A stretch of 38,996 nucleotides of DNA from an uncultured Bacilli bacterium. GTDB lineage: Bacteria > Bacillota_I > Bacilli_A > RFN20 > CAG-826. The DNA is taken from positions 1 to 38,996 of the forward strand of contig CALVYH010000009.1 of NCBI GenBank assembly GCA_944372115.1. Direction: 5' to 3'. Shown here one piece after another: positions 1 to 38,996 of the stretch. Made by a program: the position numbers and the translations under genes. Within the stretch, counting starts at the first letter, position 1, and every line of letters starts with the position of its first letter. The notes under the pieces were generated by a model. The model ran no database searches and had not been told where the DNA came from. It worked only from the letters and a program-made list of their open reading frames with translations.

Positions 1-71
1 GATGAAAGAAAAATTCTCTATTAAAATGTAGAGTCGAAAAGTTCGCCTGGCGCACTTTTCCGCCAAAAAAT

Positions 72-104
72 AAAACAACATCAAATTCTGGTGCTGTTTT
101 TTAA
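72..104 (+). terminator. Intrinsic terminator
   Basis: The arms AACAACATC and GGTGCTGTT pair with one mismatch and one G-U, and a run of T follows. It ends the unit entering from the left edge. Confidence 0.65.
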
Positions 105-107
105 AAT

Positions 108-141
108 AAGATGTAAATCTTTTACTTATACATCTTTTTTA
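108..141 (+). terminator. Second tandem intrinsic terminator
   Basis: Arms AAGATGTA (108-115) and TACATCTT (129-136) pair perfectly and run into six T. It lies directly behind the first terminator. Confidence 0.6.
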
Positions 142-163
142 AAAAAGTCATAAACTCAAATAT

Positions 164-188
164 TAAAAAAACACGATAATAATCGTGC
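164..188 (-). terminator. Terminator of tRNA-Arg(ACG)
   Basis: On the minus strand CACGAT, a four-base loop and ATCGTG are followed by seven T, directly downstream of the tRNA. Confidence 0.8.
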
Positions 189-202
189 AAATTTAAGTTT
201 TT

Positions 203-279
203 TGGCGCGCTAGGCAGGAGTCGAACCCGCAACCTCTTGGTTCGTAGCCAAACACTCTATCCAGTTGAGCTACTAGCGC
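203..279 (-). tRNA. tRNA-Arg (anticodon ACG)
   Basis: A full cloverleaf: acceptor GCGCTAG pairs with CTAGCGC, discriminator G, encoded CCA. The anticodon loop CTACGAA is closed by TTTGG/CCAAG, giving ACG (read as ICG after deamination). It has its own promoter and terminator. Confidence 0.95.
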
Positions 280-293
280 ATTAACGCCTAATA

Positions 294-322
294 ATAATAT
301 GATAAATTGGCAAAAATATCAA
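294..322 (-). promoter_or_regulatory. Promoter of tRNA-Arg(ACG)
   Basis: TTGATA (-35, 317-322) and TATTAT (-10, 294-299) are separated by 17 bases, about 14 bases upstream of the mature tRNA 5' end. Confidence 0.75.
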
Positions 323-327
323 CAAAA

Positions 328-371
328 TAAAACCTCTAGTTAATTTTAAGGGCTTTATACTAGAGGTATTT
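328..371 (-). terminator. Terminator of the small heat-shock gene
   Basis: Arms ACCTCTAGT (332-340) and ACTAGAGGT (359-367) pair perfectly around an 18-base loop, followed on the minus strand by a T-rich tract just after the stop codon. Confidence 0.7.
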
Positions 372-383
372 TTATTTATTTTA

Positions 384-764
384 TTATTTGATTTCAATAG
401 CTTTGATGCTGTTTTCAGTCTTTTTATGCAAGACAACTTTTAAAACGCCATCGCTATAAGAAGCTTCAATGTTATTTGCATCAACATCATTAAATAAATA
501 TGATCTTGAGTAAGAACCATAGAATCTTTCTTTTCTTAGATATTTCTTATTAGAATGTTCATTTTCACTTTCTTTATAAGAAACTTTTAAGTAATTATCA
601 TTGAAATCGAGGTGAATATTTTCCTTTTTAGCACCTGGCATATCAATAAAAAGAATATAGCAATCAGGATCTTCAATTACATCTGTTTTTAAAAGATTTG
701 ATCTTGAATGTCTCCCATCATTGAAAAATGCATCATAGAAATCATCATATAAATCGTAAGCCAT
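384..764 (-). CDS. Hsp20/alpha-crystallin small heat-shock protein
   Basis: A 126-residue ATP-independent holdase chaperone that keeps unfolding proteins soluble during stress. The short N-terminal arm contains YDDFYDAFF. The alpha-crystallin domain covers about residues 28-120, beginning at DVIEDPDCYILFIDMPG and including the typical DNNYLKVSY-like and DGVLKVVL strands. Length and order fit bacterial Hsp20 (IbpA/Hsp18 type). The ATG has a strong ribosome binding site, AGGAGG. It is a single-gene unit with its own terminator. Regulation is unusually readable: a perfect TTGACA/TATAAT promoter is overlapped by two CIRCE-type operators, so HrcA repression is expected (inference; hrcA is not in the window). 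Confidence 0.93.
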   Translation of the reverse strand: MAYDLYDDFYDAFFNDGRHSRSNLLKTDVIEDPDCYILFIDMPGAKKENIHLDFNDNYLKVSYKESENEHSNKKYLRKERFYGSYSRSYLFNDVDANNIEASYSDGVLKVVLHKKTENSIKAIEIK

Positions 765-805
765 ATATTAAATTCCTCCTAATAAATTATAAATTAATTC
801 ATTGC

Positions 806-832
806 TTAGCACTCTTATTTTTCAAGTGCTAA
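806..832 (-). promoter_or_regulatory. CIRCE operator 1 (HrcA site)
   Basis: TTAGCACTC, nine bases, AAGTGCTAA matches the CIRCE consensus (TTAGCACTC-N9-GAGTGCTAA) at 17 of 18 positions. It covers the expected transcription start of the small heat-shock gene, just downstream of the -10. Confidence 0.92.
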
Positions 833-836
833 TTAT

Positions 837-864
837 ATTATAAGAAGCTTTTTAGCACTGTCAA
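837..864 (-). promoter_or_regulatory. SigA-type promoter of the small heat-shock gene
   Basis: TTGACA (859-864) and TATAAT (837-842) are both perfect consensus hexamers, 16 bases apart. The promoter sits between and under the two CIRCE elements. Confidence 0.9.
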
Positions 865-878
865 TAGCAATCTGCTAA
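852..878 (-). promoter_or_regulatory. CIRCE-like operator 2 (weaker)
   Basis: TTAGCACTG, nine bases, ATCTGCTAA keeps the outer half-site bases of CIRCE but differs at the inner ones. It overlaps the -35 hexamer, 46 bases from operator 1. Confidence 0.65.
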
Positions 879-927
879 AATTTTTTATTTTTTTTGTATC
901 TTAATAAAGAATTTAAATTTTTAACAA

Positions 928-956
928 TTGCTTATACTTATACATAAGTATAAAAT
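928..956 (+). promoter_or_regulatory. Promoter and palindromic operator of the ABC exporter operon
   Basis: TTGCTT (928-933) and TAAAAT (951-956) are 17 bases apart. A perfect inverted repeat, arms TTATACTTAT (932-941) and ATAAGTATAA (944-953) around a two-base centre, fills the spacer and touches both hexamers. This is a classic repressor position. The regulator is not identified in the window. Confidence 0.6.
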
Positions 957-963
957 TAAGGCT

Positions 964-2712
964 ATGTTTAAATTGTTATTTAAATTTATTAAACCATATA
1001 GAAAAGAATTTATTATTTCAGTAGTAACAATCGTTATCGAATCATTGCTAGAAATATCATGTCCTTATCTTATGTCTATGCTATTAGAATATGGAATTAT
1101 TCAAAATGGTGATACATATATTATCGATAATGAAGTTGTCATTTTATTATCATGTTTAATGGTTTTATTTGGAACTTTAGCATTTATTATTGGATTATTT
1201 TTCGCTAAATATGTTGCTAGATTTTCAAAAGGCGTTGGCTATGAAATCAGAAAAGCAGAATATTTAAAATTGAAAGAATATTCTTTTCATAATTTAGATT
1301 CAGTTTCTGCTTCATCTCTTTTAACTAGATTAACAAGTGATATTAATATTATTGCCGACACAGTTTCTAACTCCTTTAGACCAATGTTTAGAGCTCCTGT
1401 TATGTTAATTGCAACTTTAACAATTTCAGCAATCACTTCTCCAATTCTTTCTTGTGTATTTTTTGTAACTGTTCCAATTTTAGCAATTATTATGGTTGTC
1501 ATTGTTAAATATGTAAAACCAAGATTTTTAAAAATTCAAAAAATTGTTGATAGAATGAATAGAAATACAAAAGAATCTATTGTCGCAATTAAAACAATTA
1601 AAAGTTATGTTCAAGAAGATTTTGAAATAAATAAATTTAAAGAAATTAATGATGATTCTAGAAAATCTTCCAATGATGCGATGGGTGCTAATGGATTAAT
1701 GATGCCTGCTCAAGAATTAGTTTTATATTCAACCATTGTAGGAATTCTTTATTTAGGCGGATATTTAGCTTTAAAACCAGATTATGCAAATATTGTTGTT
1801 AATATAGCCATGTTTTTAACTTATGTCACTCAGCTTTTAGCAACGGTTCAAATGTTAACTAATGTTACTTTAAATTTAAATAGAGCTGGAGCTTCAGTTA
1901 CCCGTGTTGAAGAATTATTTAAAGTTAAAAGCGAAATCAAAGATAATCCTTCATCAAAATTACAAGTTTTAAATGGCGACATTGAATTTAAAAATGTATC
2001 TTTTTCATATTTTAATGATAAAAACTATGTTTTAAATAATGTTTCTTTAAAAATTAAAAGTGGTTCTTTTGTTGGAGTTGTTGGGCAAACAGGTTCTTCA
2101 AAAACTACCTTAATCAATCTTTTATTAAGATTTTATGATGTTAGCGAAGGTAATGTTTTTATTGGCGATCATAATGTTAGAGATTATTCAATTCACGAAT
2201 TAAGAAAAAATATTTCTATTTCTTTTCAAAATCCTTTCCTTTTTAATGATACAGTCTTAAATAATATTAAGCGGGGTAATAAAAAAGCCACTATGGATGA
2301 AGTTATTAACGCAGCAAAAATTGCCTGTGCCTATGATTTTATTACTAATGACTTAGAAGATGGATTTAACACTATGATTGCTGAAGGAGGAACTAATCTT
2401 TCTGGCGGTCAAAGACAAAGAGTTTGTTTAGCAAGAGCAATTTTAATGCATCCAAAAGTTTTAATTTTAGATGATTCCTTTTCTGCTTTAGATAGAATTA
2501 CTGAAGCTAAAGTTAAAGAAAATTTAAAAAATACTTTACCAGATGTTACCAAAATTGTAATCTCTCAAAAAATTTCAACAATTAAAGATAGCGACGAAAT
2601 AATTGTTTTGGAAAAAGGAAATGTTTCCAACATTGGCAATCATAAGTTCTTGGCCGAAAACGATCCTATCTATAAAGATATTAATAATATTCAAAATGAG
2701 GGGCTAGAATAA
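964..2712 (+). CDS. ABC exporter half-transporter, degenerate-site subunit (BmrC/LmrC-like)
   Basis: A 582-residue membrane-plus-ATPase subunit, predicted to pair with the next gene as a drug or lipid exporter. Residues about 1-320 form a six-helix exporter domain, about 335-582 the nucleotide-binding domain. Walker A is GQTGSSKTT (374-382) and the signature is LSGGQ (479-483). The catalytic Glu after Walker B is Asp (ILDDSFSALD) and the switch His is Gln (VISQKIS). Both changes mark the degenerate-site partner of heterodimeric exporters such as TM287/288. A longer reading from a TTG at 928 would run through the promoter palindrome, so I chose the ATG at 964. That ATG has only AAGG three bases upstream, and the message may be leaderless. 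The second subunit starts two bases after the stop. Confidence 0.93.
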   Translation: MFKLLFKFIKPYRKEFIISVVTIVIESLLEISCPYLMSMLLEYGIIQNGDTYIIDNEVVILLSCLMVLFGTLAFIIGLFFAKYVARFSKGVGYEIRKAEYLKLKEYSFHNLDSVSASSLLTRLTSDINIIADTVSNSFRPMFRAPVMLIATLTISAITSPILSCVFFVTVPILAIIMVVIVKYVKPRFLKIQKIVDRMNRNTKESIVAIKTIKSYVQEDFEINKFKEINDDSRKSSNDAMGANGLMMPAQELVLYSTIVGILYLGGYLALKPDYANIVVNIAMFLTYVTQLLATVQMLTNVTLNLNRAGASVTRVEELFKVKSEIKDNPSSKLQVLNGDIEFKNVSFSYFNDKNYVLNNVSLKIKSGSFVGVVGQTGSSKTTLINLLLRFYDVSEGNVFIGDHNVRDYSIHELRKNISISFQNPFLFNDTVLNNIKRGNKKATMDEVINAAKIACAYDFITNDLEDGFNTMIAEGGTNLSGGQRQRVCLARAILMHPKVLILDDSFSALDRITEAKVKENLKNTLPDVTKIVISQKISTIKDSDEIIVLEKGNVSNIGNHKFLAENDPIYKDINNIQNEGLE

Positions 2713-2713
2713 T

Positions 2714-4528
2714 ATGAAAAAGGAAAAACAAAATAAATATAAAAATAGCTTCCAAACTTTATGGCGATTACTAGGTTATTTTAAAGGACATAGATTTTTA
2801 TTTTTTCTTGTTCTTATTTTAGTTGTTTATACATCATTTGCGCAAATTTATGGAACCTTCATGTTAAAAGATATAATAGCAAATGGAATTGAAGCAAAAA
2901 ATTACGATTACCTTGTCATTAATACCTCTTATATGGCTTTAATATATCTTTTTGGCTGCTTAGCAAATTTAGCTTATACGCAAATAATGATAAGGCTTTC
3001 TCAAAGAGTTATTTTCAAAATTAGAGAAGATTTAATAAAAAAAGTATTAGCACTTCCCGTTTCATATTTTGATTCAAGACAAACCGGAGAAATAATGAGC
3101 TATTTTACAAATGATGTTGATTCAACAATCAATGCATTAAATCAATCGTTAGCTAATATTGTTTTTTCATCTTGTAATATTGTTGGAACACTTTTAGGAA
3201 TGTATTTAATTAATATATATTTAGCTTTAATTGCTACAGCTATTATTGGAACAATCGTAATTTTTATTGTTGTAAATTCAAAAAAATGCCGTAAATATTA
3301 TCGTAAACAACAAGAATCTTTATCAATTTTAAATGGATGTATTGAAGAAGATTTAAGAGGAATTAAAGTCAATAAAGTTTACGAACATGAAGAAGATTCT
3401 TTTAAAATATTTTTAAAGAAAAATGCAGATTGGAGAGATTGTTCTACTTCTGCCTTTTTCCATACCATGTTAAACACACCATTTATTGTTTCTCTTTCTT
3501 ATTTAAATTTTGCAATTTGTTCAATCGTTGGAGTTCTATTTATTTCTAACGGTTTCTTAGAAGGAGGAATTGCAGCTTTATCACCATTTTTAATTTATGT
3601 AAGACAAAGTGCTCAACCATTCAATTTTTTCACAGTCCATTTTAATACTATTTTAAACGCATTAGCTGGTTCCGAAAGAATCTTTGAATTCCTTGATTTA
3701 ACTGAAGAAAAAGAAAAAGACAAAGGCCACATTAAACTTGTTAAAATCAATAATTCATATTATTGGGAAAAAAGCGAAAATGAACACCTCCCTTTACAAG
3801 GAAATATTGTTTTTGATCATGTTAAATTCGGTTATGAAAAAGATAAAATTGTTTTAAATGATATTTCTTTTTATGCAAAGCAAGGACAAAAAATTGCCTT
3901 TGTTGGTTCAACTGGTGCTGGTAAAACTACAATCATTTCACTAATTACGAGATTTTATGATATTAACGAAGGAACAATTACTTATGATGGAATCAATATC
4001 TTTGATATTAAACTTGAATCTTTAAGAAGAGCTACTTCAATGGTTACTCAAGACACCCATTTATTTAATGACACTATCTTAAATAACATAAAATATCCAA
4101 GAATGCATTCAACAATCGATGAAGTTAAAGAAGCTGCAAAAATTGGTGGTGCAGATCATTTTATATCTAAATTAAAAGATAATTACGAAACACTTTTATA
4201 TGATGATGGTATCAATTTAAGTGAAGGCGAAAGACAACTTCTTTCACTAGCTAGAGCCGCAATTTCTCATCCACCATTATTAATTTTAGATGAAGCTACT
4301 TCAAATATTGATACGCGTACAGAAAAAATAGTTGAAAAGTCAATGGATAAATTAATGGAAAATAGAACGGTTTTAGTAATTGCCCATCGACTTTCAACAG
4401 TTCGAGATGCTAACGCAATATTAGTTCTTGATCATGGTAAAATTATTGAAAGAGGAAATCATGAACAATTGCTTGAAATGAAAGGTAGATACTATTCTCT
4501 TTATAATGGAAGTATTGAATTAGAATAA
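2714..4528 (+). CDS. ABC exporter half-transporter, catalytic subunit (BmrD/LmrD-like)
   Basis: A 604-residue partner of the preceding gene, with one base between them and GAGGGG as ribosome binding site. The exporter domain spans about residues 20-325. A linker of about 40 residues, rich in charge (330-365), leads to the nucleotide-binding domain. Walker A is GSTGAGKTT (398-406), Walker B ILDEATS with catalytic Glu 527, switch His 558 (IAHRLST). The signature here is LSEGE (502-506) instead of LSGGQ. So canonical Walker motifs sit in this subunit and the canonical signature in the other, which together make one active and one degenerate ATP site. Substrate cannot be read from the sequence; multidrug or lipid export is the family norm. 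A bidirectional terminator follows. Confidence 0.93.
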   Translation: MKKEKQNKYKNSFQTLWRLLGYFKGHRFLFFLVLILVVYTSFAQIYGTFMLKDIIANGIEAKNYDYLVINTSYMALIYLFGCLANLAYTQIMIRLSQRVIFKIREDLIKKVLALPVSYFDSRQTGEIMSYFTNDVDSTINALNQSLANIVFSSCNIVGTLLGMYLINIYLALIATAIIGTIVIFIVVNSKKCRKYYRKQQESLSILNGCIEEDLRGIKVNKVYEHEEDSFKIFLKKNADWRDCSTSAFFHTMLNTPFIVSLSYLNFAICSIVGVLFISNGFLEGGIAALSPFLIYVRQSAQPFNFFTVHFNTILNALAGSERIFEFLDLTEEKEKDKGHIKLVKINNSYYWEKSENEHLPLQGNIVFDHVKFGYEKDKIVLNDISFYAKQGQKIAFVGSTGAGKTTIISLITRFYDINEGTITYDGINIFDIKLESLRRATSMVTQDTHLFNDTILNNIKYPRMHSTIDEVKEAAKIGGADHFISKLKDNYETLLYDDGINLSEGERQLLSLARAAISHPPLLILDEATSNIDTRTEKIVEKSMDKLMENRTVLVIAHRLSTVRDANAILVLDHGKIIERGNHEQLLEMKGRYYSLYNGSIELE

Positions 4529-4556
4529 AAAAACTAGGTTTTGTTCCTAGTTTTTT
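4529..4556. terminator. Bidirectional terminator between convergent genes
   Basis: AAACTAGG and CCTAGTTT pair around a seven-base loop, with A and T runs on both sides. It lies between the exporter operon (+) and the DUF308 gene (-), whose stop codon it touches. Confidence 0.85.
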
Positions 4557-5197
4557 TATTCATCTTTACTATCTCTAATATCAATTATATCTGCATCAAT
4601 AGCATTTTCTTTTCCTTTAAATCCAATTATCTTCTTTTCAACATGTTTATTGTTATTATTTTTATCAATTAGTTTAACAATAATTTCAATTAAAGAAGAT
4701 AAACCGATAATTAAAAGTAAAACTCCAAATAATATAGCAATAATTTCATTAAACTCATCAATAAAAAACATCAATGTAACACCTAAAATTATAAAAATAA
4801 TGCCAGCAATTAAATTAATAATATAATATTTATCTTTATTAAATTTAGCAAAAGAGAATATTTTGCTAAAACCACTAAATAAGAGAAAAATAATTAAAAA
4901 GATAGGTAAAATTGAAACGAGTAAAGATGGGTTAATTACAAAAGTAATTCCAAAACATAAAGAAATTACCGAAATAATAATAGAAAAAATTGAAGAAAAT
5001 AAGAAACTAGAAGTAACTAATGCTAAAATTATTCCTAAAAGACCGACGATTATTAAAATTGCGCCAGCTATAATTCCAATTGAATTAACAAAAAACGATG
5101 GAAAAATAATGAAAACTAATCCTAATATCACTAAAACTATATCAAAAATAATCTTTCCTAAATTATTTTTTAAAACTTTATTAACAACTTTCCCCAT
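4556..5197 (-). CDS. DUF308/HdeD-like six-helix membrane protein
   Basis: A 213-residue, very hydrophobic integral membrane protein. Six helices lie in three hairpins between about residues 12 and 178. The repeated turn motif (FIIFPSFFV, FVINPSLLV) is typical of the DUF308 (HdeD-like) family, found in Firmicutes as well as in the acid-stress protein HdeD. The soluble tail after residue 180 is charged and ends in DIIDIRDSKDE. The ATG follows a good ribosome binding site, GGGAG. It is monocistronic and convergent with the ABC exporter. Function is unknown; a membrane-stress role is only a family-based guess. Confidence 0.8.
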   Translation of the reverse strand: MGKVVNKVLKNNLGKIIFDIVLVILGLVFIIFPSFFVNSIGIIAGAILIIVGLLGIILALVTSSFLFSSIFSIIISVISLCFGITFVINPSLLVSILPIFLIIFLLFSGFSKIFSFAKFNKDKYYIINLIAGIIFIILGVTLMFFIDEFNEIIAILFGVLLLIIGLSSLIEIIVKLIDKNNNNKHVEKKIIGFKGKENAIDADIIDIRDSKDE

Positions 5198-5523
5198 TTT
5201 TCTTCTCCCTTAATAAATAAATATATTAATATATAAAATTATAAACCTAAATAAATTTATTAAAAATTATATGCAAAATTATTAAATACTAAATATATTT
5301 TCATTCGAAATAGAATTCTTTTTGAATGAAAAAATATTTTTAGAAATTTATATTAATAACAGCTTTTTGATTAAAATAGTGAATATTTTTTTAATTTTTA
5401 GCATTCTTGTAAAGCACAAGGGTAGGGTTTCCATTTATTATAAAAATCCCATTTTTATAATATATATTATATTTATGAATATTAATATTTATAAAAAAAA
5501 GGAGAAGATTTCCTCCCCTTATT
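5198..5523. other. Non-coding AT-rich gap
   Basis: No supported gene. The gap holds the promoter region of the DUF308 gene, an imperfect inverted repeat at about 5298-5330 (TTTTCATTC and GAATGAAAA arms) and the terminator of the glycerophosphodiesterase operon. An 80-codon + strand reading frame here is low complexity and has no ribosome binding site. Confidence 0.6.
5493..5522 (-). terminator. Terminator of the HAD-MFS-GDPD operon
   Basis: On the minus strand AAGGGGAG and CTCCTTTT form a stem with two G-U pairs, running into eight T, directly after the stop codon. Confidence 0.7.
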
Positions 5524-6240
5524 TTAATCTCTTACACTTTTTAAATCTAAATTTTCAAAAGTAGGCGAATCTGCATATTTTTTTGCTAACGCTAAAGATT
5601 CTTCATCATTTATTGTCCGAGTGAGAATCAATTTATTTTTGTTCATCTTTTGATATTTATTATTTTTAAAAAAAGTATATTCAACATCTAACCCTTCAAA
5701 AATATGTCTTAAACAATAAAGATATTTTCTTTTATAAAGTAACAAAAGACAGCGAATATATTTTTCTTTTTTAAAAGGTAATAAACATTGAGGATAAAAA
5801 GAAATTAGTATTACATTTCTTTTATCTTTAACAATTTTTAAAGCTAAACTAACTTTTTTTGCTAATTCCTTATAATTCTTTTTATATGGTTTTAATTCAA
5901 TAACCATTGGGACTTTTTCTTCGTTTAATTCTAAAACTTCTTCTAATGTTGGAAGTTTTGAACCATCACTAAGTTGATATTTATTTTTAATTTCTTCTAA
6001 AGTTAATTCTTCGATAACACCATCTTTATTTGTAACTCTTTTTAAAGTTGAATCGTGGCAAACAATTAATTGTTTATCCTTTGAAAGATGAACATCTAAT
6101 TCAAATGCACAATCATTATCAATAGCATTTTTAAAAGCTAAAATTGAATTTTCAGAGAATTTTTCATTATGAAGCCCACGATGAGCGACTCCTTTTAAAA
6201 ATTTTGGGTTTATAAGAGTCAAAACTTTATTTTTGTTCAT
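5524..6240 (-). CDS. Glycerophosphodiester phosphodiesterase (GDPD family)
   Basis: A 238-residue enzyme predicted to hydrolyse glycerophosphodiesters to glycerol 3-phosphate and an alcohol. The N-terminal motif AHRGLHNEKFSENSILAF carries the catalytic His 20 and Arg 21. ELDVH supplies metal ligands Glu 47 and Asp 49, His 62 sits in CHD, and VIELK near residue 115 supplies a further Glu and Lys. The end is the expected barrel terminus. Without a signal peptide the enzyme is cytosolic. It is the last gene of a three-gene operon, starting one base after the MFS stop with AGGA as ribosome binding site. Specificity is not readable; phospholipid head-group recycling is the likely role. Confidence 0.9.
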   Translation of the reverse strand: MNKNKVLTLINPKFLKGVAHRGLHNEKFSENSILAFKNAIDNDCAFELDVHLSKDKQLIVCHDSTLKRVTNKDGVIEELTLEEIKNKYQLSDGSKLPTLEEVLELNEEKVPMVIELKPYKKNYKELAKKVSLALKIVKDKRNVILISFYPQCLLPFKKEKYIRCLLLLYKRKYLYCLRHIFEGLDVEYTFFKNNKYQKMNKNKLILTRTINDEESLALAKKYADSPTFENLDLKSVRD

Positions 6241-6241
6241 A

Positions 6242-7669
6242 TTAATCCTGATCTAAAGCCTCTAAGCCTTTTTTAAAATCTGTTTTTGTATTTTTTACAT
6301 TTCTAATAAATAAGAAAACGATTAAAGCTATTATAGTACAAGCAATAGCATAAAATGGTAAAATACCGAAATCGAAACCAGGAATTAATAAAATAGTTCC
6401 TAATAATATTGGAGTAACTGTTTGAGCAGCCATTGAAGATGCGTAATAATAACCTGTGAATTTGCCAATTTTTTTACTATTGCATAATTCAACGACCATT
6501 GGATAAGAGTTAACATGAACCAAGCTCATGCCAAAACCTTTAATAAACCATATGATATAAAGATAGATTGGAAAAGTTCCACTACCTGGTTGGAAACCTA
6601 ATAAAGTAGCAGATAAAATTCCCCAAACACAATAAGAAGCAAGTGTTAAACTAAGTCCGCTAATAAGCGTCCATTTTCTACCTATTTTTGAAGCGATAAT
6701 TCCACCAAGAGCAAACCCTATTACTGAGCCAACTCCTCCAACAATCGTATTTATCATACTTGATGATGAAGAAGCTTCAAAATAATAGATAGTATAGTTA
6801 GTCATAAAGGTGGAAATTCCATTATCAGCCATAAACCAGAAGAATTCAGCACATAAAATTAAAATCAACATAATTTTATTGCCTTTGCTCAAAGGCTTAT
6901 CGTCGTCAACCTTTTCTTTTAATTCAGTCATTTCTTCTCCGAGTTTTAATTCAGGTTCAAGTTCTCTTTCTAACTTGTTTTCTTTAATTGTGAAAAATAA
7001 AACTAAAGCAGAAATAATCATCAATAAGGAAGCGACTAAAAATGGAATTTCAATAATCCAAATATTATCAATAGCCCATGCTGGAGCATTGCCAGTTGAA
7101 TTTAAATAATCACTTACAGCAAAGAAGATACCAACAACCGTAGCGAAAGCTCCACCAATATAACCCATAATATTAATAATTCCATTAGCTTTACTTCTTA
7201 ATGGTTTTGGAGTTAAATCTGGCATTAATGAAACTGCCGGATTTCTATACATCATTGAAAATATAACTACGATTGCCATCATCGTTATAGTTCCAGCGAC
7301 ATTGTTAAAATGGAAAAATAAAGGAACAAATGGAAAAGAAATTGCGCATACAAATGTACCTACTAAAATATATGGCATACGTTTTCCTATTGGTGATTTT
7401 GTTTTATCTGATAGCGCACCAAAAATTGGTAACAAAATAAGAGCAGCTAAATTATCAAAAGCCATAACAATTCCAACTAAATATTGAACTTCTTCTGCAC
7501 TTCCAATTTTAAACGCAGTTTTAAAAAGTTCAGTTAAAAATGTAGGACACCATGAATCATAAACTTGCCACAAAAGTAAAATTCCAAAAAAGGCAAAACC
7601 TATGATTATAGTTCTTTTATAATTTAATTTTAATTTAATATTTTCTTTATTAATGGTGTTTGATTCCAT
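6242..7669 (-). CDS. MFS/GPH-type sugar:cation symporter (SLC45-like)
   Basis: A 475-residue carrier with about 12 membrane helices. The loop after helix 2 (LSDKTKSPIGKRMPYI) and AFDNLAALILLP before it are typical of the glycoside-pentoside-hexuronide and SLC45-like major facilitator proteins that import sugars with a cation. A charged central loop spans about residues 228-260. I place the start at the ATG at 7669, preceded by GGAGG; the upstream ATG at 7687 lies in front of that ribosome binding site and would add six unlikely residues. It is the middle gene of an operon with a HAD phosphatase upstream and a glycerophosphodiesterase downstream, which would fit uptake of a sugar or glycoside. 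Substrate is not determined. Confidence 0.85.
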   Translation of the reverse strand: MESNTINKENIKLKLNYKRTIIIGFAFFGILLLWQVYDSWCPTFLTELFKTAFKIGSAEEVQYLVGIVMAFDNLAALILLPIFGALSDKTKSPIGKRMPYILVGTFVCAISFPFVPLFFHFNNVAGTITMMAIVVIFSMMYRNPAVSLMPDLTPKPLRSKANGIINIMGYIGGAFATVVGIFFAVSDYLNSTGNAPAWAIDNIWIIEIPFLVASLLMIISALVLFFTIKENKLERELEPELKLGEEMTELKEKVDDDKPLSKGNKIMLILILCAEFFWFMADNGISTFMTNYTIYYFEASSSSSMINTIVGGVGSVIGFALGGIIASKIGRKWTLISGLSLTLASYCVWGILSATLLGFQPGSGTFPIYLYIIWFIKGFGMSLVHVNSYPMVVELCNSKKIGKFTGYYYASSMAAQTVTPILLGTILLIPGFDFGILPFYAIACTIIALIVFLFIRNVKNTKTDFKKGLEALDQD

Positions 7670-7692
7670 AATTTTCCTCCTTTCCATGCAAA

Positions 7693-8343
7693 TTAAATAT
7701 TAAATAACTCATCAACTAATTTAGGTAATTCTTTTAAATTAGTAATTCTATTAACATTTTCATCAATTATTCCAAAACCATATGAAGCATAAATAAAAAT
7801 TTGACCTGCTTTTTTAGTTTCAATATAATCTTTCAAAGTATCACCTACATAAATTACTTTATCTAAATTATATTTTTCTTTCATAATTAAAATGTTTTCC
7901 CATTTTGCTTTTTTAGTATCTCCAGCGCAAAGATGGTCAAAAAAGAATTCATTCATATTTAATGAATTTAAATAATTTTCAATATATCCTTTATCACTAT
8001 TTGAAACGATAAATAAAGGATATTTCTTCTTTAATATAGTCAATATTTCTTTTTCGTTAGGATAAATTTCTCCGGGATGATCTTTTAAATATTCAATCTC
8101 TTCTTTTAAAGCTAATTTAAAATATGTTAATCCTTTATCAAAATCAACATCATTAAAGGCTAAAGGAACGGTTTCTTCAGGAGTTAGTCCCATATACGAT
8201 TTAGTTTTTTCAAAAGTAAAATGATATTGCAATGAATTCTTGTTCATTGCAATATTCCATGCATCCATAATTTCATTAATAGCGTCCCATAAGGTACCAT
8301 CTAAATCGAATATAATGCCATTTTTACTTATTAATTTTTCCAT
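7693..8343 (-). CDS. HAD-superfamily hydrolase (phosphoglycolate phosphatase-like)
   Basis: A 216-residue soluble phosphatase. Motif I is FDLDGTLWD (nucleophile first Asp), motif II VSNSDKG, and motif IV YVGDTLKDY. A helical cap of about 70 residues lies after motif I (subfamily IA layout). A TTG two codons upstream is possible, but the ATG at 8343 is preferred. There is no Shine-Dalgarno sequence. A TATAAT lies 19-24 bases upstream of the ATG, so the leader should be only about a dozen bases. First gene of the operon with the MFS carrier and glycerophosphodiesterase. A sugar phosphate or phosphoglycerol-type substrate is inferred from the neighbours only. Confidence 0.85.
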   Translation of the reverse strand: MEKLISKNGIIFDLDGTLWDAINEIMDAWNIAMNKNSLQYHFTFEKTKSYMGLTPEETVPLAFNDVDFDKGLTYFKLALKEEIEYLKDHPGEIYPNEKEILTILKKKYPLFIVSNSDKGYIENYLNSLNMNEFFFDHLCAGDTKKAKWENILIMKEKYNLDKVIYVGDTLKDYIETKKAGQIFIYASYGFGIIDENVNRITNLKELPKLVDELFNI

Positions 8344-8411
8344 AAACAAAATACAAGAATTATTATAACATTGGAATGAAAATTAAATAAGAAAATTATT
8401 CTTAACAATTC

Positions 8412-8459
8412 ATTCATTTTTTAATGAATAATTTAGAATTAACTTTTATAATATTTTGT
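8412..8459 (+). promoter_or_regulatory. Promoter region of the cysteine desulfidase-like gene with inverted repeat
   Basis: TATAAT (8447-8452) ends seven bases before the ATG at 8460. An inverted repeat ATTCATT, four T, AATGAAT (8412-8429) covers the place where the -35 should lie. No consensus -35 is seen, so an activator or repressor site is possible. Confidence 0.5.
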
Positions 8460-9719
8460 ATGGATTTAAATAAAATTTATGAAGATATATTAATAAGTGA
8501 ACTCATTGTAGCAAGAGGTTGTACTGAACCAATTGCTCTTGCTTTAGCGGGCGCAAAAGTTTTTGAAACATTAAAGATTATTCCTAAAAAAATCGAGGCT
8601 TATATAAGTGGAAATATTATCAAAAATGTTCAAGGCGTTATCATTCCAAAAACTCATAATAAAAAAGGTGCTATACCTGCTATTTTAGCTGGCTTAATAG
8701 TTGGTTCAACAAAAAATGAACTCGATATTTTGAATGACTTTAAAGATGAAAATATTGAATTATTAAATAAACTCATTAAAGATGAAATTGTCACAATAAA
8801 TTTAGCTAAATCTTGTAAAAATTTATATATAAAACTTATTGCAAAATATGAAGATCAAACAGCAACGATTATTATTGAAGATTTTCATAATAATTTTACT
8901 TACATGGAATTAAATGGCAAAGTCTTATATTCAAAAAAAGACGCTATTAAAAGAAAAAAAGAACAGTATAATCTTTTAAATATAGAATCTATTTATAATT
9001 TTGCATTAAATAATAATCTTGAAAGAATAAAACCATATTTAAAAAGACAAATCGATTATAACTATGCTATTGCTAAAGAAGGCATAAAAAATAAATATGG
9101 TTCTGAAATAGGGAAAATTATTTTAAATCATTCTAAAAATTCCTTAAAAGAAAAAGCAAAAGCATTAACTAGTGCTGCAAGTGATGCAAGAATGGGCGGT
9201 TGTAATTTACCTGTTGTTATAATTTCAGGTAGTGGCAATCAAGGCATTACTACATCTGTTCCTTTAGTTGTTTATTCTCAAGAATTAAATCTTGATGAAG
9301 ATACACTTTTAAGAGGATTAACGCTTTCTGATCTTGTTGCTCTTGAAGAAAAGAAAGATATTGGAAGATTATCTGCTTTTTGTGGAGCTATTAGTGCTGG
9401 AATTGCTGCAAGTAGCGGAATTGCTTTTATGTTAGATCACTCATTAGATGCTATCTCTCACACAATAATTAATGGTTTGGCTTTAGCTAGCGGAATAATT
9501 TGTGATGGAGCAAAAGCAAGTTGTGCTGGAAAAATTGCATTAGCACTTGAAAGCGGAATACTTGGTTATGAAATGTACAAAAATAATTCGAATATTAATT
9601 CTGGAGACGGAATTATTAAAGAAAGTTGTGATACAACAATTCAAAGTGTTGGTCGTTTAGCAAAAAAAGGAATGAAAAAAACTGATAAAGAAATCTTATC
9701 AATAATGATTGAAAAATAA
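8460..9719 (+). CDS. L-cysteine desulfidase-like protein (CyuA/UPF0597 family)
   Basis: A 419-residue protein of the family including CyuA/YhaM, which breaks L-cysteine to pyruvate, sulfide and ammonia using an Fe-S cluster. Recognisable parts are the N-terminal ARGCTEPIALALAGAKV, central AASDARMGGCNLPVVIISGSG, and C-terminal SGIICDGAKASCAGKIA, with the conserved cysteines for the cluster. An ATG 36 bases upstream is in frame, but it lies in the -35 region and inside the inverted repeat. The ATG at 8460 gives the usual family N-terminus (MDLNKIYEDILISELIVARGC) and sits seven bases after a TATAAT, so the message is probably leaderless. Monocistronic, followed by a terminator. Divergent from the HAD operon. 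Confidence 0.87.
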   Translation: MDLNKIYEDILISELIVARGCTEPIALALAGAKVFETLKIIPKKIEAYISGNIIKNVQGVIIPKTHNKKGAIPAILAGLIVGSTKNELDILNDFKDENIELLNKLIKDEIVTINLAKSCKNLYIKLIAKYEDQTATIIIEDFHNNFTYMELNGKVLYSKKDAIKRKKEQYNLLNIESIYNFALNNNLERIKPYLKRQIDYNYAIAKEGIKNKYGSEIGKIILNHSKNSLKEKAKALTSAASDARMGGCNLPVVIISGSGNQGITTSVPLVVYSQELNLDEDTLLRGLTLSDLVALEEKKDIGRLSAFCGAISAGIAASSGIAFMLDHSLDAISHTIINGLALASGIICDGAKASCAGKIALALESGILGYEMYKNNSNINSGDGIIKESCDTTIQSVGRLAKKGMKKTDKEILSIMIEK

Positions 9720-9758
9720 AAAGGGGAAGCAATTTTACTACTTCTCCTTTCTTTTTTT
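9720..9758 (+). terminator. Terminator of the cysteine desulfidase-like gene
   Basis: AAGGGGAAG (9721-9729) and CTTCTCCTT (9741-9749) pair with one G-U and run into a T-rich tract. Confidence 0.8.
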
Positions 9759-9764
9759 ATATTT

Positions 9765-9849
9765 TGGTGGACAGGATGAGAGTCGAACTCACAAGAATTT
9801 CTTCATAGGGTTCTGAGGCCTAAGCGTTTACCAATTTCGCCACCTGTCC
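9765..9849 (-). tRNA. tRNA-Leu (anticodon CAG, probable)
   Basis: An 85-base tRNA with a long variable arm, acceptor GGACAGG/CCTGTCC, discriminator A and encoded CCA. The loop CTCAGAA gives CAG; the base pair closing the loop is a C-C mismatch, so the anticodon call is slightly less certain than the isotype. It starts four bases after the CDF gene and may be cotranscribed with it. Confidence 0.88.
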
Positions 9850-9853
9850 TTAT

Positions 9854-10795
9854 TTAAAATATATCATTATTTTGGTCTTTATGAGAATAAGGATTAATGT
9901 GAACACTTATGCCTTTTACTTCGTTATTATTACTAATTATTTTTTCCTTAATATTTTCAGCAATGTCATGAGCTTCTTTTAAAGATAAGTTGTCATCTAC
10001 ACTAACCTCTACTTCAATAAAAATACGGTTTGAAGCGATTCTACTTCTAAGTAAATCAATATGTAAAACACCACTGACTGATAAAATTTCAGTTTTAATT
10101 TTTTCATTTAATTCTTTTGAACAGGCTTTATCTAATAAAGAAGCGCTATTATCAACAAAAATTCTAATTCCTCCAGTTAATATAATAATGGCAATCACTA
10201 TTGAAACAATTGGATCAATTATTCTAAGTGCAACATTTGTTTGATTAAGAAATAAAACTATTAAAGCAACACAAGTTAAAAATGTACCAATTGAATCAAG
10301 GAAATGATCCAAACTTTGAGCTTTTAATAATGGTGATTTAGTCTTTTTATAACCAAAAAATACTGCAAGTCCTAAAAGAAGCTTAACAATAATCGCAACA
10401 ATAGAAATAATTAATGCATAAATTAAATTTGGTGATAAATCTTCTTTATAATCGCCATTAATCATTGACATTATTGCATCATAAATTAATAAAACACCAG
10501 ATAAAATGATGAAAATAGAAAATAATAAAGTAACAAAATTTTCTATCTTTTCATGACCGAATTGATGATCTTTATCAGCTTTTTTACTTGCTTTTTTATT
10601 AGCGATTGTACTAACTAAAGAAGTTAAACAATCTCCCAAAGAATCTATACCATCACTTAATAGAGCGCTTGAAGCAGCAAATATTCCACCAAACAATTTT
10701 ATAATTGTTAATAAAATATTTGAACCGAGTTGAATAAGTGCAAATTTACCTACTTTTTTATAATATTTATCGCTAAAATCATTACCATTTTCCAT
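9854..10795 (-). CDS. Cation diffusion facilitator (divalent metal exporter)
   Basis: A 313-residue CDF family transporter that exports a divalent metal in exchange for protons. Six membrane helices cover about residues 15-215. The metal site in helix 2 is SDGIDSLGD and that in helix 5 is DHFLD, followed by a cytoplasmic domain of about 90 residues (LRSRIASNRIFIEVEVSVDD...HINP). The all-Asp D-x3-D in helix 5, without the His of zinc exporters, suggests manganese or iron as substrate (inference). An in-frame ATG 14 codons upstream overlaps the divergent sirtuin transcript, so I chose the ATG at 10795. It has no ribosome binding site and lies ten bases after a TATAAT. tRNA-Leu follows four bases after the stop. 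Confidence 0.88.
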   Translation of the reverse strand: MENGNDFSDKYYKKVGKFALIQLGSNILLTIIKLFGGIFAASSALLSDGIDSLGDCLTSLVSTIANKKASKKADKDHQFGHEKIENFVTLLFSIFIILSGVLLIYDAIMSMINGDYKEDLSPNLIYALIISIVAIIVKLLLGLAVFFGYKKTKSPLLKAQSLDHFLDSIGTFLTCVALIVLFLNQTNVALRIIDPIVSIVIAIIILTGGIRIFVDNSASLLDKACSKELNEKIKTEILSVSGVLHIDLLRSRIASNRIFIEVEVSVDDNLSLKEAHDIAENIKEKIISNNNEVKGISVHINPYSHKDQNNDIF

Positions 10796-10863
10796 ATTGC
10801 TAACAATTATATACTTATAAAAAATATATGGATACAACTTTTTTTAATAAATATAATGTATTT
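10796..10863. promoter_or_regulatory. Divergent promoters of CDF transporter and sirtuin
   Basis: Within 68 bases, TATAAT on the minus strand (10806-10811) lies ten bases from the CDF start. TATAAT on the plus strand (10852-10857), with a possible -35 TGGATA (10829-10834, 17 bases upstream), lies six bases from the sirtuin start. Neither gene has a Shine-Dalgarno sequence. Confidence 0.6.
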
Positions 10864-11613
10864 ATGGAAGAAAAAATTATTGAATTAGCAAACGCAATAA
10901 AAAAAGCCAAAAAAATCGTATTTTTTGGTGGAGCTGGCGTTTCTACTGAAAGCGGAATAAGAGATTTTAGAAGTAAAGTAGGTCTTTATAATCTAAAAAG
11001 TAAATATGGTGTAAATCATGAAACCATTCTTTCTCATACCTATTATGAATATAATAAAGAAATTTTCTTTAAGTTTTATCGTGAATTTATGATAAATAAA
11101 GAAGCAAAACCTAATTTTGCCCATATATTTTTAGCAAAATTAGAAAATGAGTATCATAAAAATATTAAAATAATTACCCAAAATATTGATAATTTGCATC
11201 AAGAAGCCGGAAGTAAAAATGTTATTGAACTTCATGGTTCAATAATGCGAAATTATTGTGAAAAATGTGCTAGATTTTATTCTCTTGAAGACATTTTAAA
11301 AATGGACAATATCCCAATTTGTCCTAAATGTGGTGGATATATAAAACCAGATGTAGTTTTATATGGAGAAGGATTAGATACAAATGTTATTACAAAAGCA
11401 TTAATTTCTTTACAAGAAGCGGATTTATTAATAATTGGTGGAACTTCTTTAAATGTTTATCCTGCTTCTTCTTTTATATCTTACTTTTTTGGAGATAATA
11501 TTTTTCTAATTAATAAAGAAAAATTAAATATAAATAGAAAAATAAAAGAAGAAATTAATCTTCCAATTGGAGAAACGTTTAAAAAAGTAGATGAAATATT
11601 ATCAAAAGAATAA
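10864..11613 (+). CDS. cobB: Sirtuin, NAD-dependent protein deacylase
   Basis: A 249-residue Sir2-family enzyme that removes acyl groups from lysine using NAD. The NAD site GGAGVSTESGIRDFRS starts at residue 22, TQNIDNLH is at 105-112, and the catalytic His 124 lies in ELHGS. The zinc site has Cys 132, 135, 153 and 156. GGTSLNVYPA near residue 205 completes the Rossmann part. Full family length for bacterial class U or III sirtuins. The reading frame is open from an ATG 12 codons upstream, but the ATG at 10864 gives the normal N-terminus and sits six bases after TATAAT, hence probably leaderless. Monocistronic. Whether it deacetylates or desuccinylates is not clear. Confidence 0.92.
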   Translation: MEEKIIELANAIKKAKKIVFFGGAGVSTESGIRDFRSKVGLYNLKSKYGVNHETILSHTYYEYNKEIFFKFYREFMINKEAKPNFAHIFLAKLENEYHKNIKIITQNIDNLHQEAGSKNVIELHGSIMRNYCEKCARFYSLEDILKMDNIPICPKCGGYIKPDVVLYGEGLDTNVITKALISLQEADLLIIGGTSLNVYPASSFISYFFGDNIFLINKEKLNINRKIKEEINLPIGETFKKVDEILSKE

Positions 11614-11627
11614 TTAATAACTTTAAA

Positions 11628-11664
11628 ATAAAAATTCATACTTTTTTGTACGAATTTTTTTATT
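11628..11664. terminator. Bidirectional terminator between sirtuin and upp
   Basis: AAAATTCATAC and GTACGAATTTT pair with one A-C mismatch around a T-rich loop, with A and T tracts on both sides. It serves the convergent sirtuin and upp genes. Confidence 0.7.
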
Positions 11665-11690
11665 TTAATAAGATTTAATTATTCTTTTAT

Positions 11691-12317
11691 TTAATAAGTT
11701 CCGAATATTCTATCTCCAGCATCTCCTAAACCAGGGATAATATATCCTTTTTCATTTAATTTTTCATCTAAAGCACAAAGATAAACTTCAACATCAGGAT
11801 GAGTTTCGCAAACCTTTTTTACTCCTTCAGGTGCACCGACTAAACAAAGTAAACGAATATTTTTATATCCTCTTGATTTAATTAACTTTATTGCATCACA
11901 AGCACTTCCACCTGTTGCAAGCATTGGATCACAAATTAAAACGAGTGGATTTTCTACCTTTGGTAATTTACAAAAATATTCAACAGGTTCTAATGTTTTT
12001 TCGTTTCTATACATTCCAATATGACCAATTCTAGCGGTAGGAAGCATATTAATAACTCCATTGCTCATTCCTATTCCTGCTCTTAAAATAGGAACGACAA
12101 CTAAAGAGTATTCAAGTCCTAATTTATCAATTATTACCCCTGTAGGAGTTTTAATCTTTTTTCCAGTAGGTACAACTTTTAAATCTTTATATACTTCATA
12201 AGTCATTAAAGAAGCGATTTCATCAAGCAAAGTTCTAAAATCTTTACTATTTGTTTTTTCATCTCTCATTTTATTAAGTTTCATTGTAATTAATGGGTGA
12301 TTTACTAAATGTAACAT
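11691..12317 (-). CDS. upp: Uracil phosphoribosyltransferase
   Basis: A 208-residue pyrimidine salvage enzyme: uracil plus PRPP gives UMP. The PRPP-binding motif is ICDPMLATGGSACDA (residues 128-142), preceded by VPILRAGIGM, and the C-terminal uracil-binding region is YIIPGLGDAGDRIFGT. The ATG at 12317 has the ribosome binding site GGAG and the normal family start MLHLVNHPL; an upstream in-frame start would include the ribosome binding site as coding. It is preceded by a leader of about 130 bases holding a strong hairpin with a T tract, a candidate for attenuation. Single-gene unit. Confidence 0.96.
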   Translation of the reverse strand: MLHLVNHPLITMKLNKMRDEKTNSKDFRTLLDEIASLMTYEVYKDLKVVPTGKKIKTPTGVIIDKLGLEYSLVVVPILRAGIGMSNGVINMLPTARIGHIGMYRNEKTLEPVEYFCKLPKVENPLVLICDPMLATGGSACDAIKLIKSRGYKNIRLLCLVGAPEGVKKVCETHPDVEVYLCALDEKLNEKGYIIPGLGDAGDRIFGTY

Positions 12318-12350
12318 ATTCTTTTCTCCTTCATTTACGTTTTTAAATAA

Positions 12351-12390
12351 AAAAAATATCAAAGAATTATCTTTGATATTTTTATTTTTT
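12351..12390 (-). terminator. Leader hairpin/terminator upstream of upp
   Basis: AATATCAAAG (12355-12364) and CTTTGATATT (12371-12380) form a perfect ten-base stem with a six-base loop, followed on the minus strand by eight T. It lies about 35 bases before the upp start and about 90 bases after the aldo/keto reductase stop. It is either the terminator of the latter or an attenuator in the upp leader. Confidence 0.75.
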
Positions 12391-12479
12391 TATTTAATTA
12401 ATAATTTATTTAAAAAAACGTTTCTTCTTTTCATTTCTTAAAAATTATACTACTCTTATTTTCTTTTTTTAATAATTAA
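12391..12479 (-). promoter_or_regulatory. Possible upp promoter region
   Basis: A TATAAT on the minus strand (about 12445-12450) lies between the aldo/keto reductase stop and the hairpin. A matching -35 is not convincing. Confidence 0.4.
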
Positions 12480-13601
12480 TTACTTATTTTCGAAAGTTTT
12501 AGCGACTTCAACAAGTAAATCTCTAATCTTTAAATGTTGAGGACAAATATTTTCACATTTTCCACATTTAATACAATCACTTGCTTTATTATTTTCACTT
12601 GTATGGTTTTTGTATGAAATAAATGCATTATCTTCTTTAAATAATAAATAGTCATTATAAGAGGTAAAAAGGAATGGAATTTTAATATGTTTAGGGCACC
12701 CATCAAGACAATATTTACAAGATGTACAAGAAATAGTAGGAATTTCATTAAAAATATCTACTACTTTTTTTAATGTATCTTTTTCTTTTTCATTTAAAGG
12801 AAGAAAACCTTTCATAAAAGATACATTATCTATAACTTGATCCATATAACTCATTCCACTTAAAACCATAAATACATTATCAAAGCTAGCCGCAAAACGA
12901 ATTGCATATGAAGCATTTGAGCCGTTATTTAAATCTTTTAATAATTTATCGGCTTTAAAAGGTAAATTAACTAACCTTCCGCCCTTTACAGGTTCCATAA
13001 CTATAACTGGTTTTTTATATTTAAGACAAACTTCATAACATTTTCTTGATTGAACATCATTACTATCATAATCAAGATAATTAAATTGAAGTTGAACTAC
13101 TTCAACTTCAGGATGTTCGATCAATATTTTTTCTAAAAATTCAGCAGAATCATGAAAAGAAATACCGATATGTTTAATTTTTCCATCTTCTTTTAATTTT
13201 TTAGCAACTTCGTAGGCATGAGCATTTTGATATTGCTCATAATTATTTCTACTTTGAGCATGCATTAAATAAAAATCAAAATAAGAAACTCCACAACATT
13301 CTAATTGAAGATTAAAGAAAGGCAAAATATCTTCTTCAGTTTTAAAACATGATGATGATAATTTGTTTGTTAAAACAAAATCTTCTCTTTTATATTTTTT
13401 TACTAAACATTCTTTTAAAGCTTTTTCACTTTCTCCATGAAGATAAACATGGGCGGTATCAAAATAATTAAAACCATTGCTAATAAAGTAATCCACCATA
13501 TCTTGGAATTTTGTTAAATCAACTTTATTATTTTCATCTAAAGGGAGTCTCATAACTCCAAAGCCAAAATTTTTATTAATATTAGAAAAAGGATGTGACA
13601 T
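12480..13601 (-). CDS. Aldo/keto reductase with C-terminal 2x[4Fe-4S] domain
   Basis: A 373-residue oxidoreductase of the COG1453 type. Residues about 10-270 form the aldo/keto reductase barrel (GFGVMRLPLD, FDTAHVYLHGESE with Asp and Tyr of the active site, KLSS, HIGISFH, VMEPVKGG). Residues about 285-365 carry two clusters of cysteines, CTSCKYCLDGCP and CIKCGKCENICP, for two [4Fe-4S] clusters. The fusion suggests that electrons reach the barrel through ferredoxin-like clusters, as expected in an anaerobe (inference). The ATG has AGGAG upstream. Monocistronic, divergent from the MacB-type exporter. Substrate unknown. Confidence 0.92.
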   Translation of the reverse strand: MSHPFSNINKNFGFGVMRLPLDENNKVDLTKFQDMVDYFISNGFNYFDTAHVYLHGESEKALKECLVKKYKREDFVLTNKLSSSCFKTEEDILPFFNLQLECCGVSYFDFYLMHAQSRNNYEQYQNAHAYEVAKKLKEDGKIKHIGISFHDSAEFLEKILIEHPEVEVVQLQFNYLDYDSNDVQSRKCYEVCLKYKKPVIVMEPVKGGRLVNLPFKADKLLKDLNNGSNASYAIRFAASFDNVFMVLSGMSYMDQVIDNVSFMKGFLPLNEKEKDTLKKVVDIFNEIPTISCTSCKYCLDGCPKHIKIPFLFTSYNDYLLFKEDNAFISYKNHTSENNKASDCIKCGKCENICPQHLKIRDLLVEVAKTFENK

Positions 13602-13879
13602 AAATTTCTCCTAAAACAACAACTATTTTTTAAAATAAAATCTAATTAAAATCAATGATAATTTTTATTAAAATTAAAATATTTAAAATCGAACATTAAT
13701 TATTAACGATAACCATCGATATTTTTTTATTTTTTTAATTTTGTTGAATTTATAATTTTAAAAATAGACACTGACATAAATTCTAAAACTCGGATTTCTA
13801 GTTTTAATTACTACTTAATCTTAATTTCTTTCTACTTTAAATAGATAACAATTTATATTTTTTTAGTTAAAATTAAAGC
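13602..13879. other. Divergent intergenic region
   Basis: 278 AT-rich bases between the aldo/keto reductase and the exporter operon. On the + strand TAAAAT (13868-13873) with ATAACA 17 bases upstream (13845-13850) may drive the exporter; it ends six bases before the ATG. No gene seen. Confidence 0.5.
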
Positions 13880-14629
13880 ATGAAAAAGAAAGAAATGATG
13901 AAAAACGAAAATTCAAAAATAAAGAGTGAATATTTAGTCGAGTTCAAAAATGTTTCTAAAATTTATAAAGTTGGGGCAGAAGAAATAAAAGCTAATGATC
14001 ACCTCTCTTTTAATATTAAAAGAAAAGAGTTTACGATAATTGTTGGTCCATCCGGAAGTGGAAAAACTACACTTTTAAATTTGCTTGGAGGAATGGACAC
14101 GCTTTCTAGTGGCCACATAATTGTTGATGAAGAAGATATTTCTTCATATAACGATAAAAAACTTACATTATTTAGAAGAAACGCTATTGGTTTTGTTTTT
14201 CAATTTTATAACTTAATGCCAAATTTAACAGCAATTGATAACATTTCAATTGCTACTGAAATTTGTAAAAATCCTTTAAAAAGCATTGATGCTTTAAAAC
14301 TTGTTGGACTTTCTAATAGAAAAGATAATTATCCATCTCAACTAAGCGGAGGTGAACAACAAAGAGTTTCTATTGCAAGAGCATTAGCAAAAAATCCTAA
14401 GCTATTACTTTGTGATGAACCAACCGGAGCTTTAGATTATCAAACAGGTAAAATGATTCTAAAAGTTCTTTATGATTTATGTAAAAAAGAAGAAAAAACT
14501 GTCATCGTTATTACACATAACACTGCTTTATGTGCCATGGCAGATCATGTCCTTCATATTAAAAACGGAACTATAGTTAAAGAAGAATATAACGAAAATC
14601 CAACTCCTATTGAGAATATTGAATGGTAA
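13880..14629 (+). CDS. ABC transporter ATPase, MacB/LolD-type
   Basis: A 249-residue ATPase that powers the FtsX-type permease encoded next. Walker [10 protein letters not shown] is near residue 57, the Q-loop is in [14 protein letters not shown], the signature is LSGGEQQR, Walker [13 protein letters not shown] and the switch His is in VITHN. All are intact. [12 protein letters not shown] and EPTGALD are characteristic of the MacB/LolD/FtsE mechanotransmitter subfamily rather than of importers. The ATG at 13880 lies six bases after TAAAAT and has no Shine-Dalgarno sequence; a second ATG five codons on is possible. The 3' end overlaps the permease gene. Confidence 0.93.
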
Positions 14630-17265
14630 TAAATATGAGTCCAAAAACTTATTTTAAATATTTATTTAAATCTATAAAAGAAAATTTTAGTCGATTATGC
14701 GCAATTTCCTTAATTATTTTATTAGGGACAGGTTTTATTGTTGGCTTACAATCAAGCGGACCTGATTTAAAAGCCACTGTAAATACCTATTTTAACGATA
14801 CAAATTTTTATGATGTTTCTATTCAATCAAATATAGGATTAAATAATGATAGTATTTATGAAATAAGAAACAATATTTCATCAATAGATGAAATTGAATC
14901 ATATTATCAATTAGATAGATTTACATATATAAATGATTCGAAAAGTGAAAGTAGAATTATTTATAAAGATTTAGTAAATAGCCGAATAGATAAATTAACT
15001 TTAATAGAAGGAAGAATGCCTAATCAAGAACACGAATGTGTCGCATTAAAAACTTATAATGAAAACAGCATTGAAATTAGTGATGTAATAAATTTTGATG
15101 ATTATTATTTCAGAGTAGTAGGTTTAGTAAATGATCCAGCTTATCTTTCACATACCTCTGAAACTACTACAATTGGAAGTGGAAGTTTGGATAATATTAT
15201 TTATATTGATAGCGGATTAGAAATAATTGAAGAATTCAATACTCCAACAATAATTAAATTAACCTTTTATAAAGATGATATTTCATCAACTTTTGACGAT
15301 GAATACGATGATTTTATTGAAGAAAAAAAGAAAGAAATTGAAAATTTAGAAGAAGAAATTATTTCTTCTCAAATTTCTTATTTAGAAAATACGATTAGAC
15401 AAGAAGTTGAAAAAGCGATTGAAGAAGAAATGAGAGCAACTTTAAAAGAACAAATACCAAATATTACTGACTCTCTTTTAGAAACTTTAATTAACGCCTA
15501 TAAAAATGGCGATGATTATAAAAATTTAGTTAATGAGCAAACTGAAACTCAATTAAATGAGATTATAAAAGAAACAACTCCTCAAATTTATATTTTAACT
15601 AGAAACGAAAATCAAAGTTATGCGACTTTTAAAATTGATAGTGAAAAAATCGTAGCATTAGCTGCTGTTTTCCCTATATTTTTCTATGGAATTGCCCTTT
15701 TAGTTTCAATTACATCTGTAACTCGTTTAGTAAATAAGGATCGTTCTCAAATTGGAACTTTAAAATCTTTAGGATATAGTAAATTAAGAATCTATAATAA
15801 ATATCTATTTTTTGGATTATTAACTTCAATTATAGGTTCAATTTTAGCAATTGCTGTTGGATTATTTGTTTTACCAACAATCATTATCACAATTTATGGT
15901 TCTTTATATAACATTATAAATATTGTATATATTTTCGATACTTTTAGCGTTTTAACTTCTACTCTTATAATGATTGTTTTAATTCTTTTAACAATTAGTA
16001 TTATTTCTATTAGTGTTTTAAAAGAAAATAGTGCATCTCTTTTAATTGCGAAAGCTCCAAAAGCTGGCAAAAAGATTTTAATCGAAAGAATTACTTTTTT
16101 ATGGAAACATTTCAAATTTAAAACTAAATCAATGCTAAGAAATGTATTTACTTTTAAAAAGAATTTAATAATGATGCTAATTGGAATTGGTGGATGTACA
16201 GCTATATTACTTACAGCATTTGGAATTTCTGATTCTTTAAGCGTTATTAATAAGGATCAATTTGATAAAATAATTAATTATGATTTAATTGTTCAAAGCG
16301 ATAATATTGAAGAATCAAAAAAGTTATTTTCTGATGATGATTTTAAAAAAGTTACAAGTTTATATTATGAAAGTAAAGTGAATAAATTTTCTTCATCGTC
16401 TGTTTCTTATAATGAAAAAGATGATATCGATGTTTATTTATTAGGTGGAAATGATGATTTAAGTGAAATCGTTGGTTTTGATGAAAATATTAGCTTTAAT
16501 GATGATTCAGTAATTATTAGTGAACAAATCTCTTCGCTTTTAAATATAAAAGAAGGTGATTTTATTTATTTATGTATAACTCCTTCAATTATTGGAAGTA
16601 ATGAAAATTATGAACAATATCAAGATATTCCTTTAAAAATAAGTGATATTACAACTAATTATGTTTCAAATTATGTTTATATAGGTAAAAATATCTATAA
16701 AGAAAAATTTGTTGATCTTTCAATAAATTCATTATTATTAAAAAGTTATATGGATGATGATAGTTTAGATGAATTTATTGATGAAATTAGTGAAAATTCA
16801 CTAATTTCATCTATTTCTACAACTTATTCTACAAGAAATATTTATTCTAATATTTTAGATAATTTAACTGCGGTAGTTGTTTTACTTGTCTTTTTATCAG
16901 GAGCATTAATTTTTGTAGTTATTTATAATCTTGTTGATATAAATATTGATGAAAGAATTAAAGAAATCGCTACTTTAAGAGTTAATGGCTATACAAGAAG
17001 TGAAACTTTACGTTATATTTATCGAGAAATAATCTTTATGAGTATAATTGCAATATTAATCGGATTATTACTTGGTTATTTCCTCCATATATTTGTTATT
17101 AATACTATTTCAAGTGTAGGACTTATGTTAGGAAGTTCAATATTTTATCAATCTTATTTATATACAATTTTAATTGTTTCTATTTTTATTGCATTAACTG
17201 CATTAATTTTCATTCCTAAAATAAATAAAATTAAAATGAATGAAGTATTAAAATCTATAGATTAA
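14623..17265 (+). CDS. FtsX/MacB-type ABC permease with large extracellular domains
   Basis: An 880-residue permease. Helix 1 lies at about 25-43, then a long extracytoplasmic region to about 340 that contains a predicted coiled coil rich in Glu and Lys (about 225-320). Three helices of the first FtsX domain follow (344-465, with RSQIGTLKSLGY in the cytoplasmic loop). A fifth helix (513-535), a second extracytoplasmic domain (540-750) and a second FtsX domain (DERIKEIATLRVNGYT) end the protein. This is the duplicated layout of Gram-positive MacB-like exporters for peptides, drugs or lipoproteins. The gene overlaps the ATPase by seven bases; an ATG four codons later (14635) is an alternative start. 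No substrate protein is encoded beside it. Confidence 0.9.
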   Translation: MVINMSPKTYFKYLFKSIKENFSRLCAISLIILLGTGFIVGLQSSGPDLKATVNTYFNDTNFYDVSIQSNIGLNNDSIYEIRNNISSIDEIESYYQLDRFTYINDSKSESRIIYKDLVNSRIDKLTLIEGRMPNQEHECVALKTYNENSIEISDVINFDDYYFRVVGLVNDPAYLSHTSETTTIGSGSLDNIIYIDSGLEIIEEFNTPTIIKLTFYKDDISSTFDDEYDDFIEEKKKEIENLEEEIISSQISYLENTIRQEVEKAIEEEMRATLKEQIPNITDSLLETLINAYKNGDDYKNLVNEQTETQLNEIIKETTPQIYILTRNENQSYATFKIDSEKIVALAAVFPIFFYGIALLVSITSVTRLVNKDRSQIGTLKSLGYSKLRIYNKYLFFGLLTSIIGSILAIAVGLFVLPTIIITIYGSLYNIINIVYIFDTFSVLTSTLIMIVLILLTISIISISVLKENSASLLIAKAPKAGKKILIERITFLWKHFKFKTKSMLRNVFTFKKNLIMMLIGIGGCTAILLTAFGISDSLSVINKDQFDKIINYDLIVQSDNIEESKKLFSDDDFKKVTSLYYESKVNKFSSSSVSYNEKDDIDVYLLGGNDDLSEIVGFDENISFNDDSVIISEQISSLLNIKEGDFIYLCITPSIIGSNENYEQYQDIPLKISDITTNYVSNYVYIGKNIYKEKFVDLSINSLLLKSYMDDDSLDEFIDEISENSLISSISTTYSTRNIYSNILDNLTAVVVLLVFLSGALIFVVIYNLVDINIDERIKEIATLRVNGYTRSETLRYIYREIIFMSIIAILIGLLLGYFLHIFVINTISSVGLMLGSSIFYQSYLYTILIVSIFIALTALIFIPKINKIKMNEVLKSID

Positions 17266-17296
17266 TAAAAAAGTCCAATTAAAAGGACTTTTTGGG
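17266..17296 (+). terminator. Terminator of the MacB/FtsX operon
   Basis: AAAAAGTCC (17268-17276) and GGACTTTTT (17285-17293) form a perfect nine-base stem ending in T, immediately after the stop. Confidence 0.85.
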
Positions 17297-17313
17297 GGTA
17301 ATTTCATTTTTAT

Positions 17314-17389
17314 TGGTGCCGGCTAAAGGATTCGAACCTTCGACCTACGCGTTACGAGTGCGTTGCTCTACCACCTAAGCTAAGCCGGC
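17314..17389 (-). tRNA. tRNA-Thr (anticodon CGT)
   Basis: Acceptor GCCGGCT/AGCCGGC, discriminator A, encoded CCA. The anticodon loop CTCGTAA gives CGT; the closing pair is A-C. A TATAAT lies upstream on the minus strand. Confidence 0.93.
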
Positions 17390-17435
17390 AAGTAGAAATA
17401 TTATAAATTAAAATGAAATAAAGTTAAAATAAAAC

Positions 17436-17464
17436 TTGATTTAACTATCTTTCAATGGTATATT
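17436..17464 (+). promoter_or_regulatory. Promoter of tRNA-Val
   Basis: TTGATT (17436-17441) and TATATT (17459-17464) are separated by 17 bases, followed by ATTTAAGC, the start-site block shared with other tRNA promoters here. Confidence 0.8.
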
Positions 17465-17477
17465 ATTTAAGCACGTT

Positions 17478-17553
17478 GGGTGTTTAGCTCAGCTGGGAGA
17501 GCATCTGTTTGACGTACAGAAGGTCATAGGTTCGATCCCTATAGCACCCACCA
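17478..17553 (+). tRNA. tRNA-Val (anticodon GAC)
   Basis: Acceptor GGGTGTT pairs with the 3' strand, discriminator A and encoded CCA. The loop TTGACGT closed by TCTGT/ACAGA gives GAC. Confidence 0.96.
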
Positions 17554-17565
17554 ATCTTAAATATA

Positions 17566-17589
17566 TAACCGACTTATGTCGGTTTTTTA
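17566..17589 (+). terminator. Terminator of tRNA-Val
   Basis: AACCGAC (17567-17573), TTAT loop, GTCGGTT (17578-17584), then T run. Confidence 0.9.
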
Positions 17590-17623
17590 TTTTTTAATAT
17601 AAAAAGAAAAAAGAAAAATAAGT

Positions 17624-18439
17624 TTATTCTTTTTTCTCTTTTTTTATATATTTAATATATTCCATTTGTTTATAAGAAGATGATGCTTCAACCATCTCTT
17701 TATAAGTTTCATTTCTTAAATATTCTTTATTTTCTTTTGTTTCATACCCTTCTTTAGGAAGTATTGGTTTACAAATTATAACTACTTTTCTAGGCTTCTT
17801 ATTTTTATTTCTTCTTTCTTTAAATGTAGTTACTATTGGAAGAATTGGAGCATTATATTTAGCAGGATAATGAAATGCGGCACTTTTAAATGGTCTAATT
17901 TTAGTATAAAAAGGCCATATATGAGCTTCAGGGAATATTAAAATATGTTCTCTTTTTTTCTTTAAATAATATTCTATTCCCTTCATCATTTTAATTTGAC
18001 CTAAAAAGGAATTAGCTAAAGGAATATAGCCGAGTTGACGAGTAAAAAAAGTTAATAATTTTGAACTTAAAATATTAGGATTAGCAATTACATTAACTCT
18101 TTTTTTATTAATAATTAAGCATTGAATATAAAAAGCATCTTCATTAGAAACATGATTAGCATAAATAAAACCTCCGGTTTTATTTATTTTTAAAATTCTA
18201 TAATATTCTTTTAAATTTTCTTTACCCTTTACTTTCATCCCATTAAAAAGACTATATCCACCTAAAATAGGTTTAGCAAAACACCAATAAAGAATATTAC
18301 CAAAAGTTTTTTCGAATAAATTTCTTTTGTATTTATATTTATCACTAACTTCGATTTTATTTAAATCAATGTTACCAAAATCATCATTTAATTCATCACT
18401 AAAATAAATGACTCTTTTATCTTCCTTTCTTATTTTCAT
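17624..18439 (-). CDS. PlsC-like 1-acyl-glycerol-3-phosphate acyltransferase family protein
   Basis: A 271-residue membrane-associated acyltransferase. The catalytic motif NHVSNED (H-x4-D) follows a short hydrophobic stretch near residue 95, and FPEAHIWPF stands in place of the usual FPEGTR-like substrate motif. PILPIVTTF and the C-terminal KPILPKEG fit the family. The Gly-Thr of the usual motif is replaced by Ala-His, so the acceptor may not be lysophosphatidic acid. The gene overlaps the end of the preceding glycosyltransferase by 23 bases, so translation is coupled; no independent ribosome binding site or other start is obvious. Together the two genes suggest assembly of an acylated glycan or glycolipid (inference). 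Confidence 0.85.
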   Translation of the reverse strand: MKIRKEDKRVIYFSDELNDDFGNIDLNKIEVSDKYKYKRNLFEKTFGNILYWCFAKPILGGYSLFNGMKVKGKENLKEYYRILKINKTGGFIYANHVSNEDAFYIQCLIINKKRVNVIANPNILSSKLLTFFTRQLGYIPLANSFLGQIKMMKGIEYYLKKKREHILIFPEAHIWPFYTKIRPFKSAAFHYPAKYNAPILPIVTTFKERRNKNKKPRKVVIICKPILPKEGYETKENKEYLRNETYKEMVEASSSYKQMEYIKYIKKEKKE

Positions 18440-19787
18440 TTTTTATATTCTCTAAAGCCTCCTTATTAGTAATAATACCATCATGTTTAATTTTATCCCA
18501 ACTAACTCTTTTATATTTATGGAATAATCCATCTAAGAACGCAAAAACAAAGTCAGCAAAGAAAAATAAATATGAGAATATGACTTTTATTTGTAATCCT
18601 ACACTAAATTTTAAATATTTATTTGAAATAACGAAAGTAACAAATGCGACTAAGCCAACAAAAACCCAAAGAATAAAAAAGTAAACTAAAACCCAAACAA
18701 ACATACTTAAGGAAATTAATTCACTCCTAAATACTTCAAAAATTGCGCTAAAAACTAATGAAGCGATAAAAAAACCTAAAGAAATTAAAAAAGCTAAAAC
18801 TAATAACCCAACTATAACAACAAGAGGATAAATCGAAACATTAAATTCAAAAAGAGAAGTGTTTTGTGTTCCTTTTTTTAAAGCATGATAATCAGGTTTA
18901 TTTTTCTTTTTATATTTTTTATCATTAGCAAAATAACCCCAAACCCATCTAATATGTTGTTTATGGACTACTTTTAAAGTAGTAGCTTGCTCATCATAAT
19001 ATTGAGCAATTGGATAATACTTCATCGGAACATTATGATAATAACAATATTTAGTTAATTCAACATCTTCCGTCATTCCATTAAATATCCATCCTCCTTC
19101 ATTATCAATAATGTCAAAATCAACAAAATAACCAGTACCAGTTAAAGTCATTTTTTTAAATAAAATACTTCTTCCATTAGAGGTAAATTGATTCATATAA
19201 GCAAAAAGTGTCGCGCTACATGCACTAATCCAATTCGCAGAAGAATTAGTAAAATTACGATAGCCCATGCCAACTTTAAATCCAGCGTTTTTTACATCAT
19301 TCATTAAATCAATATAATCACTTTTTGCAACATTATCTGCATCAAAAACAATAAATGCATCATAATGAAGATCATTTTCTTTAATATATTTATAAGCTTC
19401 ATCAAGAGCAAAGCCTTTAGTTTTTTTATTAACTAAATCTTTCCTAATAATTACATTAAATTTATATTTTTTGGTTATTTTTACTGTTGGATCATCTTTA
19501 GATTCTACAATTACATAAACATCAAAATATTCATGAGGATACGTTTGATTTTTAAGCGATTCTAAAATATGACCAATAACTTGATCTTCATTTCTTGCGG
19601 GAACTAAAACAGCATACTTATAATAAACTTTACCTTTTGGTAATTTTTTATGTTTTTTTAAAGACAAAACAAAGTATGCAAAAAAATACCAAAATAGGGC
19701 GAGAAATATAATTAAAGCCAATATAACAGCAAGTAACAAAGCTTCACTAGAACGAAGAAACCAACTTGCTAAATTTTCTGCATTCAT
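18417..19787 (-). CDS. Membrane glycosyltransferase family 2, processive type
   Basis: A 456-residue enzyme of the cellulose synthase/hyaluronan synthase-like group. Helix 1 is at about 18-42, then a cytoplasmic catalytic domain (about 60-300) with VPARNEDQVI for UDP-sugar binding, FDADN for metal, TEDVEL for the catalytic base and QHIRWVWG as the QxxRW motif. About three or four C-terminal helices cover 315-425. Length and motif set are complete. The first reading begins at TTG (19790), but I chose the ATG at 19787. It has no ribosome binding site; a promoter TTGATT/TATAAT ends eight bases before it, so the message is nearly leaderless. The acyltransferase gene follows with overlap. Product polysaccharide or glycolipid is unknown. 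Confidence 0.88.
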   Translation of the reverse strand: MNAENLASWFLRSSEALLLAVILALIIFLALFWYFFAYFVLSLKKHKKLPKGKVYYKYAVLVPARNEDQVIGHILESLKNQTYPHEYFDVYVIVESKDDPTVKITKKYKFNVIIRKDLVNKKTKGFALDEAYKYIKENDLHYDAFIVFDADNVAKSDYIDLMNDVKNAGFKVGMGYRNFTNSSANWISACSATLFAYMNQFTSNGRSILFKKMTLTGTGYFVDFDIIDNEGGWIFNGMTEDVELTKYCYYHNVPMKYYPIAQYYDEQATTLKVVHKQHIRWVWGYFANDKKYKKKNKPDYHALKKGTQNTSLFEFNVSIYPLVVIVGLLVLAFLISLGFFIASLVFSAIFEVFRSELISLSMFVWVLVYFFILWVFVGLVAFVTFVISNKYLKFSVGLQIKVIFSYLFFFADFVFAFLDGLFHKYKRVSWDKIKHDGIITNKEALENIKNENKKGR

Positions 19788-19795
19788 CAATACAC

Positions 19796-19823
19796 ATTAT
19801 AAATAAAAGTTCGGTAAAATCAA
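19796..19823 (-). promoter_or_regulatory. Promoter of the glycosyltransferase-acyltransferase unit
   Basis: TTGATT (19818-19823) and TATAAT (19796-19801) are 16 bases apart. The -10 ends eight bases before the ATG. Confidence 0.75.
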
Positions 19824-19888
19824 TTGTTTTTAATATTTTAAAATATAATCACTAGCACACCTAGTAATTAAAACCAAATAAAAATTGT

Positions 19889-19916
19889 CATAAAAAAATC
19901 ACGATTACTCGTGACT
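19889..19916 (-). terminator. Terminator of the five-tRNA cluster
   Basis: On the minus strand TCACGA, GTAA, TCGTGA, then seven T. Confidence 0.85.
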
Positions 19917-19952
19917 ACATATATATAAACACCATTTAGTGATATTTTTAAA

Positions 19953-20029
19953 TGGTTGCGAGGGCAGGATTTGAACCTGCGACCTCAGGGTTATGAGCCC
20001 TACAAGCTACCAGACTGCTCTACCTCGCG
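19953..20029 (-). tRNA. Initiator tRNA-fMet (anticodon CAT)
   Basis: The first acceptor pair is C1-A72, unpaired, the hallmark of bacterial initiator tRNA. The loop CTCATAA gives CAT, discriminator A, encoded CCA. Last gene of the cluster. Confidence 0.95.
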
Positions 20030-20045
20030 ATTTCGTTTTTAATAA

Positions 20046-20136
20046 TGGCGGAGAAAGAGGGATTCGAACCCTCGCAAGACTTGCATCTTCTATCGGTTTT
20101 CAAGACCGACCCCTTCAGCCGCTTGGGTATTTCTCC
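20046..20136 (-). tRNA. tRNA-Ser (anticodon TGA)
   Basis: A 91-base tRNA with a long variable arm, discriminator G and encoded CCA. The loop CTTGAAA gives TGA. Confidence 0.95.
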
Positions 20137-20142
20137 TTAAAA

Positions 20143-20219
20143 TGGTGGACCATCTAGGACTTGAACCCAGAACCTAACCGTTATGAGCGGTCCGCTCTAA
20201 CCAATTGCGCTAATGGTCC
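20143..20219 (-). tRNA. tRNA with CAT anticodon, probable tRNA-Ile2 (lysidine)
   Basis: Acceptor GGACCAT, arm sequences and the GCTCATAAC anticodon region resemble the Bacillus tRNA-Ile whose CAT is changed to lysidine-AT by TilS. The acceptor is unlike that of the elongator Met tRNA 15 bases away. Confidence 0.8.
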
Positions 20220-20233
20220 GCGAGTTTCAAATT

Positions 20234-20310
20234 TGGTAGCAGCGGGGGGACTCGAACCCTCGACGCGCCGGGTATGAGCCGACTGCTCTAACCAACTGAG
20301 CTACGCTGCC
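20234..20310 (-). tRNA. Elongator tRNA-Met (anticodon CAT)
   Basis: Acceptor GGCAGCG/CGCTGCT with a G1-U72 wobble, loop CTCATAC, encoded CCA. By exclusion from the initiator and Ile2 copies it is the elongator. Confidence 0.88.
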
Positions 20311-20345
20311 ATCTCTATCTAATCTTCTAAACGTTCTTTTTTTAA

Positions 20346-20419
20346 TGGTGGACCCTAGGAGAATCGAACTCCTAATCCAAGCTTGCAAAGCTAGTGTTAT
20401 CCCATTTAACTAAGGGCCC
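20346..20419 (-). tRNA. tRNA-Ala (anticodon TGC)
   Basis: Loop TTTGCAA gives TGC. Acceptor GGGCCCT/AGGGTCC contains the G3-U70 wobble that identifies alanine tRNA. First gene of the cluster. Confidence 0.96.
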
Positions 20420-20427
20420 AAACGAAT

Positions 20428-20477
20428 AGCGCTTAATTAATATACCAAGAAACAGTATAAAAATCAAGCGCTTAATT
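20428..20477 (-). promoter_or_regulatory. Promoter of the tRNA cluster, flanked by direct repeats
   Basis: TTGATT (20462-20467) and TATATT (20439-20444) are 17 bases apart. The 11-base sequence AATTAAGCGCT occurs twice, at the start site (20428-20438) and against the -35 (20467-20477). Confidence 0.82.
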
Positions 20478-20556
20478 TTATTTTTTTAAAAATTTTTTCA
20501 TTTTTTTAAATGGTCATTTCAGGATTAAAATTACATCTACAGAATTAAAAATAATA

Positions 20557-20742
20557 TTATCTACAACACTTCTTTTTATTATATTTTTTATTATATTGTT
20601 TAACTAATTTATTTTTTGAAGAACAACAATCACATTCTGATAAAACAGAGTGACCTTTAATCTTTTTTCTAACAAAATAAATTATAAGTAAAGAAATAAT
20701 TATAAAAAGAATACAAATTACTAAAATATCAATCCATGTCAT
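20557..20742 (-). CDS. FeoB-associated Cys-rich membrane protein
   Basis: A 61-residue protein with one N-terminal membrane helix (about 5-25) and a basic tail with clustered cysteines (ECDCC, and KCC near the end). It starts four bases after the feoB stop. Size, helix and cysteines match the small FeoB-associated family of Firmicutes, thought to replace or assist FeoC in iron uptake. The role is inferred from family and position. Confidence 0.88.
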   Translation of the reverse strand: MTWIDILVICILFIIISLLIIYFVRKKIKGHSVLSECDCCSSKNKLVKQYNKKYNKKKCCR

Positions 20743-20746
20743 AAAT

Positions 20747-23101
20747 TTATGCCTTTAAGATTTTTGCGTTTTGATCTTTTTTCTTATTGATTAAATAAAT
20801 TAATACAATTGCAAGTATAGCGATTCCTAAGTAAATAAACACTGTCCACCACCATGTTCCAACAATATAGAATATACTAGAAGCGATATAGGAAGTGACA
20901 ATCCAAAATAATAATGTACCTTTTAAAGTTCCCTTCTTTAATTCTGCTTTTGCAGTAGCTACAGCAGCAAAACAAGGAATTGTTGTCATATTAAATACAA
21001 TAAATGCTAATATTCCAGGGACATTGATTCCGGTAGCAGCAACCATCAAACCAACATCACTAGCACCTTCAATTGATGCGATTGTAGAAGGTAAAGTAGA
21101 AGGATCAACTGCTCCAGCTGCACTTAAAGCAGCACCTAACATGCCAAATGTAGCAATAACATTTTCTTTTGCAATTAAACCAGTAATTGCACCGACTGCA
21201 AATACCCAACCAAATTGTCCGAGTTGAGATCCAAAGCCTAAAGGAGTAAATAAAGGTTGAATTACTTTTCCTATTTGAGCGAGTATTGAATCATCAGTAG
21301 TAAACGAGCCTAAAAATTCACCATCAGCATATTCAATATATTGCCAATCTGGAGTAAATGATTGTAAGAACCAAATTATAATGTTTGAAACTAAAATGAT
21401 TGTGAAAGCTTTTTTAATAAAATGTTTACATTTATCCCAAACATGTAACATCAAAGAGGAAAATTTAGGCCAGTGATAAGCTGGAAGTTCCATAATAAAT
21501 GGAGGTGTTTCTCCTCTTAACGTTGTATTTCTCATAACAAGAATAGCTATAATGGCAACAACAATGCCAGTAAAATACATTCCCAATGTAATAATATCAG
21601 CATTCGATACATTAAACATTGTAATAATAGCTCCAGCGCAAGCTGTCAATATAGGTAATTTTGCACTACATGAGAAGAATGGGATAACTCTAATTGTAGC
21701 AATTCTTTCTTTTTCTGTAGCTAATGTTCTTGTATTTGTCATAGCAGGAACGCTACATCCAAATCCCATTATCATTGGCATAAATGCTCTTCCGCTTACA
21801 CCAAATCTTCTAAATATACGATCAAGAATAAAAGCAACACGAGCCATATATCCTGTATCTTCTAAGATTGAAAAGAATAAGAATAATAATAAGATTTGTG
21901 GCAAGAAACTTAAAACAGAAAATACACCAGCAAGTAAGCCATCACACACTAAGGCTTGTGCCCAGTTTGATGCTCCTGCGGAAGACATTCCTGTACCTAC
22001 TAGTTCAGTTATCCAATCTGTAAAACCAACTAAACAAGTTTGTAAAAATACTCCTGGAGATTGAATGCCAGTACCACCAGCAAATATTATCCCTTCCCAA
22101 GGGGTTCCTGCAGCAATAGCATATTCACTATCACCAAAAACGCCCATTGCGTTTAAATAGAACAAATCTTCACCGAATGTGAAATGGAAAATAAAGAACA
22201 AAATTACTACAAAAATAATTAACCCAAGGAATCTATTAGTTAAAACTCTATCAATTCGATCTGATTTAGTTTCGTTTGCAAATCTTTTCTTCTTTCCAGT
22301 TTTTTCATCAATATTGGCTTCTTTATGTTTAGTTAAGGCTATGGAATAATGATTTTGAATATATTTATATCGATTATCAGCAATAATAGCTTCAAAATCA
22401 TTTCCAAATACAGAATCCTTAATATCTCCTTTTGCTTCAACAACTAATTGATATTCACGAGGATGATTATTTTTTTCAATACTGTCTTCTTCAACTAATT
22501 TGACAGCATGGAATAAAGAATTGTCTAAACCATTTTTATCTAAAGATTCTTTTACCTTTTTAATAATTGGTCCAACAGATGTATTGATTAATATGCTACT
22601 TCCTTTTCTAGGTGTTTTTGCATATTGAGTAACAACTTCCATTAGTTGTTTTAGATTGTCTTCCTTTAAAGCACTAATAGGAACAACAGGAACACCAAGA
22701 TTTTTTGATAATAATTCAACATCAATTTTATCTTTATTTTTATCTAAGACATCCATCATATTTAAAGCAACAACAACAGGGACATCCATTTCTAAAATTT
22801 GTGTTGTCAAATATAAATTTCTTTCAAGATTGGTAGCATCAACAAGATTAATAACACAATCTGGTTTTTCATCAATAATGAAATTTCTTGAAATAACTTC
22901 TTCTGGTGTATAAGGAGATAAAGAATAAATACCAGGTAAATCAACAATATCTATTGGCTCACTACCCTTTTTATAAACTCCTTCCTTTTTGTCAACTGTT
23001 ACACCAGGCCAGTTTCCAACATGTGCTGTTGAACCTGTTAAACCGTTAAACAATGTTGTTTTCCCACAATTTGGGTTACCTGCTAAAGCAACTTTAATCA
23101 T
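20747..23101 (-). CDS. feoB: Ferrous iron transporter FeoB
   Basis: A 784-residue Fe(II) uptake protein. The N-terminal G domain has G1 GNPNCGKTT (8-16), G3 DLPG (54-57) and G4 NMMD (114-117). A helical spacer follows to about 250, and the membrane part has two Gate regions with the expected motifs GFGCSVPA and FSCSAKLP; the Cys in each is a known metal-path residue. About ten or more helices run to the C-terminus. A TTG 15 bases upstream extends the frame, but the ATG at 23101, after GAGGGTG, gives the usual MIKVALAGNPN. It follows feoA with one base between. Operators upstream of the operon suggest metal control. Confidence 0.97.
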   Translation of the reverse strand: MIKVALAGNPNCGKTTLFNGLTGSTAHVGNWPGVTVDKKEGVYKKGSEPIDIVDLPGIYSLSPYTPEEVISRNFIIDEKPDCVINLVDATNLERNLYLTTQILEMDVPVVVALNMMDVLDKNKDKIDVELLSKNLGVPVVPISALKEDNLKQLMEVVTQYAKTPRKGSSILINTSVGPIIKKVKESLDKNGLDNSLFHAVKLVEEDSIEKNNHPREYQLVVEAKGDIKDSVFGNDFEAIIADNRYKYIQNHYSIALTKHKEANIDEKTGKKKRFANETKSDRIDRVLTNRFLGLIIFVVILFFIFHFTFGEDLFYLNAMGVFGDSEYAIAAGTPWEGIIFAGGTGIQSPGVFLQTCLVGFTDWITELVGTGMSSAGASNWAQALVCDGLLAGVFSVLSFLPQILLLFLFFSILEDTGYMARVAFILDRIFRRFGVSGRAFMPMIMGFGCSVPAMTNTRTLATEKERIATIRVIPFFSCSAKLPILTACAGAIITMFNVSNADIITLGMYFTGIVVAIIAILVMRNTTLRGETPPFIMELPAYHWPKFSSLMLHVWDKCKHFIKKAFTIILVSNIIIWFLQSFTPDWQYIEYADGEFLGSFTTDDSILAQIGKVIQPLFTPLGFGSQLGQFGWVFAVGAITGLIAKENVIATFGMLGAALSAAGAVDPSTLPSTIASIEGASDVGLMVAATGINVPGILAFIVFNMTTIPCFAAVATAKAELKKGTLKGTLLFWIVTSYIASSIFYIVGTWWWTVFIYLGIAILAIVLIYLINKKKDQNAKILKA

Positions 23102-23102
23102 A

Positions 23103-23339
23103 TTATTCACCCTCAACTTTCATAACAACATTTTTAGCTTCGCTTTTTCTTAGAGTTAGCTCATAATTTCTAATTGTAACTTCAATTGGATCTCCAAGTG
23201 GTGCTTTTTTTCTTAAAAATACACTAGCACCAGGGGTAACACCCATATCAAATAGTCTTCTTCGAGTAACTCCCTCTCCATTTACGGCTACTATAATACC
23301 TTTTTCTCCTACTTTAAAAGTATCTAGCGTTTTTTCCAT
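23103..23339 (-). CDS. feoA: FeoA (SH3-like) domain protein
   Basis: A 78-residue cytosolic SH3-fold protein required with FeoB for ferrous iron uptake. VGEKGIIVAVNGEGVTRRRLFDMGVTPGA and the closing ELTLRKSEAKNVVM match FeoA. The ATG at 23339 follows AGGAG; the longer frame starts at a TTG before that site and is rejected. It lies between the second feoA-like gene and feoB. Confidence 0.93.
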   Translation of the reverse strand: MEKTLDTFKVGEKGIIVAVNGEGVTRRRLFDMGVTPGASVFLRKKAPLGDPIEVTIRNYELTLRKSEAKNVVMKVEGE

Positions 23340-23350
23340 AATAAATACTC

Positions 23351-23563
23351 CTAACAAACAAAAATTGTGCTTGCAATAACTTTATCAAGAGCTAATCTTC
23401 CATCTTTAATCATAATGACTACATTTCCGGAATCCGAAGAAAGAATAGTTATTGTTGAATTAATTGTTATTCCAAGACTTTCCAAATGTTTTTTAACTTT
23501 AGGATCTGATGATATCCTTATTACCCTTAGTGGGGTATTTAAAGGCGCAATTGCAATTGGCAT
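23351..23563 (-). CDS. Second, divergent FeoA-like protein
   Basis: A 70-residue FeoA-like protein, first gene of the feo operon. HLESLGITINSTITILSSDSGNVVIMIKDGRLALD follows the FeoA fold, but lacks the RRRLFDMG core of its neighbour. Two dissimilar FeoA proteins before FeoB are common in Firmicutes. The ATG has GGAGG about 13 bases upstream, a long spacing. Divided roles of the two copies are not known. Confidence 0.87.
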   Translation of the reverse strand: MPIAIAPLNTPLRVIRISSDPKVKKHLESLGITINSTITILSSDSGNVVIMIKDGRLALDKVIASTIFVC

Positions 23564-23605
23564 ATACTTTCTAAATCCTCCATTAAATAAATTTGTTATT
23601 TAATT

Positions 23606-23683
23606 TTGTTAACCATCGCTAACAACAACTATATTTAATACCCTTTACAAAAAAAAGTAAAGAAAAAGTTAGTTATAGATAAC
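23606..23683 (-). promoter_or_regulatory. feo control region with three dyads
   Basis: Three inverted repeats precede feoA: TTGTTA/TAACAA with eight bases between (23606-23625), CTTTAC/GTAAAG with eight A between (23643-23662), and GTTAT-AG-ATAAC (23672-23683). The first and third contain TTAG/TTA half-sites like those of DtxR-family boxes. The -10 may be TATTAA (23635-23640). A metal regulator binding here is inference. Confidence 0.5.
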
Positions 23684-23692
23684 AAATATATT

Positions 23693-23722
23693 AAAGAAAA
23701 AACCACACAATTAATGTGTGGA
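23693..23722 (-). terminator. Terminator of the DtxR-type gene
   Basis: On the minus strand CCACAC (23716-23721), seven bases and GTGTGG (23703-23708), then six T. The stem includes the stop codon region, so the regulator and feo are separate transcripts. Confidence 0.82.
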
Positions 23723-24082
23723 ATTATATTTTTTTATTGCTTCAATAGTTTCATCACTTACGACATGTTCTATTTTACACGCATCTTCTTCAGCAACTTC
23801 ATTTTTAACACCTAATTTAATTAAAAATTCGGTTAGTGTTTTATGTCTACTATAAATTTTATCGGCATATTCTTCTCCTTTCTTTAAAAGGATGATTGAA
23901 TCATTGCTTAATATATCGATATAGCCTTTATTTTTTAAATTTTGCATAGCTCTAGAAACGGAAGCTCGTGAGAACCCCATTTTATTAGAAATATCAATAG
24001 CATGAACATTTTGTTTTTCACTTTTTAAAATTAATATTGTTTCTAAATACATTTCTTCACTTTCGTTATAAATTTTATTCAT
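23711..24082 (-). CDS. DtxR/MntR-family metal-dependent regulator
   Basis: A 123-residue transcription factor. The winged helix-turn-helix at about 10-60 (MYLETILILKSEKQNVHAIDISNKMGFSRASVSRAMQNLKNKG in order) is typical of MntR/IdeR. The metal and dimer domain (KTLTEFLIKLGV, CKIEHVVSDETIEAI) carries His, Glu, Asp and Cys candidates for metal ligands. There is no SH3 domain. The ATG has GGGGAA upstream. It stands just before the feo operon and has its own promoter, which contains a 19-base dyad of DtxR-box shape, so autoregulation and control of feo are plausible. Whether it senses iron or manganese is not clear. Confidence 0.9.
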   Translation of the reverse strand: MNKIYNESEEMYLETILILKSEKQNVHAIDISNKMGFSRASVSRAMQNLKNKGYIDILSNDSIILLKKGEEYADKIYSRHKTLTEFLIKLGVKNEVAEEDACKIEHVVSDETIEAIKKYNSTH

Positions 24083-24101
24083 TTTGAATTCCCCTATATT
24101 T

Positions 24102-24129
24102 AATATACCATTAGATAAATATTAACTAA
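24102..24129 (-). promoter_or_regulatory. Promoter and dyad of the DtxR-type gene
   Basis: TTAGTT (24124-24129) and TATATT (24102-24107) are 16 bases apart. The interrupted palindrome TTAG...CTAA (24111-24129, arms TTAGTTAA and TTATCTAA, one mismatch) is 19 bases long, the size and ends of a DtxR box, and covers the -35 and spacer. Confidence 0.55.
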
Positions 24130-24144
24130 ATTAAAAATCCTTAA

Positions 24145-25134
24145 TTATTTTTTTCTTTTAGCTAATCTTGCTAATTTATTATCTTTAACTTTTGTTAAGT
24201 TGTTGCCAACTATAATATTTAATATAACAAAAATAATTATAAAAACAACAATAACTAAAGACATGTAAGAAGGCGTAATGGTTAATCCAAAAAATTTATA
24301 ATCGAAGCCAAAACTATTTTCTAAAGAGGAAATAAACTCGCTTCCGTCATTAATTCCATTTATTGGATCTAAAACATAAGTTTTTAATTGGTCAAAAGGT
24401 TTTAATAAAAAAGCGTATCTAAAAAGTCCACAAGCATGTGTTGGAGGTAAAAACATACATAAATTATTAACCCAAGTAGGCAACATGCTCATTGGCATAT
24501 AGGCACCAATTAAAAAACCAATAGCTGTCGAAAATATAGCAATAATAGATGTTAAACTACTTTCTTTATTCATAAAAGAACAAATAAAAGTAGTCATAAG
24601 GGTTGCTGAAACAACGGAAAATACTAAAACAGCAAATATCGTTAAAAAGTCTGCAAAATTTAAAACAAATTCACCATTCACAAATAAATAAATAAAGCAA
24701 ATTAATACAAAAATAAAGTTTATACAAAAAGTAATAATAAAATTCGCTAAAAAATATGTACCTATCAAAACAGGTCCTTTTACCGGTGAAGAAATAAAGT
24801 CCCTATTTATGCCTCTATCTTTATCACGAACAAAAATATAATTCGTTTGTATTGAAACAGTTACAGAAGTAACTGCACAAATTCCACTTAACATCCATGA
24901 ATCAATAACAGTTTCTAAAATTTTAGTTAAAGTATTATTAGCTTTTATATCTAAATCTTGAAGAATAGTTCTAACGCTAGAAATTTCAAGTTCTCTTAAA
25001 AATAAAATATAAATTCCTAAAACTATAACCGGAACAATTAATGTATAAAGAACCGTTATTTTCGAACGAAAGAAAACAATTAAATGTCTTTTAGTTAAAT
25101 TAAAAAATATATTTGCATTTCTTTTTTTATTCAT
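24145..25134 (-). CDS. ABC-2 type permease
   Basis: A 329-residue membrane protein with an N-terminal amphipathic segment, a first helix at about 30-50, an extracytoplasmic loop (about 52-95), and five more helices to about 315. The central part (FVRDKDRGINRDFISSPVKG, then MPMSMLPTWVNNLCMFLPPTHA) is typical of the ABC-2 exporter permeases of DrrB/YhaP type. I use the ATG at 25134, with GGTGAG upstream; a longer frame starts from a TTG. It overlaps the end of the GT8-ABC gene by eight bases, so it is translated with it. It forms the transport channel for the fused ATPase. Substrate unknown. Confidence 0.88.
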   Translation of the reverse strand: MNKKRNANIFFNLTKRHLIVFFRSKITVLYTLIVPVIVLGIYILFLRELEISSVRTILQDLDIKANNTLTKILETVIDSWMLSGICAVTSVTVSIQTNYIFVRDKDRGINRDFISSPVKGPVLIGTYFLANFIITFCINFIFVLICFIYLFVNGEFVLNFADFLTIFAVLVFSVVSATLMTTFICSFMNKESSLTSIIAIFSTAIGFLIGAYMPMSMLPTWVNNLCMFLPPTHACGLFRYAFLLKPFDQLKTYVLDPINGINDGSEFISSLENSFGFDYKFFGLTITPSYMSLVIVVFIIIFVILNIIVGNNLTKVKDNKLARLAKRKK

Positions 25135-26911
25135 TATTCTCACCATTTTCAAAAACAATATTTTTGCCAGTTACATTCAAGAATACGTCATCCATATTTC
25201 CTTTTAAAAGTTCAAAATCAGTAATAAAATTAGAATATTTGTCAATTAAGTTTTTTCCTTTTAATGGGGTATCAACAAAAATTTTATATGCCTTTTTATC
25301 AGAATCATAAACAAAATTTTCACTATTTTCTTTTAAAATTTCTTCAAATTTATCATTCTTATTTAAAAAAGCTAGAACATAATCGCTGCTAAAAGCATTC
25401 TTCAAATCATTAGGTGTTCCTTGAGCTATTATTTTGCCTCTATCCATTATAACAACATACGTTGCTTGATCAGCCTCTTCTAAATAATGCGTTGTTAAAA
25501 ATACTGTCATTCCAGTTTTTTCTCTAATTTCATCAATTAGTGTCCAAACATTTAAACGAGTTTTAGGGTCTAAACCAGTTGTTGGTTCATCTAAAATTAA
25601 TAATTTTGGCTCATGTACCATCGCTCTAGCGATATCAACCCTTCTCTTTTGACCACCACTTAATTTTTTAACTTGTCGATTTAAAATTGGTTCTAATTCT
25701 AGTAATTCAGTAATTCTTTTTAATTTTTTGTCAGATTCTTTTTTAGTTAAAGAATAAAAAGATGTTCTAATTTTTAAATTTTCTAAAACCGTTAAATCAT
25801 TATCAAGAACACTATTTTGAAAAACAATTCCGATTTCTTCTTTTATTAATTGATTTTCTTTGTCATTATCAATATCATGCCCACAAACAATAACACGTCC
25901 ACTATCCTTCTTTAAAATTGAACAGATTATATTAATTGTCGTCGATTTCCCGGCACCATTAACACCTAAAAAAGCAAACAAACTTCCTTTTTTTACTTTA
26001 AAAGATATATCGTTAACAGCTTTTAAACTACCATAACTTTTTCTTAAATGTTCTATTTCCATAATAATATTATTCTCTTTAAAACTACTTTCTATTTTTT
26101 TATATTCTTCAAAAATATCATCAAATTCATAGATTTTTAAAGATTTATGAACTTTCTCGAATTGCCATTGCTTAACATTATAAACATGGAAAAAAGGAGT
26201 CCATTTAATGCCTTTACAAAAATGTTTTATAACAGTATTTTTTTTAACATTTCTTTGTTCATTATATTTGCCATCTAAATATAAAGCGTAGCCATGTTTT
26301 TTAGCGACCGAATTTAAAGCACTTTGATCTAAAAAGAGAAAATGTTTAGTTTTAACTAAATCGAAAACTTCTTCAAAAAATTTAACCTCTCTTGCTTTTT
26401 TTAAATTTATAAATAGAACACCAGAATTAAAGTAATCTTTTCTTATCCAAAATTTCCCCATTTTATCTACAACAATACCCAAAACATAATTATTTATTTC
26501 ATCCATAGTAAATAATTCTTCTAAAGAGTTATAAACCATAGTATCACTATCTAAATATAATATTTTCTCTGGCAAAGAAGGAATTTCTCCAGCACAAAGT
26601 CTTAAAAGAGAATACGGAGTAAACCAATTATCAAGTTTTTTAAACGTATCATGATTTTTTAAGATAACTTCTTCTTTATCTAATAAACTAACCTTAGTAT
26701 TTGGATTATAGACCTTTAATATTGTTTCGATTTTAGCAATATCTTCTTTTAAAATTGGTAAATATTTAGAATTAATATCACTAAAATCAGCAGTTAAAAT
26801 AAAAATATTAATATTAGAATTTTTATTTTTCATGACTAAAGATAGGCACGAAAGTAAAATGCCTTTTGTTACGGCTCTATTTCCAGCATATAAAACATTA
26901 ATGTCAACCAT
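25127..26911 (-). CDS. Fusion: GT8 glycosyltransferase + ABC-2 type ATPase
   Basis: A 594-residue single open frame joining two complete domains. Residues 1-270 are a GT8 (LgtC/GspA-like) glycosyltransferase: NVLYAGN, the DxD motif DSD (121-123), FNSGVLFINL (161-170), LDQSALN (194-200) and HFCKGIKW (230-237). Residues 284-594 are an ABC ATPase: Walker A GVNGAGKST (316-324), Q-loop Gln 365, LSGGQ (417-421), Walker B ending DEP (441-443), switch His 475, then a C-terminal extension with the family's LLKGNMDDVFLNVTGKNI-type end. The link is short and charged. The ATPase part begins at Met 284, preceded only by a weak AAAGAGAA, so an internal start is possible. Upstream of the first ATG there is no clear ribosome binding site. 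The cognate permease follows with overlap. I know of no such fusion; an assembly error is less likely, as no frame break is seen. Confidence 0.85.
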   Translation of the reverse strand: MVDINVLYAGNRAVTKGILLSCLSLVMKNKNSNINIFILTADFSDINSKYLPILKEDIAKIETILKVYNPNTKVSLLDKEEVILKNHDTFKKLDNWFTPYSLLRLCAGEIPSLPEKILYLDSDTMVYNSLEELFTMDEINNYVLGIVVDKMGKFWIRKDYFNSGVLFINLKKAREVKFFEEVFDLVKTKHFLFLDQSALNSVAKKHGYALYLDGKYNEQRNVKKNTVIKHFCKGIKWTPFFHVYNVKQWQFEKVHKSLKIYEFDDIFEEYKKIESSFKENNIIMEIEHLRKSYGSLKAVNDISFKVKKGSLFAFLGVNGAGKSTTINIICSILKKDSGRVIVCGHDIDNDKENQLIKEEIGIVFQNSVLDNDLTVLENLKIRTSFYSLTKKESDKKLKRITELLELEPILNRQVKKLSGGQKRRVDIARAMVHEPKLLILDEPTTGLDPKTRLNVWTLIDEIREKTGMTVFLTTHYLEEADQATYVVIMDRGKIIAQGTPNDLKNAFSSDYVLAFLNKNDKFEEILKENSENFVYDSDKKAYKIFVDTPLKGKNLIDKYSNFITDFELLKGNMDDVFLNVTGKNIVFENGENNE

Positions 26912-27240
26912 AAAATTCTTTTGATATTCACTTAATATAAAGATTATAAAATATATAATGAATATTTGATATATTTATTAATTCTATTTAAAAGAGAACT
27001 TATAAAAACTAGATGAAAAAATAAAAAAATCATTGAATTACTTTATTTAATATCATATTAATAAAAATTTTTGATTTTTGGTAACTTTTTCTATCATCGC
27101 TAAATTTATTGACAAGTTCTATTTTTAATTCTCCATGTTTCATTGATTTATCTAGTTCTTATTAAGATATTCTTTTAAAAAATTATTTATAATAGCCTAC
27201 CATCTTTTTTAAACTAATTTTAATATTACTAATATCCTAA
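26912..27240. other. Gene-free gap before tRNA-Pro
   Basis: About 330 AT-rich bases with no supported gene. On the minus strand a 37-codon frame (27030-27143) looks protein-like and is listed separately. A TATAAT and TATATT near 26945-26955 may drive the GT8-ABC gene. Confidence 0.5.
27030..27143 (-). pseudogene. Possible remnant of a protein gene
   Basis: The reading MKHGELKIELVNKFSDDRK... (37 codons, ending TGA) has a charged, balanced composition unlike the surrounding AT-rich noise, continues upstream in frame for five codons to a TAA, and has AAAT-type codon use of a real gene. No ribosome binding site. I cannot name the family; it may be chance. Confidence 0.25.
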
Positions 27241-27270
27241 AAAATAAAAACCACTCATAAATGCGAGTGG
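27241..27270 (-). terminator. Terminator of tRNA-Pro
   Basis: On the minus strand CCACTC, eight bases, GAGTGG, then TTTTTATTTT. Confidence 0.85.
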
Positions 27271-27287
27271 AAATAATTCAATGTTAA

Positions 27288-27364
27288 TGGTCGGGGCGAC
27301 AGGATTTGAACCTGCGGCCTTCTGCTCCCAAAGCAGACGCGATACCAAGCTACGCTACGCCCCG
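27288..27364 (-). tRNA. tRNA-Pro (anticodon TGG)
   Basis: Acceptor CGGGGCG/CGCCCCG, discriminator A, encoded CCA. The loop TTTGGGA closed by CTGC/GCAG gives TGG. Confidence 0.96.
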
Positions 27365-27383
27365 AACTATTTAATGCTCAAAT

Positions 27384-27412
27384 ATTATATCGAGACTTCG
27401 ATATAAAATCAA
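27384..27412 (-). promoter_or_regulatory. Promoter of tRNA-Pro with internal dyad
   Basis: TTGATT (27407-27412) and TATAAT (27384-27389), 17 bases apart. A perfect dyad TATCGA, four bases, TCGATA (27388-27403) lies in the spacer and touches the -10. Confidence 0.78.
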
Positions 27413-27453
27413 CAACATTTTAACTTTTTTATCTTTTCATTTTTTCAATTTTC

Positions 27454-27482
27454 TTGAAGTTAAATAATATCTATGATATATT
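27454..27482 (+). promoter_or_regulatory. Promoter of tRNA-Cys
   Basis: TTGAAG (27454-27459), 17 bases, TATATT (27477-27482), then AATTAAGC. Confidence 0.78.
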
Positions 27483-27500
27483 AATTAAGCATTCAATTAT

Positions 27501-27575
27501 GCTTCCTTAGCCAAGTTGGTAAGGCAACTGACTGCAACTCAGTGACCAGTGGTTCAAATCCGCTAGGAAGCTCCA
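27501..27575 (+). tRNA. tRNA-Cys (anticodon GCA)
   Basis: Acceptor GCTTCCT/AGGAAGC, discriminator T (the Cys identity base), encoded CCA. Loop CTGCAAC gives GCA. Confidence 0.96.
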
Positions 27576-27588
27576 AAAAAATAATTTT

Positions 27589-27620
27589 AACGCGCTAACC
27601 TAATAGTTGGCGCGTTTTAA
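27589..27620 (+). terminator. Terminator after tRNA-Cys
   Basis: AACGCGCTAAC and GTTGGCGCGTT form an 11-base stem with one G-U pair, followed by TTTTAATTTT. It also faces the 3' end of the DUF2130 gene. Confidence 0.85.
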
Positions 27621-27622
27621 TT

Positions 27623-29014
27623 TTATTTTTCGAGCTTATCTATTTTATTAGTAATTTTAATAATATCGAATCTATCAACTTTATTTTTTATTTCACCAAT
27701 ATAATCATTAATAACTTTATTGGAATCTTCTAATATCGAATTAGCCATTGATATAATTTTTGTAGCATTATCTTTAATAGAAATAATTTTTTTATTAATT
27801 TTTTCGGTATAATTTTCTAAATATGTTGCTTTAAGTTTATTAAATTCATCAATAATATTTTGCTTTTCTTCAAATTCAATATTTTCTTTATTTGCTTTAA
27901 GTAAAATTTCACGATATTTTAATGCTAATACATTAACCAATGATAAAAATGTAATAAAGTAAGGTGGTCTAACAACATACATATTTTCATAACCACTAAC
28001 TTTTTTAATTGGGGCGTCATTTTCATCATTCCATTCAAGTTCACTAACAAGTAAAGCGTATTCACAGTTCTTTTTCTTTTTGTCTTTATCAAGTTTAGCG
28101 TAGTGATCACTATTTTTCTTTTTATTAACACTTACGTTACTTTCATTTTTCATCTCTAAACAAACGGAAGTTAATAATTCTTCCTTTTTATAAGAATTAT
28201 CTACGTAACTTTCAAAGATAAAATCAGCTTTTGTTCCATTTGTTTCATCTTCATCTTTAATCGCAATATTATCTTTATAAAATTTACAATTAATAAAACC
28301 ACTTAAAGCATAATTTTGATATTCTTCGTTTGCCCATCTTTCTAACTTTTCGCCCAAAATTTTACTATTTTGTGAGCTTTTATTTAAACTTAAACGACTA
28401 ATTTCATTAGCTTGTAGATTAATCAAATTATCTTTTTCTTTGATTTTTTCATTAAAATCTTTTTCGAGTTCTAGTTTTAATAATGAAAGGCTATTATCTT
28501 TTTCTTTTTTTAAATTATCATTTTCGCTACGTAAATTATTAATATCTTTTTCTAAATCTAAACGAAGTTTTATCTTTTCGTTTTCAATTTTTATATTTTC
28601 ATTATTTTTAAATATATTTAATTCTTCATTTATTTTTAAAAATTCATCATCTTTTTCTTTTAATTTCTTTTCATATTCTTCTTTTAAAAGATTAGTTATT
28701 TCATTTTCTTTTATTTTAATATCATTTTCTTTAGTTTTATTTAAAGAATCAATATCTTTCTTTAAATTTTCAATAGTAACCTCTTTATTTTTTAACTCAT
28801 TTAAATAAGAAGCTTTTAATTCATTTTCTTTATGTTTAATAGCTTCATCAATTAATCTATTTATATGTTCATTTTTTTCTTCTTCGATTAAAGATAAAAG
28901 ATAAGAATTATCTATAGAGGTGATTTTTTCTAAATCAATAGTATCGCCTTTTTTTGCATCTTCTTCTAAACGTAATGTTTTTTGATTAATAATGCTAACA
29001 TTAATTTCACTCAT
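27623..29014 (-). CDS. DUF2130 protein with long coiled coil
   Basis: A 463-residue soluble protein. Residues about 35-205 are almost pure Lys/Glu/Asn/Leu heptad-like coiled coil. Residues about 212-370 form the DUF2130 domain (GEKLERWANEEY, TKADFIFE, VCLEMKNE, LDKDKKKKNCEYALLVSELEW, YVVRPPYFITFL). That domain has been grouped with restriction-endonuclease-like folds; the D of TKADFIFE and the E-x-K of LEMKNE would be the equivalent acidic residues and Lys. A second helical part ends the protein. The ATG has GGAGGGG upstream. Monocistronic. Function is unknown; a nuclease or DNA-associated role is an inference from fold. Confidence 0.85.
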   Translation of the reverse strand: MSEINVSIINQKTLRLEEDAKKGDTIDLEKITSIDNSYLLSLIEEEKNEHINRLIDEAIKHKENELKASYLNELKNKEVTIENLKKDIDSLNKTKENDIKIKENEITNLLKEEYEKKLKEKDDEFLKINEELNIFKNNENIKIENEKIKLRLDLEKDINNLRSENDNLKKEKDNSLSLLKLELEKDFNEKIKEKDNLINLQANEISRLSLNKSSQNSKILGEKLERWANEEYQNYALSGFINCKFYKDNIAIKDEDETNGTKADFIFESYVDNSYKKEELLTSVCLEMKNESNVSVNKKKNSDHYAKLDKDKKKKNCEYALLVSELEWNDENDAPIKKVSGYENMYVVRPPYFITFLSLVNVLALKYREILLKANKENIEFEEKQNIIDEFNKLKATYLENYTEKINKKIISIKDNATKIISMANSILEDSNKVINDYIGEIKNKVDRFDIIKITNKIDKLEK

Positions 29015-29113
29015 TATTTTTCCCCTCCGCTTATTTACTTTATCTATATAATTATATTGTATTTTCTATTCTTTATCAGCGAATAAAATAAAATAATAGT
29101 GACAAAAATATGT

Positions 29114-29150
29114 AACAAAAAAAGCTATTAAGATAGTTTAATAGCTTTAA
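29114..29150 (-). terminator. Terminator of potABCD
   Basis: AAAGCTATTAA (29121-29131) and TTAATAGCTTT (29138-29148) form a perfect 11-base stem with a six-base loop; seven T follow on the minus strand. Confidence 0.88.
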
Positions 29151-29156
29151 TATAAA

Positions 29157-30863
29157 TTATTTATTTAATGCTCTTAATCTTTTTCTTCTTTTAAGTTTAT
29201 ACATTCTTATTAATTTATAAGAACCTAAATAACCTAAGACAAGAATTACAAAAGTTAATAAAGAAACAACAATCCATAATGGAAGCGGGTTAACCTTTAC
29301 ATCTTCCCACATTGATACGATTTTATCATTTTGTATTCCATAATCATTCATTACATATAAAGTATTTGTATCACTTCTTTCAGGATATTGAGCTGTTAAT
29401 AATCTTCCTTCAAAAGACGATGGGTCATAATGAATTAATATTTTTATCTCACCATTTTCATCTTTAGAAAAGGTAAATACTCTATCATCTACTTCTTCTT
29501 CTAATAAAGCCTCGCTAACATAAGAAAGATCTACACTAAATGAATCGATATTTTCATCAATATTGAAAAATGGAGTGATATCATAAGTTTCATAACTACT
29601 TAAATCTTCATCTTCATCCCCATCACTAAAATCATAACTATAAAGCATGTATGCTAACATAGCATTATCAATTTCATCAGATGAAGAATTTGAAGTAATA
29701 AAAGATGTATAACCATTATAATAAACATTTGCAATTGCATTATCAGGAGAAGATAAATAATCTAAAAATTCTAAAGTATATTTATATTCATCACTAGAAT
29801 AATAACTTTCATTGTTTTGCAAAGGTGTTGCAAAACAATCCATCCAAACATTAGCCCCAATTTCAGGAATTGTATAATAAAGTTCAACTATGTCATCCCT
29901 TACTATAGTCCAATCATCATCAGCATAATATCCTCTATTAATTGAATTAACAGCATCTCCACTCCAAGCAACATTAACACCGATTTTTTGAGTGACAATA
30001 TCATTTTTTCCACTATCTACCTCAAATCCGAAAATATTAGATTTTAATTCAATTAATTTATTTTTAATTAATTCAATAGTTTCATCGCTAGAATCATTAA
30101 ATTTTTCATTTCTTTTATTATAAGAATCATCAGTATTTAAATAATAATCCTTAAATACTTCAAAATTACCAATTGCATAAGTATCTCTCATTGAATCTTT
30201 AATTGATTGAGTTCCGGCAATTAAATCATCCCATAAAAATGAATATCCATCAGAACTTGAGAAAGTTTCTATTAATTTTTCTTTCCTTTCTTCATAAGAT
30301 AAATCTTTCCATTCAGGATTATTATTAAATTTAGCTTCATTATTAGTTAAAACATAATCAGGATTAAATAAAATGCCTAATGTTCCCCACATATATCCTG
30401 CAGCATAATCTGCTAAAGTATATGTTCCAGAGTTATTATTTACCCCTAAAAGATTAAGTTTTCCACTATTATCATCAAAACTATGCAAATATTTGGTTGT
30501 ATATTTTTTATAATTTGGAAGTTTAGAGAAATCTAATGTATGCAATAAACCTTCATTGGCAAGTCTTTGAACCATATATTCGCTACAACAAATAAGATCA
30601 TATGTCGTTTTCCCTGTTTTTAAAGAATTATACATGGTTTCGTTAGTATCGTAAGTATCATAAATTATACTTACTTTTTTTTGATCTCTTTCATAAATCA
30701 TCTCAGAAAAAGAATCTAAAAGACTCATATCCATGTAATCTTCGGCATTTAAAACATGAACATAAATAGTGTCTTCCTTATTATTCGTTTCATTATTTGA
30801 ACAAGCTGTTAATCCACTAAGTAAAAAAGGGATAAGAAATAAAGATCTATAATTTTTCTTCAT
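29157..30863 (-). CDS. potD: Spermidine/putrescine-type substrate-binding lipoprotein
   Basis: A 568-residue extracellular binding protein for polyamine-like substrates. A lipoprotein signal ends at the lipobox LTAC, Cys 21. Residues about 30-500 hold the two-lobed binding domain (YDLICCSEYMVQRLANEGLL, NPEWKDLSYEER, NVAWSGDAVNSINRGYY, GANVWMDCFATP). After it a second membrane helix (about 526-547) and a basic tail (MYKLKRRKRLRALNK) follow, which ordinary PotD proteins lack and which makes this one about 200 residues longer than E. coli PotD. It would thus be anchored at both ends. Last gene of the operon, one base after potC, with GGAGGAG as ribosome binding site. Confidence 0.88.
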   Translation of the reverse strand: MKKNYRSLFLIPFLLSGLTACSNNETNNKEDTIYVHVLNAEDYMDMSLLDSFSEMIYERDQKKVSIIYDTYDTNETMYNSLKTGKTTYDLICCSEYMVQRLANEGLLHTLDFSKLPNYKKYTTKYLHSFDDNSGKLNLLGVNNNSGTYTLADYAAGYMWGTLGILFNPDYVLTNNEAKFNNNPEWKDLSYEERKEKLIETFSSSDGYSFLWDDLIAGTQSIKDSMRDTYAIGNFEVFKDYYLNTDDSYNKRNEKFNDSSDETIELIKNKLIELKSNIFGFEVDSGKNDIVTQKIGVNVAWSGDAVNSINRGYYADDDWTIVRDDIVELYYTIPEIGANVWMDCFATPLQNNESYYSSDEYKYTLEFLDYLSSPDNAIANVYYNGYTSFITSNSSSDEIDNAMLAYMLYSYDFSDGDEDEDLSSYETYDITPFFNIDENIDSFSVDLSYVSEALLEEEVDDRVFTFSKDENGEIKILIHYDPSSFEGRLLTAQYPERSDTNTLYVMNDYGIQNDKIVSMWEDVKVNPLPLWIVVSLLTFVILVLGYLGSYKLIRMYKLKRRKRLRALNK

Positions 30864-30864
30864 T

Positions 30865-31704
30865 TTAAAAACTCCTCCTTCTTTTTACTCTATTTTTTGA
30901 TTTGTTTTGATAAATAGTTATACCAATAACAACAATTAATACAACAAAGAAAATAATTGTAGTTAATGCTCGTAATTCTGGTGGAATAGGGCCTTTTTTA
31001 ATTTTAGCTTGTACTAAAGTTGACAAAGTTTCAATCGCATTTTCTCCGCTAAGTAATCCAGGACCACGAGTGAAAGCAGTAATTATAAAATCATCTAAAG
31101 ATAATGTAATAGCCAATATAAATCCTGATAAAATACCAGGCAAAAGTTGAGGGATCATAACTTTTGACAAAGCTTTTTTAGGTGAGCAACCTAAATCAAG
31201 AGCAGCTTCATATAAAGAAGGATCCATTTGTTGAAGTTTTGGTTTTACATTTAAATATACAAATGGAGCACTTAAAATTACATGCCCTACTAATAACGTC
31301 CAAAAAGAAAATAAATTTTCTTTAAAAATCGTATTTCCTAAAAAAACAAACATAACAACTAAACTTAAAGCTATAACAATTTCAGGATTAACAACTGGTA
31401 GTTGATTTAAATTTTCATAAAGAGCCCTAGTTCTTTTTTTAGAATAAAATGCTCCAATCGCACCAGTAACACCTAAAAATGTTGAAACAATAGCACTAAT
31501 AAAAGCAATAATTAAAGTATTTCCTAAGGCAATCATTGTTTCTTTGGAATTAAAAAGATTAATAAATAATTCTAAAGAAAAGCCATTCCAATCACCAATA
31601 TATGTAGTATTTGTAAAAGAAAAAGCAATAAGGACAAAAATTGGAATGTAGGTAATTAATAAAACAAGGTATACAAAAGTATATTTAAAAGCTTTTTTTA
31701 CCAT
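30865..31704 (-). CDS. potC: Polyamine ABC transporter permease PotC
   Basis: A 279-residue inner permease with six membrane helices. The EAA loop reads EAALDLGCSPKKALSKVMIPQL, the docking helix for PotA. SLDDFIITAFTRGPG is typical of PotC. Its start overlaps the potB end by seven bases; the upstream gene supplies the ribosome binding site (GGAGGAAG). Confidence 0.94.
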   Translation of the reverse strand: MVKKAFKYTFVYLVLLITYIPIFVLIAFSFTNTTYIGDWNGFSLELFINLFNSKETMIALGNTLIIAFISAIVSTFLGVTGAIGAFYSKKRTRALYENLNQLPVVNPEIVIALSLVVMFVFLGNTIFKENLFSFWTLLVGHVILSAPFVYLNVKPKLQQMDPSLYEAALDLGCSPKKALSKVMIPQLLPGILSGFILAITLSLDDFIITAFTRGPGLLSGENAIETLSTLVQAKIKKGPIPPELRALTTIIFFVVLIVVIGITIYQNKSKNRVKRRRSF

Positions 31705-32495
31705 CTCGAACTTCCTCCTTCTTGATCTTTTTCAGTGTAATTTCTTGTAACAAGCATAGAAATACATACTATAGCGAGCATTATAATAGCCATAAATGAT
31801 GCGCTATTCCATTGGTTATTAGAAAAACCTAAATATATTGAATTACCAAAAAGAATAATTTTTCCTTCACTTAAAGTTTCTGGAATTACGTAAGATGACA
31901 TTGTTGGCATAAAAACCATTTGGGCTGCACTAACAACTCCTGGAATCGTTTGAGGAAAAATAGATTTTGTAAATACTTGAAATCTATTGCAACCCAAATC
32001 AGAAGCAGCTTCAATTTGAGCTTTATCAAGTTTAAGCATTGTTGAATATAAAGGTAAGATTACGAATGGAAGATAATTATAAAATAAGCCAATAAATGTA
32101 GCTATATATGGATGCTGACCACCATTTAATCCAATCCAAGTTAAAACATCTCTCGTTGCGCCAGTTCTTAAAACGAAATTAATCCACATTGGCATAACAA
32201 AAAGCATAACAACGACATAATTAAATTTAGCTTTTGAAGAAGCTAAAATATATGCGATTGGGTAACCAACAAGTAAGCAAATAATTGTATTAATTACACT
32301 AAATAATAACGATTGTATTAAAACATTTATTTTATTGGTTGAAGTGAAAAAAGCAATTAATGAATATAAAGAAAAGTTACCAGCAGAATCAGTGAACGCA
32401 TAAAAAAGAATAAATAAAATCGGAATAACAACAAAAAGGATTAAAAAAATGAAATATGGAATGCAAAGTTGCTTCCTTTGTAAACTAAATTTCAT
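31698..32495 (-). CDS. potB: Polyamine ABC transporter permease PotB
   Basis: A 265-residue permease with six helices, the heterodimer partner of PotC. The EAA loop is EAASDLGCNRFQVFTKSIFPQTIPG, and FVLRTGATRDVLTWIGLNGG between helices is typical of PotB. It overlaps potA by 11 bases; AAAGAGG lies before the ATG. Confidence 0.94.
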   Translation of the reverse strand: MKFSLQRKQLCIPYFIFLILFVVIPILFILFYAFTDSAGNFSLYSLIAFFTSTNKINVLIQSLLFSVINTIICLLVGYPIAYILASSKAKFNYVVVMLFVMPMWINFVLRTGATRDVLTWIGLNGGQHPYIATFIGLFYNYLPFVILPLYSTMLKLDKAQIEAASDLGCNRFQVFTKSIFPQTIPGVVSAAQMVFMPTMSSYVIPETLSEGKIILFGNSIYLGFSNNQWNSASFMAIIMLAIVCISMLVTRNYTEKDQEGGSSRW

Positions 32496-34155
32496 AGTTG
32501 CTTACCTCTTTTTTAAGTCTTAATTTTATGTCATTTTTATTAATATGAATTCCGACTTTATCATTTAGATTGTAAGTATATGATGAAAGACAGACAAAAT
32601 CCTCTTCATTTTCAGTTCTAACAATATATTGATAGTGATCGCCTTTATAAACGCTATCGACAATTTCGCCAACAATTTGAGAATTTTCACTTTCAATATC
32701 ATCAACAATTTCAATTTTATCTAAGCCGACTTCAGCAACAACATCTGCGTCGTTAAAGTCATATTTTTTCCCTTTTTTATCAACAATATATCCATCCTCT
32801 TCTTTCCCACCTTCGACAAGTTGAAGAATATCACAATCAAAAGGTACGTCATCAATACAAACTTGATTGTTTTTATTAATCCAAGCATCGGTATAAATAT
32901 TTGTTGTGAAATCTTTTTTCATAATTTGGATTGAATCAGGATAAATATCTAATCCGACTGTTTGGCCAACATCATATTCTTTCGTTGATTTAATCATTAC
33001 TTCATTTTTTCCAACTAGCGCAATATATTGGTAATTAACACCTTTAAAAATTTTAGTTGTTATTTTGCAATTAATCATGCCTTCATTTTCATTTTTTATA
33101 ATGATGTCTTCTGGACGAATGACAACATCAACTTTTTCATTAACTGGAAAATCATCTAAACAATCAAAATTATGGTCCAAGAATCTGACACTCATTTTTT
33201 TAATCATTGTCGCATTATAAATATTAGATTCACCAATAAAATCAGCAACAAATGCATTTTTAGGCTCATCATAAATTTCTTTTGGCTTACCTATTTGTTG
33301 AATTAGGCCATCTTTCATAACAACAACTGTATCGGACATTGTTAATGCTTCTTCTTGGTCATGTGTAACATAAATAAAAGTGATTCCAAGTTTGGTATGC
33401 ATTTCCTTTAATTCGATTTGCATATCTTTTCTCATTTTTAAATCTAAAGCACCTAATGGTTCATCTAAAAGCAAAATTTCAGGTTCGTTAACAATAGCTC
33501 TTGCAATAGCAACTCTTTGTTGTTGGCCACCAGAAAGAGTAGAAATATCACGATCTTCTAATGCCTCGAGGTCGACAATTTTTAACGCTCTTGCAACCTT
33601 TTCATCGATTTCTCTATCGCTTAATTTTTTATATTTGTATGCTTGCTCTGGTGTAGTTTTAGCTTTTTCTAATGCAAGATTATATTCATTAAGTTTTGTT
33701 TCTTTTTCTTCTTCATTTAAATGCTTATTCTTTTTAGTTAAATATATTTCTCTTTTTAAATTTTTTACCTTATTTTTATTAATTTTTAAAACAGGTTTGC
33801 CTTCTTTATCTTTTAAAGGTATAGCAATCTTTTTTAGTTTTAACCCAAAGGCGATATTATCATAAACATCCAAATGTGGGAAAAGTGCATAGCGTTGAAA
33901 AACCATGTTAATTGGTCTTTTGTTAGGTGGAAGATTAGAAATGTCTTTTCCGTTTAATAAAATTTCACCTTTAGAAGGAAATTCAAAACCAGCTATCATT
34001 CTTAAAGTTGTTGATTTTCCACAACCTGATGGTCCTAAAAATGTAACAAATTCACCTTTTCTAACATAAAAGTTAAAATTATCAACCGCTATTGTTCCAT
34101 CTTCGTATATTTTGGAAACGTTTTTAAGTTCAATAATATAGTTCTTATTATCCAT
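32485..34155 (-). CDS. potA: Polyamine ABC transporter ATPase PotA, extended form
   Basis: A 556-residue ATPase, about 180 residues longer than E. coli PotA. Walker A GPSGCGKST is at 41-49, Q-loop Gln 87, signature LSGGQ 207-211, Walker B LLLDEP ending at 233, switch His 265. Two additions stand out. First, residues about 111-182, between Q-loop and signature, are a Lys/Glu-rich insert. Second, the C-terminal regulatory part is doubled: about 341-414 and 470-549 both carry a TOBE-like unit with KGVNYQYI or KGDHYQYI. Long PotA proteins with an insert are known in mycoplasmas. The ATG follows GGGGG. First gene of the operon, with a clear promoter. Confidence 0.93.
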   Translation of the reverse strand: MDNKNYIIELKNVSKIYEDGTIAVDNFNFYVRKGEFVTFLGPSGCGKSTTLRMIAGFEFPSKGEILLNGKDISNLPPNKRPINMVFQRYALFPHLDVYDNIAFGLKLKKIAIPLKDKEGKPVLKINKNKVKNLKREIYLTKKNKHLNEEEKETKLNEYNLALEKAKTTPEQAYKYKKLSDREIDEKVARALKIVDLEALEDRDISTLSGGQQQRVAIARAIVNEPEILLLDEPLGALDLKMRKDMQIELKEMHTKLGITFIYVTHDQEEALTMSDTVVVMKDGLIQQIGKPKEIYDEPKNAFVADFIGESNIYNATMIKKMSVRFLDHNFDCLDDFPVNEKVDVVIRPEDIIIKNENEGMINCKITTKIFKGVNYQYIALVGKNEVMIKSTKEYDVGQTVGLDIYPDSIQIMKKDFTTNIYTDAWINKNNQVCIDDVPFDCDILQLVEGGKEEDGYIVDKKGKKYDFNDADVVAEVGLDKIEIVDDIESENSQIVGEIVDSVYKGDHYQYIVRTENEEDFVCLSSYTYNLNDKVGIHINKNDIKLRLKKEVSNYEI

Positions 34156-34205
34156 AAAATTAAGCCCCCTATTACCTGCCTTAAAAATTTTAAAACATTG
34201 AAAAA

Positions 34206-34234
34206 AATATAAGTGTTTTCTTTTTAAAAATCAA
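34206..34234 (-). promoter_or_regulatory. Promoter of potABCD
   Basis: TTGATT (34229-34234), 17 bases, TATATT (34206-34211). A leader of about 45 bases follows, with a strong GGGGG ribosome binding site. Confidence 0.75.
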
Positions 34235-34284
34235 TAAAATTTTTTATTTATTTTTTTATATATTTTTTTTATATCTTTTTTAAA

Positions 34285-34328
34285 AAAAATAAAAATGCGA
34301 TAAATTTGGATTTTATCGCATTTTTTTA
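34285..34328 (-). terminator. Terminator of argS-purB-purA
   Basis: AAAATGCGATAAA (34292-34304) and TTTATCGCATTTT (34312-34324) make a 13-base perfect stem with T tracts on both strands, about 70 bases after the purA stop. Confidence 0.85.
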
Positions 34329-34395
34329 GACTTTTTATTAAATAAAATTTAGCGAAAAAAATTATAAAATTTTTATGTCGTTTTTAATCTATTTT

Positions 34396-35688
34396 TTAAA
34401 AAATTTCTTCACGAATAATTGTTTGCTCTTTGGATGGCCCAACAGATATAATTACAATTTTAATTTTTAAATAATTTTCAATGAATTGGATATATTCTTT
34501 TGCTTCAATAGGTAAGTCTTCATAACGATTTAATTTAGAAATATCTACACCCTTAAATGATTTAAATGTTTTATAAATAGGTTTAGCACGATATTGCTCT
34601 TTTAATGAAGTTGGTAAAAAATCAATCTCTTTTCCATCAAGCTCATAGGAAACACAAACTTTAATTTCATCTAAGAAAGAAAAAACATCTAAGAGCATTA
34701 AAGCCCCGTATTTAAATCCATTAACGGATTGAGAATATTTTAATTGAACTAAATCTAGCCAACCAATTCTTCTAGGTCTATGAGTATTAACGCCATATTC
34801 GTGAGCTATTTCACGAATTAAATTAGCTTTTTCATCAAAAAATTCAGTTACAAATGGACCTTCGCCAACTCTTGTTGTATAAGCCTTGATAATTCCAATA
34901 CAATCATTTACATAACCAAGACCGATTCCGGAACCAGAAATTGCTCCTCCGGCATTAACTGATGAAGAAGTAACATATGGAAATGTTCCAAAATCTATAT
35001 CAAGCATTGTCCCTTGAGCGCCCTCAAAAAGAATTTTTTTATTTTCTTCTCTTAAGTTATGAATAAAAGAAACTGTTTCTTTTACGTGTGGAGCAATTAA
35101 TTCTTTAGCTTTTAAATAATCAGCAATTGTTTCTTCATAGGAAATTTTATTTCCACCGTAAAATTCAATTAATTGATTTTTTTCTTCTAGTTTATTTTTA
35201 TAAATTATTTCAAAATCGTCATCTAAAAAATCACACATGCGTAAAGATGATCTTTCAGCCTTATCAGTATAAGATGGCCCTATTCCTTTTTTAGTTGTAC
35301 CAATAAATTTATCTTTTAACTTAGCTTCCTTTAATCCATCAAGTTCTAAATCATAACTCATATCAAGCGTTGCTCTAGAAGAGATAACTAAATTATTTAA
35401 AGTATAACCAGCCGAAAGCAATTCGTGCATTTCTTTTGCTAATGATAATGGATTAATTACCATTCCATTTCCCATAATATTAATTTTATCTTCATAAAAA
35501 ATGCCACTTGGTATAGATCTTAAATGAAATTCTTTATTATTAAATTTTACAGTATGGCCAGCATTGTCACCACCTTGATAACGAACGATAACATCAGCTT
35601 TTGATGCTAAATAATTAGCTATTTTTCCTTTTCCTTCATCGCCCCATTGAGAACCAACGACGACTAAACCCTTAATTGAATTTTCCAT
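34396..35688 (-). CDS. purA: Adenylosuccinate synthetase
   Basis: A 430-residue enzyme that joins IMP and aspartate with GTP, the first step from IMP to AMP. GSQWGDEGKGK (12-22) holds the P-loop with catalytic Asp 17, and QGGDNAGHTV carries His 45. GPSYTDKAERSSLR, FEGAQGTMLDIDFGTFPYVTSS and NTHRPRRIGW complete the family motifs. Full length. The ATG follows AAAGGAG. Last gene of the argS-purB-purA run, with a hairpin between purB and purA. Confidence 0.98.
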   Translation of the reverse strand: MENSIKGLVVVGSQWGDEGKGKIANYLASKADVIVRYQGGDNAGHTVKFNNKEFHLRSIPSGIFYEDKINIMGNGMVINPLSLAKEMHELLSAGYTLNNLVISSRATLDMSYDLELDGLKEAKLKDKFIGTTKKGIGPSYTDKAERSSLRMCDFLDDDFEIIYKNKLEEKNQLIEFYGGNKISYEETIADYLKAKELIAPHVKETVSFIHNLREENKKILFEGAQGTMLDIDFGTFPYVTSSSVNAGGAISGSGIGLGYVNDCIGIIKAYTTRVGEGPFVTEFFDEKANLIREIAHEYGVNTHRPRRIGWLDLVQLKYSQSVNGFKYGALMLLDVFSFLDEIKVCVSYELDGKEIDFLPTSLKEQYRAKPIYKTFKSFKGVDISKLNRYEDLPIEAKEYIQFIENYLKIKIVIISVGPSKEQTIIREEIF

Positions 35689-35708
35689 AATTTCTCCTTT
35701 AAATGTAA

Positions 35709-35732
35709 AAATAGGTTGAAAACAACCTATTT
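35709..35732 (-). terminator. Intergenic hairpin between purB and purA
   Basis: AAATAGGTTG and CAACCTATTT, four-base loop; on the minus strand TTTTTAC follows. The stem covers the purB stop codon. It may be a partial terminator or processing site lowering purA relative to purB. Confidence 0.6.
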
Positions 35733-37028
35733 AATTCCAATAGTTTTGTAAATATTCTTTATATTCTTAAAATAATAGCCATAAGAGAATAATTCATTTA
35801 ATTCATCTTTTGATAAAAGTTTATTAAAATATGAATCTTGAATTAATAATTCTTTTAAATTAATTCCTTCGTTAATAGCTCTAAAAGCTATTTTTTGAAT
35901 GTTATCATAAACTTCTTCTCTCGAATGAGATGTATATTTATCTAAAATATAATTTAAAACTCTTCCAGAGAAAATTACACCATTATCCATTTCAATATCT
36001 TTAATCATTTTTTCTTTATCGACATCTAAATCAGTTATCACCTTATCCATTCTTCTTAGAATATAAATTAAGAGTGAAATATCATCATTTATATAGATGC
36101 GTTCATTAGACGAATGAGATATATCTCTTTCATGCCATAAGTCATTATTTTCAATAGCCATATATAATGAAGAGATAATATATCTAGCCAAACCGGCCAC
36201 ATTTTCGCTACTTATAGGATTCTTTTTATGTGGCATTGCACTACTTCCTTTTTGATTTTGATAAAAATGTTCGCCAACTTCTTTTACTTCGCTTCTAGAG
36301 AGGTGACGAATTTCAGTGGAAATCTTTGTTAATAAAGAAGCAATTGCAACCATTGAAAAGGTAAAACCCATTAAACGATCTCTTGATAGAACTTGTGTTG
36401 AACTATTTGGTCTATTTAGTCCAAGTTCCTTTGCAACAATTTCTTCAAGTTCGTAAGGTAAATTTGCAAAATTGCCTACTGTTCCACTAATTTTTGCGCA
36501 GCAAACATTATTAAGTTCATCAATGAATCTTTTTTTACAACGCATCAATTCATCATAATATGTTGCAAATTTTAAACCAAAAGACGTAATTTCAGCGTGC
36601 ATCCCATGGCTTCTACCTATGATTGGAGTATATTCGTAGGTTAAAGCCATATTTTTTAAAGTAGTTAAAAATTTGTCGATTTCTATTAAAACGAAACTAG
36701 ATGCATCTTTTATTTGTAATGAAAGAGCTGTGTCAACAACGTCAGTTGAAGTTAAATTATAATGAATCCATCTTTTTTCTTCATCTAAAAATGTAGATAA
36801 CGATCTTGTAAAAGCAATAACATCATGCTTAGTTTCTTTTTCGATTTTATTAATTAAAGAAACATCAACTTTTGCTTTTTCTTTTATTTTCAAATAATCT
36901 TCATTTGGAATAATTCCAAGTTCGACATAACCTTTAATAACAGCTATTTCAACATTTAAAAAATATTTATATCTACTCTCTAAAGAGAAGATATTTTCTA
37001 TCTCATCGATACGATACCTTTCAATCAT
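35727..37028 (-). CDS. purB: Adenylosuccinate lyase
   Basis: A 433-residue enzyme cleaving adenylosuccinate to AMP and fumarate, and SAICAR in the purine pathway. The signature loop is GSSAMPHKKNP (261-271) with the catalytic Ser; His 141 in RSHGMH and TSTDVVDTAL are also conserved. Full length. It starts three bases after argS with AAAGGAAAAG as ribosome binding site. No other de novo purine gene is near; with purA it completes IMP to AMP. Confidence 0.98.
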   Translation of the reverse strand: MIERYRIDEIENIFSLESRYKYFLNVEIAVIKGYVELGIIPNEDYLKIKEKAKVDVSLINKIEKETKHDVIAFTRSLSTFLDEEKRWIHYNLTSTDVVDTALSLQIKDASSFVLIEIDKFLTTLKNMALTYEYTPIIGRSHGMHAEITSFGLKFATYYDELMRCKKRFIDELNNVCCAKISGTVGNFANLPYELEEIVAKELGLNRPNSSTQVLSRDRLMGFTFSMVAIASLLTKISTEIRHLSRSEVKEVGEHFYQNQKGSSAMPHKKNPISSENVAGLARYIISSLYMAIENNDLWHERDISHSSNERIYINDDISLLIYILRRMDKVITDLDVDKEKMIKDIEMDNGVIFSGRVLNYILDKYTSHSREEVYDNIQKIAFRAINEGINLKELLIQDSYFNKLLSKDELNELFSYGYYFKNIKNIYKTIGIK

Positions 37029-37031
37029 AAA

Positions 37032-38672
37032 TTACATCTTTTCCTTTGCTTCAACACCTAAAAGATTTAAAGATGTTTTTAAAACAATACTTAAAGCTTT
37101 TAATAAAGATAATCTTTCACTAGTTAATTCTTTATTATTTTCATCAATAACACGATTTTCGTTATAGTAAGAGTGGAATGTTTGAGCTAATTTATAAATA
37201 TAATTACATAATTTATTAACTTCTTTACTTAAAGCAATATCTTCAACTTCTTTTGGAAAACTATCGATTAATTTAATAATCTCAATTTCTTTTTCATTAG
37301 TTAAAAGTGGATATTCATCTTTAATAATAAACGAAGAATCTTTTGATAAAATCGATGAAATTCTAGCATAAGCATATTGAATATAATAAACAGGATTATC
37401 TGCAGATTGTTTTCTAGCCAAAGATAAATCAAAATCTAAATGCGAATCGATAGGTTTTGAAATAAAGAAATAACGAGCTACATCAACACCAACATCTTCA
37501 CATAATTCTCTGATTGTAACTGCATTACCAGTTCTTTTAGACATTTTAACTTCTTCGCCATTCTCCATAAGTCTTACAATCTGAACAATTAAAACTTTTA
37601 AAGCATCAGGATTATTTCCCATAATCTTAATACCAGCTTTTAATCTTGCAATGTATCCATGATGATCAGCGCCTAAAATATCGATTAATTCATCATAACC
37701 ACGATCAAACTTGTCTTTATGATAAGCAATATCAGGGGTAAGGTATGTTAAAGAACCATCACTTTTAACTAAAACACGATCTTTATCATCGCCAAATTCA
37801 GTTGTCTTTAACCATAAAGCTCCTTCAGATTCATAACAATAAGGAGATTTCTTTAAATATTCTAAAGTCTTTTCAACCTTTAATGATGAATAAAGTTCTC
37901 TTTCGCTTTGATAATGATCAAAACTTACTCTATATAAATCTAAATCTTTTTTAATTTTATTTAACTCAAGTTCAATACCGATGTTTTTAAAATGTTCTAA
38001 TGCCTCTTCTTCACTAACATTTAACCATTTATCGCCATCTTCATCTTTAATTTTTGTTGCTAAAATTTTAACATCCTCTCCTTGATATCCAACTTTGTTT
38101 AAATCAATTGGTAAAGACAATGCTTCTTTATATCTTTCAAAAAGAGAATTTGCTAAAACATTGATTTGATTTCCAGCATCATTGACGTAATATTCTCTTA
38201 AAACATCATAATTAGCAAATTTCATTATTCTAGTTAAAGCATCGCCATATGCAGCACCTCTAGCATGACCTAAATGTAAATCTCCAGTTGGATTGGCGCT
38301 AACATATTCAACCATTATTTTTCCTTTTTTCTTTGATCCGCGACCATAATTTTCATTTTTTTCTAAAACCTTTTTAATAACGCTAGTTAAGCTACCTTGA
38401 TTTAAGAAAAAATTAATAAAACCAGGATTAACAACTTCAACTTCTTTTATTAATGAATTATTTAAAAAACCATCCTTTAAAGAATTTGCAATATTAATTG
38501 GTGAATTATGTAAAATTTTTGCAAGTCTCATTGCAATATTTGTTGAATAATCTCCATGAATCTTATCTTTTGGAATTTCAATCATTACTAAATTATCTTT
38601 ATCTTCGTAATCTAGTTTTTCTTTTAATACGTTTTTAATAATATCAATTAACTTGTTAGAAATTTCACTCAT
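37032..38672 (-). CDS. argS: Arginyl-tRNA synthetase
   Basis: A 546-residue class I synthetase charging tRNA-Arg. The N-terminal additional domain covers about 1-110. HLGH (133-136) is the HIGH motif, KMSKR (376-380) the second signature. The end is the DALR anticodon-binding domain (ending LLKALSIVLKTSLNLLGVEAKEKM in order). Full length. The ATG follows AAAGGA. First gene of the run with purB and purA; a tRNA-Arg gene lies divergently upstream. No T-box leader is visible. Confidence 0.98.
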   Translation of the reverse strand: MSEISNKLIDIIKNVLKEKLDYEDKDNLVMIEIPKDKIHGDYSTNIAMRLAKILHNSPINIANSLKDGFLNNSLIKEVEVVNPGFINFFLNQGSLTSVIKKVLEKNENYGRGSKKKGKIMVEYVSANPTGDLHLGHARGAAYGDALTRIMKFANYDVLREYYVNDAGNQINVLANSLFERYKEALSLPIDLNKVGYQGEDVKILATKIKDEDGDKWLNVSEEEALEHFKNIGIELELNKIKKDLDLYRVSFDHYQSERELYSSLKVEKTLEYLKKSPYCYESEGALWLKTTEFGDDKDRVLVKSDGSLTYLTPDIAYHKDKFDRGYDELIDILGADHHGYIARLKAGIKIMGNNPDALKVLIVQIVRLMENGEEVKMSKRTGNAVTIRELCEDVGVDVARYFFISKPIDSHLDFDLSLARKQSADNPVYYIQYAYARISSILSKDSSFIIKDEYPLLTNEKEIEIIKLIDSFPKEVEDIALSKEVNKLCNYIYKLAQTFHSYYNENRVIDENNKELTSERLSLLKALSIVLKTSLNLLGVEAKEKM

Positions 38673-38810
38673 AATAACTTTCCTTTACCAAGATAAAAAT
38701 ATATCATATTTCTAATATTAAATATATATTTAATATTAATTTTTATAACCTAAGCTATCAAAATTAGTTTGAAATTAATTTCACTTAGTGGTATTATAAT
38801 TAAGCATTTT
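38673..38810. promoter_or_regulatory. Divergent region argS / tRNA-Arg(TCT)
   Basis: Contains a perfect 26-base A/T-only palindrome at 38713-38738 on the argS side. For the tRNA, TTGAAA (38769-38774), 17 bases and TATTAT (38792-38797) are seen, followed by AATTAAGC. Confidence 0.65.
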
Positions 38811-38887
38811 GGCCTTGTAGCTCAGTTGGATAGAGCAACAGCCTTCTAAGCTGTGGGTCAGGCGTTCGAGTCGCCTCAAGGTCACCA
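38811..38887 (+). tRNA. tRNA-Arg (anticodon TCT)
   Basis: Acceptor GGCCTTG/CAAGGTC with one G-U pair, discriminator A, encoded CCA. Loop CTTCTAA closed by ACAGC/GCTGT gives TCT. Confidence 0.96.
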
Positions 38888-38899
38888 AAAATTAATATA

Positions 38900-38925
38900 G
38901 CGCGATGATTATCGCGTTTTTTTTA
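38900..38925 (+). terminator. Terminator of tRNA-Arg(TCT)
   Basis: CGCGAT, GATT loop, ATCGCG, then eight T. Confidence 0.9.
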
Positions 38926-38996
38926 CTATAAAAACAGGTAAATCTTCTATAAGGTATAATTATTATATCTTGGTAAGGTTAATCCTAAGTGCTTGG
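38926..38996 (+). other. Right edge: start of an unidentified unit
   Basis: TATAAT at 38955-38960 may be a promoter -10. The bases after it (GGTAAGG, TTAAT, CCTAAG) could fold, but too little is present to identify a gene or RNA. Confidence 0.3.

Follow-up and report, generated by a model that had tools for sequence, protein, structure and literature searches.

A conserved palindrome at the promoter of a heterodimeric ABC exporter gene pair, a probable repressor operator in an uncultured lineage of Bacilli

Introduction

A stretch of 38,996 nucleotides from an uncultured Bacilli bacterium (hereafter the window) contains a perfect palindrome at the promoter of a gene pair for a heterodimeric ABC exporter. 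Is this palindrome the binding site of a regulator, and where might such a regulator be encoded? Its position and symmetry are conserved among relatives and one double change is compensated, which together give good support, at the sequence level, to reading it as an operator that acts on the exporter promoter. We put at about 0.8 the probability that the palindrome is a DNA operator bound by a dimeric transcription factor; a repressor is the likeliest kind. The element is of an ordinary kind. For a lineage that is represented here by uncultured assemblies alone, it would provide a well-delimited, experimentally tractable regulatory site of a multidrug-type exporter.

The exporter genes and their neighbourhood

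The start of subunit A was placed at the ATG of Table 1 rather than at TTG 928 of the automatic ORF list. Pfam domains PF00664 (ABC membrane) and PF00005 (ATPase) were found in subunits A and B alike. The two genes are adjacent, each encodes both domains, and one catalytic site of the pair is degenerate, as in heterodimeric ABC exporters. None of the best 25 NCBIfam families per subunit scored over the cut-off, so no substrate was assigned.

Table 1. Features of the exporter locus in window coordinates
Feature	Coordinates	Strand	Remarks
Divergent Hsp20-type small heat-shock gene	384..764	-	named from sequence; own consensus promoter, -35 864-859, -10 842-837
-35 hexamer TTGCTT	928..933	+	weak by consensus; TTGATT in G123 and G133
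22-base palindrome, proposed operator	932..953	.	TTATACTTAT-AC-ATAAGTATAA; two perfect 10-base arms, 2-base centre
-10 hexamer TAAAAT	951..956	+	17 bases after the -35
Exporter subunit A, 582 aa	964..2712	+	Walker B LILDDSFSALD, degenerate-site half of the heterodimer; start conserved
Exporter subunit B, 604 aa	2714..4528	+	Walker B LLILDEATSNID

Upstream of the exporter lie the hsp20 gene and then a tRNA-Arg gene, and a membrane-protein gene follows downstream. The hsp20 and membrane-protein genes were also found in three records (L047, L048 and L050) that represent the same contigs of the related genomes G085, G123 and G133. No regulator gene adjoins the exporter in the window, though the contig extends only 963 bases beyond it on the upstream side; of all the ORFs there, a DtxR-type gene at 23711-24082 is the only one recognised as a regulator. 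The statement of the preliminary description that no regulator is encoded nearby therefore holds as far as the contig is visible.

The hsp20 gene and its promoter are no part of the operator. In front of this gene, at 806-832, we observed an inverted repeat (TTAGCACTC-n9-AAGTGCTAA) which we take to be CIRCE-like and which suggests control of hsp20 by HrcA. Elsewhere in the window, five tRNA genes (Met, Ser, Met, Met, Ala) stand in a row at 19953-20419, three of them with anticodon CAT.

The palindrome and the core promoter

Through inspection of the promoter, the perfect palindrome described before, with ten-base arms and a two-base centre, was confirmed. It had been placed exactly between the -35 and -10 hexamers, but it shares two bases with the end of the -35 and three with the beginning of the -10. 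The interval 928-956 given for it is the whole core promoter; the palindrome itself is limited to 932-953, and that it fills the 17-base spacer of this plus-strand promoter still stands.

The -35 hexamer agrees with the consensus at 3 of 6 bases and the promoter is absent from the list of a consensus scanner. The first three bases of the hexamer, TTG, are invariant across the four co-located orthologues described below, and the predicted assignment of a promoter to 928-956 rests on conservation.

The pattern with up to three mismatches is expected 0.02 times in shuffles of the window, in a test that was set after the pattern had been seen. Perfect palindromes with arms of at least 10 bases and a gap of at most 4 occurred in 97 of 5000 dinucleotide shuffles (~2%) of the 199-base intergenic region. 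For palindromes with the same limits of arm and gap, the window (27% G+C) has nine, against 0-5 across 20 window shuffles. The palindrome by itself is weak evidence; its conservation in orthologues is strong evidence.

Conservation in orthologues

Orthologues of the exporter were sought in 116 genomes of the family and 26 genomes of the genus, and 19 of the 26 gave a match at E 1e-150 or better. We examined the upstream regions of 22 orthologues, 19 from the genus and three from other genera; matches of 34-40% identity (L016-L034) stayed outside this analysis. The palindrome was found 9-10 bases before the ATG in four of the 22 regions, namely in the window's own genome (G000) and in G085 (TTATACTTATATATAAGTATAA), G123 (TTATACTTATTAATAAGTATAA) and G133 (TTATACTTGTTTACAAGTATAA), whose exporter proteins are 95, 76 and 77% identical to that of G000, respectively. 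There is no site of such type before the exporter in G132 and G130, and none of the more distant orthologues examined has the form seen at 932-953. A lack of conservation in orthologous promoters, named in the preliminary description as evidence against its proposal, is thus not what we found for the three close orthologues, though it is for the more distant ones.

In the four-row alignment, 9 of 10 columns are invariant in the left arm and 9 of 10 in the right arm, against 0 of 2 in the centre, 4 of 24 in the upstream bases and 1 of 7 in the bases before the ATG (left arm versus the 24 upstream bases, Fisher one-sided 1.2e-4). The single variable arm pair is altered on both sides in G133, from A-T to G-C, and symmetry is kept. 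Because both halves changed together, the symmetry of the palindrome seems to be under selection. The covariation count of the four rows is not significant alone (135 of 500 shuffles were as good), so the operator argument is built on the contrast of the arms with the centre and flanks. A promoter dyad that is conserved in the four co-located orthologues, with one compensated pair and a free centre, is as expected for the operator of a dimeric factor.

Variant palindromes were observed elsewhere in the genus. Taking the TTGATA-17-TAAAAT promoter of G113 as reference, the palindrome of this genome (TTTATATTTGATATCAAATATAAA) is displaced by 9-10 bases in the upstream direction. With G113 added to the alignment, three pairs showed two-sided changes and 50 of 50 cells were paired; pairing and covariation score were matched by 2 of 500 shuffles and the number of changed pairs by 16 of 500, the register of G113 in this test having been fixed post hoc by the motif itself. 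A widened motif (TTATAYTTRNNNNYAARTATAA, up to one mismatch) gave 26 sites in the 26 genus genomes against 31 for the reversed motif (summed counts), that is, background, which leaves the perfect palindrome at an orthologous promoter as the one thing that backs the G113 variant. The G113 exporter groups with those of G133 and G123, its TetR1 is 93-94% identical to the TetR1 of G000 and G085, and a phosphofructokinase-like gene takes the place of hsp20 upstream of its exporter. Since grouping, TetR1 identity and neighbourhood disagree, the exporter locus of G113 may have been relocated or exchanged.

Palindromes 63-84 bases before the ATG were found in G127 (ATTACTTATAATATAAGTAAT) and G106 (ATTACTTATGTAATAAGTAAT). 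They were not accepted as the same site: they share the half-site ACTTAT, but the halves are 3 bases apart.

Specificity and copy number

The exact core (TATACTTRTNNAYAAGTATA) has one site each in five of 224 family genomes, and four of these five sites are the exporter promoter; the reversed core matched in 17 of 224 genomes (counted from the table). The fifth site, the only one outside the genus, lies in G042 between genes read as argS and ispF. No transporter stands alongside, and the site was taken as chance.

In the own genome there is one perfect copy of the palindrome, and no second good copy was found. The next-best places (within 3 mismatches of 20) have 2, 3 and 3 mismatches to the 22-base form and all lie inside ORFs. 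With up to three mismatches allowed, the 18-position core matched 23 sites and its reversed control 19, a background level, and a strongly degenerate second site would escape this search. The genome scan proposed earlier for further copies, especially in front of a regulator gene, thus returned none that was good in the own genome; the absence of other copies, which had been listed as counting against the proposal, is what this genome shows. Because a second good copy is missing there, the site would have a single target in the own genome, and nothing points to a regulator that controls its own gene through such a site. Locating an autoregulated regulator through further copies was given up at this background level. 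Six of the extra matches in other genomes were inspected (G127:C11, G132:C20, G119:C59, G125:C9, G113:C2 and G026:C5), and at none of these six was a candidate regulator gene found.

A probably leaderless transcript

Seven bases separate the exporter start codon from the -10. The sole Shine-Dalgarno-like word of the gene, AAGG, ends two bases before the ATG, which is too close. Because the ATG follows the -10 at this distance and a well-placed ribosome site is lacking, the exporter mRNA is probably leaderless, with a predicted start at or beside ATG 964 and the palindrome outside the transcript.

In 14 of the 22 orthologues a TATAAT-like hexamer (5 of 6 bases) precedes the ATG by 4-10 bases, against a shuffle rate of 0.196 (binomial 8e-6, which is overstated as related sequences were treated as independent). 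By script, 11 of 22 have TAAAAT itself at 6-9 bases upstream of the ATG, and G085 has it by reading. Among the 14 orthologues with this layout, 12 lack a Shine-Dalgarno-like 4-mer within the final 18 bases; eight of the 22 fall outside the layout, and five of those eight have such a 4-mer. These counts suggest that many exporter genes of such orthologues are leaderless, and operator and start codon of a leaderless exporter gene would lie within ~30 bases of each other. At window position 13880, an ABC-type ATPase gene likewise shows TAAAAT at a distance of 6 bases upstream of its ATG and lacks an evident Shine-Dalgarno word, and it may be leaderless.

Proposed control and alternative explanations

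A dimeric repressor bound at 932-953 would cover the spacer and part of both hexamers, so that RNA polymerase could not engage. After its release, presumably by a substrate or a stress ligand, transcription of both exporter genes would begin at ATG 964 or close beside it and give a leaderless mRNA. We infer that the factor represses rather than activates, and that it acts from elsewhere in the genome, encoded away from the operon.

Symmetry could also arise through RNA pairing, if the palindrome formed a hairpin in the 5' untranslated region as an attenuator or an mRNA stability element, and the two-sided change of one pair suits RNA and DNA equally. However, the -10 overlaps the right arm and the ATG comes 7 bases on, so the arms would be untranscribed if the promoter at 928-956 is used; lying outside the transcript, the palindrome would be favoured as a DNA operator over an RNA hairpin. 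Moreover, the -35 TTG and the -10 AAT, which are outside the arms, are conserved too, and the layout with the -10 near the ATG recurs in 14 of the 22 orthologues. We regard a hairpin as very unlikely. It is also quite unlikely that a chance palindrome in AT-rich DNA was retained merely through its overlap with the promoter. Such an origin agrees with the 97 of 5000 intergenic shuffles that did as well and with the low G+C content of the window (27%), yet the left arm lies mostly in the hardly constrained spacer and is invariant at nine of ten positions against 4 of 24 upstream, while its tenth position changes with its partner. Palindromes between the -35 and the -10 are known from MerR-type activators, and the placement found here is of that kind; but MerR-type activation needs a spacer of 19-20 bases, and the spacer in the alignment is 17 bases in all four orthologues, which makes a MerR-type site highly improbable.

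Candidate regulators

Regulators for the proposed repressor operator were searched by Pfam cut-off in the nine closest genomes. Matches over the cut-off were obtained for MarR in seven of the nine, for GntR in one (G132), and for TetR and HTH_3 in all nine, with 22 HTH_3 matches in G000 alone, which is too many to single out a candidate. PadR, the family to which LmrR belongs, was over the cut-off in none of the nine, and three weak PadR matches fall on MarR genes. GntR was over the cut-off in none of the four genomes with the site. None of these five family searches in the nine genomes revealed a proven partner for the site. In G085, an HTH_3 regulator of 119 aa is encoded 4.8 kb upstream of the exporter; no site with up to two mismatches stands in front of it among the matches listed, and the same gene is also upstream in G132, a genome without the site.

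TetR1, which has a recurrent TTGACTA-type site, was not favoured as the regulator. MarR1 was considered and likewise not favoured, nor were the MarR and TetR genes of G000:C19, for which no like gene was recognised by eye in the other three site-bearing genomes.

An orphan TetR-family protein, TetR2 (P0003; G000:C6:23469-24089, minus strand), might bind the site in trans, and we put this forward tentatively. Likely TetR2 orthologues occur in all four close genomes with the site (G000, G085, G133 and G123) against none of the five without it, which is 1 in 126 by simple counting, with five families tried and kinship uncorrected. TetR proteins commonly repress exporters. Against it, a different near-palindrome (TTAAAGATAA-n-TTTTCTTTAA) lies in the upstream region of tetR2 in G000 and G085, and no exporter-type site with up to three mismatches is near tetR2 in G000 among the matches listed. 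The tetR2 frame of G123 is broken by internal stops into open pieces of 94 and 114 aa, though G123 has a perfect operator. More distantly related proteins are encoded in genomes that lack the site (G130, 34%; G026, 39%; G116, 35%), and TetR2 matches at E 1e-8 occur in 12 of the 26 genus genomes, so that the count of none in five hinges on the orthology cut, with G130 only 70% complete. The co-occurrence of TetR2 with the site is a lead, not proof. A fuller picture, in which TetR2 would be a dedicated, single-target and non-autoregulated distant repressor covering the -35/-10 spacer of a leaderless promoter, with site and regulator co-evolving in the genus and the dyad re-positioned in each lineage, is possible and in our view rather doubtful. 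If it were true, the site would exist as form A in four species, as a shifted T-rich variant in G113 and as an upstream ACTTAT-n3-ATAAGT in G127 and G106. As for the interrupted tetR2 gene of G123 (L150, G123:C46), a pseudogene or an assembly error is possible.

It is unlikely that the site is bound by the MarR protein encoded directly upstream of a paralogous exporter (G000:C4), so that one repressor would serve two exporters. A MarR gene over the Pfam cut-off does stand just upstream of this second exporter in G000, and by coordinates the same arrangement is found in G085 and G113; G106 has it too, with a MarR match below the cut-off. But the MarR promoter regions of G123, G113 and G133 carry dyads of a different motif, TAGTTCG-n4-CGAACTA, and near the G000:C4 MarR gene no exporter-type site with up to three mismatches is among the matches listed. 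A long perfect palindrome around AAAAATACGATA/TATCGTATTTTT, perhaps a terminator, was also seen in G000, G085 and G113 (L076, L077 and L080) ahead of the MarR-exporter operon.

Comparison with known systems

The form of the site in G133 (ATACTTGTTTACAAGTAT) resembles ATACTTGTATACAAGTAT, the operator bound by GntR in the gluconate operon of Bacillus subtilis. Unlike in the GntR system, the four site-bearing genomes have no GntR match over the cut-off. A search by sequence in a limited collection of papers found none with the site forms or with this gnt operator, and searches by topic gave nothing on the question.

With regard to the transporter, subunit A matched both chains of TM287/288 of Thermotoga maritima (PDB 3qf4; E 1e-95 for chain A and 6e-79 for chain B), a solved heterodimeric exporter with one degenerate and one canonical site. 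P-glycoprotein chains outscore the TM287/288 chains as matches of subunit A. This comparison covers the transporter only and not its regulation.

For the regulation, the nearest comparison is LmrR-LmrCD of Lactococcus lactis, in which LmrR is reported to be the repressor of a heterodimeric ABC exporter (PMC4534193, PMC5428041). The likeness is in the kind of target, the promoter of a gene pair for a heterodimeric ABC exporter of the multidrug type, with control by a repressor presumed here. LmrR also binds and autoregulates its own promoter, whereas here no regulator gene is adjacent, the site is single-copy and PadR is over the cut-off in none of the nine genomes.

Within the same genome, the paralogous MarR-exporter operon (G000:C4) is similar in having an ABC exporter subunit, with 36% identity. 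It differs in its local MarR gene and, in relatives, in the TAGTTCG-n4-CGAACTA dyad. The site at 932-953 thus stands in contrast to a paralogous exporter of this genome whose MarR gene is local.
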